Source of the DNA: Myxococcota bacterium
GTDB taxonomy: Bacteria > Myxococcota_C > UBA6777
Direction of reading: 5' to 3'
NCBI GenBank assembly: GCA_023150835.1
Contig: JAKLKB010000002.1
Coordinates: 1 to 64,000 of the forward strand
Length of the DNA: 64,000 nt
A model generated the notes under the pieces. That model worked only from the letters and a program-made list of their open reading frames with translations. It made no database searches and was not told where the DNA came from. Shown here in pieces: positions 1 through 64,000 of the stretch; the stretch's first letter is position 1; each line of letters starts with the position of its first letter. A program made the position numbers and the translations under genes.

Positions 1-60
1 GTTGAACATCTTCTCAAATGAGGCGGTGAACTCTTGTGCTTCGGCGCTTTGTGTGAACAT
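1..60 (-). CDS. 5' end of a minus-strand gene, possibly phasin-like (partial)
   Basis: An ATG whose complement ends at base 60 opens a reading frame that runs off the left edge. It begins MFTQSAEAQEF and gives 20 residues in the window. A strong AAAGGGG Shine-Dalgarno lies about 7 bases upstream. The start resembles the short MFTQ openings of some phasin (PHB granule) proteins, but 20 residues cannot establish a family, so that is only a guess. It is divergent from the gene at 331. Confidence 0.55.
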   Translation of the reverse strand, partial: MFTQSAEAQEFTASFEKMFN

Positions 61-330
61 CTCTATTCCCCTTTCGCGTTTTGAGGTGCGCCATTATGCC
101 ACAAGAATCTGCTTTTACTTCTTAACCTGATGCCAATGGGTACCCACAGGGGCCTGCCCCTACATCTTTACGCTCAAACAACGGGCGGATCTCGTATGAT
201 CCAGCCCTTGGTAGTTTGGGTGTCGACACAGTAACCCATCAAAAACACAACGGATCGACTTTACCCCCAAAGCTTCTTCTACCGATCACCACAATCCCAC
301 CACAAGCAACAAACGAAACAAGAGAGACTC
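61..330. repeat. Intergenic region with a half copy of element B
   Basis: This divergent intergenic stretch contains, at about 130-215, one half of dispersed element B: the segment CACAGGGGCCTGCCCCTAC followed by the arm ending CGGGCGGATCTCGTATGATC. I see no open reading frame of note in it. It must also hold promoters for both flanking genes, but I cannot pick convincing -35/-10 boxes. Confidence 0.6.
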
Positions 331-1143
331 ATGTCAAAGATCCAGCTTACATGGAAAAATGTGAAAAACAGCTACCGCTTGTTGAGCAAAGATAAGGAGA
401 TGCTTTTATTCCCCCCTCTTCATTTGGTGACTGTGGGGACAGGGGTTTTTTTGCTGCTTTTTTGTATGGAGTGGCTCTCCTCTATTTTGTTTCCGATCAT
501 GGGCGATTGGCTTGCGATTTTGTTGGTTTATTCTATTTTCTTTGTTTTTCATTTTTCGAATACGTTTTTTAGCGTAGCCATCGTTGCCTGCGTCTTAAAG
601 CGGATCGACGGAGAAGATCCCACTTTAATCGATGGTTTTTCGGAAGCTTTACAACGCATTCATTTGATCTTTTTGTGGTCTTTGTTGTCTGCGTTTGTTG
701 GAATGCTCTTAAAGATCATGGAGAGAATGCGTTACGTTGGATTTTTGGCTATCTTTTTTAATGTGGCATGGTTTCTTCTCTCTTTTTTGGCGATTCCTGT
801 GCTTGTTGAACAAAAGCTTAGCCCTTTTCGTGCGTTGTCCGAGTCAGGTCGCCTGTTATCTGAGAGGTGGGGAGAGGCGTGTGTTGCTGACTTCTCGTTT
901 TCTTTGATCGCTGCTGCTTTCTTTTTTTACTACGGCATATTGATAAATATTCTCTATGCTCTTGTCTTTGGCGGCGATGTGCCAACGGTTTTATTCTGGA
1001 CTGGCGCGATTGGTATCTGGTCCATCAACGTCACAGCATACTCAGCTTTTCGAGCTGTTCTTTATCGTTACGCAAAAGATGGCCTCGTTGTCGACTCTTT
1101 TGAAAAAGACGATCTCCGCCTCGCTGTCAAAAGTTCCGTTTGA
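331..1143 (+). CDS. Multi-pass membrane protein, DUF6159-like
   Basis: A 270-residue integral membrane protein. It opens with a short cytoplasmic segment containing SYRLLSKDKEMLLFPPL, like the start of DUF6159 proteins, followed by about six hydrophobic segments (roughly residues 26-52, 55-85, 110-130, 137-160, 185-215 and 220-245). A Shine-Dalgarno AAGAGAG precedes the ATG. Function in the family is unknown. The next gene starts within 40 bases and is also a membrane protein, so the two are probably co-transcribed. No catalytic motif is visible. Confidence 0.75.
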   Translation: MSKIQLTWKNVKNSYRLLSKDKEMLLFPPLHLVTVGTGVFLLLFCMEWLSSILFPIMGDWLAILLVYSIFFVFHFSNTFFSVAIVACVLKRIDGEDPTLIDGFSEALQRIHLIFLWSLLSAFVGMLLKIMERMRYVGFLAIFFNVAWFLLSFLAIPVLVEQKLSPFRALSESGRLLSERWGEACVADFSFSLIAAAFFFYYGILINILYALVFGGDVPTVLFWTGAIGIWSINVTAYSAFRAVLYRYAKDGLVVDSFEKDDLRLAVKSSV

Positions 1144-1178
1144 TAGGTGGTAGAATTTAGATGTCGGAGGCTTTTTTG

Positions 1179-2450
1179 ATGACAAATCAAACCACAGAAC
1201 AGGCGTTTGAGCGCCATTTTCGTCAATTCGATCTTCCCGAACCAGAACAAAAAAAACAGAGCAGACCTGAGCAGCAACGAACACAAGCGACTCGTAAAAT
1301 ATTCAATCTCTGGCTTTTGGGACTCATCTTGCTTTTGGGCTGCGCAGTCTTTCTTTTTTCGGAAACAGTAGACGGGCAAAAAGTAGATCTCGCTCAACGC
1401 CATTCGTTCTTTCCTCTCTTTCAAGCCTCATGGGCGCGCTTTGTTTTAGAGGAAGCAGCGTATGCTTATTTGGCGATGCTGATGGCCTTCTTCTGCTTTA
1501 TCGATTGGTTTCTTGCTGTTTTGTATCGCCTCAGAAACTTGTCTATCAATGATAACGCTTTGGGTGTGCCTCTCGCTTTTGTTGTAATTTTTTGTTTTGT
1601 TTCTGCTTTATTCTTAGATTTTTTTTCTGATGTAGAAGCTCTGTCTCTGCTCTTGCTCTCTGCTTTGTTATTGCCTGCTCTTCTGCTGCTGGCTTTAACG
1701 CTTCGATGTATGCTCTACCCCAACCACTACGCCCAAACACAAAGAAAAGGTTGGCTTGCTTCTTTGACTTTATTTCTGTTTTGGATAGGGGTCTTCGCTG
1801 GGTTTGTATGGTTTCTTTTCTCGCCTATTTCTGCTTCTTATCGGCACCTTCTTGCAACCGCGTTTTCAGCCTTACCTACACCAAAGATAAAAACCATCGA
1901 AAAAAAATTACAAACACAACACGGTACACTATTACTTGTCGATCAAGGCAAGATTCCTGATTTAAAAAAAGATACTGTACTCTTGTTTTATTGGGCGACG
2001 TGGTGCTCTCCTTGCAAATCATCTCTTCCACTGGTTCGGGATTTCCAAAAGAAATACCACAATCTTCATGTTTTCGCCATCTCATCCCAGCCCCTTGAGC
2101 GCATCGAGAGATGGCTAAAAGAGCACCCGAATGCTGCGCCTTTTTTGCACGCCATTGATTCATCTGGCACTTTTTCCGCATCATTTTCTGTTCGCTCGAT
2201 CCCTACATTTGTTTTGTTACATCAAAACCGCCTGATCGGAAAAGCTGTCGGACCCTCGCAACTCGCTGCAAATTTGGATGATTGGATGCTCTCCACAAAA
2301 GAAACATCCCCACAACCACGCACGCAGCCACAGCGCATACAAAAAAAGAAACACCTACGAAAAAAGAAACACCTACGAAAAAAGAAACACCTACGAAAAA
2401 AGAAACACCTACGAAAAAAGAAACACCTACAAAAAAAGAAACACAAATAG
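1179..2450 (+). CDS. TlpA-like thioredoxin-fold membrane protein with Lys-rich repeat tail
   Basis: A membrane-bound thiol-disulfide oxidoreductase candidate. A short polar N-terminus is followed by five hydrophobic segments (about residues 40-62, 85-115, 127-149, 153-178 and 191-216). A thioredoxin fold then starts near 240, with the active site WATWCSPC at about 272-279 and the cis-Pro region RSIPTFVLL. The C-terminus is a low-complexity tail, KKKHLR repeated about six times, encoded by an 18-bp tandem repeat. I chose this ATG because GGAGG lies eight bases upstream; an ATG at 1161 is in frame but has a poorer site. The active site probably faces the periplasm. A single-base slip in the A tracts would give a KETPTK repeat instead, so the tail may be a frameshift product. 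Confidence 0.8.
   Translation: MTNQTTEQAFERHFRQFDLPEPEQKKQSRPEQQRTQATRKIFNLWLLGLILLLGCAVFLFSETVDGQKVDLAQRHSFFPLFQASWARFVLEEAAYAYLAMLMAFFCFIDWFLAVLYRLRNLSINDNALGVPLAFVVIFCFVSALFLDFFSDVEALSLLLLSALLLPALLLLALTLRCMLYPNHYAQTQRKGWLASLTLFLFWIGVFAGFVWFLFSPISASYRHLLATAFSALPTPKIKTIEKKLQTQHGTLLLVDQGKIPDLKKDTVLLFYWATWCSPCKSSLPLVRDFQKKYHNLHVFAISSQPLERIERWLKEHPNAAPFLHAIDSSGTFSASFSVRSIPTFVLLHQNRLIGKAVGPSQLAANLDDWMLSTKETSPQPRTQPQRIQKKKHLRKKKHLRKKKHLRKKKHLRKKKHLQKKKHK
2341..2446 (+). repeat. 18-bp tandem repeat, about 5.9 copies
   Basis: The unit AAAAAAGAAACACCTACG repeats in phase at the 3' end of the TlpA-like gene. Each unit carries an A6 or A7 run. All three forward frames stay open through the array, reading KKKHLR, KKETPT or EKRNTY. 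Confidence 0.95.
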
Positions 2451-2911
2451 TCGAAGGGCGGTTTGGGTGACGGATCCAGAGTCGGGTATCTCGGATGTTT
2501 CCTATTGATTTTCGATATTCAATCGACATCTGCTATCGATAGGTGTGACGCTTCTGCAACCCCCCATGTTCGAGGCATTTCAAGCAACAGAACCCTCCGA
2601 GTAGAAAACGATCGACCTCTTCGCCGATACGGGGTCAAGGGAGCCGCGCTAACCTAGCGCGTATGGGGTGAAACCCCACAAACACCATCCAACTGCGTAA
2701 GTCCTATACATAGTGAATATCCGTTCTGTAAACAACAAACGGTGAACTTGACAGGCCAACGCAAGATCTTGTACTTTTTGGTCGTTCGGGTTGGCCCTAC
2801 CACAAAACAAATGCCGACTCGCTGTGTTTTCCGCTCTATCGCTGCTTTCGAGCCACATACGCTATCTCCCTTTGCTCCGAGCCAAGACGAAGCGCTCGGA
2901 CAGGGAGGAAA
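2451..2911. repeat. Intergenic region with element A copy (about 2544-2695)
   Basis: This gap of about 460 bases holds an element A copy on the plus strand. A leader with CCATGTTCGAGGCATTTCAAGC is followed by TACGGGGTCAAGGGAGCCGCGC and then a GGGGTGAAACCCCAC hairpin. The remainder up to 2911 shows no supported gene. A GGGAGG site at about 2903 serves the next gene. Confidence 0.75.
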
Positions 2912-4747
2912 TTGAGGTTTGTGATGCAAAGGTTGAATCTTTTTTGTGTTTGGATGATCGCTCTTTGGCTTGTTTGGATGGGAGGATGCGGTGAAAAAAC
3001 GGATCCGCTGCCCGACGGCGGCAACAACCGCACCGAATACACGATCTCGAAAGCAGAATGGACGGAAACAGCCGTCCGAAAAGTCCTTCACACATTTGCC
3101 TACGGCGGTTTTGCAAGCGATCAGCAAATCAAAGCATGGTCGGAGATGGAACCCCAAGACGCCATCGAAGATATCTTGAGCGCAAAGGTCTTCAACAAGC
3201 GGCTTTCTCCCCCTGATCCCGTGGACAATCTGCAAGATCGCGGTGGAACATTGCAGACGTTGCGCAACTTTTGGGCTTCGACAGACGCCTCCAACCCCAC
3301 ACAACCCGATGCGATCAAAAACTATTCTTTTGCCTCATGGAACGTGGCTGCAGAAACGTGGTTTTCTGCCGTCAAACGCCGAGGCATTAACCCCGTCCGA
3401 CAAGCCCTCGGATTTTGGGAAACCAACTACCATCTTTGCGTGAACTTATCGGTGGGTGTGAGTCCTCAACAGGCCCTCGCTTACTATGATCGGATCATGG
3501 ACGCCATCGCCGAAAACAAGCCTTACCAAACCATCCTCGCCGAAGCCGCTCTTTCTCCCGCTGTCGCCACACAATACAACCACAAAGACAACGTCTTCAA
3601 AGACGGCAAGTTTTCAGGCAACGAAGACTTCGCCCGAGAATTCCATCAGCTTTTCTTTGGTATCCTCGGCGGTTATGATCATGCCTACCACGAGTTCACC
3701 ACCATCCGAAACACCGCCAAAGCCCTCACCGATATGGTAGTAAAACGCGGAAAAGACGGAACCAACAGCTTTTGGGACGATCAAATCGAGTATGGAACCA
3801 AGTTCCATTATCCCGGTGGCCTCGAGATCCTCAAGCAAGAGATCGCTGGGAACTCCGCCAAAGAAAAAATTCAAAAACTCGCAGAAGTCGCCATCCAGCA
3901 CTCAGAATCCTTGGCGAATCTGCCTGTGATCATCGTCAACGGCTTCGCAGACGACAACCTCACCGATGAAAAACTACAGATCATCCGAAAGATCTGGGCT
4001 GATCTCCAAACCAAAGACCTGCTCGCTTTCCTCCGACGTTACGCGATCTCCACCGCCTTTCACAACGCAACTCGCGTCAAATACTGGTCTAGCATCAATC
4101 GCCTCGTTCTCACCCACAACTTGATGACGCTCGGCAATAAAGAGACGTATCTCGGTGCCTTCGACCTCTCCAATGCCTTTTACAACGAAGGCGTTTCACC
4201 CTTCCGCCCCAACCACGATGTCTTCGGCAGCCAGACGGGGCGCGAAGCCTCGCTCACGGCAGATATCTTCAAACGCGCCTACAACCGCAGCGTCTCGGGG
4301 GTTTGGGAATATGTGCGCATCTCGATTACAGACAAGCAAGACAAAAACAAGATCCTGTGGGAGAAAGATTGGACCTCCCATCTGCCGAAAAACGCGGACG
4401 GCTCGTATCGCGTCAAAGACACGGCAGAATGGTTGTGGAATCGGTTTGTTGCGGATGGCTTAAAGAACTTTGGCAGTTTGGAGCGCGCTCATGTCTATGC
4501 GCTGTTGGCGAGCGGATCGGACTTTGCGTACTGGATCAATAAAAACGATCCGCTCAAGGTCTACACCAAAACCGAGATCGAAACGGATCGCCTGTTGATC
4601 GATCGGATCCAAGATGTTGAAAAAGCCCGACTGGACGGTCTATCGAGCGCAGACGCCAAAGAAAAACAAACCGCAAACAAGCGCATCGGCCTTGCCATCG
4701 CCTTTATCACAGCCACCCCTTATATGTTCGCACAAGAAGGGAAATAA
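2912..4747 (+). CDS. DUF1800-family lipoprotein
   Basis: A 611-residue DUF1800 protein. The N-terminus is a lipoprotein signal with lipobox WMGGC (Cys at about residue 26). The mature part starts with the family's helical region (EAVRKVLHTFAYG-like) and carries the motif FAREFHQLFFGILG, which corresponds to the REFxELFxLG motif of DUF1800. The family's function is not settled; its genes are typically paired with a DUF1501 gene, as here, where the next start lies four bases after this stop. The pair is thought to act in the envelope. Confidence 0.85.
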   Translation: MRFVMQRLNLFCVWMIALWLVWMGGCGEKTDPLPDGGNNRTEYTISKAEWTETAVRKVLHTFAYGGFASDQQIKAWSEMEPQDAIEDILSAKVFNKRLSPPDPVDNLQDRGGTLQTLRNFWASTDASNPTQPDAIKNYSFASWNVAAETWFSAVKRRGINPVRQALGFWETNYHLCVNLSVGVSPQQALAYYDRIMDAIAENKPYQTILAEAALSPAVATQYNHKDNVFKDGKFSGNEDFAREFHQLFFGILGGYDHAYHEFTTIRNTAKALTDMVVKRGKDGTNSFWDDQIEYGTKFHYPGGLEILKQEIAGNSAKEKIQKLAEVAIQHSESLANLPVIIVNGFADDNLTDEKLQIIRKIWADLQTKDLLAFLRRYAISTAFHNATRVKYWSSINRLVLTHNLMTLGNKETYLGAFDLSNAFYNEGVSPFRPNHDVFGSQTGREASLTADIFKRAYNRSVSGVWEYVRISITDKQDKNKILWEKDWTSHLPKNADGSYRVKDTAEWLWNRFVADGLKNFGSLERAHVYALLASGSDFAYWINKNDPLKVYTKTEIETDRLLIDRIQDVEKARLDGLSSADAKEKQTANKRIGLAIAFITATPYMFAQEGK

Positions 4748-4751
4748 TCGG

Positions 4752-6173
4752 ATGAATCGACGAGACTTTATCAAATCGGCCCTTTGGGGTGCTGCTTTTT
4801 TGGGTGGTGGGCTTCACTTGCGGGAGATCTTGGCTGCTCCGCCCTTTCCGACCCATGAGAAAACGGTGTTTGTCAACCTCTTGCTCGAAGGAGGCCCCGA
4901 CTTTCGGCATCTTTTTGTGCCACCGTTTGATTCCAACAAGCAGAGTTATGGCTACCAGTATTGGTCTGCACGCGCCACGTCCCACGCGCTTGAACTCAAA
5001 GACGAAGCCTTCGAAAAGCGTTGGCAAGAGTACTTGCGTGTGGAGCGCGATGGTGTGGTGTTTGGCATCCACCCAACAGCCGCTTGGCTCAAAGAGGCGT
5101 TTGAGGCTGGAAAAGTCGCCATCGTCAACAACGTCCTACATTCAAACACCCGCGATCACGCCCATTCGCTGCTTGTGCTTCAAAGCGGAGACTACGCCAC
5201 TTCTCCGCACGAAGTCAGTCGCAGCGGCTGGGGAGGACGGCTGGCCAAAGCCGCCCAAGGCAACGTCCTGTCGATGACGCCCCATATCACGATGTTTTGC
5301 AACGGTCCCCACCCCACCAATGCCCTCGGCCACGACAACAGCGTCGTCCTTTCCGCCGCCACCACCCGACCTTTTGCCTTGGCCTATCCCGACCGACTCA
5401 AAACTGAACCCGCCTACATGGGCGATGATGCTGTGATGGCACGCGCTCTGCGCAGCTATTATGAAGCCAAGCGCCAAGAACTCGATGCCAACTCGCCTTA
5501 CGCACGTTTTCTGACGCACGAAAAAGCCTTGCGCGAGTTTGGAGACGCGATCTCCAAACGGCTCGACAACATCGCCATCCCCGATCCGATCAAAGCCTTC
5601 TACGGCAGCGATGCCGCTACAGCGATGGCCAACAAGCGCTTTGGCGAAGAACTCCGAAACCTTTACGATTCTTTTGCTTGTGCGGATCTCGTCAATCTAC
5701 GGATCGCTTCGCTGATCTATGGTGGATGGGATAGCCACAAATGGCAGAAGGACTCGATCGAACCGAAGTTCAAGGATATCTTTGGCAAAGATCGCGGCTT
5801 GGATATCTTTATGAGAGAACTCAAAACCGCGATGCCCGAAGCCCAAGAGCGCGTGGTCTTCGCGATCTCAGGAGAGTTTGGGCGGCAACTTAGCTCCAAC
5901 GGTGATCGCGGAACGGACCACGGGCGCGGAAATACCGTCTTGTTGATCGGTGAAAAAGTCAAAGGCGGGATCTACGGCGAGATGTTCCCCCAAAGCGAGA
6001 TCCCACGCTTCCAACAGCCGGGCGAAGATATCGAAGGCCGCACTTCTTTCGAGCGGGTATTCGGCGAGATCTGCGAATGGATCCAAACCGGCACCGCCGA
6101 CACTGTCTTCCCCAAACGCAAAGACTCTGCCGCTGAACAGGGCGTTCCCTTCGAGCAGCTCTTCAAAAAATAG
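4752..6173 (+). CDS. DUF1501-family Tat-exported protein
   Basis: A 473-residue protein starting MNRRDFIKSALWGAAF, a twin-arginine export signal. It contains the DUF1501 hallmarks: a substrate-like core after the signal (EGGPDFRHLFVPPFD), HSNTRDHAHSLLVLQSG, GGWDSHKWQKDSI, and near the end VFAISGEFGRQLSSNGDRGTDHG. These match the alkaline-phosphatase-like DUF1501 fold. The frame is open upstream to 4614, but that part overlaps the DUF1800 gene. This ATG gives the Tat signal at the N-terminus and follows the previous stop by four bases, so translation is probably coupled. Confidence 0.9.
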   Translation: MNRRDFIKSALWGAAFLGGGLHLREILAAPPFPTHEKTVFVNLLLEGGPDFRHLFVPPFDSNKQSYGYQYWSARATSHALELKDEAFEKRWQEYLRVERDGVVFGIHPTAAWLKEAFEAGKVAIVNNVLHSNTRDHAHSLLVLQSGDYATSPHEVSRSGWGGRLAKAAQGNVLSMTPHITMFCNGPHPTNALGHDNSVVLSAATTRPFALAYPDRLKTEPAYMGDDAVMARALRSYYEAKRQELDANSPYARFLTHEKALREFGDAISKRLDNIAIPDPIKAFYGSDAATAMANKRFGEELRNLYDSFACADLVNLRIASLIYGGWDSHKWQKDSIEPKFKDIFGKDRGLDIFMRELKTAMPEAQERVVFAISGEFGRQLSSNGDRGTDHGRGNTVLLIGEKVKGGIYGEMFPQSEIPRFQQPGEDIEGRTSFERVFGEICEWIQTGTADTVFPKRKDSAAEQGVPFEQLFKK

Positions 6174-6211
6174 CACTGTTGGGCTTGTTGGGACTTGTTG
6201 GGTGGCTCTGC

Positions 6212-6453
6212 CCCATAGGCGTTAGGTGAAGCGGAGGAAAGCCCCCCACCCCGCCCTCCCCCGTGAACAGGGGAGGGAGCGAAAGTCGGAAGCCTCGGGG
6301 ATTTTGTTTTTTCATGACGCACGCTGTATGCACGAAATGCAGACACTGCCCGTTCCAACTTCCCCCCGTTCACGGGGGGATTGAGGGGGGGGAGAAAAAA
6401 AAAGCGATCAAGACCGACTCTACGAGGTTTCCACCTTAACAAGGCGCGTATGG
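6212..6453. repeat. Element C, copy 1
   Basis: A block of about 240 bases between CCCATAGGCGTTAGGT and AACAAGGCGCGTATGGG, nearly identical to the block at 15499-15728. It contains two GC-rich hairpins, one with arms CCCTCCCC/GGGGAGGG and one with arms CCCCCCGT/ACGGGGGG. It abuts an element A copy on its right. No ORF with coding character lies in it. Confidence 0.9.
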
Positions 6454-6613
6454 GACTCTGCCCCACGCCCCGCAAGGGACTTACGCCCCTTGACCCCGTA
6501 TCGGCGAAGAGAGCATCGGTTTTCACACACAGACGGCGCTGTCGCTTGAAACGACACGAACACGGGGGGTTTTGTCTACTGCGTCAGCGCTTCTGTTTTC
6601 TCGCACACGGGTT
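6454..6613 (-). repeat. Element A, copy on the minus strand
   Basis: Read on the minus strand this matches other A copies: the ACACGAACACGGGG leader half, the CGCTTGAA segment, the GCCGATACGGGGTCAAGGGGCG boundary and the GTGGGGCAGAGTCCCA hairpin. From about 6613 to 6813 I see no gene and only weak homology to the leader half. Confidence 0.8.
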
Positions 6614-6813
6614 TTTTGGCTGCTGCGTCATCTCTCGTATTTTCTTGCGCAGAGCCTCTAGCCATCGCGCCTATCCATCAGACGCCCGCATCGCATCTTG
6701 CCAAAAACCGACAACTCCTCCATAGGAGGATCGCGAAAAATAGGCACTTGTCCGCCAAAGGCTGCGCATCACACGAGAAACGCAACAAGCATTCATCCGA
6801 GGAGTTTTGAGCG

Positions 6814-7929
6814 ATGACAAAAACAGAACAGATCTGGTGGTCCGAGATCGACGATGGTTCGGTCGAGATGAGCGATCAGCAGGGGCCACTTTACGAAGCG
6901 GGTCGAAAAGCCCATAAACGGCTACCACAGGGCAAGATCACCGAAGTGACACTGCGATGTCCGACGATCCGTGTGTGGCATATTCAATCGCTCTTCAAAA
7001 GCCTCCCTGCGATCGACAGCCTGTTGCTCTTGCATGACGAAGAGATCGAAGAAGGCGTCTTTGCGCAGCTATCGCAGTTTCCGAACCTGACTTCTCTGGT
7101 GATCGGAGCCGCACAGCAACCGTTGCGCCCTGCACAACTGCAAGAACTGTTGGCCTCCACTCGCCTCGAAGAATTACATCTCGGAACCCTCGAACAAACC
7201 GAAGGGATCTTGGCCCCGCTTACCGAGCAAAAACGCATTAAGACGCTTTCTCTTTCGGCCTTTGAGGGGCCGGCCTCTCTGTTGCGCGATGTCGCCAAGA
7301 TGACATGGCTCGAAACCTTCTCTCTGGCCTTTGAAAGCAACTTCAGCGCCGAAGGTTGGCGGATCTTGAGCGAGATGGAGGCTTTGCCGTCTCTTTCGCT
7401 GTATTTTTACGGTCAGGAAGAGCTCGAAGACTCCGACGAGGCCGAAGATCAAGAGTACGATGAAGAAGAGTCTTTACGGCTTCTGGCCGAAGATACAGAC
7501 TTTTCCTTCCTCCAAGGGATGCGCGCTTTGCGCTCGTTTGAACTCGAATGCTTCTCGCTTTCGGAAAAGCAGGCCCAACAGATCGCCTCGTTGGCCCCGC
7601 GACTTCAGGAGTTGGATTGCGAGGATTGCTTTTTTGAAAAAGGCGCTCTCGAAGCGTTCGCAGCACTGACCGAGATGCGCACCTTTGCTTTGGCATACTG
7701 CGAATCCGAATCCTCCGTAGACTGGGGATTTTTAGAGAAGCTGTTTTCGCTCGAAGACTTCGCTTTTTCTGCCGAAGAACTCCCCAAAGGCTTGTTGCCT
7801 GTGCTGTTCAAGATCAGCAGTTTGCGCCGTGTATCTTTGGTTCTCGATCAGATCGAAGACAAAGACCTGAAACGGCTTGAAAAAGGCTTTGGCCCGCACA
7901 TCACCTTGGATCTGGATATCCTCTCCTAA
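6814..7929 (+). CDS. Leucine-rich-repeat-like protein, paralogue of the gene at 17922-19145
   Basis: A 371-residue acidic protein with no signal peptide, made of irregular leucine-rich segments of 22-30 residues (LTSLVIG, LEELHLG, IKTLSLSAF, LETFSLAF, LPSLSLYF, LRSFELECF, LQELDCEDC, MRTFALAYC, LRRVSLVL). An Asp/Glu-rich loop interrupts the array at about 208-222. GAGGAG lies upstream of the ATG. It shares repeat order and the segment VDWGFLEKLFSLEDFAF with the later LRR gene (VDWHFLEQIQTLTEFSF). It is likely a cytoplasmic protein-binding scaffold; partners are unknown. It differs from the paralogue in lacking a C-terminal membrane anchor. Confidence 0.8.
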   Translation: MTKTEQIWWSEIDDGSVEMSDQQGPLYEAGRKAHKRLPQGKITEVTLRCPTIRVWHIQSLFKSLPAIDSLLLLHDEEIEEGVFAQLSQFPNLTSLVIGAAQQPLRPAQLQELLASTRLEELHLGTLEQTEGILAPLTEQKRIKTLSLSAFEGPASLLRDVAKMTWLETFSLAFESNFSAEGWRILSEMEALPSLSLYFYGQEELEDSDEAEDQEYDEEESLRLLAEDTDFSFLQGMRALRSFELECFSLSEKQAQQIASLAPRLQELDCEDCFFEKGALEAFAALTEMRTFALAYCESESSVDWGFLEKLFSLEDFAFSAEELPKGLLPVLFKISSLRRVSLVLDQIEDKDLKRLEKGFGPHITLDLDILS

Positions 7930-7959
7930 ACGACCCGAAACGAATGTTCTTGGGCTTTA

Positions 7960-8074
7960 CACGGTATCCGAGTGATGTGTGATCGAAGGAGAGTGCGTAG
8001 ACGCCCTGTAATAGAGCAGCCCCCTGTGGCTGCCCCTACCTCTTTACGATCACACAACGGGCAGATTTCGTATG
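7960..8074. repeat. Element B, full copy
   Basis: This block of about 115 bases is bounded by imperfect inverted arms. The left arm is GGTATCCGAGTGATGTGTGATCG; the right arm, read on the other strand, is ACGAAATCTGCCCGTTGTGTGATCG. A central GCAGCC/GGCTGC hairpin lies between them. It sits 30 bases after the stop of the LRR gene. Confidence 0.85.
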
Positions 8075-8282
8075 GTGGGCGAACAGACTCCATGAATGCT
8101 CAGGGCGCGCATGGCCGACGCCAAACCACTCCCTTTCCGTTCGGTCCTCTACCTGCAAACACCTCGACACCGCAAGCGACCCCCTCCAGCAAGAAAAACC
8201 TTCCGCTCGGCCCTCTGCCCGCAAACGCCTCGCAACGCTCGTTTGGATCTTCGTAGGATGCGCTTGGCTCGTCTGGGCGTGG

Positions 8283-9335
8283 GTGGGGTGCGATCGCGCC
8301 TTGTGCGGAAAAGACCGCTCCTGTGGTGTTGGCGAGTCTTGTGTTGTCGATCGCTGTACACCTTGCATCGGCCCTTGCTCCGAAAGCCAAAGCGAAACAG
8401 GGAGAGAGAGCATCTCTGTCTTAGAACCACCGAAAGAATCCACGTCGTCGCTTGAACGGACAAACGAAGCCCCCCTGCCAAACGAGAACCCTCTCGCCGA
8501 AGAACCTCTCGCCGAAGCAGGCCCCATTGAGTCCCTCCCCGAACCCAAAGCCCCCGAATCTTCCGAATATCGAGAAGAACCCATCCCCGAACCCATCCCC
8601 GAACCCATCCCCGAAGGGCCTTGTGTCGAAGGCGTACAACGCCCTTGTTATGATGGCCCACAAAACACACGCGAGATCGGGCGTTGTCGAGATGGAAAAC
8701 AAACCTGCCAAGCCGACGGTAGTTGGGGGCCTTGCGTGGGATCGATTCTCCCCACAACCGAAACTTGCGACGGCACGGACGAAGATTGCGATGGTCATAT
8801 CGACGGTGGCAAGAGCTTGCTTGGGTGTGTAAGTACCATCGCAGGAAACGGCCAACGCGGTTTCGCCGAAGGCTTCGGGCGTTCTGCTCAATTCAACTAT
8901 CCCACCGAGCTTGCGATCGCCCCCGATATCGCGATCGATGCAACCAACCAATACCTCTTCGTCGGAGACAACGACAACCATCAGATCCGACGGATCCGCC
9001 TCTTGGACGGCTATGTCACAACCTATGCAGGTACAGGCCAACGCGGTTTTGCCGAAGGTGACGCCCTCAACGCACGTTTTTATGCGCCGCTCGGCCTCGT
9101 GAGCGAACCCAACGGCGCGGTCTTTGTTGCGGATTCGATCAACTACCGTATCCGCATGATCAACCCCCTTGGACAGGTGATCTCCGTCGCTGGAGGAACA
9201 CGTGGAAACCGCGATGGGTTCGGCAATCTAGCGCAGTTCGCTGGCCCCGCAAGTGTTCAACGCGGCCCTCGCGGCGATCTGTACGTTGCGGATTTTTCCA
9301 ACCACACCATCCGAAAGATCACGATCCATCCTTAA
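8283..9335 (+). CDS. NHL-repeat lipoprotein with DxDxDG motif; start unresolved
   Basis: The open frame encodes a Cys-rich segment (GCDRALCGKDRSC...), a Glu/Pro-rich linker with PIPEPIPE repeats, the motif CDGTDEDCDGHIDG common in surface proteins of myxobacterial type, and at least three NHL-like blades (NGQRGFAEGFGRSAQFNYPTE, GQRGFAEGDALNARFYAP, GNRDGFGNLAQF). The coordinates start at a GTG, but the same frame upstream (from about 8223) encodes RKRLATLVWIFVGCAW and then LVWAWVGC, an evident lipoprotein signal with two possible lipoboxes. No ATG, GTG or TTG precedes that signal in frame. The natural start must therefore be another codon, or a single-base indel separates it from the ATGs at 8092, 8096 or 8111. 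Probably an outer-membrane or surface beta-propeller. Confidence 0.75.
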   Translation: MGCDRALCGKDRSCGVGESCVVDRCTPCIGPCSESQSETGRESISVLEPPKESTSSLERTNEAPLPNENPLAEEPLAEAGPIESLPEPKAPESSEYREEPIPEPIPEPIPEGPCVEGVQRPCYDGPQNTREIGRCRDGKQTCQADGSWGPCVGSILPTTETCDGTDEDCDGHIDGGKSLLGCVSTIAGNGQRGFAEGFGRSAQFNYPTELAIAPDIAIDATNQYLFVGDNDNHQIRRIRLLDGYVTTYAGTGQRGFAEGDALNARFYAPLGLVSEPNGAVFVADSINYRIRMINPLGQVISVAGGTRGNRDGFGNLAQFAGPASVQRGPRGDLYVADFSNHTIRKITIHP

Positions 9336-9479
9336 CGAACAAAAAAGGTTCTTCTTGTGGCCGCTGTCTTCTGCCATACTGCGCTTGCGTTGCTGTGGGT
9401 GTTGTGCCATAGATGCCCTTGCAAGCGAACCCAAACCCACAACAGGGCCTTGTTTTTGTGATGGAGACCGTCTGAGATC

Positions 9480-10094
9480 ATGAGCTTTCCCAAACCCTTT
9501 TATCGTTGGCGTCCACACCCTTGGCACGGCTTGAGCGTGGGTCCGCAACCTCCGCGTGTTGTCCATGCCTACATCGAGATCACCACCTACGACAGCGTCA
9601 AGTACGAAGTCGATAAAGAAACCGGCTACTTGCGCGTGGATCGCCCCCAACGCTTTTCCTCTCAACCTCCTGCCCTGTATGGCTTTATCCCCCGAACCTA
9701 CTGCGGAACCCGTGTCGGTCAACTTTCTCCCAAATCTCAGCGCGGTGACGGCGATCCGATGGATATCTGCGTCCTTTCCGAGCGCTCGATCTCCCGCGCA
9801 GAAGTGTTGCTCAACGCCCGTGTCATCGGCGGTTTACGCATGATCGATGACAACGAAGCCGATGACAAGGTGATCGCCGTCCTTGAAAATGACTCCTTCT
9901 GGTCCGATATCGAGCATTTTTCTCAGCTACCCGATGTTTTGATCGATCGCCTCCGACACTACTTTTTGACCTACAAGTCTGTCCCCGGCCAAGAAGCCGC
10001 CAAAGTCGCCCTCGACGGCATCTACGACGCGGACGAAGCCCAACGTGTCGTACAAGCCGCCATGCTCGATTATGTCGATGAGTTCGGCGACTAA
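9480..10094 (+). CDS. ppa: Family I inorganic pyrophosphatase
   Basis: A 204-residue soluble enzyme that hydrolyses pyrophosphate to orthophosphate and drives biosynthetic reactions forward. The family signature DGDPMDICV is present at about residues 96-104, as are KYEVDKETG and [10 protein letters not shown], which supply substrate and Mg-binding residues. Length is close to the family norm with a modest N-terminal extension. The ATG directly follows a TGA, with GGAGA about 12 bases upstream. It lies downstream of the NHL gene in the same direction, with 144 bases between. An element B copy begins at its stop codon. Confidence 0.93.
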
Positions 10095-10209
10095 TACGAA
10101 ATCCGCTCATCGTGTGATCGCAAAACGTAGGGGCAGACAGGTGTGGCTGCCCGATAGCAGGGCATCTACGCACGACCCTTCGATCACAGATCTTTCGGAT
10201 ATCGTATAA
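10094..10209. repeat. Element B, full copy, inverted orientation
   Basis: Starts immediately at the ppa stop. It reads ACGAAATCCGCTCATCGTGTGATCG, then the GGGGCAG...GGCTGCCC core, then CGATCACAGATCTTTCGGATATCGTAT. It has the same layout as the copy at 7960 but runs in the opposite direction. Confidence 0.85.
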
Positions 10210-10346
10210 GGCGCTTTCTCGGCTGCGCAGCAGCTTCGCAACCAACGTGACTGATCGTGTCGTTGCGTTTGGCGATCCAGAAAAGGCCGCTGCACCGCTC
10301 TATCCGACGAGTTCCGCCACCATCCCTAAGCAAAGGAGGCCCCGAG

Positions 10347-10901
10347 ATGACCTCAGCAGCACGCGAACAACGTTTTCAAGCACTCCGCGAAGAGATCGCA
10401 GAAAAAGCCCGAACCTTGCGTGAGACCTACCCCGGCCCCACAGACGGCGTCTGGGATGAAAGCCAAGCCCCACAGCGCCTGTTGTCGGAGCGTTCGATGC
10501 GTGTGTGGATCGCCCTTGCAGAAGCCCTGCTTGATGACGGAGAAGGTACCCCCACTTCCGCTCAGTTGGCTTGGTTTTCTCGTGAGATTAACGACTTTTT
10601 CGCGACCTCTGCGGGGCTACCGCGCCTTGCGCTGTATGCGCTGCCTTGGCTGTTGGAGACCTCGCCTTGGCTGTCGGGTTCGCATCTGCTGCCCTTTTCC
10701 TTGTTGTCTCGCCCCCAACGTTTGCGGTGCTTGACGCGCATGGAACACGGCCCATTGCCTGCCCTTGGTTTGGTAGCCTTTATGGCAAAGACCTTGGTTT
10801 GCTCGATCTTTTTTGAACACCCCGAAGCCTTGGCCCGCCTTGACTTTGACGGTCGGTGCCTAGACGACAAACCATCGACCAAAACAGCATGGCTGCATTA
10901 A
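10347..10901 (+). CDS. Small subunit/N-terminal-domain protein of a GMC alcohol oxidase
   Basis: A 184-residue protein encoded just before a GMC oxidoreductase. The start follows a perfect AAAGGAGG at eight bases. The region REINDFFATSAGLPRLALYALPWLLETSPWL and the LTRMEHGPLPALGLVAFMAKTLVCSIFF segment resemble the N-terminal helical region of long-chain alcohol oxidases, or a gluconate-dehydrogenase-subunit-3-like partner. In those proteins this precedes the FAD domain in one chain; here it is a separate gene. It probably forms a complex with the next gene product. No cofactor motif is visible. Confidence 0.65.
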   Translation: MTSAAREQRFQALREEIAEKARTLRETYPGPTDGVWDESQAPQRLLSERSMRVWIALAEALLDDGEGTPTSAQLAWFSREINDFFATSAGLPRLALYALPWLLETSPWLSGSHLLPFSLLSRPQRLRCLTRMEHGPLPALGLVAFMAKTLVCSIFFEHPEALARLDFDGRCLDDKPSTKTAWLH

Positions 10902-10997
10902 AACCTGTCTCAAAGAAATGGCACAGGTCATTTGGTGACTTCGGCCAAAACAGTACGGTTGCATGAAAACACGCGAGAAAGACGGAGATTGTCGACC

Positions 10998-12515
10998 ATG
11001 ATCTTACAGGGTTCCCAGCTTCAACGGGACTTTGCGCTGGAGACAGATGTACTGGTGATCGGCTCAGGCAGCGGAGGGGCCGTCGTTGCCCACGAGTTGG
11101 CACGAGCAGGCCGCGAAGTGGTGATCGTCGAAGAAGGCCGTTATATCCGCCCCGAAGTGTACGGACAATGGCGGCCCTCACAGACGTTGCGGCGGATCGG
11201 TCGAGCGGGCGGAACAACGGTGGCTTTGGGCATCGGAGACTCGCCGACGATCAACATCTTGGCGGGTTCGTGTGTGGGTGGCTCGTCTGTGTTGACGGGT
11301 GGCGTGTGTTTTCGCATCCCCGAAGAAGTCCACGAAGAATGGGTACGAAGTCTCAAAACAACCTCCTTGTCTGCGGAGGCGATGGCTCCGTTTTATGAAC
11401 ACATTGAGGCGATGAGCCATGTAAGTCCTGTGCCGATCGAGATGCGTACGCGAGGGACAGAGCTTTTTGCAAAAGGAGCCGAGCGCCTCGGACGCGAAGT
11501 CTTCCCGATCTCGCGCAATACCAAGGGATGTTGTGGATGTAGCCGCTGCAACTTTGGCTGTCCCAACCAAGCCAAACTCTCTGTCGACTTAACTTTTTTA
11601 CCGAAAGCCCAAGCCGCAGGGGCGCGGATCTTCTCGGACTTTCGGGTGGAACGGATCTTGGTGGAGGGTGGGCGTGCGGTGGGTGCGGAAGGTGTGATCT
11701 TACGCGAACCTGATCGGCGTGCGGCCCACCGCTTTACGATACGGGCCAAGACCGTGGTGATGGCGGCAGGTACGTTGCATTCTCCGTTGATCTTGATGCG
11801 CAGTCGGATCGGTCGGCGAAGTGGTCAGGTGGGGCGTGATATCACGTTGCATCCGGCCTTTCGGGTGGGTGCATTCTTTGACGATCCGATCTACAACTGG
11901 CGGGGAGCCTTACAAGGGGCGTATTGTACGCATCCAACTGACGACCGCTTGATCTTCATCGGGGCTTCTGCGCCCGTCAACTTCTTAACGGCGACTGTCC
12001 CGGGCTTGGGGCCTGCGTGGGTCCAACGGCTGCGCTCTCAGATGCGGCACATGGCGACCTTTGGGGGGATGGTTCATGACAAGGCGGGCGGGCGGATCTG
12101 GACGCGCCTTGGTAGCGAACCCGTCATCACCTATCGGCTCAACCCACAAGACAAAGCCTCGATGCTCGAAGGGATGCGGTTTTTGGCCGAAGCCTTTTTT
12201 GCAGCGGGTGCGCGTGAAGTCTTGCTCCCGATTATCGGGCTTGAACCGATCAAGGACATGGATCAACTTCGCCATCTCGATCTACCGTCGATGCCGGGAA
12301 GTCGGATCGAATGCCTGTCCTTTCATCCGCTCGGTTCTTGCCGCATGGGGGCCGATCCGCACCGCGCTGTGGTCGATGTCGAGGGACAATGCTTTGATGT
12401 GCAAGGTCTGTGGATCGCAGACGGTAGTGTTTTTCCGTCAAGCGTCGGAGTCAACACACAGATCCCCGTCATGACGATGGCTGCACGCACCGCTGCCGCC
12501 ATCTTGGAGCATTGA
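10998..12515 (+). CDS. GMC-family FAD-dependent oxidoreductase (cholesterol oxidase/long-chain alcohol oxidase type)
   Basis: A 505-residue flavoenzyme. The N-terminal Rossmann motif VLVIGSGSGGAVVAHELA binds the FAD ADP moiety, EEGRY follows, and GSCVGGSSVLTGGVCFRIPE is the second FAD motif. A Cys cluster KGCCGCSRCNFGCPNQAK lies at about 175-192. The C-terminal FHPLGSCRMG and GLWIADGSVFPSSVGVNTQIPVMTMAAR carry the conserved His/Asn region of GMC oxidases. The substrate is probably a sterol or long-chain alcohol, by analogy only. The frame is open from 10932, but this ATG has GGAG ten bases upstream and begins just before the FAD domain. Cotranscribed with the small-subunit gene. Confidence 0.88.
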   Translation: MILQGSQLQRDFALETDVLVIGSGSGGAVVAHELARAGREVVIVEEGRYIRPEVYGQWRPSQTLRRIGRAGGTTVALGIGDSPTINILAGSCVGGSSVLTGGVCFRIPEEVHEEWVRSLKTTSLSAEAMAPFYEHIEAMSHVSPVPIEMRTRGTELFAKGAERLGREVFPISRNTKGCCGCSRCNFGCPNQAKLSVDLTFLPKAQAAGARIFSDFRVERILVEGGRAVGAEGVILREPDRRAAHRFTIRAKTVVMAAGTLHSPLILMRSRIGRRSGQVGRDITLHPAFRVGAFFDDPIYNWRGALQGAYCTHPTDDRLIFIGASAPVNFLTATVPGLGPAWVQRLRSQMRHMATFGGMVHDKAGGRIWTRLGSEPVITYRLNPQDKASMLEGMRFLAEAFFAAGAREVLLPIIGLEPIKDMDQLRHLDLPSMPGSRIECLSFHPLGSCRMGADPHRAVVDVEGQCFDVQGLWIADGSVFPSSVGVNTQIPVMTMAARTAAAILEH

Positions 12516-12669
12516 CAGGCTTTTTCTATCTAATAGGACCTACGCAGTCCGATACGAAAAAGGCCAATGTTCGGGCGCGGGCGGTTCGCGAACCGCCCCT
12601 ACAACGTTATGATATCTCAGGGTTTCCCTTTTCAACTGCGTCACTCCTATCTAAGCAAAGGAGCATCTC
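12516..12669. repeat. Intergenic hairpin, element B variant
   Basis: Contains a perfect 20-base palindrome at 12579-12598 with arms GGGCGGTTCG/CGAACCGCCC followed by CCTAC. The identical palindrome occurs inside the B element at 38079-38098. It may act as a transcript-end structure for the GMC gene; there is no T-run, so it is not a standard intrinsic terminator. Confidence 0.75.
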
Positions 12670-12900
12670 ATGGTGAAGATTTATCTCACCGTTGTTCTCG
12701 GTACGATCCTGTCTTTTTTTGCCGATGTTGCCCCTTGGGGCGGCTGTTGTGGTGGCGGAACCCCCAAACGAGAGATCCCTCAAGACGAGCCTCCTGCCGA
12801 CTCACGCTTGCACAAAACCACACCTACCCGACTTGTCGCCGCCCTCGTGATCCAAAACAAAACGCTCGCTCATCCAGCCAAACAGGCACAACGCTCTTGA
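12670..12900 (+). CDS. Small secreted hypothetical protein
   Basis: A 76-residue ORF with AAAGGAG seven bases before its ATG. The N-terminus MVKIYLTVVLGTILSFFADVAPW is a plausible signal or membrane segment, followed by a Cys/Gly patch GGCCGGGTP and a charged, Pro-rich rest. I recognise no family. It is kept because of the strong ribosome site and signal-like start. It stands alone between GMC and ALDH genes in the same direction. Confidence 0.5.
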   Translation: MVKIYLTVVLGTILSFFADVAPWGGCCGGGTPKREIPQDEPPADSRLHKTTPTRLVAALVIQNKTLAHPAKQAQRS

Positions 12901-12954
12901 AAAGATCCCACTTCCCCAAAACCCAACCAACCACTTTTAGCCGAAAAGGAATAG

Positions 12955-13115
12955 GTGTCACGCAGTAGCCAAAAAAAGCCGTGTTCGCACCCGCCCAAGC
13001 GACAGAGTCGTTGTTTTGAAAGACATCTGCTCTCTTCGCCAACACAGGGTCAAGGGAGCCGCGCTCTATGGCGGGGCGTGGGGTGACACCCCACAAAAAC
13101 CGACCCCCCTGCGTA
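12955..13115 (+). repeat. Element A copy
   Basis: Plus-strand copy: GCCGTGTTCGCACCCGCCCAAGCGACAGAGTCG, then CACAGGGTCAAGGGAGCCGCGC, then the GTGGGGTGACACCCCAC hairpin. It ends about 20 bases before the ALDH gene start, so that gene's leader may include it. Confidence 0.85.
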
Positions 13116-13134
13116 ATTCCTAAGAAAAAAGAGA

Positions 13135-14658
13135 ATGATCATGGAAGAAATCTTAAAGCACTTTGGTCTGACCCAAGCTCATGCAGGCGCTTGCATCGGA
13201 GGCGACCGATGGATCGACACTCCGGGGGCTGCGCTGCTCACGTCGATGAATCCCAGCCAAGGAACTCCCCTTGCAACGGTGCAGATGGCGCATCGCGCCC
13301 AATACGAAGAAGTCGCTCAGGCCGCAACCAGCGCCTTTTCAAGCTGGCGGATGGTTCCCGCTCCCAAACGCGGAGAGCTGATCCGCGTGCTGGGCAACGC
13401 TCTACGCGAAGAAAAAGAACCGCTTGGCCGCTTGGTGTCGCTTGAGATGGGCAAGATCCTTCAAGAAGGACTCGGCGAAGTCCAAGAGATGATCGATATC
13501 TGTGACTTTGCGGTGGGCCTCTCGCGTCAACTTTACGGACTCACCATGCACTCCGAACGCCCGAAACATCGGATGGTTGAGCAATGGCATCCGCTCGGTG
13601 TGGTCGGGATCATCTCGGCGTTCAACTTCCCCGTGGCTGTGTGGGCTTGGAATGCTGCGATCGCTGCGGTCTGCGGTGATTCGATGATCTGGAAACCCTC
13701 TCCCAAAACACCACTGACCGCGCTTGCGGTGCAAAAGATCTGCGATCGCGTCTGCGCATCGTTCGGATACAAGGGCCTCTTTAACTTGATCATCGGCGCA
13801 GACCAAGAAGTCGGCGAAGCCTTGATCAACGATCCCCGTGTCCCGCTGATCTCCGCCACAGGCTCTGTGCGCATGGGCCGCCATGTCGGGCAAGTCGTCG
13901 CCAAACGCCTTGGCCGCTCGATCTTGGAACTCGGCGGCAACAATGCCATCCTCGTCGATGCTTCGGCGCGTCTCGATCTCGCGACCCGAGCGATCTTGTT
14001 TGGGGCGGTGGGGACAGCAGGACAACGCTGCACGTCGACACGCCGCATCTTTGCCCACGAAAGCATCGTCGACGCGCTACTAGAACGTCTGACCAAAGCC
14101 TACGCTTCTGTTCGGATCGGCGATCCGCTGGCTCCCGAAACCTTGATGGGTCCGCTGATCGATGAACAAGCCGTCACGCAGATGATGCACGCCATCGAAG
14201 CCGCAACATCCCAAGGCGGCGAGGTCTTGTGCGGTGGAACCAAGCTCGAACGCCCCGGCCACTTTGTCACACCCTGCATCATCCGTATGCCCGCGCAGAC
14301 CGAAGTGGTGCGCGATGAAACCTTTGCGCCGATCCTCTATGTGATGACCTATTCCACCCTCGAAGAAGCCATCGAACGACAAAATGAAGTCCCCCAAGGA
14401 CTTTCTTCCGCGATGTTCACCAGCGATCTCTACGCCGCCGAGCATTTCTTGTCGCACCAAGGCTCCGACTGTGGGATCGCCAACATCAATATCGGTACAT
14501 CAGGAGCCGAGATCGGCGGAGCCTTCGGCGGAGAAAAAGAAACAGGCGGTGGACGCGAAGCCGGTTCCGATGCTTGGAAAGCCTATATGCGCCGCCAAAC
14601 CAACACCGTCAACGGGTCTCTCGAACTCCCCCTCGCCCAAGGCATCCACTTCGATTGA
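13135..14658 (+). CDS. Aldehyde dehydrogenase, ALDH7/antiquitin type (aminoadipate-semialdehyde dehydrogenase-like)
   Basis: A 507-residue NAD(P)-dependent aldehyde dehydrogenase. Motifs include AFNFPVAVWAWNAAIA, WKPSPKTPLTA, the Glu motif LELGGNNAI and the catalytic Cys in FGAVGTAGQRCTSTRRIF, a string typical of ALDH7 enzymes. ALDH7 members oxidise alpha-aminoadipic semialdehyde (piperideine-6-carboxylate) to aminoadipate in lysine breakdown. A second in-frame ATG at 13141 fits the weak upstream site slightly better. A possible pathway partner, an LKR-like gene, lies 40 kb away at 52553-53905. Fold certain; substrate probable. Confidence 0.88.
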   Translation: MIMEEILKHFGLTQAHAGACIGGDRWIDTPGAALLTSMNPSQGTPLATVQMAHRAQYEEVAQAATSAFSSWRMVPAPKRGELIRVLGNALREEKEPLGRLVSLEMGKILQEGLGEVQEMIDICDFAVGLSRQLYGLTMHSERPKHRMVEQWHPLGVVGIISAFNFPVAVWAWNAAIAAVCGDSMIWKPSPKTPLTALAVQKICDRVCASFGYKGLFNLIIGADQEVGEALINDPRVPLISATGSVRMGRHVGQVVAKRLGRSILELGGNNAILVDASARLDLATRAILFGAVGTAGQRCTSTRRIFAHESIVDALLERLTKAYASVRIGDPLAPETLMGPLIDEQAVTQMMHAIEAATSQGGEVLCGGTKLERPGHFVTPCIIRMPAQTEVVRDETFAPILYVMTYSTLEEAIERQNEVPQGLSSAMFTSDLYAAEHFLSHQGSDCGIANINIGTSGAEIGGAFGGEKETGGGREAGSDAWKAYMRRQTNTVNGSLELPLAQGIHFD

Positions 14659-14840
14659 TCGGCCTCCCCCTCTGCTGCATCTCCTCCACACCTCTACGCC
14701 CCGTCCTCTCGATCTGTTCTTCTCCTTTGTGGGGCTTTGCCCCATACGCGCTAGGTTAGCGCTGTAGACGCTTGAAAAGACACACAAAAAAAAGGATACG
14801 CTTCACGGTGTAAACCTTTTTCCAACAGAGGAGAAAAGCC
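14659..14840. repeat. Intergenic region with partial A/C hairpin
   Basis: Contains GTGGGGCTTTGCCCCATACGCGCTAGGTTAGCGC at about 14731-14765. This is the terminal hairpin of element A joined to the boundary sequence of element C. No gene is seen. Confidence 0.6.
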
Positions 14841-15062
14841 ATGAAGCATACCCCAAAGGAACGCACCTCATCTCTTCTTTTTGAGCAACAACGAACACTG
14901 ATCGAAGAGCTTGCGCAGAAGCACGGCATCTTGAAGCGGAGGAGACAGATCCGCTGCATCGGTGAGCTTCTTTTCATGTTACAACTCGTTGCTTTAGCAA
15001 ATACCTGCTTGCGCACTGCTGCGGAGTTGTTTTCTGGACAAAACAAAACTTTACACGCTTAA
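14841..15062 (+). CDS. 73-residue ORF, possible transposase N-terminal remnant
   Basis: A short ORF with GAGGAGAA just before its ATG, so it may be expressed. The stretch GILKRRRQIRCIGELLFMLQLVALANTCLRTAAELFSG resembles the N-terminal region of some IS4-type transposases, where a helical segment precedes the catalytic domain, but no DDE residues or inverted repeats follow. The downstream DNA is repeat array. It may be a degraded insertion element or a genuine small protein. Confidence 0.4.
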   Translation: MKHTPKERTSSLLFEQQRTLIEELAQKHGILKRRRQIRCIGELLFMLQLVALANTCLRTAAELFSGQNKTLHA

Positions 15063-15074
15063 CAAGGCGCGTAT

Positions 15075-15345
15075 GGGGGCACTTGGACCAACTCATGCCA
15101 TTCGTTTGCGATCATCCTTCCTACAATATCCGTCAAAAGCGTATCCATAAGCGCCGATGCGGTTTGTTGTAAACGCCCTGTGATTGGGCAGCCACAGGGG
15201 GCACTTGGTCCAACTCATGCCATTCGTTTGTGAGCATCGTTCCTATCATATCCGTCAAAAGCGTATCCAAAAGTGTCGATGCGATTTGTTGTAAACGCCC
15301 TGTGATTGGGCAGCCACACCTGTCTGCCCCTACTTTTTCACTTAC
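15075..15345 (+). repeat. 122-bp tandem repeat (2 copies) within element-B-like DNA
   Basis: Two direct copies, starting at about 15079 and 15201, of a unit beginning GCACTTGG(A/T)CCAACTCATGC. The unit contains CATATCCGTCAAAAGCG and ends with the B core CGCCCTGTGATTGGGCAGCC. The same unit occurs in tandem at 49903-50150. No ORF with coding character is present. Confidence 0.9.
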
Positions 15346-15498
15346 TTCATGGACGGAACTCGTAGAAACTGTTTGCTTTGAAAAAAGCAGCCGTCAAAGC
15401 GAACAGTCCGGAGCAGAAACCTCGTTACGCAGGGAAAAAACAGTCGTGTTGTCAGCGAAACGAATCGATTGAGTTGGTCCAAGTGGTATGGGGGCTGC

Positions 15499-15728
15499 CC
15501 CCATAGGCGTTAGGTTAAGCGCTTGTTGGCCCCCCCACCCCAGCCCTCCCCCGTGAACAGGGGAGGGAGCGAAAGTCGGAAGCAGCGGGGATTTTGTTTT
15601 TTCATGACACACGCTGTATGCACGACGCGACTTCCCCCCGTTCACGGGGGGATTGAGGGGGGGCGACAAAAGAAACGGCGATCAGGCTAGACTATCCGGT
15701 GTTTCCACCTTAACAAGGCGCGTATGGG
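15499..15728. repeat. Element C, copy 2
   Basis: Near-identical to 6212-6453, with the same two hairpins and the same right boundary AACAAGGCGCGTATGGG. Here it is followed by a half element B (GGGGGCTGCCCCTACG to ATCTCGTATAAC, about 15725-15780) instead of element A. Confidence 0.9.
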
Positions 15729-15854
15729 GGCTGCCCCTACGTTTTGCGATCACACGCTCTGCGGATCTCGTATAACCTTACACTTCGCCGCCTCAATCGC
15801 CAAACAAGCGGCTCAACAAACAAACTTTCCCTCTCAACCCCAAGGAGTTCCAAG

Positions 15855-16226
15855 ATGCCCCGAAACATCGTGATCTTGTTTTTCGCGCTCATCGCTCTCT
15901 CAACGTTTTCTCCTCGCGCTTTCGCTCTCAAATGCGCCGAAGAAAGCTTCGAAGACAAAGTTCAGCGCGCTCCGACCGTCTTTATCGGCGAAGTTGTTTC
16001 CATCGCCCCCGCTCGTAAAACCCCCGATGTCTCCCGCAACAGCGTCCGCTACCAAATCCGCATCACCCGCATGCTCAAGCGCGATCCCAAACGACCACTC
16101 AAACAAGGCAGCCTTTTTTGGGTTCAACCCCACTTCTTCCGAAACAATCTCAACGGAAAAATCGGAAAACTCTATCTCTTCTTTAACACCTCTTGGCTTT
16201 GTCGATGGCCGATCCCCATCCGCTGA
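15855..16226 (+). CDS. Small secreted protein, possibly NTR/TIMP-like
   Basis: A 123-residue protein with signal peptide MPRNIVILFFALIALSTFSPRAFA and a mature start LKCAEESFEDKV. The sequence APTVFIGEVVSIAP, followed by alternating YQIRITRMLKRDP, resembles the beta-strand start of bacterial NTR/TIMP-like secreted proteins, where a Cys near the mature N-terminus is conserved. AAGGAG lies eight bases before the ATG; the frame is open from 15744 without a better start. The end is abrupt, and it converges on the OPA transporter gene. Confidence 0.55.
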   Translation: MPRNIVILFFALIALSTFSPRAFALKCAEESFEDKVQRAPTVFIGEVVSIAPARKTPDVSRNSVRYQIRITRMLKRDPKRPLKQGSLFWVQPHFFRNNLNGKIGKLYLFFNTSWLCRWPIPIR

Positions 16227-16339
16227 TCTCTCCCTCTACTCTCCCTCTTCTCTCCCTCTACTCTTCCTCTTCTCTCCCTCTTCTTTTTCTGCCTTCTTTC
16301 CGTGTATTCCGTGTATTCCGTGGACTCTTCTTTTTCTGC
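16227..16339. other. Polypyrimidine tract between convergent genes
   Basis: About 110 bases on the plus strand composed almost entirely of C and T (repeats of CTCTCCCTCTACT and CTCTTCCTCTT), plus two tandem CCGTGTATT units. It separates two genes that converge. No hairpin terminator is visible. Confidence 0.8.
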
Positions 16340-17827
16340 CTACAAATTCCGAGGCCCCGTTGGGTCGCCTGCTGTGGGTGCCTCATGTTGGTGGCTTTGG
16401 AGGTTCCATGTAATCGCCAACAGCAAGGTCGCCAACACACCGCAAGCCAGAATCAAATAGATCACATTCAGCCAAGCCGCTTCGACCCCCAATGTGGCTT
16501 GCTGTTGCTTCAACAAAGCCCCAAATCCTTTGGCTTGGACTGTTCGGCCAATATAACCAAACAATCCGATGAAACCTGCCGCTGCGCCGATCGCTTTTTT
16601 GGACGTGAGATCCAGCGCAAGGATCACGATCAAGTTAATTACGGGGTAAATAAAAAAACCAATCGTCGCCAGCATCGCCATATCCAACCAAAGATAACCG
16701 GGCGGGGTGAACACCATCACCACAAATGCCCCGATAATCGGGATCATACACAACGTCGCGATCATCCCGCGCCGCCCACCCATCCGATCCGACAACCATC
16801 CCAACAAGATCGTCGACGGGATCCCCCCAAACTCCAAGACCAAGATCGCCACACCACCACTCGCCAGCGTCGCTTGTTTGACTTCCCGAAGATACATCGG
16901 ACCCCAATCCAACATACAATAGCGGGCAATGTACGCAAAAAAATTCGCAAACGCCAACAGCCACACATATTTGTTTGTTAGCACATAGTCAAACAAGATC
17001 TCTCGAAAACCAAGTTCTCGTTCTTCTTGTTTTTCGCTTTCTGCTTCGGTAATTTCTTTGTTTTTTTGTTCCGCGCTTTCTCTTGTCGCTTCGTCTGCCT
17101 TGACGGTCTTTTCATTCCATATTTTTTCTTTTTCAAATGCGGCGCGCTTTTTCAATGCCTCATATTCTTCGATCGGAGGAAGTCCCACAGATTGCGGCGT
17201 ATCGCAAAGCCGCCAAAACAGATACACCGCTCCCACCATCGACAACAATCCCGGAACCACAAAGGCATATTGCCATCCTCCGTAAGCCGTCACAGCCCAC
17301 GCCGCCAACATCCCCGCGATGCCGCCCCCAACGTTGTGCGACGTATTCCACACACTGAACATCAAACCGCGTTCAGACTTGGTGAACCAATGCCCCATAC
17401 TTCGCCCACACGGAGGCCACCCCATCCCCTGAATAAACCCATTCAACGACCACAAAAACAAGTGCATCTCATAACTGGCCACCCCACCAAACAACAGATT
17501 ACAGAGAGCCGTCAAAAACAGCCCAAACGCCATAAACACACGGGGATTGCTGCGATCAGACAAGGTCCCCATCACAAACTTGCCGACACCGTAGCTGATC
17601 GCCGAGATCGCAAGGATGTTGCCGATCATCGCGTGGTCGTAATGCAGGGCATATTCGATATCTTTGGCGACCACAGAAAGATTGTTGCGGACAAGATAAA
17701 AGACACCATAGCCAAGAAACGTCGACTCCATCACGCTCCAACGATAACGCGGATACAGGCGAGCAGCTTCTTGATCAGGAAGTCGAGAGATCGCAGGCGC
17801 AGGGCGAAAAGGATTTTTGGATAGCAT
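16340..17827 (-). CDS. OPA-family MFS transporter (GlpT/UhpT-like)
   Basis: A 495-residue inner-membrane antiporter of the organophosphate:phosphate family, which typically takes up glycerol-3-phosphate or sugar phosphates. Twelve hydrophobic segments are seen. Family motifs include GYGVFYLVRNNLS with the Arg aligned to the GlpT substrate Arg, SYGVGKFVMGTLSDR, GMGWPPCGRSMGHWFTKSERG and WNTSHNVGGG. The central loop between helices 6 and 7 (about 219-272) is unusually long and highly charged (Glu/Lys-rich), probably a coiled coil. The start ATG is weakly supported. No neighbouring phosphatase or glycerol gene indicates the substrate. Confidence 0.88.
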   Translation of the reverse strand: MLSKNPFRPAPAISRLPDQEAARLYPRYRWSVMESTFLGYGVFYLVRNNLSVVAKDIEYALHYDHAMIGNILAISAISYGVGKFVMGTLSDRSNPRVFMAFGLFLTALCNLLFGGVASYEMHLFLWSLNGFIQGMGWPPCGRSMGHWFTKSERGLMFSVWNTSHNVGGGIAGMLAAWAVTAYGGWQYAFVVPGLLSMVGAVYLFWRLCDTPQSVGLPPIEEYEALKKRAAFEKEKIWNEKTVKADEATRESAEQKNKEITEAESEKQEERELGFREILFDYVLTNKYVWLLAFANFFAYIARYCMLDWGPMYLREVKQATLASGGVAILVLEFGGIPSTILLGWLSDRMGGRRGMIATLCMIPIIGAFVVMVFTPPGYLWLDMAMLATIGFFIYPVINLIVILALDLTSKKAIGAAAGFIGLFGYIGRTVQAKGFGALLKQQQATLGVEAAWLNVIYLILACGVLATLLLAITWNLQSHQHEAPTAGDPTGPRNL

Positions 17828-17921
17828 CTGTCTTCTTTCTCGCTGAGTAATCAGAGACTTATGCGATTTATTTTGTGAGTCGTCTTCCCAGATCCCACAA
17901 GAGGCGTTCGCCCCTTACCCC

Positions 17922-19145
17922 CTACTCTGTGAGGTAAGTTTCGGCCACAGCTCCCGCCACGATGGCCACGAAAAACAAGCCGAACATCCACCCCTCGGTC
18001 AGCATCCCAAAGCGATAAAGCAGCATCCCCCCTCCTGCCCCCACCGCGAGAGACGTCCCCCACTGCACCAACCACTTGATCCAGACAGCCGTTCCTTTCT
18101 TCTTAATCTCTAACACGGTTGTCATGGTAGACGGAAGCGCAGCCAACAATTTCTCTTTGCCTTTTTCGTCCATCGCTCCCGTCAGTTCAAGCCGTTGTAA
18201 TCCCCGAAGCTGCGGCAACACACGCGAAAGTGTTTTTGATATCTCGGTGCCCTCAAAAGAAAACTCTGTCAGCGTTTGGATCTGCTCCAAAAAATGCCAG
18301 TCCACAGGTTGTTCTGGATCGAAGGAAACCACCTGAAGACGCCGTAAGTTGGGCATTGCAGCACAGCCTTCGAGGGTGCCTTTTTTCCAATCGCAAGAGT
18401 CCAGCGTCAAATGCTCGATCGACTCGCAGCGTGCGATATCCGCCATCTGAGCGGCGTCTAGCAAATAACGACGCAAAGAAAACGTTCGCAATCCACGCAT
18501 CTTGCGCAAGAACGAGAGTCCCCCCTCAAGGGAGAGAGAAAGAGCTTCACCGCTATAATCAAAAGAAAGGCTCTGAAGTTGAGACAGCGATTCGATGTTC
18601 AACACCACTTCATCGACCATCCAGTCGTTGATCTCAAGGAAAAGTTCGCGGAGTCCTTGCATCCGAGGCAGCAGCCGCAGGATATCCGCATCCACACCGT
18701 CGGACTCTTGGAGGGAAAAAGCTTCCAGATGTTTCATCTCGGCCAGCGGTGCAAACTTCTCTTTTGAAAAATTGGTACATCCCACACGAATCTTTCGCAA
18801 AGAAGAAAGCCCAGCGATCTCTTCAAAGTGTTCAACCGTTAAGCCTTCATCATCATCGTAAACGCCGAGAGCTTTTAGCGAGTCACACGCTTCTAAAGCA
18901 GAAAAAATGCCTAAATTTTGTGCGTCTTCAAACCAAAAATTGATCTGCTCAACGCCTGTCACAGCCGTCAAGATCTCTTGGATCTGTTCGACACGAGGCT
19001 GCGCGATCAGGATCTCAAGGGACGTCACGGGTTCTTGTGGTGGTGTCGGTTGCGCTTGCTGGCCCGCACGCTCTTTGTCATCGCTGACGGCTGTGCAACC
19101 ATCCTCGACAGGCAACCAAAAGAGCAGGCTTTCGTTTTCGCTCAA
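17922..19145 (-). CDS. LRR-like protein with C-terminal membrane anchor, paralogue of 6814-7929
   Basis: A 407-residue protein from a TTG start that aligns with the ATG of the paralogue (LSENESLLFWLPVEDG against MTKTEQIWWSEIDDG) and has AAGGA nine bases upstream. The longer open frame to 19169 is less likely. Leucine-rich segments fill about residues 50-345, including VDWHFLEQIQTLTEFSFEG. The last about 60 residues have two hydrophobic segments (LVQWGTSLAVGAGGGMLL and MFGLFFVAIVAGAVAE), so unlike the paralogue it is membrane-tethered, with the repeat domain probably cytoplasmic. Function unknown. Confidence 0.78.
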   Translation of the reverse strand: MSENESLLFWLPVEDGCTAVSDDKERAGQQAQPTPPQEPVTSLEILIAQPRVEQIQEILTAVTGVEQINFWFEDAQNLGIFSALEACDSLKALGVYDDDEGLTVEHFEEIAGLSSLRKIRVGCTNFSKEKFAPLAEMKHLEAFSLQESDGVDADILRLLPRMQGLRELFLEINDWMVDEVVLNIESLSQLQSLSFDYSGEALSLSLEGGLSFLRKMRGLRTFSLRRYLLDAAQMADIARCESIEHLTLDSCDWKKGTLEGCAAMPNLRRLQVVSFDPEQPVDWHFLEQIQTLTEFSFEGTEISKTLSRVLPQLRGLQRLELTGAMDEKGKEKLLAALPSTMTTVLEIKKKGTAVWIKWLVQWGTSLAVGAGGGMLLYRFGMLTEGWMFGLFFVAIVAGAVAETYLTE

Positions 19146-19188
19146 CACAAGACTTCCTTTCCGCGTCAAAGCGCTCGATCAAACCACA

Positions 19189-21984
19189 CTAAGCACCATG
19201 CGAAACAATCAAGGAGCCCCATTGGCCTTCAAGGGCGGTGAGCATTTGCTCGCGTGTCACTTCGATGGTTCCGCCTTTGACGAGCGGATCACCCACGATG
19301 TATCCACCGTTTGCGGTGCGGCCAAGCACCGTGGCAAAATGACCGCGAGGATCGCCCGAATTAATGTAGTTGTCTGTGGTGGCGTCGTAGGTGTTTTGCG
19401 AAGAACCCCACGCTTGATAGGTGGTGTTGCTTCCGAGGATGATGGGATTTCCGTTGGCGAGGGCTTGATCAAGCTGATTCAGTTGAGCTTGGGTGGTTTG
19501 GTCGCTCGAAAGCCAAGTGACGGTGGCTCCGTGGGCTTCTAGGCCGTTTTTGAGTTGAGAAGAAGTAAGGAGTTGAGATTGCGCGGTATCCCAACCAAGG
19601 ATCGCGTCGCGCATCGCGTCGATATGAAGGTGAGCGTCCGAAGCATTGGGGCGTTGCGTGATCCCAAGCGCATTGAGTGCCATCAGCGAAGCGGTCGGGC
19701 CGCAATCGTTATAGCCAAAGGGGATATCCGAACCACCGGGCGGATCGTTGTAGGTATTTGGACCCCATTGCGTCAGAAAAAAGGAGTTGGCTTGTGCGGT
19801 GGTCGAGGGCAAGTTGTGGTTGAGGATCGGCGGGGTGACGGGGAGTGTGCTGACATTGGAAGGTGGGGTGACGCTTCCGTTGGGCAGAGTGAGAACTTGG
19901 CCGGCTTGGATCTGGTTGGGATTGGTGATGCCGTTGGCTTGTTGAAGCGCAGGAACGGTAGTACCGAAGCGCTGGGCGATTCCAAACAGCGTATCACCCG
20001 AACGAACGGTGTACGACCCAGCGGTTGGCGGCGGTGGAGCGGGCGTTGTAGAAGTGACGGGAGGTGCAGTGGTGGTTTGTTGGTTCGGGATGACCAGAGT
20101 CTGGCCGACTTGGATACGGTCGGGGTTGGCGATACCGTTGGCCTGTTGAAGCGCAGCTACGGTGGTTCCGAAGCGTTGGGCGATGCGTCCGAGAGTATCG
20201 CCTTGCTGGACGGTATAAGTGCTTCCTTGCGAAGGGTTGGGCGAAGTCGGCGAAGTCGCGGGCGGAGCCATGTTGGGGAGGTTGTTGAAATAGCTGTTGA
20301 TCTGATCGACGCGCTGTTGTGGGAGAGTGGAGTCGTTTCGTTGGACGCGGACGCGCTCGAAAGCCGCGATGATCTGTTCTTCGGAGACTTGTCCTGGGGC
20401 GGGGTTTCCAAGTTGTCGCAAGGCTTCTTGGAAGGCAGGGCCGACATAGGCGGGCCGGTTGATGTGGTAATCCAAGACTTGAGCAAGCCCTCGTCCCGAA
20501 GAAACATAATCGCCGATGGTGTAGCCATTGTTGGTACGGATCGATTGGATCTGATCGAGGCGATCTTTGGCGAGTCCCCACTGGGCTTGTTGCATCGCAT
20601 CGGAGTTTCGGGCGTTATAGAAGATGCGCTCCATCTTGTCGACTTCTTGTTGGCTGCTAAGCAAGACTTGTCCGACATTTTCGGCATTCACGACTTGCCC
20701 GTTGTAGCTCAGCACGTTTCCGTTGGGGCCACGCTGCACGTCGAAACCATATTTTCCGAAATATTGTTGGAACTCATTCGGATTGATCTCTTTCATTTTT
20801 CCGAGAAGGTTTTGCATCTCATAGCGCGCCGTCCACTGAAACATCCCATAAGAAATCGCGCCAGAGTCATATGTATTGATGGCATCCATACGCCCCTCGT
20901 TGTTGGTAGGAGCGAGAGCGGCGTGCATCTGTTGTTCGGTCATGCCAAGCGCAGGCCCAAAGCGTTCGAAGGCCACTCGTGGGTCCATCGTTCCGCCATA
21001 ATAGGTGCCGTTGACGCCGAAAGTGTTGTTGTAAAAGGTTCGACCGGGCGGACGGGGAAGATCAAAAGGATTGTCGGGAGTTTGGACGCTGCTCGTTGAA
21101 GACACGGGCGTTGTGGTCGGCGTTGTGGCGGGCGTTGTGGGTGCGGTGTTTGTGGTCGGCGTTGTGACGGGCGTTGTGGTCGGCGTTGTGGTCGGCGTTG
21201 TGACGGGCGTTGTGGGCGCGGTAGGTTGGGGAGGTTGTGGGAAAGCGGAAGGTGCGGTGGGAGGGGCGGGAGTGGGGGATGCACCTGCGGGGATGTTGAG
21301 CGACTCACCCACACGGATCAGGTTGGGGTTTCCGCCGAGTTGGGGATTGGCAGCGAGCATGGCATTCACATCGGTGCCATATTTGAGGGCGATCCGAAAG
21401 AGATTTTCGCCTTGTTGGACGGTGTGGGTGGATGGATTGGGGCCTGTTTGTGGGAGGGCGAGGACTTGTCCAGCGCGGATCAGGTTGGGGTTGCCGTTGA
21501 GCGAGGGATTGGCGAGCAAAAGCTGATCAACAGAAGTATTGTACAACTGCGCGATCCGTCCGAGGGTTTCGCCGCGAGCAACGGTGTGGTTTGTCGGTGT
21601 CCCGCCGCCGCCCATTCCCTCGGAAGAAAGGGCATTTGGAGCAGAGGTCGCGGTCGCGTTTGTGGGGGCTGCGATGCGGCTGGAAGTTCCCATGCCGCCC
21701 AAGCCGAGCCAGAGGGCGCTTTGCAACGAGGCTTTTTCTTCGGGAGCGAGCGAGCGTTGGTGAGGGGCTGTTGGGCTGGCTTGTTGAGGAGCACGTGGGC
21801 GTGAGCGCGTGGCGACAAAGCCGCTGTCTTGGGTCTGGTTTGATGTAGGAGAGGCTCCTTGAGCAGACGTTGAGGGCGAGGTACTTTGGGTTGAAGCGGT
21901 AGAGGCGGTCGATGGGGCATTCGAGGGCGCAGGTGCAGGTTTGGGGGCGGGCGGGGCTTTGGGTTTGTCGTCGATACGGCTCAT
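19189..21984 (-). CDS. LysM protein with lysozyme-like and C39-like cysteine peptidase domains
   Basis: A 931-residue multidomain protein. In order: a Pro/Ala/Ser-rich N-terminus; two LysM domains at about 155-250 (HTVARGETLGRIAQLYN..., HTVQQGENLFRIALKYG...); a Thr/Pro linker; a lysozyme-like region with NNEGRMDAINTYDSGAISYGMFQW (candidate catalytic Glu); two more LysM domains (YTVQQGDTLGRIAQRFG, YTVRSGDTLFGIAQRFG); and a C39-like domain with YNDCGPTASL (Cys), DPRGHFATVLG (His) and YIVGDPL (Asp). It is probably a peptidoglycan-binding and degrading effector or envelope enzyme. There is no obvious Sec signal, so export may use a type VI-like or other route. The start has AGGAG seven bases upstream. 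Confidence 0.85.
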   Translation of the reverse strand: MSRIDDKPKAPPAPKPAPAPSNAPSTASTASTQSTSPSTSAQGASPTSNQTQDSGFVATRSRPRAPQQASPTAPHQRSLAPEEKASLQSALWLGLGGMGTSSRIAAPTNATATSAPNALSSEGMGGGGTPTNHTVARGETLGRIAQLYNTSVDQLLLANPSLNGNPNLIRAGQVLALPQTGPNPSTHTVQQGENLFRIALKYGTDVNAMLAANPQLGGNPNLIRVGESLNIPAGASPTPAPPTAPSAFPQPPQPTAPTTPVTTPTTTPTTTPVTTPTTNTAPTTPATTPTTTPVSSTSSVQTPDNPFDLPRPPGRTFYNNTFGVNGTYYGGTMDPRVAFERFGPALGMTEQQMHAALAPTNNEGRMDAINTYDSGAISYGMFQWTARYEMQNLLGKMKEINPNEFQQYFGKYGFDVQRGPNGNVLSYNGQVVNAENVGQVLLSSQQEVDKMERIFYNARNSDAMQQAQWGLAKDRLDQIQSIRTNNGYTIGDYVSSGRGLAQVLDYHINRPAYVGPAFQEALRQLGNPAPGQVSEEQIIAAFERVRVQRNDSTLPQQRVDQINSYFNNLPNMAPPATSPTSPNPSQGSTYTVQQGDTLGRIAQRFGTTVAALQQANGIANPDRIQVGQTLVIPNQQTTTAPPVTSTTPAPPPPTAGSYTVRSGDTLFGIAQRFGTTVPALQQANGITNPNQIQAGQVLTLPNGSVTPPSNVSTLPVTPPILNHNLPSTTAQANSFFLTQWGPNTYNDPPGGSDIPFGYNDCGPTASLMALNALGITQRPNASDAHLHIDAMRDAILGWDTAQSQLLTSSQLKNGLEAHGATVTWLSSDQTTQAQLNQLDQALANGNPIILGSNTTYQAWGSSQNTYDATTDNYINSGDPRGHFATVLGRTANGGYIVGDPLVKGGTIEVTREQMLTALEGQWGSLIVSHGA

Positions 21985-22186
21985 CGAGGATTCTCCTGTT
22001 CGGGTTTGGGTAGATGACAAAGCGGCGGCCTCAAAGTAAAGATCAACGTAACGAAAGCTTTGCCAAGTGACGAAAAAAAAAGAGGATAGCAGCGAGAGAT
22101 GCGAACCGTCAAGACACTCGTCTCGTTATCGGACGCCTAGCACAGATCGTAGAATGCAAAGACAACTTCACGGAAAGGAAACCACG

Positions 22187-23032
22187 ATGGACACACAAAC
22201 GGTCGAACAAGCCGCCCAAGCGATCGCCCAAGCCGACGGGATGTTGATTGGAACAGGCGCGGGCATGGGTGTTGACTCAGGATTGCCGGATTTTCGGGGC
22301 GATCAAGGCTTTTGGAAAGCCTACCCGCCGTTTGCGAAACTCGGCCTGTCTTTCGTGGAATTGGCGAATCCTCGGTGGTTTTGGAGCGATCCACTAATGG
22401 CATGGGGGTTTTATGGACATCGGATGCACTTGTACCGCGACACCGTTCCCCACGCAGGTTTCGGGATCTTGAAGCGTTGGGCTGAAAAAATGCCCGCAGG
22501 AGCGTTTGTTTTCACCTCCAACATCGACGGACAGTTCCAAAAAGCCGGATTCTCCGAAGACAACCTCGTCGAGTGTCATGGTTCGATCCATACTCTCCAA
22601 TGCGTTGTGCCTTGCCGTCACGATCTTTGGAGCGCCCAAAATACCGAAGTGATCGTCGATCACAGCACCTTTCGTGCGGAGAAGCCCTTGCCGACGTGTC
22701 CACACTGTGGACAATTGGCTCGCCCCAACGTCTTGATGTTCGGAGATGGCGGATGGATCGAGGCTCGCAGTATGGCCCAAGAACGCCGCATGGTGCGGTG
22801 GCTCGACGAGATGCGCGGAAAAAAACTGGCGATCGTTGAATGTGGCGCAGGTGGGGCCATACCGACGGTTCGGATGACTTGTCAAGCCGCCATGCGCGAT
22901 CGCAACGGCACGCTGATCCGCATCAATCCACGCGAGCCAGAAGGGCCACGCGGCACCCTCTCTTTTGCAACAGGCGCACTCGTCGGACTCACCGCCATCG
23001 ACGAAGCCTTGTCGAGCTCGCCCCTTCGTTGA
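22187..23032 (+). CDS. Sir2-family NAD-dependent protein deacylase
   Basis: A 281-residue sirtuin. NAD-binding motifs TGAGMGVDSGLPDFRG and FTSNIDGQFQKAG are clear, the catalytic His is in VECHGSIH, and a Cys tetrad (CVVPC...CPHCG) suggests a structural zinc. It removes acyl groups from protein lysines using NAD. The ATG has AAAGGA eight bases upstream; an open frame from 22067 lacks coding character. It is divergent from the LysM gene, with about 200 bases between. The 22-residue helix after the Rossmann motif is typical of bacterial class U/M sirtuins; the subclass is not assigned. Confidence 0.92.
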   Translation: MDTQTVEQAAQAIAQADGMLIGTGAGMGVDSGLPDFRGDQGFWKAYPPFAKLGLSFVELANPRWFWSDPLMAWGFYGHRMHLYRDTVPHAGFGILKRWAEKMPAGAFVFTSNIDGQFQKAGFSEDNLVECHGSIHTLQCVVPCRHDLWSAQNTEVIVDHSTFRAEKPLPTCPHCGQLARPNVLMFGDGGWIEARSMAQERRMVRWLDEMRGKKLAIVECGAGGAIPTVRMTCQAAMRDRNGTLIRINPREPEGPRGTLSFATGALVGLTAIDEALSSSPLR

Positions 23033-23404
23033 GGCGCTGCACTCGCTTGCGGAGCCGAGGAATACAGTAACCACCGCACCTCATCCAAGAGCACTTTCTG
23101 CATAACAGTCCAGCCTTGACAATTTTCTGCGCCGTGTGCTAACCGACGATGCACCACAGCGGCACCCAACAAAAACGAAGTCACTCAAAAAATGACTCGC
23201 TCCAAGCGCAAAAACGTTCTTTTTGTGTTGCCGAACAACCGAGTTGTCTTCCGTCCGTGATCGAACACCCCACACCCCAGCGATCCCCCCAACGACAAAC
23301 GCGCTCGCCACCCGTCATTGCACTACATCTTTTGATCCAAAAGCATCGAAAGCATCGAAATTACCAAAAGCATCAAAAGCATCGAAATCGCCAAAGGAGC
23401 ATCT
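23033..23404. repeat. Intergenic region with AAAGCATCGAAA leader repeats
   Basis: About 370 bases without a supported gene. At 23335-23395, just upstream of the giant lipoprotein gene, AAAAGCATCGAAA-like words repeat about five times, ending at the AAAGGAGC ribosome site. A TTGACA box at about 23117 is a possible -35, but no clear -10 follows. Confidence 0.6.
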
Positions 23405-26400
23405 ATGTTTTCCCAAAGTCGTCTGTCTATGGCCTTGTTGTTTCGTCTGTTTGTTTTGCTCTGCCTGTGCCTCGCGCCCACATGGAGTTGTACGCCTCCT
23501 GCCCCCGCCTCCTGCGAAGGCATCACCTGCCCCACAGGGCAAACCTGTAAAGACGGAAAGTGCGAAGCTTCTTGCAAAACAGGCGAGCTATCCTGCAACA
23601 GCGCCTGCGTCGATCTCAAAACCAACACGCAACACTGCGGAGCTTGTGCAAAAGCCTGTGCTTCTGGGCAAGTCTGCAAAAACGGAACGTGCGCTTCGAC
23701 TTGCGCCTCGCCGCTTGAGACGTGCGCAGGGGCTTGTGTCGATACGCGCTCCGATCCCAAACACTGCGGGGCTTGCGGCAAAGCCTGCAAGCAAGATGGC
23801 GGAGAGGTTTGTTCGGCGGGCGTTTGCGGTTTGTCTTGTGGCGTGGGAGCAACTCCTTGCAATGGAGCTTGTGTCGAGATCAAGTCCAATCGCCTGCATT
23901 GCGGGGCTTGTGGAAACGCTTGTGGCAAAGATGAGTCTTGTGCAGACGGCCAATGCAAGATCCTTTGCCCCGCAGGGCAACAACAATGTTCGGGCCAATG
24001 CAGCGATCCACAATCCGATCCCAAACATTGCGGATCTTGCGGAAAAAACTGTGCATCAGGCGAAGTCTGTTCGGGTGGTTTGTGCAAAGTCTCCTGTCAG
24101 TCTGGTTTGGCGAATTGCAGCGGCGCTTGCATCGACGTGAGCGCAGACAACCGACACTGCGGCGGTTGCGCAAAACCTTGCGCCCCCGGCCAAGTCTGTT
24201 CCGCTGGCATATGCCAAATTTCTTGTCAGATCGGACTGTTCGACTGCAACGGAAAATGCGTGGATACCCAAACCGACCGCGCTCATTGCGGCACTTGTGG
24301 GAATGCTTGTGCGTTTGAACAAGTCTGCTCCAACGGGACTTGCCAAGTCTCTTGTCAAGGCAGACTCACCAATTGCGGTGGAAACTGTGTCAATCTCAAC
24401 GAAAACCGCCGATTCTGTGGCACTTGCGAAAAGGCTTGTGCGCCCGGTGAGATCTGCGAAAACGAGCAATGCAAGCTGTCTTGCCCCACAGGTCAACAAG
24501 CCTGCGACAACCAATGCGCAAGCCTCCAAAATGACCGAAACAACTGTGGTTCGTGCAAAAATGTCTGCCCATCAGGCCAAGTCTGCTCGGGCGGCAATTG
24601 TCAAGTCTCCTGTCAAGTCGGACTGGCCGATTGCAACGGCGCTTGCGTCGATCTACAAGCCGACAATCGGCATTGTGGGGCTTGCGCAAATGCTTGCGCC
24701 CCCGGCCAAGTCTGTTCAGGCGGTAGCTGCCAGCTTTCGTGTCAGTCAGGACTCTCCGATTGCAACGGAAGCTGCGTCAACAAACAAACCGATCGCGGTC
24801 ATTGCGGCGATTGTGGGAAACCTTGCGCCTCCGGCCAAGTCTGCTCCGCTGGTGTGTGCCAACTCTCCTGTCAGACGGGACTCTCCGATTGCGGCGGAAA
24901 CTGCGTCAACACCCAAACGGACCGAGCGCATTGCGGTGGTTGCGCAAAAGCCTGTGTTTCGGGCGAGATCTGCGATGCGGGTGTGTGCAAGCTGTCTTGC
25001 CCCACAGGTCAACAAGTCTGCGGAAACCGATGCAGCGACCCCCAATCCGATCCGACAAACTGCGGTGGATGCGCAAAAGCCTGTGCTTCGGGCGAAGTCT
25101 GCTCGGGTGGAACCTGTCAAGTCTCTTGTCAGTCGGGTTTGACCAATTGCAACGGGGCCTGCGTCGATCTGCAAGCCGACAACCGCCACTGCGGAGCTTG
25201 TGTAAAACCTTGTGCCTCCGGCCAAGTCTGCTCAGGCGGTAGCTGCCGACTTTCTTGTCAATCGGGACTCTCCGATTGCAGCGGCAAGTGCGTTGATTTC
25301 CAAACCGATCGCGCTCATTGCGGCGGTTGCGGGAAGCCCTGCGCCTCCGGCCAAGTCTGTTCTGCTGGAACGTGTCAAGTCTCTTGTCAGGCCGGACTCT
25401 CCGAATGTAGTGGCAAATGTATCGATACCCAAACCGACCGCGCTCATTGCGGTGGTTGCGCAAAGCCCTGTGCCACCGGCCAAGTCTGTTCTACAGGAAC
25501 GTGTCAACTCTCTTGTCAGTCGGGACTCTCCGATTGCAGCGGCAAGTGCGTTGATTTCCAAACCGATCGCGCTCATTGCGGCGGTTGCGCAAAACCCTGC
25601 GCCTCTGGACAAGTCTGTTCCGCTGGAACTTGTCAAGTCTCTTGTCAGACTGGACTCACCGAATGTAGCGGCAAGTGCGCCAACACTCAAACGGATCGAG
25701 CGCATTGCGGTGGATGCGCAAAACCCTGTGCTTCGGGCGAGATCTGTGATGCAGGTGTGTGCAAGCTGTCTTGCCCCACAGGTCAACAAGTCTGCGGAAA
25801 CCGATGCAGCGACCCCCAATCCGATCCAAACAACTGCGGTGGATGCGCAAAACCCTGTGCTTCGGGTGAAGTCTGTTCATCAGGAACTTGTCGCGTCTCT
25901 TGTCAGTCGGGTTTGACCAATTGCAACGGGGCCTGCGTCGATCTGCAAGCCGACAACCGCCACTGCGGAGCTTGTGTAAAACCGTGTGCCTCCGGCCAAG
26001 TCTGCTCAGGCGGTAACTGCCGACTTTCTTGTCAGACTGGACTCTCCGATTGCAGCGGCAAGTGCGTTGATTTCCAAACCGATCGCGCTCATTGCGGCGG
26101 TTGCGGAAAGCCCTGCGCCTCCGGTCAAGTCTGTTCTGCTGGAGCTTGTCAAGTCTCTTGTCAGGCCGGACTCTCCGAATGTAGTGGCAAATGTATCGAC
26201 ACCCAAACCGACCGCGCTCATTGCGGTAATTGCGCAAAGCCCTGTGCCACCGGACAAGTCTGTTCTACAGGAACGTGCCAACTTTCTTGTCAGACGGGAC
26301 TCAACGATTGTGCCGGCAAATGCGTTGATTTCCAAACTGATCGCGCTCATTGCGGCGGTTGCGCAAAGCCCTGCGCTTCCGGCCAAGTCTGTTCCGCTGG

Positions 26401-28498
26401 AACTTGTCAAGTCTCTTGTCAGACTGGACTCACCGATTGTAGTGGCAAATGTATCGACACTCAAACCGATCGCGCTCATTGCGGTGGTTGCGCAAAACCC
26501 TGTGCCTCCGGTCAAATCTGTTCTGGTGGTGTATGCAAACTCTCTTGTCAAGCCGGACTCACCGATTGTAATGGCAAATGCGTTGACACCCAATCCGATC
26601 ACGCTCACTGCGGCGGGTGCGCAAAGCCTTGCATCTCAGGAACTGTTTGCTCAGGCGGGTGGTGTATGCTTTCTTGTCAACCGGGCTTGACCAATTGCGC
26701 TGGATCGTGTGTCGATCCGACTTCAAACCAGTTCCACTGCGGCACTTGTTTCAACCCTTGTGCATCGGGCGAAGCCTGTTCGGGCAGCGTATGCCGACTC
26801 TCTTGTCAGACTGGACTCACCGAATGTAGCGGAAAGTGCGTTGACACAAAAACCGATCGCGCTCACTGCGGCGGTTGCGCAAAGCCCTGTGTCACCGGCC
26901 AAGTCTGTTCTGCTGGAACGTGCCAACTCTCTTGTCAGGCCGGACTCAACGATTGTGCCGGCAAATGCGTTGACTTCCAAACCGATCGCGCAAACTGCGG
27001 CGGTTGTGCAAAACCCTGTGTCACCGGCCAAGTCTGCTTCGCTGGAACGTGTCAACTCTCTTGTCAAGCCGGACTCAACGATTGTAACGGCAAATGCGTT
27101 GATTACCAGACTGATCGCGCTCACTGCGGCGGTTGCGTAAGGCCCTGTGCATCGGGCGAGATCTGCGACAGCGGCCTGTGCAAACTATCCTGCTCCGCAG
27201 GATTAGCCAATTGCAGCGGAACCTGCCGCAACTTGTCCAACGATCCCCTCGCCTGCGGCAGTTGTACAACTCCCTGCACCAGCGGCCAGATCTGCTATCA
27301 AGGAGCCTGTGTGCTGTTGTGTAGCCAAGGACAAACCAATTGCAACGGAACGTGCGTCAACACAGCCTCCAACAACCAACACTGCGGATTTTGCGGGAAT
27401 GCTTGCAACACCACGCAACAGTGCCTCAAAGGAACCTGTCGCACTCGCATCCTCCAAATTTCCGTAGGCTACCACCATACCTGCGCTCTTCTTGATGATC
27501 AAAGAGTGAAATGTTGGGGAGGCAACTCGTACGGCCAACTCGGTAACGGCACCACCACCAACAGTTTGATACCTGTCTTGGTGAGTGGCTTGTCCGGCGT
27601 TACTCACATCTCCGCAGGTAACTACCACACCTGCGCCATCCTCGCCGACAGAACCGCACACTGTTGGGGCTACAACGGCGACGGTCAGCTCGGCAACGGC
27701 ACCACCACCTCCAGCAACGTTCCTGTACCTGTGACCGGCCTCGCCTACGTCACCAGCATCTCCGCAGGCGGAAACCACACATGCGCCGCCCTCGCCTACG
27801 CTACAGCGTATTGTTGGGGGGGCAATGGGTTCGGCCAACTCGGCAACGGCACCAATATCTCCAGCTACACGCCTACTGTGGTAAGCGGCTTGAATACCGT
27901 CCTCAGCATCTCCGCAGGCGGAAGCCACACATGCGCCGCCCTCGCCGACGATACAGCTCGTTGTTGGGGCAGCGGTGTATACGGCCAACTCGGCAACGGC
28001 ACCAACACCAACAGCAACGTCCCTGTGGTTGTGAGCGGTCTAAACACTGGTGGCTACCAGACCTCTGCGGGTGGTTATCACGCGTGCGCCATGAACAACG
28101 ACTTAACGGCGCGTTGTTGGGGATACAACAGCAACAGCCAACTCGGCAACGGCACCACTACCAACAGCAACGTCCCTGTGGTGGTGAGCGGCCTCACCAA
28201 CGTATTTAGGATCTCCGCTGGCGGAATTCACACGTGCGTTCTCCTTAGCGATGGGACAGCACGCTGTTGGGGCAGCGGTATATACGGCCAACTCGGCAAC
28301 GGCACCTACAACAATAGCAACGTTCCCTTGGTTGTGAGCGGCCTCACCAACGCCACAAACATCTCCGCAGGCGCATATCACACCTGCGCCGTCCTCACCA
28401 ACGGAACGGCTCGTTGTTGGGGCTACAACGGCGACGGCCAACTCGGCGACGGCACCACCACCACCAGCAACACACCTGTCGCCGTTCAGGAGATGTGA
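23405..28498 (+). CDS. Giant Cys-rich repeat lipoprotein with C-terminal RCC1 propeller
   Basis: A 1697-residue surface lipoprotein. The signal ends in the lipobox APTWSC (Cys29). Residues of about 50-1340 hold about 30 tandem 43-residue units of the form LSCQxGLxxCxGxCVDxQxDxxHCGxCxxPCxxGxVCxxGxC, eight Cys per unit. From about 1345 to the end are seven RCC1-type repeats ([30 protein letters not shown]), enough for one seven-bladed propeller. Such repeats are common in myxobacterial-type surface proteins; the ligand is unknown. A six-unit block is duplicated inside (24987 onward and 25761 onward). Strong AAAGGAG before the ATG. Confidence 0.93.
24987..26534 (+). repeat. Higher-order duplication of six Cys-rich units (774 bp x 2)
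   Basis: Units 12-17 and 18-23 of the giant lipoprotein match in order, and both blocks start with GCAAGCTGTCTTGCCCCAC. The starts at 24987 and 25761 are exactly 774 bases apart, which is six 129-base units. Differences between blocks are few. Confidence 0.9.
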
Positions 28499-28543
28499 CC
28501 GAAACAACACCACAAACGGCAAGACCCGCCGATGACCCGCCGA

Positions 28544-29635
28544 TCAACGCCTTGAAGCGCGCACTTGTTTGGGTTTGAATCCTGCCCGCTGAAGCAGATC
28601 GATGATGCTGTTTTTGCCGACAAAGTGGGCGGCTCCGACGATGATAAAATAGGGCTTCTTTTGCTCACGAAGAAAACCGATGATCTTTTGGGTCATTCGC
28701 ACATTTCGTTGATCCAAAAGAATGGTATAAGTCAGGCGAGCATCGAGATCTTTTTTTGAATCTTCTGCCAGTTTTTCTGCCAGTTTTTCTGCATCTCCTT
28801 GTTTCCAAAGTCTGAGGATGGTTTGCATCCCTTTGTGGAATTCTTTTTCTTCGAGGGAACTGATGAGCATCTGCGTTTGTAGGCGGGGTGGTAGCTGATC
28901 AAAGATCGTGAGTTGTTCTTGGAGGCTTTCGAGTTGGAGGATGGGGATCTTGCGTGCGCTGGCTTTTTTGAGAAAGTGTTGGTCGATGCCGTCTTGCGAG
29001 ATGCCCGACCGTTGGAGCATTTGGCCTTGGAGAGTGATGGCGAGGAACCAAGGCTTGAAGCGCATCATCGACGAAAGTTGTAGCCCAAAGCGCGGAAGCT
29101 CGCGCTGGAGGCGTTCGAGCAAGGCTGGCGAAACGTCATCGCGCAAACTGGCCGAACAAAAAGGATTGATCCCGCAGTACGTCCCCAATTGGAGGATCTG
29201 CCACGTCGCGCTCACGACGTTGATGTTGTGGATATCGGCTTCCACAGCGATGGCGACGGCTTGTTGAAAAGCCCGTTCGATCTTGGGATCGAGCGGAAAG
29301 AATCCTTTGGGCAGGATGTGGATCGAACCAAGCAAGGTGTGGGTGGTATAACGCCCACGCACCGTCCACATCATCAAATGCCGCTTTTTTGAGGCTTTGC
29401 GCCCACGCTTTTTTGCACCAGACTCTCGGCCTTTGGCGGGTTGAAGCTGTTGCGGTTTACGCGAATTAGACGGATTCGGCATACAGGATTGTGTAAGAAT
29501 AGCCGCACGAGACAAAGACGAAACGGGCCGAGGACTCGGCGATTTAGCCCAAGCATCGGCTGTTTGTAAAAGGCCGATTTCGACAAGAAACACAACCCAG
29601 ACCCCAATCCTCCATCGAAGCGATACACGGGCCAT
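28544..29635 (-). CDS. TraB/GumN-family protein
   Basis: A 363-residue exported protein with a signal or anchor (WRIGVWVVFLVEIGLLQTADAWA) and a Lys/Arg-rich linker, followed by the TraB/GumN domain: HTLLGSIHILPKG, IAVEADI, GIDQHFLKKA, LESLQEQLTIFDQLP, RNVRMTQKI and YFIIVGAAHFVGKNSIIDLLQRAGF. Members carry conserved His/Glu residues of the Tiki/EreA-like fold and are suspected metal-dependent hydrolases; their substrates are not settled. The chosen ATG has AAAGGAG seven bases upstream, and a TTG six bases earlier is worse. It is divergent from menH. Confidence 0.87.
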   Translation of the reverse strand: MARVSLRWRIGVWVVFLVEIGLLQTADAWAKSPSPRPVSSLSRAAILTQSCMPNPSNSRKPQQLQPAKGRESGAKKRGRKASKKRHLMMWTVRGRYTTHTLLGSIHILPKGFFPLDPKIERAFQQAVAIAVEADIHNINVVSATWQILQLGTYCGINPFCSASLRDDVSPALLERLQRELPRFGLQLSSMMRFKPWFLAITLQGQMLQRSGISQDGIDQHFLKKASARKIPILQLESLQEQLTIFDQLPPRLQTQMLISSLEEKEFHKGMQTILRLWKQGDAEKLAEKLAEDSKKDLDARLTYTILLDQRNVRMTQKIIGFLREQKKPYFIIVGAAHFVGKNSIIDLLQRAGFKPKQVRASRR

Positions 29636-29731
29636 GACCAAACTCCTTTGATGTGAGACAACGGAAAGCCCCTAAGATGTAAGGGCGGCGCAAAAAAAGC
29701 AAGACAGAAGAACGGCTTGGAGCAAGAAAAG

Positions 29732-30592
29732 ATGGAAGTTTTTGGTTTACATGGATTTTTGGGACAGCCAAGCGACTGGAGGTTCGTCGAAGAGGATCTT
29801 CGGCAAACCATGCCGTGGGTCCGATGGCAGAGTCCTTCTTGTTGGCCAACACAAAAGGATACATCAAAAAGCCCGAGCGAGCAGACACGATGTCTCGATA
29901 CCAACGGGCAAGTCGAGCAGGCACGATGTCTCGATACCAACGGGCAAGTCGAGCAGGCACGATGTCTCGATGCTACGGGGCAAATCGAGCAGACACAAAG
30001 TCTGAGAGCTTGGGCGCGGCGCTTTTGCCAAGAAGTCGCACAAAGCACACAGGAGGCGCGGATCTTGGTGGGTTATTCGATGGGGGGGCGGTTGGCATTA
30101 CACGCATTGCTCGAACAGCCCGACTTATGGGCAGGTGCGATGATCATCTCGGCACACTACGGGCTACGCGATCAAGCAGCCCGAGAGGCCCGCAAACAAC
30201 ATGACGCACAGTGGGCGGCCCGCTTTCGGACGATGGATTGGGATGCGTTGATGCAAGCGTGGGATCAACAAAGCGTCTTTGGTGGGCAAGCTGATCAACG
30301 TCCATTGCGCCAAGAGAGCGATTTCGATAGAGAATCTTTAGCAAGAGCGTTAGAGGTTTGGTCTTTAGGGAATCAAGACTATCTCTTGCCTGCGCTGTAT
30401 GACGTTCGCCACAAGCTCTGTTGGTTGGTGGGTGCGGAGGATACGAAGTTTTGCCAACTGACCGAAGAGGCCGCATTTCTTGCGCAGGGCATCCGCACGT
30501 TGCGAATGGAGGGCCTCGGGCATCGGCTACCTTGGCAAGATCCATCTCGTTTTTTGGACGTGCTGCATCATACGATATCTGAGATGAGATAA
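29732..30592 (+). CDS. menH: MenH-like alpha/beta hydrolase with a repeat insertion
   Basis: A 286-residue alpha/beta hydrolase assigned to 2-succinyl-6-hydroxy-2,4-cyclohexadiene-1-carboxylate synthase, the step after MenD. Motifs: GLHGFLGQPSDW (oxyanion loop), nucleophile VGYSMGGRLALHALL, and a late GLGHRLPWQDP with the catalytic His. About 40 residues (48-90) are a tandem insertion, EQARCLDTNGQV repeated, encoded by a 36-bp repeat. That explains why it is longer than usual MenH. GGAG lies nine bases before the ATG. It is 6 kb from the men operon and on the other strand. Assignment rests on motifs plus context; a generic hydrolase is possible. Confidence 0.8.
   Translation: MEVFGLHGFLGQPSDWRFVEEDLRQTMPWVRWQSPSCWPTQKDTSKSPSEQTRCLDTNGQVEQARCLDTNGQVEQARCLDATGQIEQTQSLRAWARRFCQEVAQSTQEARILVGYSMGGRLALHALLEQPDLWAGAMIISAHYGLRDQAAREARKQHDAQWAARFRTMDWDALMQAWDQQSVFGGQADQRPLRQESDFDRESLARALEVWSLGNQDYLLPALYDVRHKLCWLVGAEDTKFCQLTEEAAFLAQGIRTLRMEGLGHRLPWQDPSRFLDVLHHTISEMR
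29879..30004 (+). repeat. 36-bp tandem repeat inside menH, about 3.4 copies
   Basis: Units begin at 29879, 29915 and 29951, with a partial at 29987. Each reads GAGCAG(A/G)CACGATGTCTC at its start and CGGGCAAGTC at its end. The period is a multiple of three, so the frame is preserved. Confidence 0.95.
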
Positions 30593-30594
30593 GT

Positions 30595-30662
30595 GAACGC
30601 CCTGTTCTTGGGCAGCCACAGGGGGCGAATACTCGGACACATCTCTCGGATATCGTATAAGT
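30595..30662. repeat. Partial element B after menH
   Basis: Core ACGCCCTGTTCTTGGGCAGCCACAGGGGGC, then ACACATCTCTCGGATATCGTATAA, the arm sequence of element B. It lies between the convergent stops of menH and the ceramidase-like gene and could serve as a transcript-end hairpin. Confidence 0.75.
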
Positions 30663-30668
30663 CGGCAG

Positions 30669-33344
30669 CTATTTGACTTCGAGAGAGACAGGGGTCGTTT
30701 TTCCTGTATTTCCGAAAGCATCGGTGATCTCGATAGCGATCTCATAGATCCCGGGGGCGATCTGTCCGAGGTCTTGGGTGATCTTGGAGGCTTGTGTTTT
30801 TCGGGTGCGTTGGGTGGTTTGGCCTTGTGCATCACGCGAGAGTCTCACGGTGACATCGGCTTCTTGGGGGGCAGGGAGGCTTGCGATGGAAAGAGAAAGA
30901 ACAGACTTGCCTTGTTGCGTGACGATGATCTTGCCCGATACTTGGTCGAGTTGTTGAGTGACGGGGCTGATGGCGTCCCAAAAGGTGAGCGGAGATCGCA
31001 AGCGATGGCCGAGCCGTTCGAGCTTTGCAAAGGGCGATTTTCCATCGTCGTTGGTGCTGGGGGGATATCCGACGATAGCGGAGAGGGCCTTGCCTTCGAG
31101 CTTGACGTCTTGGATGCGGATCTGATCGGAAGCAACCACCGAAAAAGCATCGGACTTCACCTCGTAGGGGATGATCTTTTCGCCGTCCCATTGATTTCCA
31201 CGGATGGAAAAGCGGTAGGTTCCGAGCGGAAAGTCTTGCAACTCCTCAAAATCAAAATGATAAAGCCAACGCTCGTCTTTTTTCTCAAAGCGCATCACCA
31301 AACGAAACCCACCATCATCATACAAACGCCCACCTGTGCGGATGACATCCTTAAAGTCTGCGCCTTCTTGGCGTTGCAAGACCACGACGGGATTGTCGAT
31401 GCCGCTAAATCCCCCCGAAAGGGTGAAGGTGAACGGCGGATCAAGGCGGCGGTAGGTCTTGGGGGGTTGGGTGACGATCTGGCCGGCTTGGGGGGTCTTT
31501 TCACGCGGAACGGTCGGCGTCAGATCGATATCAAAAAAGTCTTGCGGGAGAAAGTCTGTTTTATTATCAGGCTTGGTCTCTTGGGCAAGCTGCAAGGCGA
31601 GGGCCGTCACCTGTTGAAGAAGGTATTCGCCAAAGCGCGGTCCCCAGATATTCATGGAGCTTTCGTAGCCACCGCGCCACCAGTCCTGTTCTTCGAGCAG
31701 ATAAAAGTGGTGATCCTGCGAATAGCCAAGCGTGATGATATCTTTGATCTTTCCGCTGCTTTGTTCTTGAAGCGCTTTGCGCAGACGGATCGCCAGAAAA
31801 GAAGTCACCTCACCCGGGAAGGTCGCCAGCGTGAGATCGCCGATGCGCGCTGCGGTCAAGTGCGTCTTGGAGAACTGCGGTATCGGAGCGCCATTGTTGA
31901 TAAATTCGGCCACAAGTCCACAGCTTAACTTTCCGTCTTGGTGGCGTTTTTCGGGAGCTTTTTGGTAATCGTATTCGAGGGTGGCGCATTGCAGCGCGCC
32001 GAAGCGATAAGGCTTTTTCTGTCCGTTTTTGTCTTCGTAAAACTCGTCTTCTTTGTAGCCGATCAAGCCACGCGAGATGCCGATGCGTTTGTTGACCACA
32101 TCCAGACGGATATCTTCTTTGGGCTGGATCTTTTCGTAGAGCGACCACGCATGCTTTGCGGCCAGATGCCCGATGATTTGGAGCTTTTGGACTTCTTCAT
32201 GTTCAAGGTGATCCCCCGCAGGAGAGACATCCCCCGCAGGGCCTTGCATAAAGAAGGCTTCCACGCGCTTGTTGAGACGTTGCTCAAAGAAGTCTTCGAT
32301 CTCCAATTCGACGCCGCCTGCGGCATCTTGGGTCAGCGCAAACTTCTTGGAAGAGACCGCTGTTCCGTGCATCGGAAAGCTCACCAGCGCAGCGAGGGGG
32401 CTGCCATCTTGCTTGTCCACACGCATCACCAACAAGACGGGCTGCTTTTCTTTGGGCGAGGCTCCCCGTCGATCGCGGAAGATGCGATCTTCGGGATCGA
32501 AGTTGTTGTCAAGGGCATAGCCGAAACGGGCGGGCTGAAGGGCTTTATTGGCCGCGATGATCGCCTCACCAAAGGAGACTACGTTGCGGCGGAAGGCTTC
32601 GGGCAAGAAGTTTCCGTAGCCAAGCACACCGAGCTTGAGTTCAGGCAATAGATACCAAAAGCGCGCAGGGCCCGAATGCGTGTGCGTTGCGGTGATGATC
32701 AGCCCGTCCGAGATATCCGTCCCCGTCTTTTCGATGACATATTGTACGATCTGCGTATAGAGAAAGTCTGAAACCCAACACATCGGGCTGCGCACCAAAA
32801 ACAGCCGACGAACGCCATCATCAAGCGCAAGGACTTTGACAAAAAACCGATCGTACTGAGCATCCGAAGCAGAAAGGGCTTCGGCATAAGGGCCGATCTT
32901 TCCGAGGCGTCCGCCATATCCCGCCATCGATATCCCAAGAGGCATATCCAACGGGGCGATCCCAAGGCCCGCTTGAAGAGGTTTGGGCGTAGAACCCGCA
33001 GGATGGGGAGGTGTGCCTGTTTTCCATTTGGGTTGATGGCATTGCCCGTCTGCGCAGACGTATGATTTCGGGCAATCCGTATCGAGTTCACAACGCGAGA
33101 CACAGCGGCCTTTGTAGCACATCTTGTCTGCCGCACAGTCGGCAAGTTTGGCGCACGGGTTGGTGGGAACACATTTTCCGCCCACGCAATCGCCGCTACA
33201 CTCTCGCGGGGCGACACATTGCGCCTTGTCACCGCCATCTTGCGTCATCTCCGAAATGGCTTCTTGTCCACCGTTGTTGGGACATCCCCACAGCGGCAGA
33301 AGAAGCGCAAAGGCCATCCAAAAGATCAACAACATCACACGCAT
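30669..33344 (-). CDS. Neutral-ceramidase-like lipoprotein
   Basis: An 891-residue lipoprotein (signal MRVMLLIFWMAFALLLPLWGC). A Cys-rich region (residues about 35-95, repeated CxxxxCxxDxxCxxxxC) is followed by a neutral/alkaline ceramidase-type domain: GIAPLDMPLGISMAGYG, the Zn-binding-type ITATHTHSGPARF, and QGPAGDVSPAGD, which corresponds to the active-site GAxGDVSP. The C-terminal half has beta-sandwich sequence. The family hydrolyses ceramide N-acyl bonds; bacteria of this type may contain or meet sphingolipids. GGGAGG precedes the ATG. Cell-surface or periplasmic location inferred. Confidence 0.85.
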   Translation of the reverse strand: MRVMLLIFWMAFALLLPLWGCPNNGGQEAISEMTQDGGDKAQCVAPRECSGDCVGGKCVPTNPCAKLADCAADKMCYKGRCVSRCELDTDCPKSYVCADGQCHQPKWKTGTPPHPAGSTPKPLQAGLGIAPLDMPLGISMAGYGGRLGKIGPYAEALSASDAQYDRFFVKVLALDDGVRRLFLVRSPMCWVSDFLYTQIVQYVIEKTGTDISDGLIITATHTHSGPARFWYLLPELKLGVLGYGNFLPEAFRRNVVSFGEAIIAANKALQPARFGYALDNNFDPEDRIFRDRRGASPKEKQPVLLVMRVDKQDGSPLAALVSFPMHGTAVSSKKFALTQDAAGGVELEIEDFFEQRLNKRVEAFFMQGPAGDVSPAGDHLEHEEVQKLQIIGHLAAKHAWSLYEKIQPKEDIRLDVVNKRIGISRGLIGYKEDEFYEDKNGQKKPYRFGALQCATLEYDYQKAPEKRHQDGKLSCGLVAEFINNGAPIPQFSKTHLTAARIGDLTLATFPGEVTSFLAIRLRKALQEQSSGKIKDIITLGYSQDHHFYLLEEQDWWRGGYESSMNIWGPRFGEYLLQQVTALALQLAQETKPDNKTDFLPQDFFDIDLTPTVPREKTPQAGQIVTQPPKTYRRLDPPFTFTLSGGFSGIDNPVVVLQRQEGADFKDVIRTGGRLYDDGGFRLVMRFEKKDERWLYHFDFEELQDFPLGTYRFSIRGNQWDGEKIIPYEVKSDAFSVVASDQIRIQDVKLEGKALSAIVGYPPSTNDDGKSPFAKLERLGHRLRSPLTFWDAISPVTQQLDQVSGKIIVTQQGKSVLSLSIASLPAPQEADVTVRLSRDAQGQTTQRTRKTQASKITQDLGQIAPGIYEIAIEITDAFGNTGKTTPVSLEVK

Positions 33345-33870
33345 CTCACACACCTCCCAAGAAAACAGCCGCGCCCTACGGAACATCGTCTCCCAACAAG
33401 TCGATCACACCGCTGACACGTCGGCAAAGTCTATCCAAAGGCTCGCGCTTAGGGAAGGGCGGGCCGTTGTGCGGTCTGTGACGTTGTGATGAGGGGCTTG
33501 TGTCTTTTCGCAGCGTTTTTATGATAGGAGCGACGCATTTCGGCAGACTTTGCGGGGCTTTGCCCCATACCCCACTTCCTTAGCGCGGCTCTATGGACCC
33601 CGTGTTTGGCGAACAGATCATCGTTTTTCAAACCAACGGCGCTCTCGATTGGACGGGTGCGCTCACGGGGCTTTTGTCCACCTGATGCGGCGATCCGACT
33701 GTGCCGCCACACGCACACTCGATTGGACGGGTGCGAACACGGGGCTTTTGTCCACCGCGTGGCTCCTGTATGATATACGGTCTTCGCGCTTGCCCCACGA
33801 GACGCGAACATCAGCGGTGTTGTGTTGGACTACTTCTTTTCTCAAAGGCTTGTTATTTTCGAGGTTATGA
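33345..33870. repeat. Intergenic region with element A (minus) carrying a 74-bp internal duplication
   Basis: From about 33546 to 33770 a minus-strand element A copy is seen: GGGGCTTTGCCCC hairpin, GACCCCGTGTTTGGCG, then its leader half. That leader half is duplicated: CTCGATTGGACGGGTGCG begins at 33644 and again at 33718, each followed by the ACGGGGCTTTTGTCCACC segment. No gene is supported. Confidence 0.85.
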
Positions 33871-36357
33871 ATGTCCCGTATGTTGGAAAGAACGGATGCT
33901 CGGTCGTTTTACGGCTACACCTCTTTTTTGCGTTTTTTGTTGCTTTGCAACTTTGTTTGCTTGGTGGTGTTGTTCTTTTTGTATATGCCGCCGCAAACGC
34001 TGAAACAGCCGAGTCTGTGGTTTTCGGTGTTTGCGTATGCAGCTTGTTGGCAAAGCGCGTTGTTGTTGGCGGGATCGTTGTTTTACCCGTTGCCGAGGGG
34101 CGTGGGGCGCCCGCTGTTGGTCTTCTTACACGGGATGTCGCTGATCTTGGTGGTGATCGATCTGGTCTTGTTTCTGAACTTGCGCATCCATCTCGATGAT
34201 CCGATGACCCTTGTCTTGCTACATCCGAAAGGGATGCAAGACATCGGTTTTTCATGGCTTTATGGGGCGTTTCTCGTGGGCCTCTTTTTGTTTGTGTTTT
34301 TGGTGCAATGGCTGCTCGGTCGGATCTGGTGGCGTTGGTTTCGCCCACCGTTACAGGTGTCCATGCGCCGCCAAGGATGGGTGTGGGGATGGACAGGCGC
34401 TTTTGTCTTGGCGGGTGGTATCGGGTATGCGTGGACGCCCAAGCGACTGGCGGAATCCCTGACGGAGCGTTTGCCGGGCTATCAAACCTTTAACCCGCGC
34501 CTCGCGCTGCATCCCGGCCAAGTGCTACGCAAGAAAAAATTAGTCGATCGCGCCAAAGCCCTGCGCTATCCGCGCAAAGCCTTTTCGCTCGCCGCTGCCA
34601 AACACGTCAAAAAACCGTTGCCGCACATCCTATTGATCGCCTCAGAGTCTGTGCGCGCAGATATGCTGAATCCCCAAGATATGCCGCAGATGTATCGATT
34701 CCTGCAAAAGCATCCGCATTTGTCTTCTTCTGCGCATTACAGCACAGGGCATCAAACGTGGGAGGGGATGTTTGGCCTGATGTACGGTCTCGCAGGCCAC
34801 CAACGACCGACCTTTTACGGCCAGCCGCTTACGCCGCACAACCTGTTGATGCTCAAACAGCTCGGTTATCGGCTGCTTTCGTTTTCGGCATCCTCTTTCA
34901 AAGAGCAAGGCTACGAGCCTTTGGTCAAGATCTTCGATCAGCATTACGATATCCAGATCTTCAAGCAATCGTTTGAAGCCTACAATTCAGCGATGCTTTC
35001 GTCAGATCTGCGGATCACAGAGATGGCGATCCAAGCCCTCGAAAAAGAACGCCGCCTCCCCCCCGAAAAGCAAAAGCCCCTGTTGATCGTGTTGTTCTAT
35101 GTTTCGACGCATTATCCGTATGAGTCGCAAGCCCAAGATCAAAAGTTTCGCCCATTTCTGCCCGACCGTTTTCAAAGCCTTGTGATCCACGACGGATACC
35201 GCGAAGGCTTGTGGAATCGTTATCGGAATTCGTGCATCTTTGTGGATCGACAGATCGGGCGGGTGTTGCAGGCTGCACAGCCCGAGATCTCCCAAGGCCG
35301 TTTGATGTGGTCTTTTGTCGGCGATCATGGTGAAGAATTCTGGGACGCAGGAGAATACGGCCATGCCTCGCGGCGCTTGCTCAGTTCGCGCACCCAAACA
35401 GCCTTTGCCTTGTATGCTCCAATGCTCAAAGCCTCCAAGCGCGTTGCTGTATCCAGCCACGCCGATATCTTCCCCACCTTTCTCGATCTGCTCGGTGTGG
35501 ACTTCCCCATCGAGCATTACAGCGATGGGGCCTCGTTGATCAAGCCGCGCACGCACAACTACGTCCAGATCAACGGCTACGGTTTCCCCGATCTACCGAA
35601 CTTTGCGATCGCAACTCCCCAACGCAAGATCTTTGCGCGCCGAACTCTTGGCTTTGAATTAGAAGTCAATGCCGTCCTCGATAGCGAGGATCGCCCCGTA
35701 CGTTGGACCCGCCAAGAGATCGAACCGATCCTGCGCGATTGGATGAAGCGTGTCGATCACTTTTACCCGAACTATCGGCTTTGGGAGTCTTCTCGCGTCC
35801 TCTATCACCCCCTCCCCTCTTTTCCATTTGCGCCCACCTACGGCCCGATCCGTACCGCTGAAACGCCCCATCTCAAACCTTGGGAGCGCCTCGGAAGTAC
35901 CCGCGACCATGTATCCACCAAGCCTTTTCCTGTCAAAACCCCTGTGGGCGTGCGTTTTGGCGAATACGTCGAGTGGGTGGGCTATACCTTCCACAAACCC
36001 GAAGTGCGCCTTGGCGATGATCTTGTGGTCGAATTTGTCTTCCGCTGCCGAAAAAAAATCCCCAAAGGATACAAGATCTTTTTTCACGGACACCGCGAAC
36101 GTACCCCCCAGTTTGTGGGTGCAGATCACGACCCTGTGTACAACACCTACCCTCTCTACGAGTGGAAAGAAGGCGAATACATCCGCGATATCATGCACAT
36201 GCCCACCACCAACGAATGGCAGCCGGGAAGCGGTCGCCTCCATATCGGCCTCTACAACAAAGCCAGCGGCCAACGTACCCCCGTGTATGAGATCAAAACA
36301 GGCCAAAAGTTAAAGACCACACACGCCGATGTGATCGCTTTTTGGTTCGTTCCTTAA
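33871..36357 (+). CDS. LTA-synthase-like membrane sulfatase/phosphoglycerol-transferase family protein
   Basis: An 828-residue inner-membrane protein with five hydrophobic segments in the first about 190 residues and then a sulfatase/alkaline-phosphatase-superfamily domain. ILLIASESVRADML holds a metal ligand, YSTGHQTWEGMFGLMYGL carries the candidate nucleophile Thr, and WSFVGDHGEEFWD is the late metal-binding motif. The layout is that of LtaS/MdoB/PbgA-type enzymes that act on phosphoglycerol or lipid headgroups at the outer face of the inner membrane. The last about 170 residues form an extra beta-rich domain. GAGG lies about nine bases before the ATG. The substrate cannot be read from context. 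Confidence 0.85.
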   Translation: MSRMLERTDARSFYGYTSFLRFLLLCNFVCLVVLFFLYMPPQTLKQPSLWFSVFAYAACWQSALLLAGSLFYPLPRGVGRPLLVFLHGMSLILVVIDLVLFLNLRIHLDDPMTLVLLHPKGMQDIGFSWLYGAFLVGLFLFVFLVQWLLGRIWWRWFRPPLQVSMRRQGWVWGWTGAFVLAGGIGYAWTPKRLAESLTERLPGYQTFNPRLALHPGQVLRKKKLVDRAKALRYPRKAFSLAAAKHVKKPLPHILLIASESVRADMLNPQDMPQMYRFLQKHPHLSSSAHYSTGHQTWEGMFGLMYGLAGHQRPTFYGQPLTPHNLLMLKQLGYRLLSFSASSFKEQGYEPLVKIFDQHYDIQIFKQSFEAYNSAMLSSDLRITEMAIQALEKERRLPPEKQKPLLIVLFYVSTHYPYESQAQDQKFRPFLPDRFQSLVIHDGYREGLWNRYRNSCIFVDRQIGRVLQAAQPEISQGRLMWSFVGDHGEEFWDAGEYGHASRRLLSSRTQTAFALYAPMLKASKRVAVSSHADIFPTFLDLLGVDFPIEHYSDGASLIKPRTHNYVQINGYGFPDLPNFAIATPQRKIFARRTLGFELEVNAVLDSEDRPVRWTRQEIEPILRDWMKRVDHFYPNYRLWESSRVLYHPLPSFPFAPTYGPIRTAETPHLKPWERLGSTRDHVSTKPFPVKTPVGVRFGEYVEWVGYTFHKPEVRLGDDLVVEFVFRCRKKIPKGYKIFFHGHRERTPQFVGADHDPVYNTYPLYEWKEGEYIRDIMHMPTTNEWQPGSGRLHIGLYNKASGQRTPVYEIKTGQKLKTTHADVIAFWFVP

Positions 36358-36377
36358 CCACAGGCTCGTCGGGCTTA

Positions 36378-38027
36378 TCAAGAAGAAGCATCAGAAAGAG
36401 TGGAAAGGTGCGTGTGGGCATATTGTCGAAAAACCGAACGACTGGGCTTGATGCTGGGATGGGGAGGGAGAGCGGGCCAAGGCAAGAAATGATCAGGGAT
36501 CTTGAAACGAGCAAGACGAGAAGATAGAAATTCGCGCAAGGTTTTCTCGCACAAAGGTTGCGCATCGCGCATCTGCAAGAAGGCAACAGGTCGAGCGCCA
36601 TAGAGAGCATGAGGGATATCGACGACCAAAACGGACTCGACAGCGGGATGCTGTGTGAGATGCCATTCGATCTCTTCGGGCTGGATGTTTTCACCTCCAG
36701 AGATAAACATCGCGTCTTTGCGACCGAGGATGCGGAGAAAGCCGTTGTCGTCGATGCGACCCAGATCCCCCATCGCAAACCAGCCATCGGCATCAAAGGG
36801 GCATTGCAGCCCCTCTGGCGTGAGGTAGCCTCGAAAACGAGTTTCACCGCGAACCCAGATCTCGCCATCTTCGGCGAGACGAAGCGCACGATATGGAAGC
36901 AACAAGCCCGAAGAAGACCACGCCTCCAACCCATCGTTCGGGCGCGTGGTGGTGATCTGCGAAGCCATCTCTGTGGAGCCGTAGCTCGTAAAGATCCGAA
37001 GGCGCAAAGAGGCCGCCCGTTCGAGCAAAGCGTAGGGGATGGCACTTCCCCCCAACAAGATCGCTCGGGCCTGCTGAAGCTGCGGTAGGATCGAGGGTTC
37101 AGCATCAAGCAAGCGCAACAGTTGCGTAGGAACGAGAGAAAGATGCGTTGGTTGCATCGCTCGGATGGCTTCGTGCAAAGAAGAACGCGGCGAAGGGATC
37201 GCGACAGAAGCCCCCGCAAGAAACACGCGCATGATTAAACCGATGCCCGCGACGTGAAAGATCGGAAGGGACAACAACCAACGATCCTGCGGCTCGATCG
37301 GGATGTTTTGGTTTGAGCCGAGTGCGCTGTAGTAGTGGTTGGCGTACGAATGAAGTGCGGCTTTGGGTTCGCGGGTACTTCCCGAAGTAAAGATGATCGT
37401 GGCGTCCCGCTCAAGACCCTCTTTTGGGAAAGCAAACATCCAAGCAGGAGCACGATCGGCGTCTTCGGCTGTGGAGTGAGCTTCGGTTGTGGGGATCTTT
37501 TCGGCTCCAAGGATCTCTTCGGCTCTAAGGCTCTCTTCGGCTCTAAGGCTCTCTTCGGCTCTGGGGGTTTTGGGGTCATTGTTTTGGTGTTGTGGCTCTT
37601 GAGGGGGAGGCGGCAGAGAAGAAAGCGGGTGAACACAAAGCTCGGGATGTTGGGCTTTTTCAGCCAAGGCATCATCCACAAAGAGATGCTTTGCGGATAT
37701 CTTGCGGGCCATCGGGAAAAGCTGTTCTTGTGGGATGCGCGTGGAGAGCGGAGCGACGATGCAGCCTCGGCGCAGCAGGCCAAAAAAACAAGCCAGCGCA
37801 AAAGGCGAAGCCTCGGCCCAAAGCACGGCTCGCTCTCCTTCCAAAAGGCCGATCTGTTCGACTTTTTTGGCGATCGATTCGACCCAACGGGCCATCTGAG
37901 TGTAAGACCACCGTTGTTGGGGCGTGATCAATGCTGGGTCATGCGGCGTCCAGTCCATCGGCTGCGGCATGGATGCGGCAGAGAAAACATCTCTTAAAAA
38001 AAGAGAAGATGGAGGGAGATGCGTCAT
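36378..38027 (-). CDS. menE: o-Succinylbenzoate-CoA ligase with repeat insertion
   Basis: A 549-residue adenylate-forming ligase that activates OSB to OSB-CoA. Motifs: P-loop TIIFTSGSTREPKAALHS, FTSYGSTEMASQ, MGDLGRIDDNGFLRILGRKDAMFISGGENIQPEEIE, and a C-terminal SIKPSR with the candidate catalytic Lys. Residues of about 148-175 are an inserted RAEESLRAEESLRAEE repeat between domains A2 and A3, encoded by an 18-bp repeat. AGGTGA precedes the ATG. It is the last gene of the men group; 342 bases with B and A elements separate it from menC, so it may have its own promoter or need read-through. Confidence 0.9.
   Translation of the reverse strand: MTHLPPSSLFLRDVFSAASMPQPMDWTPHDPALITPQQRWSYTQMARWVESIAKKVEQIGLLEGERAVLWAEASPFALACFFGLLRRGCIVAPLSTRIPQEQLFPMARKISAKHLFVDDALAEKAQHPELCVHPLSSLPPPPQEPQHQNNDPKTPRAEESLRAEESLRAEEILGAEKIPTTEAHSTAEDADRAPAWMFAFPKEGLERDATIIFTSGSTREPKAALHSYANHYYSALGSNQNIPIEPQDRWLLSLPIFHVAGIGLIMRVFLAGASVAIPSPRSSLHEAIRAMQPTHLSLVPTQLLRLLDAEPSILPQLQQARAILLGGSAIPYALLERAASLRLRIFTSYGSTEMASQITTTRPNDGLEAWSSSGLLLPYRALRLAEDGEIWVRGETRFRGYLTPEGLQCPFDADGWFAMGDLGRIDDNGFLRILGRKDAMFISGGENIQPEEIEWHLTQHPAVESVLVVDIPHALYGARPVAFLQMRDAQPLCEKTLREFLSSRLARFKIPDHFLPWPALPPHPSIKPSRSVFRQYAHTHLSTLSDASS
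37497..37566 (-). repeat. 18-bp tandem repeat inside menE
   Basis: The plus-strand unit CTCTTCGGCTCTAAGG(CT) repeats about three and a half times, with a diverged first copy. It encodes RAEESL units. Period 18, frame preserved. Confidence 0.85.
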
Positions 38028-38034
38028 CCGCTCA

Positions 38035-38170
38035 CCTATTCATACGATCTCCGCGTAATGTATGATCGCATGATGTAGGGGCGGTTCGCGAACCGCCCTA
38101 TTCTCGGGCAGCCACAGGGGGCTGCCCCTACATTTTTACGATCACACACCCTGCGGATTTCGTATCACTC
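38035..38170. repeat. Element B between menC and menE
   Basis: Full copy. The left arm ATACGATCTCCGCGTAATGTATGATCG is followed by the GGGCGGTTCG/CGAACCGCCC palindrome (38079-38098), a GGGCAGCC/GGCTGCCC hairpin and the right arm TACGATCACACACCCTGCGG. Confidence 0.88.
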
Positions 38171-38210
38171 ATGCAACATCCGCCAATTTGACTCGACTCA
38201 GCGCGACGCA

Positions 38211-38352
38211 CTTGCAAAAAAAAGCCGTGTTCGTACACGCTCAAGCGACAGAGTCGTTGTTTTGGAAGACCTGCGATCTTTTCGCCAAACACGGGGTCAA
38301 GGGAGCCGCGCTCCCTTGTGGGGCGTGGGGCAAAGCCCCACAAACGCCATCG
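38211..38352 (+). repeat. Element A between menC and menE
   Basis: Plus-strand copy: GCCGTGTTCGTACACGCTCAAGCGACAG, ACACGGGGTCAAGGGAGCC, GCGCTCCCTTGTGGGG, then the GTGGGGCAAAGCCCCAC hairpin. Two hairpins, arms GGGAGC/GCTCCC and GGGGC/GCCCC, are clear here. Confidence 0.9.
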
Positions 38353-38369
38353 AACAAGCGACACCGCTC

Positions 38370-39623
38370 CTACTCACAACACGACGCAAAAGAAACGCTC
38401 GGCTCGGTAGGTACGAGGAGATTGGGGTGAGAGGTGATATCGAAGCAAGCGAGGTGGTTTGCGATGGAGGAGAGGTTGAGATGCCCGCCTTGAGACCAAG
38501 GAGGGAGGAGATCGGCGGCAAGAGCGCGGCGTGTATCGAGTCCTGCGGCACGATGCGGCAGGACAGAGGCAGCCCAAAGCGCGAGAAAAGACAGACCAAG
38601 CCCCGACTCAAAGGTGCTGCTAAAGACGGCGGTGCGTTGGTTCATTTGGCTCCACAGCAGCCAATCATCGGTCGGAAGGACCCCGCCAAGAACACTCGGT
38701 TTGAGAACGAGTGTTTTGGCGCAAGCAAGGCGGGGATCGTCACTTTTGGGGTGAAGTTGCGAAAGGCTTTCATCCAAAGCAACGGAAACGCCCGTCTCTT
38801 GGACGAGTTGAGGCAAGAGCAGCGGATTTTGCAGCGGTTCTTCGAGGTATTCGATCGGACAAGAGTGCAAAGCATCGAGAAAGCGGCGGGCTTGATCGAG
38901 CGTCCATGCACGATTCGGGTCGATGCGCAACGTAGCTTGTTTACCGAGCAGATCGTGTAAAGCGCGGACGCGCTTGATATCTTCGGCAAGTTCAGTGCGT
39001 CCGACTTTGAGTTTGAGATGCCGAACGCCTGTGTGCAAAGCGTCTGCGGCTTGTTTTTGCAAGGCATCCAAAGGACCCATCAACAGAACTTGGAGCGGAA
39101 GAGTCGGATGGATCGGTGTATACAGGTCGTGCGAGACGCGAGCAGTTCGGGAGTTTTTTTCGGTTGTGGCGTGTGTTTTGGGTGGACGACTCGGTTGTTT
39201 TGCGCGCAAGCAAAGGTGGGCGCGATAAGTCCAGAGCATCATATCGAGTCCAAAACGCGCAGAGGGCGGCAGATGGAGCGGTTCGAGATGGTGGTGAAAC
39301 GAAGTCATCGCACGCAAGGGCGGAGCGATCAGCTTGCGAGCAGAAGGAGGCACCCAACAGCGCGGATCGAGCAGTTCGTAAACAACTTCGAGCAACGCCA
39401 GCAACATCGGCTTTTGTCGCTGGAGGGTGCTGTAGATGGCGTCGAGCGATTCTTCGTGGAGACCGGGGAGCGGTGCGATCTCGCCGACGCCTTGGGTTCC
39501 ATCGCGATCGCGCAACACAAGCACCAGTCCCTCGCGTTGTTGAAGGCGGTGTGGGCCGATCTGAAGTGTTTCACGCAGAGGAAGAACATAACGGTGCAGA
39601 TCCAAGGAAAACAATTCAGCCAT
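38370..39623 (-). CDS. menC: o-Succinylbenzoate synthase
   Basis: A 417-residue enolase-superfamily dehydratase that converts SHCHC to OSB. The catalytic framework is intact: Lys in HLKLKVGR, metal ligands in LRIDPNRAW, IEYLEEPL and VALDESL, and the second-face Lys in LVLKPSVLGG. It is somewhat longer than typical MenC because of a loop at about 135-165 (PSRPPKTHATTEKNSRTARVS). AAGGATG precedes the ATG. It lies 80 bases downstream of menA in the same direction. Confidence 0.9.
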   Translation of the reverse strand: MAELFSLDLHRYVLPLRETLQIGPHRLQQREGLVLVLRDRDGTQGVGEIAPLPGLHEESLDAIYSTLQRQKPMLLALLEVVYELLDPRCWVPPSARKLIAPPLRAMTSFHHHLEPLHLPPSARFGLDMMLWTYRAHLCLRAKQPSRPPKTHATTEKNSRTARVSHDLYTPIHPTLPLQVLLMGPLDALQKQAADALHTGVRHLKLKVGRTELAEDIKRVRALHDLLGKQATLRIDPNRAWTLDQARRFLDALHSCPIEYLEEPLQNPLLLPQLVQETGVSVALDESLSQLHPKSDDPRLACAKTLVLKPSVLGGVLPTDDWLLWSQMNQRTAVFSSTFESGLGLSFLALWAASVLPHRAAGLDTRRALAADLLPPWSQGGHLNLSSIANHLACFDITSHPNLLVPTEPSVSFASCCE

Positions 39624-39703
39624 CGCGCATCCTTACGCATCAAAAAACGTGTCAACAGAAACCACAAGACACCAAGCGCCGATATCGCTTTGGGATGGGC
39701 TTT

Positions 39704-40591
39704 TTAAGAGAGGATCCACCCGACCGAAAACAGCACGCTGTACAATAAAAGCAGCTGGCCTGTTGTAGCAAGTGCTTGATTGAGGGCTTGGCCGTCATGC
39801 GCGGTCCAAACGACCCGCAACGCAGGAAAGCCAAACAAGAAGATCAGCGAGGCAGAAAGAGCGTAGTGATGGGCCTTTGTCAAGAAGACCAACCACACAG
39901 GCAACAGCGCAGGGATCAACAAACACAAGAGATATTCGACCCGAGCAAAGGTCGCCCCAAAACGCACCGCCAACGTGCGTTTCTTGACTTTGCGATCACC
40001 CTCGATATCGCGGAGATTGTTGACGGCCAACAAGCCCGTCGCGATCAAGCCCGGCCCAAGGCCCGCAAGCAACACCAACGGCGAAAGCGTTAGACGTTGG
40101 AGATAGTAGGTTCCTCCGACCGCAACAGGGCCAAAGAACACCACCACAAAAAGATCGCCAAGGCCCGTATAAGCTAAGGCAAACGGCCCGTAGGTGTAGA
40201 GGATTCCCGCAGCAACCGAGACCAGCCCAAGCACCACGATCGGCCAGCCTCCGCGCCAAACCAACGGGACACCCGACAAGATCGCCAACGCAAACACCCC
40301 GATGTAAGCGCGTTTCATGGTTTGGGGGGACACATAACCCGCTTGCGTGACGCGCACAGGCCCCAAACGATCGGCATCATCAGCCCCCTTTTTGAAGTCG
40401 TAATAGTCATTCGCAAGATTGGTTCCGATCTGGATCAGCAGCGCGCCAAGCAAACAAAAGAAAGCCATCACCAGATGAAAACTGCCGTCGCTGTAAGCCA
40501 TCGCCGATCCAATCAAGACAGGCGCGATCGCCGCGCCAAGCGTTTTCGGGCGAATCGCCATCAAAACGATCTGAGAGAGTGAAGGTGTCAT
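39704..40591 (-). CDS. menA: 1,4-Dihydroxy-2-naphthoate polyprenyltransferase
   Basis: A 295-residue UbiA-family membrane enzyme that attaches the polyprenyl tail to DHNA to make demethylmenaquinone. About nine hydrophobic segments are seen, with the Asp-rich motifs NLANDYYDFKKGADDADR and VNNLRDIEGDRKVKKRTLAVRFG. AIRPKTLGAAIAPVLIG at the N-terminus is typical of MenA. TAGGAAG lies before the ATG. The gap to menD is only 35 bases, so the two are cotranscribed. Confidence 0.93.
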   Translation of the reverse strand: MTPSLSQIVLMAIRPKTLGAAIAPVLIGSAMAYSDGSFHLVMAFFCLLGALLIQIGTNLANDYYDFKKGADDADRLGPVRVTQAGYVSPQTMKRAYIGVFALAILSGVPLVWRGGWPIVVLGLVSVAAGILYTYGPFALAYTGLGDLFVVVFFGPVAVGGTYYLQRLTLSPLVLLAGLGPGLIATGLLAVNNLRDIEGDRKVKKRTLAVRFGATFARVEYLLCLLIPALLPVWLVFLTKAHHYALSASLIFLFGFPALRVVWTAHDGQALNQALATTGQLLLLYSVLFSVGWILS

Positions 40592-40626
40592 GCGCTTCCT
40601 ACGGTGTGAAAGGGGTGAGCTGTTTC

Positions 40627-42444
40627 CTACGATGTGAACGGGGTGATCGTGTGTGCGTGCAGCGCCTGATAAAAGGCCATGTTTCGGTCAGTATGGGTGA
40701 AGACTTCGATCAATACGGGTTGAAGTGCGTGAGTGGCTTCTCGGTAAGTGTCGCGAAAGGCTGAGCGAGAAGTCACTTGAGCAGCGGAAATTCCGATGGA
40801 TTGGGCGATCGGAGCGATCGAGATATCGTGGGGCGTGGTAAAGCAACGCTGAAAGATATCTTCGAAGCGTGCGACAGGCAGAAAGCGGAAGATACCGCCG
40901 CCGTGATTGTTGAGGACAACGATCACCAACGGGATCCGGGATTGTTTGAGCAAGATCAAGGAGTTCAAGTCGTGGATCAAAGACAGATCACCGATCAACA
41001 ACGTCCCTTTGGTGCGGGAACCTGCCACAAAACCAAGCGCCGACGCAAGCAAACCATCGATCCCACTGGCTCCACGATTGGCGGCCAGCGGGACCGCGTG
41101 ACCGAAACCATCCGCAAATCGGTCAAGATCGCGGATCGGCATACTGTTGCCGACAAAAAGCGCATGTTCTTTGGGGATCAGTCGAGAGATATCGAAGGCG
41201 ATGGCTGGTTCGTGAAGATCGTCCAGATCGAGGGTTTCGCGAACGTGCCGAAGATACGATTGGTCGGCTTCTTGCCAACTGCGCAGCCATTCTTGCGAAC
41301 GCTCGGCGATATCCACCGAAAGCAACGCACAAAGAGACTCCGCAAAGGCCGAGGGATGGCAGGCAAGGCGTGTCTGGACTTGGTGGGTGGGATCGAGGCG
41401 TTCGGGATGTTCGTGAACCGCAACATACGGTGTATCGGGATGTTCTTCGAGATAAGACAAAAAGTGCTTTGCGACCAGCGGTCCGCCGAGATGCAAGATC
41501 AGATCAGGCTTGGAAGAAGCGCGCCATCGGGGATCACGCAACAGCCCGTCAAACGAAAGGATGCGTTGGGAGGGTTGCATCCCAAGACGCACACCTGAGC
41601 CGATATCCGCAAAAAGCGGCCATCCAAGACGCCCGGCCAATCGGAGGATCGGAGTTCTGTCCCACCAAACAGGCATACGCCCCAACACCAACACCCCACG
41701 AACCGCCCGCACCACCGAAGCAAACAGCGTGGGAGGCAACGCAGGAAGACCTTGTGCTTGAGCGTGAGCGTACATCGTCCAAGGCTGCGAATCTTTCCAC
41801 CATTGCGCCAAAGGCTCCGTATAATCGGGCGATATCGGCGATTCGACAGGAACCAGCGGCTCACGAAAGCGCCAATTGAGATGAACAGGCCCCGCAAAAG
41901 GCCCTGTGGCGCGGTGGAGAGCTTGGGCCAAAGTCGTCAACACAAACTGCGGTGCGATCGACTCGGTCGGACAAGGGATATCAAAGAACCAGCGGGCATG
42001 ATGACCGAACAAGTGGGTTTGTGGGATGGATTGATTGGCCCCGCATTGTTCGAGTTCGGGGGGACGATCTGCCGAACAGATCAACATCGGAAGATGATCC
42101 ACCGAAGCCTCGATTACTGCGGGGAGATAATTGGCGACGGCGGTTCCTGATGTGCAGATCAACAACGCAGGAAGTCCCGTAGCACGGGCATAACCAAGCG
42201 CATAAAACGCAGCGGCTCGCTCGTCATAACAGATCTGTAGCCGCGCCTTGGGATGGCGCGCAACAGCCGCCGTCAACGGCGTAGAGCGCGATCCCGGCGA
42301 GACGCAAAAAGTCTCGATGCCGTGTCGGATGGCTTCTTCTACAAAGATCGCGGCCCACAGGGCGTTGAGATTGGGGGCATCAGGTCGGTTTCGATCGAGG
42401 GCATCGGGTCGGTTTTGGTGGGGGGCATCGGATCGGGTGCGCAA
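40627..42444 (-). CDS. menD: SEPHCHC synthase (2-oxoglutarate/isochorismate condensing, ThDP-dependent)
   Basis: About 605 residues from a TTG start chosen because GGGAG lies eight bases upstream. The open frame continues to 42492. Motifs: FCVSPGSRSTPLTAAV, CYDERAAAFYALGYAR (catalytic Glu region), TSGTAVANYLPAVIEA, ADRPPELEQCGANQSIPQ and a C-terminal ThDP region IGDLSLIHDLNSL. The first about 25 residues are a DAxxxNRPDA repeat that overlaps the end of menF in another frame. Conserved MenD sequence begins only at LNALWAAIFVEEAIRHG, so the true start could also be a CTG near 42370. Confidence 0.9.
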   Translation of the reverse strand: MRTRSDAPHQNRPDALDRNRPDAPNLNALWAAIFVEEAIRHGIETFCVSPGSRSTPLTAAVARHPKARLQICYDERAAAFYALGYARATGLPALLICTSGTAVANYLPAVIEASVDHLPMLICSADRPPELEQCGANQSIPQTHLFGHHARWFFDIPCPTESIAPQFVLTTLAQALHRATGPFAGPVHLNWRFREPLVPVESPISPDYTEPLAQWWKDSQPWTMYAHAQAQGLPALPPTLFASVVRAVRGVLVLGRMPVWWDRTPILRLAGRLGWPLFADIGSGVRLGMQPSQRILSFDGLLRDPRWRASSKPDLILHLGGPLVAKHFLSYLEEHPDTPYVAVHEHPERLDPTHQVQTRLACHPSAFAESLCALLSVDIAERSQEWLRSWQEADQSYLRHVRETLDLDDLHEPAIAFDISRLIPKEHALFVGNSMPIRDLDRFADGFGHAVPLAANRGASGIDGLLASALGFVAGSRTKGTLLIGDLSLIHDLNSLILLKQSRIPLVIVVLNNHGGGIFRFLPVARFEDIFQRCFTTPHDISIAPIAQSIGISAAQVTSRSAFRDTYREATHALQPVLIEVFTHTDRNMAFYQALHAHTITPFTS

Positions 42445-44147
42445 TCGACAAACTCCCAAAATGTTTTCAGCTTTTGTTCTAATTCTTGCCATTCTGTTTC
42501 GGCATCTGAATCAGGAACAATCCCTGCGCCTGTGAACAACAACAACTGCTCTTGTGCCAACAACGCGGAACGGATCGCCACCGCGAACTCGGCCCCTTGC
42601 GCCCCCATCCATCCGACAGGGGCCGCATACCACCCTCGCCCAAAGCGTTCAAACTCCCGCAACAACGAAAGCGCCATCACAGAAGGTCGCCCCCCCACCG
42701 CAGGCGTCGGATGCAGCGCCCGAAGGATCGATGTATCGTCCACTTCTGCGTGCAAATGCCCTTGTATCGGCGTCCACAGATGTTGCACGTACTTGAGTTT
42801 TCGCAAGGCAGGAGCAGGGATCTCCGCAAGTGCATGACACAATAGGCCAAAACGCTCTCGCAAAGAACGGAGCACCAAAAGCTGTTCGTAGCGATCCTTG
42901 GGACTGGCGAGCAGCTCTTCTCCAAGCCGTTGATCCTGTGTGGGATCGCTTCGGCGAGGGCGAGTTCCTGCAAGGGCTTCGCTGAAAAGCAACTCGCCTT
43001 GGCGCGCATACAAACGCTCTGGCGAAGCCCCCAAAAACACCGTGTGACGGGTGGGTTGGAATGCAAAAACGTAAGAGTCCGCAGCTTGGGCGCGCAGGGC
43101 CGCCAGCAAAGCAAACGGAGCGTTGGAGTCAGACAAAACAACATCGCTTGTAGGCTCGCAAGCAGCGCAAGAGGCCGCCTCGTTGTGGAGGGGATGCGAA
43201 GCCTCGTTGTGAAGCGGATGCGATACCTCGTTGTGGAGGGGATGCGATGCCTCGTTGTGGAGGGGATGCGATGCCTCGTTGTGGAGGGGATGCGATGCCT
43301 CGTTGTGTTGGGATGGACATTGTGATCGCAGGCGGAGCGTTGTTTGGCGTGCAAGGACGATCTTTTCGAGGGAGCCTTGTGCGAAAGAGTCTTTGGCGCG
43401 TTTGATCGTGTCCTTCCAAAGAGGGAGGATGGGCGTATCTTGGCGCGATATCGCACGATACGCAGAAAAGGCAGGGGGAACACAAGAGCGCGGCGGAGAG
43501 AGCAGCCCCTCTTCGTCGATCAAACGGCGCTGCACAGCGATCTGTTTGATTCGGTCGGTGTCTGGAGCAAGAGCCAAGGCCAAAGCCAGCGAGTACTGGC
43601 CGCCTTCTTTGGTAAGCATCACACGCGGAAGCGTCCATTGGACGGGCGAAAAGGCGCTCCAAGCAGAGGGTAGCGGTCGTTCAAGATCAAAGGCTTGCCC
43701 GCCAAAAAATCGCAAGGTCGGAGGTGCATCGCAAAGGAAAGATCGCACTTTTTGTAAGACAGGTTCGGGCTGCTCGCCCGAAAGCTGCAACGCCACACCC
43801 AACCCCGCACAGATCAAAGAGCGTTCACGGTCAGACCAAAAGACCCGACAATCCGCGTCGTATGCACACAGCCATCCGATCAAGTCCAACGATGCGCTAT
43901 CTTCCACAGGACAGCAAAAAAACAACAGCATCTCGGCCTCTGTACGGGGCGGCTGACCAAGCTCCGCAAGCAGAGCCGAGGAAAGAGGCGAAGGGATCAA
44001 AGAGGGCATCTCTGCGCATTCGAGGGCTGAAAACGTTGCATGGAGGGCCAGATACGCATCCTCCAACGGGAGTGCTTGTTTCGAGACAGGCAACGACCAG
44101 AGGATCGGCTTGGAGGGTGTAGGGGTAGTTGCCCAAGAGGCTCTCAT
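42339..44147 (-). CDS. menF: Isochorismate synthase with repeat insertion and extended tail
   Basis: A 602-residue chorismate-utilising enzyme, far longer than the usual 430-460. It converts chorismate to isochorismate, the first committed step. Conserved regions: KIVLARQTTL, FLGASPERLYARQGELLFSEALAGTRPR, HPTPAVGGRP, GWYAAPVGWMGAQGAEFAVAIRSAL and GAGIVPDSDAETEWQELEQKLKTFW. Extra length comes from an SHPLHNEA tandem insertion at about residues 279-325 and a C-terminal DPMPPTKTDPMP tail overlapping menD. The ATG is preceded by AGCCGA only, so the start is less certain. Confidence 0.92.
   Translation of the reverse strand: MRASWATTPTPSKPILWSLPVSKQALPLEDAYLALHATFSALECAEMPSLIPSPLSSALLAELGQPPRTEAEMLLFFCCPVEDSASLDLIGWLCAYDADCRVFWSDRERSLICAGLGVALQLSGEQPEPVLQKVRSFLCDAPPTLRFFGGQAFDLERPLPSAWSAFSPVQWTLPRVMLTKEGGQYSLALALALAPDTDRIKQIAVQRRLIDEEGLLSPPRSCVPPAFSAYRAISRQDTPILPLWKDTIKRAKDSFAQGSLEKIVLARQTTLRLRSQCPSQHNEASHPLHNEASHPLHNEASHPLHNEVSHPLHNEASHPLHNEAASCAACEPTSDVVLSDSNAPFALLAALRAQAADSYVFAFQPTRHTVFLGASPERLYARQGELLFSEALAGTRPRRSDPTQDQRLGEELLASPKDRYEQLLVLRSLRERFGLLCHALAEIPAPALRKLKYVQHLWTPIQGHLHAEVDDTSILRALHPTPAVGGRPSVMALSLLREFERFGRGWYAAPVGWMGAQGAEFAVAIRSALLAQEQLLLFTGAGIVPDSDAETEWQELEQKLKTFWEFVDCAPDPMPPTKTDPMPSIETDLMPPISTPCGPRSL
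42373..42440 (-). repeat. 24-bp tandem repeat in the menF/menD overlap
   Basis: The plus-strand unit GGGGGCATC(A/G)GGTCGGTTT begins at 42373, 42397 and 42421. On the minus strand it encodes TDPMP-type units of MenF in one frame and NRPDA-type units of MenD in another. Confidence 0.92.
43177..43317 (-). repeat. 24-bp tandem repeat inside menF, about 5.8 copies
   Basis: The plus-strand unit GCCTCGTTGTGGAGGGGATG(CGAT) begins at 43177, 43201, 43225, 43249 and 43273, with a partial at 43297. It encodes SHPLHNEA repeats on the minus strand. Confidence 0.95.
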
Positions 44148-44190
44148 CGTTCGGCTCCATCGGGTCTTTCGTGCGCTTGGTCAAAAAACG

Positions 44191-44934
44191 CTAGGCAGGG
44201 TGGGCGTTGGGCTTGTCCCCTTGGTAGAGGGTGGCGATCCCAAAGGTCAGGGGATGGGCTTCGACTTGTGTAAAGCCAGCCTCCCGCATCATCTGACAAA
44301 ATGCCTCACCATAAGGAAAAGCCTCGACGCTTTGGTTGAGATAGCTGTATGCGTAGCGATCGCCTGACACCAACGCGCCGATAAACGGCAAGATCCGACG
44401 AAAATACAACAGATACAGGCTGCGCATGACCCGCAAGCGCGGGAGAGAGAATTCGAGGATGATCGCACGTCCATTGGGTCGCAAGACACGGTACATCTCT
44501 CGCAAAGAAGCAGAGACATCGCTGACGTTGCGGATGCCAAAAGCGATCGTCACGACATCAAAGGATCCGTCTTTGACAGGGACTTGTGTCGCATCGCCCG
44601 TTTCGAGGGCGGTGGGCTGGGGAAGTTGAAGCGATTGAAGCTTTTGCCGCCCAATGGCCAACATCCCTTCGGAAAGATCCATCCCAAGCGCCCGTTGGAT
44701 GCGGGGTTCGGCTTGACAAAGCGTAATCAACAGATCGCCTGTTCCTGTCGCCATATCGAGCAATTCGAGGGGACGCTCTTTGGGCAGGTGGCGTGCAACG
44801 CGCCGCCGCCAGCGCTTGTCGATCCCCATAGACAAGACGCGATTGAGCGGATCGTAGGTTTGTGCGATCCGATCGAACATCTGCCAAGTTCGATCCTTTT
44901 CTTGTAGATTCACACCTGCTTTTTGATCAGACAT
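44191..44934 (-). CDS. menG: Demethylmenaquinone methyltransferase
   Basis: A 247-residue SAM-dependent methyltransferase (UbiE/MenG family) that catalyses the last step to menaquinone. Motifs: QMFDRIAQTYDPLNRVLSMGIDKRWRR, SAM-binding LLDMATGTGDLL, FDVVTIAFGIRNVSD and YRVLRPNGRAIILEFS. The ATG at 44934 has GGAG eight bases upstream; an ATG at 44949 has no such site. It lies 43 bases upstream of menF within the operon. Confidence 0.93.
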   Translation of the reverse strand: MSDQKAGVNLQEKDRTWQMFDRIAQTYDPLNRVLSMGIDKRWRRRVARHLPKERPLELLDMATGTGDLLITLCQAEPRIQRALGMDLSEGMLAIGRQKLQSLQLPQPTALETGDATQVPVKDGSFDVVTIAFGIRNVSDVSASLREMYRVLRPNGRAIILEFSLPRLRVMRSLYLLYFRRILPFIGALVSGDRYAYSYLNQSVEAFPYGEAFCQMMREAGFTQVEAHPLTFGIATLYQGDKPNAHPA

Positions 44935-45024
44935 ACACACATACTCCATGAGACAACAACGGATGAGGAGGGGGCTTACGCGATGGGATGGTTTTTGTGG
45001 GGCGTTGCCGGGGTTCAGCGGTCA

Positions 45025-45882
45025 TCAAAGAGAGCGATCAAGGGCAGCAGCGATGCGGCGGATCTGGCCCATCATCGAAGCAAAGCGCTCGAAGTCTAAA
45101 CTTTGGCGGCCATCGGAGAGGGCTTGTTCGGGGCGGGGGTGAACTTCGATCAACAGCCCGTCGGCCCCCGCAGCGATCGCGGCACGAGCCACAGCCGCGA
45201 CATACTCGGACTTTCCTGTGCCGTGGCTTGGGTCGGCAAAGACGGGCAGGTGGCTGAGGCGTTTCAGGGCAGGGATCGCATTGATATCAAAAGTGTTTCG
45301 GGTTTCTTGCTCAAAAGTACGGATGCCGCGTTCACACAGGATGACTTGTGTATTTCCTTCGAGGAGGATGTATTCGGCGGAATACAGGAGTTCTTCGAGG
45401 GTGCTTGACATGCCGCGTTTGAGCAAGATCGGTTTTTGTGAGCGCGCAGCGGCCCGCAACAGCGGGAAGTTTTGCATACTGCGCGTGCCGATCTGCAAGA
45501 TATCGGCGCACTCTGCGACCATGCCGACCATCGCAGGGTCCATCACTTCGGTGACAACGGCCAATCCAGTAGATTCACGCGCCAAGGCCAGCCACTCCAA
45601 GCCTTGTTGTTGGCTACCTTGGAAGCTGTAAGGCGAAGTACGCGGCTTAAAGGCCCCTCCGCGCAGACCAAAGGCCCCTTGTGCCTTGACAAAAGACGCG
45701 ATCTCAAGGATCTGCTCGCGGCTTTCGACCGCACAAGGCCCTGCGATCACGCGCACTTGCTGCCCTCCAAGCAAACCTTGCGGGAGTTTTACCTCCGTAT
45801 CGGCTTGCCCGATCCCTCGCCGCGCAAGGGGGCGCGCAGGGGCGGAAGCTCCCAGTGGCTCTTGATCGACTTGCTTACCCAA
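45025..45882 (-). CDS. aroF: 3-Deoxy-7-phosphoheptulonate (DAHP) synthase, AroA-I-beta/KDO8P-like type
   Basis: A 285-residue enzyme making DAHP from PEP and erythrose-4-phosphate, entry to the shikimate pathway that supplies chorismate to MenF. Motifs: [55 protein letters not shown] and [15 protein letters not shown]. It lacks an N-terminal regulatory ferredoxin-like domain; about 50 residues of basic/Pro-rich leader precede the core. A TTG start at 45882 is chosen for its AAAGGAG at eight bases; the frame stays open to 45930. A precursor gene inside the men operon fits its supply role. Confidence 0.9.
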
Positions 45883-46037
45883 CGTATTCGCTCCTTTACT
45901 GAGAGAGAAAGAACAGGCTCTCCAATACACCCCTTGAGATGCGAGGCTTGCAAAAAGGTGGCGGCCCCTGATGCCAAAGAAGCTCTATCCAAGGGACGGT
46001 AGAGATCAAAAGCAGCGAGGCTCGGTAAAAAAGCGTC

Positions 46038-46934
46038 TCAATAATGCCAAGGGAACTTGGTGTAATCTTGCTTGCGCTTTTCCAAGAAAGCATCGCGCCC
46101 TTCGACGGCTTCTTCGGTTGCGTACGCAAGCCGGGTGGCCTCGCCCGCAAACAGTTGTTGCCCGACGATGCCTTCGTCGGGGAGGTTGAAGGCGTATTTG
46201 AGCATACGGATCGCGGTGGGACTTTTGGTGGTGATCTCTTGGGCCCAATCAAGGGCAAAGCGTTCGAGATCAGCGTGATCGACCACAGCGTTGACCATGC
46301 CCATCGCAGCGGCCTCTTCGGCGCTGTAATTTTTTCCGACAAAAAAGATCTCACGAGCTTTCTTTTGGCCGACTTGACGCGCAAGCAAAGCCGAGCCGTA
46401 GCCGCCGTCGAAACTGGCGACATCCGCGTCGGTTTGTTTGAAGATCGCGTGCTGCCGACTGGCGATGGTGAGATCACAAACCACGTGCAGACTGTGTCCT
46501 CCACCCACCGCCCAGCCCGGAACCACCGCGATCACGACTTTGGGCATAAAACGGATCAGGCGCTGCACTTCGAGGATATGAAGACGTCCAAGCCTCCCGA
46601 TATCCGGCTGATGTGCAGCATCGCCTTCGTATTTGTAGCCGTCTTTGCCGCGAATCCGCTGATCTCCGCCCGAGCAAAAGGCCCATCCACCGTCTTTGGG
46701 GGAGGGACCGTTCCCTGTCAACAACACACAACCCACATCCGAGGACATTCGGGCATGATCGAGCGCTCGGTAGAGTTCATCGACGGTGTGTGGACGAAAG
46801 GCATTGCGGACTTCGGGGCGATCAAAAGCGATGCGAACCGTCCCTTGATCAAGCGCCCGATGGTAGGTGATATCGGTTAGATCAAGCCCTTCGACAGGGC
46901 GCCAGCGTTGGGCCTCAAACAATTCGGATACCAT
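46038..46934 (-). CDS. menB: 1,4-Dihydroxy-2-naphthoyl-CoA synthase
   Basis: A 298-residue crotonase-family enzyme that closes the naphthoate ring from OSB-CoA. Motifs: RIAFDRPEVRNAFRPHTVDEL, FCSGGDQRIRGKDGY, VPGWAVGGGHSLHVVCDLTIAS (oxyanion hole), TDADVASFDGGYG and FFVGKNYSAEEA. The GGDQR and DADVxSFDxGYG strings are diagnostic of MenB. It is the first gene of the men operon; the 155-base gap to aroF shows nothing notable. Its upstream region is shared with the divergent arsR gene. Confidence 0.95.
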   Translation of the reverse strand: MVSELFEAQRWRPVEGLDLTDITYHRALDQGTVRIAFDRPEVRNAFRPHTVDELYRALDHARMSSDVGCVLLTGNGPSPKDGGWAFCSGGDQRIRGKDGYKYEGDAAHQPDIGRLGRLHILEVQRLIRFMPKVVIAVVPGWAVGGGHSLHVVCDLTIASRQHAIFKQTDADVASFDGGYGSALLARQVGQKKAREIFFVGKNYSAEEAAAMGMVNAVVDHADLERFALDWAQEITTKSPTAIRMLKYAFNLPDEGIVGQQLFAGEATRLAYATEEAVEGRDAFLEKRKQDYTKFPWHY

Positions 46935-47115
46935 AAGCCTTTGTCACCTTTCCTTAAAGAGAAGACGGACTCGTTGGGTTTGTTCCGTGTGGTGGGGCGA
47001 TCTCGCCAGAAAGCAGCAGAACCGCGCCACCACCAAAAAACCCGAAGCCATCTAGCGCATCGTAGGAGACTTGTCCACACCTTTTCATTTTTACGCCTCC
47101 GTCTGGACTTTGCAT

Positions 47116-47137
47116 ATATCTTCATCTATGAACATAT
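47116..47137. promoter_or_regulatory. 22-bp palindrome, candidate ArsR-type operator
   Basis: Arms ATATxTTCAT and ATGAAxATAT around a two-base centre; only three symmetric pairs mismatch. The TTCAT/ATGAA core flanked by AT matches the general form of ArsR/SmtB-family operators. It is in the intergenic region between menB (start 46934) and the ArsR gene (start 47271). Binding is inferred. Confidence 0.6.
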
Positions 47138-47160
47138 CGAAAGAAAGAATGGGTTTGCGT

Positions 47161-47242
47161 GCGCAGCGAAAACGGGCCGGGTTGGTTTGAGAGTGCAGCG
47201 CAGCGAAAACGGGCCGGGTTTGAGAGTGCAGCGCAGCGAAAA
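47161..47242 (+). repeat. Direct repeats in the arsR leader
   Basis: GCGCAGCGAAAACGGGCCGG occurs at 47161 and 47198, with a partial third copy (GCGCAGCGAAAA) at 47231. Spacings are 37 and 33 bases. They lie between the candidate operator and the arsR start. Confidence 0.85.
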
Positions 47243-47270
47243 TGCGCCCAGATCGAGAGGGACAAAGGAA

Positions 47271-47633
47271 ATGCCCCACACAGTAGCAGCGGCAGAATTA
47301 GCGCGGTTGTTGAGTTTGTTGTCACACCCCCATCGCATCCAGATCGTGGAAGAACTGCGGCTTGGGGAGCAAGACGTCAACCACCTCCAACAAGCCTTGG
47401 GGGTAAGTCACTCGCGGGTGTCGCAACATCTTGCGCAGATGCGGGCAGCGCGTGTGGTCTCGGAACGAAGGGAAGGTCGGCATGTCTTTTACCACTTGAA
47501 GCAACCCGATATCGCGCATTGGCTGCTTGAGGGGTTGGGATTTTTGGAGGCGGAGTTACGCGAAGCCGAGGGGCTGCGCGATGCCGTAGAAAAAGCGCGC
47601 CACCTGTGGAGCGAAGAACCTGACGAAGGGTGA
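47271..47633 (+). CDS. ArsR/SmtB-family transcriptional regulator, cysteine-free
   Basis: A 120-residue winged-helix repressor-type protein. The helix-turn-helix spans LLSHPHRIQIVEELRLGEQDVNHLQQALGVSHSRVSQHLAQMRAARVV, followed by the wing SERREGRHVFYHL and a helical, Glu/Arg-rich C-terminus. There are no cysteines, so thiol-metal or persulfide sensing of the usual kind is excluded; His residues are frequent. AGAGGGA lies about ten bases before the ATG; the frame is open from 46908 through low-complexity repeats. It is divergent from the men operon, which it may control. Confidence 0.85.
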   Translation: MPHTVAAAELARLLSLLSHPHRIQIVEELRLGEQDVNHLQQALGVSHSRVSQHLAQMRAARVVSERREGRHVFYHLKQPDIAHWLLEGLGFLEAELREAEGLRDAVEKARHLWSEEPDEG

Positions 47634-47922
47634 CGGTGGTGTGCGTTTGATGGGCGGATCGGGGAGTAAAAAGAAGAAAAATCAGCGGTAGCTTCGGGCG
47701 TTAAGAAGGATTTGTGGGGCGGGGGCTGTGCCTCGTGTGCGATCTTGTAGATACTGCGGCGAGAGGAGGCGGACAGCCGAATCTGCCACAAAGAAAGGAG
47801 GAGACGCAGGGGGTTTGATGCGAGAAAGGGCCGTAAAAAGCTCTGAACCTGCTCGCAAACAGAGAGAGGGCGCGCTTTGGGTGCGCAACAAGCAAGACAG
47901 AAAGCTCCCTGCGCACAGCACG

Positions 47923-49815
47923 ATGCCGACGAACAAGTTGACCACAAAAGATCTTCTACGGGCCGATTACTTCGGCAGTTTGAGCGAAGAAAAATGCGCC
48001 TATTTGTTGCCGTTGTTTACACCGCGCCTGTTTTCACGGGGAGAGATCTTGTTTGAGCAAGGCGATGAACGCAAAGAGATGTACTTGATCGCACAGGGAG
48101 ATATCGAGCTGATCGATTCGTCGGTGGGATGGAGCCGCAAATTCACGGTTTGCGGCCCGGGGACGTTGCTTGGCGACACATTGATCTTGGAAGACGAAGC
48201 GCCGTATCGGACGACAGGGCGGGCGGTATCCGACGGGATGATCGGTGTTTTGCCCAAAGAAAAACTGAGCAAGATTCGGGAAGAAAACCTGTCCTTGTTT
48301 ACGGAGTTGGTGCTATCCGTGAGCAAAGCGATCGCAGATCGGATCATGCGGTCAGGGCGAGGTGATCAAGGCCGAGGCGCGGTATACGGTTTTAGTGCCC
48401 CCCGCAAAGAGCACGATCTCTTGGGCGAGCGCGATGTGCCTTCCTCGGCGTTGTGGGGGATTCAGACGCTGCGTGCGGTTGAAAACTTCCCGATCTTGGG
48501 TGTTCGCTTGGAAGCCTATCCCGAGCTGATCGAAGCACTCGCCGAGATCAAACGCGCTTGCACGATCGCCAACGTGCAGCTTGGCGATCTCGACGAAAAA
48601 CGGGGAAATGCGATCATCGAAGCTTGCGAAGAACTCTGCAAAGGCTTGTGGCATGGGCATTTTGTGGTGGATATGATCCAAGGCGGCGCAGGCACCAGCA
48701 CCAACATGAACGCCAACGAAGTCATCGCCAACCGCGCCTTGGAACTGCTCGGCCATGACCGCGCAGAATACGACATCTTGCATCCCAACAACCACGTCAA
48801 TATGAGCCAATCAACCAACGACGTCTATCCATCGGCAATTCGGATCGCCTTGCTTAAAGCGATCCGCAAAACCATCGAAGAGGCGGGGCGTTTGGTCGGA
48901 GCCTTTGAAGCCAAAGGCAGAGAGTTTTCAGGGATCATCAAGATGGGGCGGACACAACTTCAAGACGCCGTACCGATGAGCTTGGGGCAAGAGTTCCAAG
49001 CGTGGGGACGCACCTTGCGAGAAGGAAGCCGACGCATCGAACAAGCACTCGATAGTCTCTTGGAATTGAACCTCGGCGGAACAGCCATTGGGACGGGGAT
49101 CAACGCCGATCCAGAGTTTGCTCGCATCGCCATCCAAGAACTCTCCAAACATCTGGGGATGTCTTTCGTCCAAGCCGAAGACCTGATCGAAGCCACCCAA
49201 GATACCAGCAGTTTTGTCGAACTATCGGGCGTTTTGAAGATGTTTGCCGTACGCCTCTCCAAGATCTGCAACGACCTGCGTTTGCTGTCGAGTGGACCGC
49301 GTTGTGGCCTCAATGAGATCAATCTTCCGCCCGTACAACCGGGATCTTCGATCATGCCGGGAAAAGTCAACCCCGTGATCCCCGAAGTGGTCAACCAAGT
49401 GGCCTTCCAGATCGTCGGCCTCGATACCGCCGTGGCTCTCGCCGCAGAAGGCGGTCAACTCGAACTAAACGTCTTCGAGCCGCTGATCGCGTTCAACCTT
49501 TTTACTTCCATCCATATGCTGCACAACGCGATGCTGACCCTACGCATCCGTTGCATCGAAGGGATCACCGCCAACGAAGAAGTCTGCCGTCGCATGGTCT
49601 ACAATTCGATCGGCGTCGTCACCGCACTCGGCCCGAGTCTCGGCTACGAACGCGCCTCAGAAGTCGCCAAAGAAGCGTTGGTGACGGGCCGCCCTGTCTA
49701 CGAGATCGTGCTTGAACACGGATATCTCACCCGCGAGCAACTCGATATCCTCCTCGACCCCCACAACATGATCCGCCCCATCAAACGCCAACAAAGTCCC
49801 CCCGTTCTCGGATGA
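47923..49815 (+). CDS. aspA: Aspartate ammonia-lyase with N-terminal cyclic-nucleotide-binding domain
   Basis: About 630 residues. Residues 10-130 form a cNMP-binding-like beta barrel (FSRGEILFEQGDERKEMYLIAQGDIEL, LLGDTLILEDEAPYRTTGRAV), with the phosphate-cassette Glu replaced by Asp but its Arg kept. From about 155 follows a complete aspartase/fumarase-superfamily enzyme: HPNNHVNMSQSTNDVYPSA, GRTQLQDAVPMSLGQEF, EATQDTSSFVELSGVLK and the signature GSSIMPGKVNPV with the catalytic Ser. It converts aspartate to fumarate and ammonia. An ATG at 47818 is an alternative start. It lies just downstream of arsR and may share its transcript. Confidence 0.9.
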   Translation: MPTNKLTTKDLLRADYFGSLSEEKCAYLLPLFTPRLFSRGEILFEQGDERKEMYLIAQGDIELIDSSVGWSRKFTVCGPGTLLGDTLILEDEAPYRTTGRAVSDGMIGVLPKEKLSKIREENLSLFTELVLSVSKAIADRIMRSGRGDQGRGAVYGFSAPRKEHDLLGERDVPSSALWGIQTLRAVENFPILGVRLEAYPELIEALAEIKRACTIANVQLGDLDEKRGNAIIEACEELCKGLWHGHFVVDMIQGGAGTSTNMNANEVIANRALELLGHDRAEYDILHPNNHVNMSQSTNDVYPSAIRIALLKAIRKTIEEAGRLVGAFEAKGREFSGIIKMGRTQLQDAVPMSLGQEFQAWGRTLREGSRRIEQALDSLLELNLGGTAIGTGINADPEFARIAIQELSKHLGMSFVQAEDLIEATQDTSSFVELSGVLKMFAVRLSKICNDLRLLSSGPRCGLNEINLPPVQPGSSIMPGKVNPVIPEVVNQVAFQIVGLDTAVALAAEGGQLELNVFEPLIAFNLFTSIHMLHNAMLTLRIRCIEGITANEEVCRRMVYNSIGVVTALGPSLGYERASEVAKEALVTGRPVYEIVLEHGYLTREQLDILLDPHNMIRPIKRQQSPPVLG

Positions 49816-49834
49816 TCTCGATCGTTCGTCTCCG

Positions 49835-50191
49835 ACGAACTCCGAACGATGTACACAGCAAAGGATCACACGCAGACGCCCTATTATCGGGCAGCCCCCT
49901 GTGGCACTTGGACCAACTCATGCCGTTCGTTTGCGATCATCGTTCCTATCATATCCGTCAAAAGCGTATCCATAAGCGTCGATGCGATTTGTTGTAAACG
50001 CCCTGTGATTGGGCAGCCACAGGGGGCACTTGGTCCAGCTAATTCCATTCGTTTGTGAGCATCGTTCCTATCATATCCGTCAAAAGCGTATCCATAAGCG
50101 TCGATGCGATTTGTTGTAAACGCCCTATTATCGGGCAGCCACAGGGGGCTGCCCCTACATTTTTACGATCACACAACGGGCGGATCTCGTC
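49835..50191 (+). repeat. Element B array with 123-bp tandem unit
   Basis: Begins 20 bases after aspA. A B-like segment, then two copies (49903 and 50026) of the same unit seen at 15079, then a complete B core and right arm ending at the acyl-CoA dehydrogenase stop. No gene is supported. Confidence 0.9.
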
Positions 50192-51349
50192 TCACTTTTC
50201 AAATTCAGAGAGCAGCGATTTGGCGATGGTCATGAGCTGCATATTGCTGGTGCCTTCGTAGATGGTGCCGATCTTGGCGTCGCGATAGAACTTTTCGACG
50301 GGGAATTCTTTTGTAAAGCCGACGCCGCCGTGAAATTCAACAGCTTTGGATGCGGATTGTTCGGCCACTTGGCTTGAATAGAGCTTTGCCATGGCGGCTT
50401 CTTTGGCGAAAGGCTTTCCAGCATCTTTGAGGCGAGCGGCGTTGTACACCATCAGACGGGCGGCTTCGATCTCGGTGGCGATCTGGGCGTACTGGAACTG
50501 CATCCCTTGAAAGTGGGCGATCGATTGGCCGAATTGTTTGCGCTCGATCATGTATCTCATCGCCAACTCAAAGGCCCCACGAGCGAGTCCGATCATCTGC
50601 GCGCCGATCCCGATGCGGCCTTCGTTGAGGGTTTCGATGGCGACTTTGTAGCCTTTGCCGATCTCACCCACGACATTTTCTTTGGGGACGATGCAATCTT
50701 CCATGATCAATTCAACAGTTGAGCTTGCGCGGATGCCGAGCTTGTCTTCCTTTTTGCCGACCGAGAATCCCGAAAAGGTACGCTCCACCAAAAATGCCGT
50801 AATGCCCTTGTATCCGGCCTCTGGCTTGACGTTGGCAAACACCAGATACACACCGGCTTCTCCGCCGTTGGTGATCCACATCTTGGTTCCATTGAGCTTC
50901 CAATGATCGCCGCAATCTTTGGCGGTGGTGGCCAGCGCAAACGCATCCGAGCCGCTGCCGGGTTCGCTCAAGGCGTAGCTTCCGACCCATTGGGACGTCA
51001 TCTTCGGCAGGTACTTGGCTTTGAGTTCCTTGTTGGCCCAACGCAGGATCGCATTGTTCACCAGCGTGTTTTGGACATCCACAAACACCGCATAACTCGG
51101 GTCCACCGCAGCAAGCTCTTCGATCGCAAGGATCGCCGTAAAGAACGAGCTTTCTGCGCCTCCATATTCTTCGGGGATCTCGATCCCCATAAAGCCTTGC
51201 TCAAAAGCTTTTTTGATCAGCACAGGATCCATCTTGGACTCGCGATCCATGCGCAAGACGTGCGGCGCAAGCTCGTTGCGAGCAAAACTTCTTACCGCCT
51301 CTTGGAACATCAACTCTTCTTCAGAAAGCAACGTCAGGGCTTGATTCAT
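50192..51349 (-). CDS. Acyl-CoA dehydrogenase, short/branched-chain type
   Basis: A 385-residue FAD enzyme for alpha,beta-dehydrogenation of acyl-CoA. Motifs: IPEEYGGAESSFFTAILAIEELA, YALSEPGSGSDAFAL, WITNGGEAGVYLVFA, MIERKQFGQSIAHFQ and the C-terminal EFHGGVGFTKEFPVEKFYRDAKIGTIYEGTSNMQL, with catalytic Glu in YEGTS. The terminal string resembles ACADSB (2-methyl-branched) enzymes. The ATG has AAAGG about seven bases upstream; the frame is open to 51481 through repeat DNA. Confidence 0.92.
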   Translation of the reverse strand: MNQALTLLSEEELMFQEAVRSFARNELAPHVLRMDRESKMDPVLIKKAFEQGFMGIEIPEEYGGAESSFFTAILAIEELAAVDPSYAVFVDVQNTLVNNAILRWANKELKAKYLPKMTSQWVGSYALSEPGSGSDAFALATTAKDCGDHWKLNGTKMWITNGGEAGVYLVFANVKPEAGYKGITAFLVERTFSGFSVGKKEDKLGIRASSTVELIMEDCIVPKENVVGEIGKGYKVAIETLNEGRIGIGAQMIGLARGAFELAMRYMIERKQFGQSIAHFQGMQFQYAQIATEIEAARLMVYNAARLKDAGKPFAKEAAMAKLYSSQVAEQSASKAVEFHGGVGFTKEFPVEKFYRDAKIGTIYEGTSNMQLMTIAKSLLSEFEK

Positions 51350-51369
51350 CGGACAACCTTTCGTGTGAG

Positions 51370-51600
51370 AGGGAACAAGACGGATACGATCTCTGGGAGA
51401 TCTGTGATCGTAGGAGAGTGCGTAGACGCCTTGTGCTTGGGCAGCCACAGGGGCTGCCCCATTTTTACGATCACCCGCCATCGACCACAGACCCCTTGAC
51501 CCCGTATTGGCGGGATGAGCCTTCGTTTTTCAAACCCACAGCACAACCGCTTGAACGGCTGCGAACGCGGTTTTTTTGATTGCCGCACAGAGTCGATGCT
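51370..51600. repeat. Element B followed by element A (minus strand)
   Basis: B copy at 51370-51480 (GGATACGATCTCTGGGAGATCTGTGATCG to TTTTTACGATCACCC). A minus-strand A copy without its terminal hairpin follows at 51483-51600 (GACCCCTTGACCCCGTATTGGCG, then CGCTTGAACGGC, GCGAACGCGG). Confidence 0.85.
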
Positions 51601-51623
51601 ATCGGATCGACGGAGTTTTGCGA

Positions 51624-52244
51624 CTAACCTTGGGAAGAGGCGGCCTGTTCTTGGGCGGCACGTTTTTTCCGACGCGATGCACCGCCGCATCCACCGCCGC
51701 CACCGCCACATCCGCAGCCACCCCCGCCGCCACCGCAGCCACCCTGCGCATGACTGTGTTCGTGGTCATGATCATGCGAATGGCCGTGGTGAGGGCCGTG
51801 ATCGTGCGAGTGACCATGATCGTGGTGATGGCCGTAATCGTGTGCGTGGCTGTGGTGATGGCTGTGATCGTGCGAATGGCTGTGATCGTGCGAGTGACCA
51901 TGATCGTGTGAGTGGCCGTGATCGGCAAGCGGAAGATCTTTGTAATAGGCTTCGGCTTTTTGGTAGAGATTCCAGAGCGCATCAAAGGTGTACATACCGA
52001 GGCTGTGCCCATCGGACCAATACATCTTGATGGCGTAACGTCCGATCGGCTCCCAACGCAGGAGACGAATAAAGTCGATCTGATCGGTTGTGGGCCGTAC
52101 GTTGGGGCCGTGTCCACCGCGACAGAGAGCGCAGGGACATTGACGCCGCAGATGCAAAAGCTCGTAAGTGCAGCATTCTTTGTTGTTCCATTGGATCGTC
52201 AGATAGCGATCATTGAAGGAGATGGTTTCGGGAGAGGGTAACAT
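51624..52244 (-). CDS. DUF971 protein with His/Asp-rich and Cys/Gly-rich tail
   Basis: A 206-residue protein. Residues 1-100 are a DUF971/GBBH-type domain (ECCTYELLHLRRQCPCALCRGG, LLRWEPIGRYAIKMYWSDGHSLGMYTFDALW). From about 108 to 166 the chain is almost all His, Asp, Ser and Gly (HDHGHSHDH-type), then GGCGG/GCGCGG-type Cys-Gly repeats and a basic end. Such tails bind Ni, Zn or Cu in SlyD- and HypB-like proteins. DUF971 also occurs fused to Mrp/ApbC Fe-S carriers. A metal chaperone or store is the likely role. AGAGGG precedes the ATG. Confidence 0.82.
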   Translation of the reverse strand: MLPSPETISFNDRYLTIQWNNKECCTYELLHLRRQCPCALCRGGHGPNVRPTTDQIDFIRLLRWEPIGRYAIKMYWSDGHSLGMYTFDALWNLYQKAEAYYKDLPLADHGHSHDHGHSHDHSHSHDHSHHHSHAHDYGHHHDHGHSHDHGPHHGHSHDHDHEHSHAQGGCGGGGGGCGCGGGGGGCGGASRRKKRAAQEQAASSQG

Positions 52245-52552
52245 CGAAGCCTCGTGGGTGTTTTGGGTAGACGGTGGGGGAGATGCCGCCCTGTTTGCGA
52301 AGCCACCGTCGTGAGGATCAGCCTTTGGATTCGTGGAAAAAGTGAGGGGTGCGCGAGTATTCTTTGGGGAGCGAAGCCGTTTCGCGGTGGTTTGTGGACA
52401 AAACCCCCCGTGTTCGGGCTATTTCAAGCGACTGGGCTGTTTGTTTGAAGCACATCCGATCCATCCGTCAATGCGGGGTGAAGGGAGCCGCGCTCCCTTT
52501 CGGGGTGTGGTACAGAACCCCACAAAACAAGCCCAACAACAGGAGTCCGATC
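52245..52552 (+). repeat. Intergenic region with element A copy
   Basis: Element A occupies about 52395-52530 on the plus strand: CCCCCGTGTTCGGGCTATTTCAAGCGACTGG, GCGGGGTGAAGGGAGCCGCGC, CCCTTTCGGGG, GGTACAGAACCCCAC. The rest, downstream of the LKR-like gene, shows no gene. Confidence 0.8.
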
Positions 52553-53905
52553 TTAGAGAAACTCTTTCATATAATCGTAGTCGGGAGTGAAATGGCCCTT
52601 CCAGAGGATGGTTGCGCGATGGAGGGGACCGGGCAGACGAGCCTCAAGGAAGTCGGCTTGTAAGTCAGACTGCAACAGGCCGGGCAAAAAAGGATGAAGA
52701 TCGGCGGCAAACTGGACCGAAGCATCGGCGGAAAACTCACAAGGGAGGTTGGTGACGGCCATGACCACGACGCCCGGGGTTTGGTATCCGAGATGGATCG
52801 CTTGGGTTGCGGGGTTGTAGGTAAAGAGCGGTTGGTCGATCCATGTTTCTTGGGAAAACTCGACGGCACCGTTGGGATCGCAAGAGATATCGCCGATCAC
52901 CTTGAGGGTATCGTATGTTTGAGCGGTTTGCTGCATGAGGTCATAGGTGACAAGGCGAGGATACCGAGGCGACCAGATGACGCAGTTCATCAAGAGCGTG
53001 ATGTAGGGCAAGACGCCGTCGAGGTTGGATTCGTACATCTCGGGTTGAACGAGATAGTGTTTGAATTTCTCTTGTTCGGTCCATTGGTTCCAGACTTGGG
53101 GAGAGAGTTCGGCGTTGGCCTTGAGGCGATACATCTCATGGACTTCGAGGACAAGTTTGTAGACTTTTTTGCGCGATCCGTGTGCGAAGACATGAGGTAG
53201 ATCAGCGAGGGTGATGTGTTCGTGAGGCAAGAGATCGTACATGACTTGAGAGCCTTGGCTGGTTTTTCCGCGCCCAAGGATGCAAGTAATCAGCGGAGGC
53301 AACGTTGCGGGAGTTCCGTGTTTGCGGATCACGTCGCTGATTTCGTTGCGAAGGAGAGATTTAAGAGCATCGAGGCCGCCGCCGTGGATGGTTTGGGGGA
53401 TGCGCGAGAAAGGATTGGCATGGCCAAGCCATTCGAGGCGCATCCCGAGCGCCCACAAGGTATCGATCATTCCGGCATATCCGGCAAAATAGGTAAATGC
53501 CGTCAAGAACCGTACACCCGATTCGTTGGTGATCAGCTCGTAGTCGATCAAGCTGCATCGGCGTTCAACGAATGTTTTGAGCATCTTGCGATTTTTTTTC
53601 TGACCTTTGTGGGTATGCGAAAAAAGCAGGTACAATTTTTCGGGAAGGATGGTATCGATATCGACTTCTTTGAGTCCAAAGACGATATCTGCGGAGTGCA
53701 GGTCTTCTTGGAGGGACGCTCCCGCATGGGCGTAATCTTGATCGGGAAAGATACGTTTGTTTTCGTGTGTTTGCGGCGAATGTGCGGGCTGAACCAGTAA
53801 AGAATGCCCAAGTTCTGTGATCTCTTGTGCGATTGCGGGCGTCACCGCAGCACGCTGTTCACCTTTTTTGTCGAGATCTTCTCGACGGAGGGCGATCGTC
53901 TTCAT
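52553..53905 (-). CDS. Lysine-ketoglutarate reductase/saccharopine dehydrogenase-like oxidoreductase
   Basis: A 450-residue protein resembling the LKR half of eukaryotic AASS. Matching regions: IALRREDLDKKGEQRAAVTP, LYLLFSHTHKGQKKN, CSLIDYELITNESGVRFLTA, FAGYAGMIDTLWALGMRLEWLG, the dinucleotide motif ILGRGKTSQGSQ, and GDISCDPNGAVEFSQETW with FTYNP. LKR joins lysine and 2-oxoglutarate to saccharopine using NADPH. No saccharopine-cleaving domain is fused or adjacent. GGAAGG lies 11 bases before the ATG. The general AlaDH/PNT-type fold is sure; the substrate is probable only. Confidence 0.78.
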   Translation of the reverse strand: MKTIALRREDLDKKGEQRAAVTPAIAQEITELGHSLLVQPAHSPQTHENKRIFPDQDYAHAGASLQEDLHSADIVFGLKEVDIDTILPEKLYLLFSHTHKGQKKNRKMLKTFVERRCSLIDYELITNESGVRFLTAFTYFAGYAGMIDTLWALGMRLEWLGHANPFSRIPQTIHGGGLDALKSLLRNEISDVIRKHGTPATLPPLITCILGRGKTSQGSQVMYDLLPHEHITLADLPHVFAHGSRKKVYKLVLEVHEMYRLKANAELSPQVWNQWTEQEKFKHYLVQPEMYESNLDGVLPYITLLMNCVIWSPRYPRLVTYDLMQQTAQTYDTLKVIGDISCDPNGAVEFSQETWIDQPLFTYNPATQAIHLGYQTPGVVVMAVTNLPCEFSADASVQFAADLHPFLPGLLQSDLQADFLEARLPGPLHRATILWKGHFTPDYDYMKEFL

Positions 53906-54084
53906 GATCAAAAAAACCTTCCGTTTTCAGGCCCAAACCGCCACACTCGGCGCAGGGTAGGAGAATCCAAACGCTGTGGGCGATGGATCGGCGAATGAAA
54001 GGCTGCAACATACACAAAGTTTCCTTGGATGTCGACGCTGCGATGCAAAAGACATCCTTGATGCAACACAAAAGGGATGGGTTG

Positions 54085-54645
54085 ATGACCGAGAAGAAAG
54101 AGGACAAGACAAGCGATCTTCCTTCGTTTGATCCGCAAGGGACAGAGAGCCTCAAGGAGATCCCTGCACGCTTTTTGTTGGGAGGCTTGTTGAGGTTGAG
54201 TGCAGAAGGTCGGTGGTCTTTTCAAGGCGAATGGATCGAGCATACGGGGGTATGTCAATTTTTGCAACGCCAGATGCGCCGAACTGCCGAGGGAACCTAC
54301 TGGGTAATCAATGGTCCGCAGCGGGTGACGGTCGAGATCGAAGATGCCCCGTACCTGATCCGCGAAGTGTACGAGCAAGACGACGTTTTATGGGGGCGAC
54401 TTAGTGACGGAAGCCGAGAGATCTTGAGGTTGGAGTGTTTGTATGCCTCGGAAGATGCGGTGTTGTACGCAGAAGTCAAAGTCGGCGAGGCCGGCGCAAG
54501 CGAAGGAGAAGGGCATCGCGCACGATTTTCTCGCGAAGCCATCGGGCAGATCAGCGCGTGGCTGGAGGAGGACTCAGGGGGCCGCCTTGGGGTGGGGTAT
54601 CGAGAGCGGTTTTACCCGCTGTTGAGGGAGAAAAGATCGGGTTAG
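54085..54645 (+). CDS. DUF1285-family protein
   Basis: A 186-residue cytoplasmic protein. The core GRWSFQGEWIEHTGVCQFLQRQMRRTAEGTYWVINGPQRVTVEIEDAPYLIREV matches the DUF1285 pattern. Function unknown in the family. The chosen ATG has AAGGGATGGG upstream; earlier in-frame ATGs at 53983 and 54043 are less well placed. It is divergent from the LKR-like gene and its stop overlaps the convergent protease gene by four bases. Confidence 0.7.
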   Translation: MTEKKEDKTSDLPSFDPQGTESLKEIPARFLLGGLLRLSAEGRWSFQGEWIEHTGVCQFLQRQMRRTAEGTYWVINGPQRVTVEIEDAPYLIREVYEQDDVLWGRLSDGSREILRLECLYASEDAVLYAEVKVGEAGASEGEGHRARFSREAIGQISAWLEEDSGGRLGVGYRERFYPLLREKRSG

Positions 54646-56129
54646 CGGGCCCAATGGCCGTATTGGAGTTCGATGCGAAAGCGGTCAAAGCGAGGCGCTT
54701 GTGGGTCGCTGAGAGAGAACGAACGGTTTTGGCCGGGGCGCAGATCGGGGAGGGAAAAATCCTTATGACGGATCTCTTCTTTGCCTTTCATGTAGATGAT
54801 CCGAAAAGAAAGGCCCTTCATGGTTTTGGGGGCATGGTTGGCCGCGTAGCCCGTGACACGAAAGGTGCGTTTGAAGACGAGATCAAGGGTGCTGCCGCTG
54901 AGGCGAGTGAACTTTAAGAAAGGACGCATATCTGCCGAGAGGTTGGGGGGATCGGCGGGTTGGGGTTCAAGCAGCATGGTTCCGCGTTGGTGATCCATCG
55001 TAAAGAGGAAACGTTGCAAGATATTGAGTCCGAGAAGTCCGACGACATCGCGTTGATCGTCAGCACAAGCATCACACAAGACAAACGCCACATCTTTGAT
55101 CCGAAAGGGTCCAAGTTTGATCTCGCGCAACAAGCCAACGCGAGTGCGTATTTTTCCATTGGCAGTTTGAAGGACCATCACAGGGGCATCACGCGGGGGG
55201 AGCGCGCCGATCCGTTCGGCAGTCGTGCGTGAGAGGGTGAGATAAGAGGCTCCCGTATCGAGCAAAAAGCGCAAAGACTCGTCACCCAAGCGCAAAGGGA
55301 CCACCGCAGAAGTGCCATAACGGATGTACTTGATCGCGGCACGCGGCTGCTGCGAGGCGGTACGTTGGGGGGATGGGATGTCTGCTTGAGGGGAGGGCGT
55401 TGCGGTGTCTGAAGAAGGCGAAGGATCGGCGGCATCAGGGCGAGGAGGGACGGCGGGGGCGGTGGGTTGGGAGGGATGGGCATCACGCAAGGGGAAACGC
55501 TCGATGGGAGGGGCGAGATCACGGATCGGAGGCGGAGTGAGGTTGGGCGTGCTGGAGGGTGTTGTGGGCGAGGCTTGTGTGGGCGAGGCTTGTTTGTTGG
55601 CGAGGGGGGACGAAGGTGTGGTGGGCGGAGGTTCTTCGCGGAAGATCGGGAGAGGACGGCCTTCTTCTTCGAGGAGGTAGGCCATCTGCCGAACGATCTT
55701 GCGACCTGTGCGCAAGACGGGATGGTGTTCGTTGATTTGAAAAAGCTGTGCGACTTGGCGGCTAAAGGGCCAATGGCCATGACGCAACAGCGCAGTTGCG
55801 GTGTCATGAGGCAAGACAAGGATCAAGGCCAAAAGCAGCACGGCGTTGTTGGTGAGGGTCGTGGAAAGGAAGGTTTCGCGAAAATTGGCGCGGCGATTCC
55901 ACAAGCGTCGCAGCCCGAGAACAAGCGCGTTGAGCAGCAAAGAAGGCAACAAGACCACCGCCGCCCCCACAAGCAACAGCAGAAAGATCGCATCCGAGCG
56001 AGTCCATGAAACCCACAACGCCCCCGCACACAAGACGATCAATCCCGAAGTCGCAACACACGCCAAAAAGATCAGGAAGATCGCGATCACACCTCCCAAT
56101 CCCAGTTCACGCTCGTGTTCGTTTTTCAT
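54642..56129 (-). CDS. Membrane-anchored retropepsin-like aspartic protease
   Basis: A 495-residue protein. The N-terminal third holds four hydrophobic segments (IAIFLIFLACVATSGLIVLCAGALW, IFLLLLVGAAVVLLPSLLLNAL, NNAVLLLALILVLP). A long Pro/Thr/Ser linker (about 165-270) follows, then a clan-AA aspartic protease domain with the single active-site motif FLLDTGASYLTLS and the late VVGLLGLNILQRFLFTMD. One DTGA motif means it must dimerise. The extracytoplasmic side is likely. GAGG lies seven bases before the ATG; the longer open frame is ignored. About 90 residues after the protease may be a beta domain. Confidence 0.83.
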   Translation of the reverse strand: MKNEHERELGLGGVIAIFLIFLACVATSGLIVLCAGALWVSWTRSDAIFLLLLVGAAVVLLPSLLLNALVLGLRRLWNRRANFRETFLSTTLTNNAVLLLALILVLPHDTATALLRHGHWPFSRQVAQLFQINEHHPVLRTGRKIVRQMAYLLEEEGRPLPIFREEPPPTTPSSPLANKQASPTQASPTTPSSTPNLTPPPIRDLAPPIERFPLRDAHPSQPTAPAVPPRPDAADPSPSSDTATPSPQADIPSPQRTASQQPRAAIKYIRYGTSAVVPLRLGDESLRFLLDTGASYLTLSRTTAERIGALPPRDAPVMVLQTANGKIRTRVGLLREIKLGPFRIKDVAFVLCDACADDQRDVVGLLGLNILQRFLFTMDHQRGTMLLEPQPADPPNLSADMRPFLKFTRLSGSTLDLVFKRTFRVTGYAANHAPKTMKGLSFRIIYMKGKEEIRHKDFSLPDLRPGQNRSFSLSDPQAPRFDRFRIELQYGHWAR

Positions 56130-56449
56130 CGAAAATCCTCGATTTTTTGGCCTTTTCGTGAGTTGATGCCTTTTTGCGAAATGGACATCCGAACAAGGCC
56201 CCTTCCAAGGGTGCGCAAGCCAACGACGAGAGACGGCGTATCTGTCTTGAGACGCGCTCCGCCTCGCGTAGTGTAGGCAATGGCGGTGTGGATGGCAAGT
56301 TTCGCCTCTTGCATCTTGCAAGGCAGGGCGTCGGAAGATTCGGGGAGATCGCGTTTGATCTGTGCATGACGAGTTTCGCCTCTTGCTTCTCACAAAAGAG
56401 CGGGTTACTCTCGCGAGTTCCATTGAAGTGAAAACAAAGGCAAAGGACG
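56130..56449. other. Divergent intergenic region
   Basis: About 320 bases between the protease gene (minus) and holA (plus). It contains AGTTTCGCCTCTTGC at about 56301 and again at about 56371. No gene or clear promoter is identified. Confidence 0.5.
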
Positions 56450-57526
56450 ATGGCCAAAAAGAGCGAGAGTGGTGAGTTAACCGCAAAGCAATTGCTTACG
56501 CAGATCAAAAAAGGCGATCCCTGCGGGCCGCTGTGTTATTTGTACGGCGACGACCCCTACCTGTTGCAAGAAGTGGTGGAGGCCCTACGCGAACAGATCC
56601 AGCCCGCGTTCAAAGACTTCAATCTGCATCAATTTAGCGGCGCTGAGAGCGAAGGGCGGCAGATCGTCGCCGCCGCCAACCAGCTTCCTGTGATGGATCG
56701 GCAGACGTTGGTGTTGGTTCGAGAGCCCGATCAGATCAGCAAAGAAAGTTGGGATGAGATGAAGGAGTACCTCAAGTCTCCCTCACCAACCACTTGTCTG
56801 GTCTTTGTCGATCCCAACCGCAAGCCGTCTGTTCCCGGCAATACGTCTGCGGGTAAAGCCCTCAAACCTTACCAATTCGGTGCCTTACGGCCTTTTGAAA
56901 ACAAGATGCCTGCTTGGGTGTTGGAACGTGCGCGCCGCCACAAGCTCAAGATGTCGATGCCTGTGGCAGAACATTTGATCGAGCTGTTGGGATCGGAGAT
57001 GGCGGCGTTAGAACACGCCATGGCGCGGATCGCATTGTATTTGGGCGGCCAAGGCGAGGTCAGCCACGAGATCCTCGACGAAGTGATCGTGGCGCAGCGA
57101 GCGTACAATATCTTCGATCTATCGGGGGCCGTCGCCCAAGGCGATCTTCCTCAAGCCTTGCGGCTAACACGAAACCTTGTGGAACAAGGCGAACATCCGC
57201 TCAAACAGCTTGCCTTGATGACCAACGCCTTCCGCGATCTGTTGCGGGCTCGTGTCGAACTAGACGATGGGATGGCCCCTGTGGGGCTAGACAAGTACAT
57301 CCATCCTAGTTTACGATACAAACGCGAAGAACATCTCCAGCGATTTCGTCAACAAGTCGAGCGTTTTACACGCAAATCTCTGATCCGAGCCTTGGGCTTG
57401 ATCCATCAAACGGATCGCTCGCTGAAATCCTCCTCAGGCTTGCCCGAATTGTTGTTGATGGAGCATCTGATCTTGAACTTGTGCCAAGGCCAACGAGAAA
57501 ACAAATCCTTGTCCCAGCCGCGCTAA
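56450..57526 (+). CDS. holA: DNA polymerase III subunit delta
   Basis: A 358-residue clamp-loader subunit that opens the beta clamp. Sequence matches HolA: CYLYGDDPYLLQEVVEALRE, the SGAESEGRQIVAAANQLPVMDRQTLVLVREPD region, LELLGSEMAALEHAMARIALY-like helices, and the C-terminal helical DKYIHPSLRYKREEHLQRF and KSSSGLPELLLMEHLILNLC. It is an AAA+ fold with degenerate P-loop, as usual for delta. AAAGG lies about eight bases upstream. Tandem repeats follow its stop. Confidence 0.9.
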   Translation: MAKKSESGELTAKQLLTQIKKGDPCGPLCYLYGDDPYLLQEVVEALREQIQPAFKDFNLHQFSGAESEGRQIVAAANQLPVMDRQTLVLVREPDQISKESWDEMKEYLKSPSPTTCLVFVDPNRKPSVPGNTSAGKALKPYQFGALRPFENKMPAWVLERARRHKLKMSMPVAEHLIELLGSEMAALEHAMARIALYLGGQGEVSHEILDEVIVAQRAYNIFDLSGAVAQGDLPQALRLTRNLVEQGEHPLKQLALMTNAFRDLLRARVELDDGMAPVGLDKYIHPSLRYKREEHLQRFRQQVERFTRKSLIRALGLIHQTDRSLKSSSGLPELLLMEHLILNLCQGQRENKSLSQPR

Positions 57527-57531
57527 GCAGC

Positions 57532-57668
57532 AAGACACGCAACATTCCAGTCGCGCCTAGTAACAAGGCGCGCAACATCCCAAACGCGCTAAGCAAGGCG
57601 CGCAACATCCCAAACGCGCTAAGCAAGGCGCGCAACATCCCAAACGCGCTAAGCAAGGCGCGCAACTT
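57532..57668. repeat. 30-bp tandem repeat after holA
   Basis: The unit AAGGCGCGCAACATCCCAAA(CGCGCTAAGC) begins at 57565, 57595 and 57625, with a partial at 57655 and a diverged copy before. The words CGCGCAAC and CGCGCTAAGC recur throughout. It fills the gap up to the next gene's ribosome site. Confidence 0.92.
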
Positions 57669-57694
57669 CTCACTTTCCTAGAAAGGAAACCACC

Positions 57695-58474
57695 ATGTCT
57701 CTTGGTCAACCGCTTCCACCCGAACCCGTTTTTGTCCCTGAACCCGTCACCGTCGGCTCGATCATCGGAAATACCTTTCGTGTTCTGGGTCAAAACATCG
57801 TTGCATTTTCGGTGATCTCCGCGCTCGTATTGTTGCCGGGCATCGCATTTGTGGCCTTTCGCATGGTGAGCCTCTTCTCGTTGTCCGACTCTACGGAGAA
57901 GATGGCGCATATCATGGTGACGTTGGGGATCTTTTCGATGCTCCAGCTATTTCTCCAAATCCCCGCGCAAAGTGCCATGATGTACGGTGTGGCCAACCAG
58001 ATGAGCGGACGTGCGACGAATCTAGGTGAGAGCCTACGTCGAGGAGTGTCTTCGATCTTGCCGGTGATTGGGACGGCTATCGTCGTCGGTCTTGCGATCA
58101 TGGGTGGGTTCGTCTTGTGTGTTATTCCCGGGATTATCGCGATGGTCATGCTGTATGTTGCGATCCCCGTTGCGGTGGTGGAAAACCGAGGAATCGGAGA
58201 CAATTTGCGCCGCAGCAGCCAACTGACCGAAGGGTATCGCCTGAGCATTTTTTTGGCGGCGATCGTGATCGGCTTCGCGGTGGGCGTCGTGCAAACCATC
58301 GTGCAACAAGGGGTAATAGCGACCGGCAATGAGTACGCGATCATGATCGTGACCGTACTGGCGAGCGTGCTCACGATGCCGATCCAAGCGACGACGAGTG
58401 CGGTGACGTATATGCTCTTGCGTCAAAACAAAGACCAGATTAACGTGAGCGAGATCGCAGACGTCTTCCGTTGA
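57695..58474 (+). CDS. Multi-pass membrane protein of unknown function
   Basis: A 259-residue integral membrane protein with about six hydrophobic segments. The segment TVGSIIGNTFRVLGQNIVAFSVISALVLLPGIAFVAF and the later GGFVLCVIPGIIAMVMLYVAIPVAVVENRGIGDNLRRSSQLTEGYR resemble the DUF975/DUF6159/glpQ-membrane-domain group, where VIPGI and ESL-SS-TEG patterns recur. AGAAAGGAAACC precedes the ATG. It is the first gene of the run to 64000 but is separated from the next by 164 bases. Confidence 0.7.
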   Translation: MSLGQPLPPEPVFVPEPVTVGSIIGNTFRVLGQNIVAFSVISALVLLPGIAFVAFRMVSLFSLSDSTEKMAHIMVTLGIFSMLQLFLQIPAQSAMMYGVANQMSGRATNLGESLRRGVSSILPVIGTAIVVGLAIMGGFVLCVIPGIIAMVMLYVAIPVAVVENRGIGDNLRRSSQLTEGYRLSIFLAAIVIGFAVGVVQTIVQQGVIATGNEYAIMIVTVLASVLTMPIQATTSAVTYMLLRQNKDQINVSEIADVFR

Positions 58475-58638
58475 GATTGTCGTGCAAGTCACCTATCGTT
58501 CGGGTGGTTTCGCTGCATTGCTATTGAAAACATCTTGAGAAAATCAGGCCAAAGCAACGGCCTATCACAAGAGAGAATCCACGAGAGATCACGGGTTCTT
58601 TCTTGTGATAAGCCTCTATCGCACGGAGGAGAGAGGGC

Positions 58639-59382
58639 GTGTGGAGATATCTTGGGCGCGTTGTGTTGTGGGGGATGGTGTGCGTTGCCTTGCCCAAAGA
58701 AGCCAGCGCATCGCCAAGACCGGGTTCACGTGAATGGGTGCGTCAACAGGCCAAGCGCGTCCACAAAAGCGGCGGCTACCCGCGAGAACTCCCCCAGCAT
58801 CGGCTCCCAGAACCCAAAGAAGACTGGTTTACGCGCTTATTGCGGCGGATCTTTGATCAGCGCGAGTCTGCCGACCCGATCGCACGCGGTGTGCGTTCGA
58901 CCTTTTCGATCGTTGGCGATGTGATGATCTGGGTGCTTTATGCGCTGATCGCGGTGACGCTGTTGTTGGGTCTTTCCGTGTTTGTGCGTTTCTTGCGGGA
59001 AAGCATCGCGGATGCTCGCGATCGAACGGAGCCGCCGACGGGAACGGTCGAGTTTTTTGGGATAGAGCTTCCTCTTGACAAGAGTCCAGAAGCGTGGATC
59101 GCCGAAGGGCGGATGGATCTGGCGCTTTGTACGCTCTTGCTTCATGCGATGCGCCAAGTCGGTTGGACAGACGATCGGCGCGGCAAAAGCCAAACAGCCC
59201 GAGAAGTGATCGCTCGCGTTGAAGGGAATGATCCACGAAAACCCCCGCTGCTTGTGCTTTTGCGCATGGTGGAAAAAGTGCGGTTTGGCGGGTTTGAGGC
59301 CACACAAGAAATGTTCCACGAAGGGCAACAAGCCTTGCATCAGATCACCTCAAGCAAACCACAAGAAAGACGGCAAGGATGA
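58639..59382 (+). CDS. DUF4129-like membrane protein
   Basis: A 247-residue protein starting at GTG, with GGAGGAGAGAGGG upstream. It has a signal-like N-terminus (VVLWGMVCVALPKEASA), a polar region, one clear membrane segment (MIWVLYALIAVTLLLGLSVFVRFL), and a cytoplasmic C-terminal helical domain with DLALCTLLLHAMRQVGW and SQTAREVIARV, as in DUF4129 proteins. DUF4129, DUF4350, MoxR and DUF58 genes commonly form one operon, as here. It overlaps the next gene by four bases (ATGA). Confidence 0.8.
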   Translation: MWRYLGRVVLWGMVCVALPKEASASPRPGSREWVRQQAKRVHKSGGYPRELPQHRLPEPKEDWFTRLLRRIFDQRESADPIARGVRSTFSIVGDVMIWVLYALIAVTLLLGLSVFVRFLRESIADARDRTEPPTGTVEFFGIELPLDKSPEAWIAEGRMDLALCTLLLHAMRQVGWTDDRRGKSQTAREVIARVEGNDPRKPPLLVLLRMVEKVRFGGFEATQEMFHEGQQALHQITSSKPQERRQG

Positions 59383-60932
59383 CGACCGAAACGCCGAAGC
59401 CCTCGGAAGAATCCAACGAATCTCTTTCCACCGACGCTCCGTCGCCTACGTCCCCCCCTGCTTCGGCTCGGGCTGCGCGTTCAACGCCCAACGCGATCCC
59501 CAAAGAAGAACGCACGCAGATCGTGGCAGAACGCGCAGCAGCCGACTCGATGGACGAAGCGCAATTTGCGGTGCGGGTGTTTCCGCGTTGGATGCGGATC
59601 ACGCTGTTGGGGCTTTGTGTGCTGTTGGTGTTGGTGGTTGTGGCCTTGATCCTGTTTGAGCGCAAGTGGTTTGATCCACCCGCCAACCTGACAGACAGCT
59701 ATAGCCGAGAAGCCGTCGGGCATCGGGCTTTTTTTGAAGTGCTAAAGGGACTCAAACTGACGCCGTTGCGTTATCGAAAAGAGCAAGGACTCGACCAAGT
59801 ACGCGCCCCGCTCTTCTTGATCATGCCGGAAGTACTCGGCAGTTTCCAATTGCGAGTCGATCGCATCAAGGATCTCCGAAAACTGCTCGAAAAAAACCCG
59901 TCACAGCTCGAACAAGGGCCACGCCTTCAAAAAGCCATCACCTCTCGTATCCAGCAAGGACTGCATACGGTCGTGATCTTGCCCAAATGGCGGATCGAGA
60001 CCTCGTTTGCGACGCGCACGATGGAAGCCAAGCTGTTGGATCTGGATTTTTTGCGCAGCTACCTTCGCGGGTTCTTGCCAAAAACGCTACCTTCCCCGCG
60101 TATCGGGCGTTTGGATACACGCGATGAACACGCTTGGTCCCAAACCAAAGGTGCTCCCTTGAATACCGATCTGGCCTTTGCGCAGCACTTTTTGTTGGGA
60201 GAAGAACAAGCTCACTCGTCGAGCGAACATACCCACTGGGAGGCGTGGTTGGGCGACGCAAGACAAGCCTTGGTGATCGCCTCCAAACAAAAAACGCCAA
60301 ATGAAGGCCGTTTGTGGATTGTTGCCGATCCTGACCCGATCAGCAACTTTCGGATGGATCGGGCCGATCACAGCTACATTTTTTACGCATTGATCCGAGA
60401 CGGCCTGAAGGCCGACACCGTCATACTCGACGAAGTGTCGCATGGTCACGGCCAGCATCTTTCGCTGCGCGATGAGTTGGCGCGTTTTCCCAACATCTTG
60501 TTGTCGATCCACGCTTGTTTGTTGTTGTTGTTGGCGGCTTGGTTGGGATGGGTGCGCTTTGGAGTGCCGTTGCTGCCGCGACCGCACCCGCTACGCGGTC
60601 CCAAAGAGATGCTTGCGATCACGTCTCGCGTGTTGGCGGATGGCAAGCGTCGCCCCGCGCTGGTCTCTTCGTATCTGCTGTGTTTGTTGGAGGATATCGC
60701 CCAGCTACTCGATCTCAAAAAAGGCTCGCTGCTTCAGCGATGCGAGGCGATCGATCGTTGGTGTGCTTCGCGCAATCTGCCCGAAGAAGCCGTCTCGCTA
60801 TATCGAACAGCGATGGGCCTTCGTTCCAAAGAGAAGGCCGGTGAGACGGGGCTATTACGCAATGCCCAGCGGGCGTGGTCTTTGCGCAAACAGATCCTTG
60901 AAAAGCGTTTGCGTAGTGTGCGTGCGCGTTGA
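59379..60932 (+). CDS. DUF4350-domain membrane protein
   Basis: A 517-residue protein. A Pro/Ser/Ala-rich cytoplasmic N-terminus is followed by one membrane segment (ITLLGLCVLLVLVVVALILF), then the DUF4350 domain starting DSYSREAVGHRAFFEVLKGL, a second membrane segment near 375 (ILLSIHACLLLLLAAWLGWVRFGVP) and a cytoplasmic C-terminus. DUF4350 is structurally related to GATase-like domains; no function is established. Start overlaps the preceding stop (ATGA), indicating translational coupling. Confidence 0.85.
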   Translation: MTTETPKPSEESNESLSTDAPSPTSPPASARAARSTPNAIPKEERTQIVAERAAADSMDEAQFAVRVFPRWMRITLLGLCVLLVLVVVALILFERKWFDPPANLTDSYSREAVGHRAFFEVLKGLKLTPLRYRKEQGLDQVRAPLFLIMPEVLGSFQLRVDRIKDLRKLLEKNPSQLEQGPRLQKAITSRIQQGLHTVVILPKWRIETSFATRTMEAKLLDLDFLRSYLRGFLPKTLPSPRIGRLDTRDEHAWSQTKGAPLNTDLAFAQHFLLGEEQAHSSSEHTHWEAWLGDARQALVIASKQKTPNEGRLWIVADPDPISNFRMDRADHSYIFYALIRDGLKADTVILDEVSHGHGQHLSLRDELARFPNILLSIHACLLLLLAAWLGWVRFGVPLLPRPHPLRGPKEMLAITSRVLADGKRRPALVSSYLLCLLEDIAQLLDLKKGSLLQRCEAIDRWCASRNLPEEAVSLYRTAMGLRSKEKAGETGLLRNAQRAWSLRKQILEKRLRSVRAR

Positions 60933-60996
60933 TCCATCGTGTCGATCCTCAGCGTTGATCCATCGCGTTGATCCTGATCCATAGCGTTGATCCATC
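60927..60996 (+). repeat. GTTGATCCATC direct repeats
   Basis: The word GCGTTGATCCATC or a near variant occurs about five times between the DUF4350 stop and the MoxR start; the first copy covers the stop codon itself. Confidence 0.85.
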
Positions 60997-61010
60997 AATG
61001 GAGAGAGAAG

Positions 61011-61967
61011 ATGTATGTAGAGCAGTTTCCGAGTTATTTGCGCCAGCTGCAGGATTCCGTGGGGCGGGTGGTCTACGGAGTCGAAGAGCAGACACGTTCG
61101 GCGATCATCGCTTGGATGGTACGTGGCCACTTGTTGCTTGAGGGGCCGCCCGGAGTTGCCAAGACGCTGTTTGTGCGGACATTGGCGCAATGTTTGGGCC
61201 TCAACACGCGACGTTTGCAGTGTACGCCCGATCTGATGCCGGGGGATGTGTTGGGGGCCAACATCTTCGATTTTAAGACACAGTCCTTTCAGCTTACAAA
61301 AGGTCCGATCTTTACGGACTTTTTGCTTGCGGACGAGATCAATCGCACCCCACCGAAAACGCAATCGGCGTTGTTGGAGGCCATGCAAGAGCGATCGGTG
61401 ACGATCGACGGTGTGACGCATGGCCTTCCTTCGTGCTTTTTGGTGATGGCGACACAAAACCCTCTTGAACACGAAGGAACCTATCCTTTGCCCGAAGCCC
61501 AGCTTGACCGCTTTTTGTTTAAGCTCGAAGTCACCTATCCACCGATCGAATCGGAAGTGCAGGCGGTATTGGCGCATTGCGACGGTGGGGGGATGCCGAA
61601 CCCCGCCAAGATGGGGTTGACACCGCTGCTTGCGCGTGAAGAGTTGATGAGCTTACACACGCTTCCGTCGCAGGTTCGGGTGGAACCGATGATGGCGCGT
61701 TATGCGGTGGAGCTTGCGCGAGCGACCCGCCAACACCAAGCCTTGGCCTTTGGGATCTCTCCGCGTGCGGCCACGATGTTGATTGCAGCGGCCCGTGCCA
61801 ACGCGCTGTGCGAGGGCCGAACGTTCATTGTCCCTGACGATGTCAAGACCTTGTTTTTGCCCGCAACACGCCATCGCGTCGCGCTATCCGCTTCCGCCGA
61901 GATGGAAGGACTGTTGTTGCCCGATATCTTAAAAGAGATCCTCGAAAGTGTCCCCGTTCCTCGCTAA
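61011..61967 (+). CDS. MoxR-family AAA+ ATPase
   Basis: A 318-residue AAA ATPase. Walker A LLLEGPPGVAKT, Walker B FLLADEINRTPPKTQSALLEAMQERSVT, sensor-like VMATQNPLEHEGTYPLPEAQLDRFLFK and the C-terminal lid with RAATMLIAAARANA. MoxR ATPases act as chaperones for substrate or metalloenzyme assembly, together with VWA or DUF58 proteins. GGAGAGAGAAG directly precedes this ATG; an upstream ATG at 60987 is in repeat DNA. Next to DUF58. Confidence 0.93.
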   Translation: MYVEQFPSYLRQLQDSVGRVVYGVEEQTRSAIIAWMVRGHLLLEGPPGVAKTLFVRTLAQCLGLNTRRLQCTPDLMPGDVLGANIFDFKTQSFQLTKGPIFTDFLLADEINRTPPKTQSALLEAMQERSVTIDGVTHGLPSCFLVMATQNPLEHEGTYPLPEAQLDRFLFKLEVTYPPIESEVQAVLAHCDGGGMPNPAKMGLTPLLAREELMSLHTLPSQVRVEPMMARYAVELARATRQHQALAFGISPRAATMLIAAARANALCEGRTFIVPDDVKTLFLPATRHRVALSASAEMEGLLLPDILKEILESVPVPR

Positions 61968-61994
61968 ACCACCTTCGAGGCAGGAGCTTTTCTG

Positions 61995-63305
61995 ATGAGA
62001 CCTTCTCCTTGGCTGGTTCGGCTTTTTTCGTTGGGACTGGTGTTTTCGCTCTTGCCGATCTTGTTTGCCCATGCGCTGTGGCCGTTGGTGGTGGGGATGT
62101 GGGCGTTGCTGTTGGGTGGAGCGCTCTTGGATGGGGTTGCACTCGCCAACCGCCGCGCAAGGCTTGACGTCCAGCAGCCCGCCCAAGCTTATGTGAGCGA
62201 GCCGATCGCGTTTCGCTTTACGCTGCACTGGCCGAAGAAACGGCGTTTGCGTGCGCGGTGGTGGGCAGAAACGCAAGCTCCGTTGGAGCAAGGTGAGGCT
62301 GTGACGCGGTGGATCGAATCCGAAGAAACACAGTTTTCGATCGATCTGATCGCACCGCGCCGAGGCGAGGGGCAACTGTTGGCGCTGTGGGCAGAGATCC
62401 GAGGTCCATTGGGTCTATTTGAGCGGGTGCAGCGCTTTTCGCTCGATCTGTCCCCGTTGCCGATCTTGCCGAGTCTACCTCACGTTCGGCGACTGGCCTT
62501 GCAACACTTTGGGCTGTGGCAATACCGCGAAGGCATTCGGATCGAACGGCTGCCGGGGGATGGAAGTGAGTTTGATGCACTTGAGAAATATTCTCCCGGC
62601 CATGATCTCCGAAGCATCGACTGGAAAGCATCGGCGCGTCACCAAAGCCTGTTGGTACGGCGCTTTCGGGTCGAACGCAATCAACGTGTGGTATTTTGCC
62701 TTGATACGGGGCATCTGATGGCCGACGATCTCCAAGGCATGCAACGGCTCGATCACGCCATCCACACGAGCCTTTTGTTGGGGCATTTTGCCCTGCGAGC
62801 GGGGGATCTTGTGGGCTTGCATTCTTATGCCGAAGCGCCAAAGTCTTGGTTGCCGCCCAAAAATGGGATCAAAAACTTTCACCGTATGCACCTTGCTTGC
62901 GCGGCGCTGCGCTCGACAGCGATCGAAACCAACCATGTGCGGGGGCTTCATCACTTGCTTGCCCAACTCAACCGCCGCACGTTGATCGTGTTGTTCACGG
63001 AATTTACAGGCACCACGACCGCCGAACTGATGCTCGAAACCGTCGGTCATCTGGTGCAAAAGCATCTTGTGATCTTTGTCGCGCTCGAAGATCCCGCGTT
63101 GGATCGGCCCTTAGAGAAAAAGCCCGAAGATGCCGAAGATATGGCTCGCGCCCTTGTATCCGTCGATATGCGCCAAGAACGTCAAGCGGTGTTGTTGCGC
63201 CTCCAACGCATGGGCGTTCACGTCGTCCAAGGTTCGGTCGATATCTCAGCGGCCAAACTGGTTCAACGCTATCTTGAGATCAAACGCCGCCAGCTTCTCG
63301 GATAA
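61995..63305 (+). CDS. DUF58-domain protein
   Basis: A 436-residue protein with two N-terminal hydrophobic segments (LFSLGLVFSLLPILFAHAL, VVGMWALLLGGALLDGVAL), a beta-rich middle and the DUF58 hallmark LEKYSPGHDLRSIDWKASARHQSLLVRRF, followed by a VWA-like C-terminal domain (VVFCLDTGHLM, TLIVLFTEFTG). The usual partner of MoxR. The ATG lies 28 bases after the MoxR stop, with AGGAG before it. Function is envelope-linked in most contexts, but not defined. Confidence 0.92.
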   Translation: MRPSPWLVRLFSLGLVFSLLPILFAHALWPLVVGMWALLLGGALLDGVALANRRARLDVQQPAQAYVSEPIAFRFTLHWPKKRRLRARWWAETQAPLEQGEAVTRWIESEETQFSIDLIAPRRGEGQLLALWAEIRGPLGLFERVQRFSLDLSPLPILPSLPHVRRLALQHFGLWQYREGIRIERLPGDGSEFDALEKYSPGHDLRSIDWKASARHQSLLVRRFRVERNQRVVFCLDTGHLMADDLQGMQRLDHAIHTSLLLGHFALRAGDLVGLHSYAEAPKSWLPPKNGIKNFHRMHLACAALRSTAIETNHVRGLHHLLAQLNRRTLIVLFTEFTGTTTAELMLETVGHLVQKHLVIFVALEDPALDRPLEKKPEDAEDMARALVSVDMRQERQAVLLRLQRMGVHVVQGSVDISAAKLVQRYLEIKRRQLLG

Positions 63306-63349
63306 GACAAGCCGATCGTGCGGCGAAAAGCAGACAAGACGGGCTTGTG

Positions 63350-63491
63350 GGTGTTGTCTTGTGGGGTTTCACCCCACACCCCACAAGGGGCCGAAGTCCC
63401 CTTGACCCCGTATTGGCGGAGAGAGCAGACATTTTTTAAACCAACAGCACCGCCGCTTGACAGGACGCGAACACGGTTTTTTCTCGACTAT
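63350..63491 (-). repeat. Element A copy between DUF58 and SpoIIM-like genes
   Basis: Minus-strand copy: GTGGGGTTTCACCCCAC hairpin, CACAAGGGGCCGAAGTCCCC, TTGACCCCGTATTGGCG, CGCTTGACAGGACGCGAACACGG. It lies within an apparently continuous operon. Confidence 0.9.
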
Positions 63492-64000
63492 ATGGAAGAA
63501 AAAAAGATGGATACCAACCAATCCCCTACATCCTCCGCCCCTTCGACGCCGCGTTCCGTTCAATTTCGCAAAGAACGCGAAGCCTCTTGGCGAGAGCTTG
63601 AAGATATCGTTGAGCGTGTCCAAAACAAAAGCCTTTCGAGCCTTGATGATCGAGACCTTCAACGCTTGCCTTTGCTGTACCGCGAAGCCATGAACAGTCT
63701 TTCTGTGGCCCGCGCCACAGCCTTGGATCGCTTGCTGATCCGTTATCTCGAAGCGTTGTGTTCGCAAAGCTACCTTGCGATCTACGGTGCGCGCCGCCCA
63801 AGCCGTCGGATGCTGTGGGCTTTGTTTGTCGCAGTCCCGTTGGAGATCCGCAAAGCCTCACGCGAGCTGTTGTTGGCGATCTTGTTCTTTGCTGCGGGGA
63901 TCGCGGTGGCATGGTCACTTGTGGATCGCGATCCGCAATGGTTTCATGTGTTCGTCTCTCCGCAAATGGCCGCTGGTCGGACGCCTTGGGCCACGACCGA
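63492..64000 (+). CDS. SpoIIM/stage II sporulation protein M family membrane protein (partial)
   Basis: Runs off the right edge; 169 residues are seen. QFRKEREASWRELEDIVERVQNKSLSSLDDRDLQRLPLLYREA, then YLAIYGARRPSRRMLWALFVAVPLEIRKASRELLLAILFFAAGIAVAWSL match the N-terminal half of SpoIIM-family proteins, which continue with more membrane segments. These often follow MoxR/DUF58 genes and an RDD protein. The start could be 63492 or 63507; GGAAG lies between them. Confidence 0.85.
   Translation, partial: MEEKKMDTNQSPTSSAPSTPRSVQFRKEREASWRELEDIVERVQNKSLSSLDDRDLQRLPLLYREAMNSLSVARATALDRLLIRYLEALCSQSYLAIYGARRPSRRMLWALFVAVPLEIRKASRELLLAILFFAAGIAVAWSLVDRDPQWFHVFVSPQMAAGRTPWATT

Follow-up and report, generated by a model that had tools for sequence, protein, structure and literature searches.

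A palindrome between the divergent menB and arsR genes of a Myxococcota genome (G000) is very likely, on our prediction, the operator of the adjacent ArsR. We consider it reasonably probable that this protein is a local autorepressor belonging to a non-metal ArsR subfamily linked to SulP transporters and carbonic anhydrase, and that it also controls the downstream gene for a cNMP-binding aspartase (cNMP-AspA); the men operon may be targeted as well. From the computed dyad, its conservation, its match in sister genera, the neighbouring genes and the missing known ligand sets, we infer binding, repression and the kind of signal. "The window" below means the whole stretch of DNA that was analysed, 64,000 nucleotides in length.

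A rare palindrome separates menB and arsR

The dyad, ATATCTTCATCTATGAACATAT, can be written as ATATCTTCAT-CT-ATGAACATAT; its two 10-bp arms are complementary at nine of ten positions around a 2-bp centre, and its inner layout is TTCA-N4-TGAA (Table 1). The first-pass annotation had claimed a palindrome between the divergent genes, and it is present exactly where it was placed. It lies within the 336-bp menB-arsR spacer, at a distance of 133 bp from the ATG of arsR and 181 bp from that of menB, and because this spacer is 52% GC, the AT-rich palindrome stands out. Shuffled 64-kb sequence is expected to contain 0.01 matches on average, compared with the one found. When the 7.56-Mb genome was searched with up to three mismatches allowed, the dyad was the sole match, and the same pattern read backwards had none. 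An equally good dyad with a 2-bp centre was seen in 0.5% of shuffled intergenic regions, or in 5.5% if a centre of 0 to 8 bp was allowed. These genome-wide statements come from pattern searches; the matrix scan described below covered the 64-kb window.

Table 1. Positions of the candidate operator and neighbouring features in the window
Feature	Position	Strand	Remarks
menE	36378-38027	-	men operon (operon apart from menB, 36378-45930)
menC	38370-39623	-	men operon
menA	39704-40591	-	men operon
menD	40627-42492	-	men operon
menF	42339-44147	-	men operon
menG/ubiE	44191-44949	-	men operon
aroF (DAHP synthase)	45025-45930	-	men operon, profile matches
menB	46038-46934	-	heads the divergent men operon; true MenB, TIGR01929 and NF006186 above cut-off
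Invariant run, 43 bp	47099-47141	none	unchanged in both species of the genus; spans the dyad and the weak rightward promoter-like pair
Candidate operator dyad	47116-47137	none	half-site TGAACATAT at 47129-47137
Imperfect tandem repeat, 33-37 bp	47161-47259	none	in the dyad-arsR interval; missing in G001
arsR	47271-47633	+	regulator of 120 aa with ArsR/SmtB fold, no Cys; above cut-off for PF01022 and NF033788
cNMP-aspA	47728-49815	+	cNMP-binding domain fused N-terminally to full aspartate ammonia-lyase (AspA); profile matches; next gene 3' of arsR

Palindromes of this composition arise easily in AT-rich spacers, and one could envision that the dyad is a product of chance or functions at the RNA level as a terminator, hairpin or Rfam element. 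The GC content of the spacer and the uniqueness of the dyad in the genome argue against this explanation. Candidate terminators and RNA elements at the dyad were rejected as well: no terminator and no Rfam match was found, and the folding was ordinary (z 0.42 and -0.49). We regard this explanation as very improbable.

Two promoter-like hexamer pairs span the dyad. The rightward pair consists of TGGACT (47104-47109) and TATGAA (47127-47132) separated by 17 bp and is weak, with 8 of 12 consensus matches; the leftward pair has an equal score (8/12).

The regulator lacks the residues of metal and persulfide sensors

By profile and by its winged-helix fold with flanking helices, the product of arsR is a member of the ArsR/SmtB superfamily, the identity proposed at first pass. 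It matched HTH_5 (PF01022) with 38.5 bits (cut-off 22) and HTH_metalloreg (NF033788) with 81.3 bits (cut-off 55), and the NCBIfam BigR model was the second-best match with 58 bits (cut-off 155). The AlphaFold2 model (pLDDT 80.8) is a winged HTH with a long C-terminal helix (residues 79-114), and the best Foldseek matches were all ArsR-family proteins, the top PDB entries being SmtB, SqrR, CzrA, NolR and BigR, with PagR also a structural match. The ATG at 47271 (stop codon 47631-47633) is supported as the start because the orthologues likewise begin with MPxR; a longer TTG ORF from 46908 lacks such support. A homodimer of such a protein would be expected to bind a dyad near its own promoter, and a conserved dyad is present there.

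ArsR-family proteins are best known as sensors of metals and sulfur. The protein contains ten His and, as the first-pass annotation had pointed out, no Cys; none of the five proteins from the window's family contains Cys, and 28 of the 34 orthologues are Cys-free. The α5 ligands D104, H106, H117 and E120 of SmtB align with Q, D, F and A, and the α3N Cys is missing, so that neither the α5 His/Asp or α3N Cys set of the SmtB, CzrA, ArsR and CadC metal sensors nor the conserved Cys pair of the BigR/SqrR persulfide sensors was found. The doubt cast earlier on a thiol-metal signal was thus well placed, as residue content excludes Cys-based signalling and the SmtB ligands are missing too. The "His-rich" sensing suggested at the same time is borne out by composition but not by conservation: only H19 and H53, the latter in the recognition helix, persist across the 34 orthologues, among which no conserved Cys or His set was found. 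A His-metal site was rejected on this ground. With the α5 ligands replaced, no Cys and few conserved His, a metal or thiol signal appears unlikely, and a signal of another kind is likely.

Comparison with known systems points the same way. The metal sensors of the SmtB/CzrA type resemble the window ArsR in fold, size, HTH_5 and HTH_metalloreg profiles and an AT-rich TTCA/TGAA dyad near their own promoter, but they carry the ligands that are substituted here, no metal transporter or metallothionein gene adjoins the window arsR, and their half-sites are arranged as TGAA-N6-TTCA, in contrast to the TTCA-N4-TGAA of the window. BigR, SqrR and SoxR, the persulfide repressors, share the fold (and, for BigR, the second-best profile match) but require two reactive Cys. 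NolR, PagR and other ArsR proteins without a metal site are alike in having the fold without the canonical site; they differ in their neighbours, the subfamily of the window ArsR being tied to SulP and carbonic anhydrase.

The dyad is kept in a second species of the genus

The comparison within the genus involves two MAGs: G000, the window genome (93% complete), and G001, the MAG KLAP109 (86% complete), which is labelled Myxococcota and represents another species. In G001, menB, arsR and aspA are all kept in place, and the invariant 43-bp stretch containing the dyad is the longest unchanged run in the spacer (permutation P 0.0008 at the local identity of 79%). Large indels lie on both sides, with 181 gap columns and 79% identity in the aligned columns. 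Because the tandem repeat is absent in G001, the dyad is 70 bp from arsR there; it is 295 bp from menB, so that in both species arsR is the closer gene. The expectation that the dyad be conserved wherever the gene pair is conserved holds in G001, the only other species with the pair. The arsR-aspA spacer is also nearly alike in G000 and G001 (97% over the region compared, coding DNA included), and the conservation of the dyad by itself is therefore only suggestive.

The arsR-cNMP-aspA adjacency is likewise kept in G001, and no terminator was found between the two genes in the window, which are probably co-transcribed. Several other features of the neighbourhood were observed. MenF carries five to six octapeptide repeats of the HNEASHPL type (24-bp unit, 43177-43307) before its chorismate-binding core, and an 18-bp tandem repeat in menE (37481-37566) encodes RAEESL-type repeats. 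A 122-bp tandem repeat of 2.2 copies (49876-50149) separates cNMP-aspA from an acyl-CoA dehydrogenase-like gene. An ORF on the minus strand (51624-52244) encodes a long His-rich tail and then a Gly/Cys-rich one, which gives its product a metal-binding look.

Candidate operators upstream of SulP genes in sister genera match the dyad

Three genomes of the same family, G002, G003 and G004, each carry an arsR orthologue (52-61% identity), none of which is near menB. In two of the three the orthologue adjoins a SulP transporter gene: SulP is followed by arsR in G003, and the two genes are convergent in G004. In G002 the SulP gene belonging to that clade lies on a different contig from arsR, and none was found in G000 and G001, assemblies that are 93% and 86% complete. 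An open scan for dyads upstream of SulP identified ACATGTTCAAAAGTTTGAACATGT (also written ACATGTTCAAAagTTTGAACATGT) in G003 and ATATGTGCAAACATTTGAACATAT (also written ATATGTGCAAAcaTTTGAACATAT) in G004, the right half of the latter being the window half-site TGAACATAT. For the pattern used, the G003 site was the second best in its genome and the G004 site was the best.

A matrix built from only these two SulP-upstream dyads was run across the 64-kb window with inner gaps of 0 to 12. The window dyad came first with a score of 27.7, compared with 12.2 for the next independent site and maxima of 12.1-20.4 in 25 simulated runs. We think that this result is the strongest evidence that the dyad would serve as the operator of this ArsR; together with retention in the second species, it makes the ArsR-shaped operator claimed at first pass very probable. 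The inner spacing is N4 in the window and N6 at the G003 and G004 sites, and this 2-bp change would rotate the half-sites against each other. In G002, no clear dyad was found upstream of arsR or SulP (best score 16).

Related boxes occur at other loci. In G000, G001 and G004, an ABC-exporter operon for type I secretion has a TGTTCAAATRTTCAAATAT-type box directly 3' of its promoter-like hexamers (L117:5016-5037, L118:7295-7316 and L170 at about 3740), and G003 has a variant of the box (L162, about 4528). Similar boxes were found near genes for a CBS-domain protein, a PQ-loop protein and a sigma factor. A three-mismatch site at G000:C48:2895, also in G001:C145, was discounted because it is inside an 831-aa ORF. 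The type I secretion boxes may be further ArsR targets or sites of another regulator. One could therefore argue that the dyad itself is bound by another protein (a second ArsR, or a TetR, MarR or CRP-like regulator) and that its place beside arsR is incidental, since the boxes at all of these genes share the TTCAAA/TGAACATAT form. Against this argument, the SulP genes that adjoin the arsR orthologue are among the top matches in G003 and G004, no site of this kind was found close to the genome's two other PF01022 proteins, and the half-site order of TTCA-N4-TGAA is the reverse of the CRP/FNR arrangement. We find an incidental position distinctly improbable.

A Cys-free subfamily linked to SulP and carbonic anhydrase

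Orthologues in the Sphingomonadales scored 116-186 bits, versus 71 or less for other ArsR proteins, and the window ArsR is 37-61% identical to subfamily members outside its genus. By similarity it falls within the SulP/carbonic-anhydrase-linked ArsR subfamily as defined here; the members are also recognized by an adjoining SulP or carbonic anhydrase gene or both, and in the window the neighbours are instead menB and cNMP-aspA. Every first copy examined in the Sphingomonadales heads an operon of arsR, β-carbonic anhydrase and SulP, in that order, and several have a CATCTGCATATATTTGCAGRTATG-type dyad shortly 5' of arsR; second copies are mostly convergent to SulP. The substrate profiles for sulP, DauA and BicA all scored under cut-off against SulP. 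In a wider sample of 398 Pseudomonadota genomes, the only subfamily members came from two Sphingomonadales genomes that had been identified before, and the 111 records of plasmid-borne relatives were all partial and below 60% identity. In the open literature that was searched, we found nothing on point concerning ArsR with SulP or carbonic anhydrase.

Is the men operon a target?

The first-pass annotation had proposed that ArsR may switch menaquinone synthesis. In its full form, this model holds that ArsR at the dyad acts mainly on the divergent men operon, tying menaquinone synthesis to the ArsR signal, possibly in a fumarate-respiration module that includes AspA. The reaction of AspA yields fumarate, whose reduction is fed by menaquinol, which would fit such a module. 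The divergent layout, with a single dyad between arsR and menB in both species, and the leftward promoter-like pair that spans this dyad also favour the model. However, the dyad is nearer to arsR in both species, and arsR is away from menB in G002, G003 and G004, the adjacency having been seen only in the two species of one genus. The men operon (menB-aroF-menG/ubiE-menF-menD-menA-menC-menE) has the same order in G001 and G004, and in G002 from menB to menA, within which the examined stretch ends. In G002 and G004 the operon is kept with aroB divergent and arsR absent beside it, and the dyad was absent, the best matrix scores across the whole men locus being 4.6 and 4.9. A search of the open literature found no report of ArsR control of men. 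As a side observation, aroF resides within the men operon in G001, G002 and G004 as well, and in the latter two menB has aroB as its divergent neighbour.

The arsR-men link, judged from these gene orders, is a genus-level juxtaposition. Since weak hexamer pairs with the same score point in either direction across the dyad, repression of men is possible but is not indicated over autorepression. What stands of the earlier proposal is that control is possible, with pair and dyad kept in two species; a dedicated link is weakened by the sister genera. We judge a switch acting mainly on men to be somewhat unlikely.

Discussion

According to the autorepressor model that we favour, an ArsR homodimer would bind the two TGAACATAT-type half-sites, which lie over a rightward promoter, and so shut off arsR, and probably cNMP-aspA downstream of it as well. 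The promoter of the divergent men operon would be within reach, and its co-repression is a tentative addition, less expected than not. The protein probably responds to a metabolite or ion connected with SulP-linked transport, such as bicarbonate/CO2, pH or a C4-dicarboxylate, rather than to a metal or persulfide. Several points speak against this model: the N4 versus N6 spacing, the lack of a clear dyad in G002, the weak bidirectional hexamers, the restriction of the genus comparison to two MAGs, and the similar half-sites upstream of the type I secretion operon, which raise the possibility that the motif is shared with another regulator.

A more far-reaching hypothesis is that a Cys-free, metal-independent ArsR with ancestral SulP/carbonic-anhydrase targets was rewired in one genus, where it would switch menaquinone synthesis and the cNMP-regulated aspartase together and, through a shortened N4 operator, place fumarate respiration under a signal from inorganic carbon or a C4-dicarboxylate. 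We consider this decidedly unlikely as it stands. The shift of the regulator gene, between related genera, from beside a transporter to a respiratory-quinone locus is a testable case of regulatory rewiring. The definition of an ArsR subfamily that lacks metal- and sulfur-sensing residues but has candidate operators and a conserved partner in the genome (SulP, with carbonic anhydrase in the Sphingomonadales) makes the signal directly testable.
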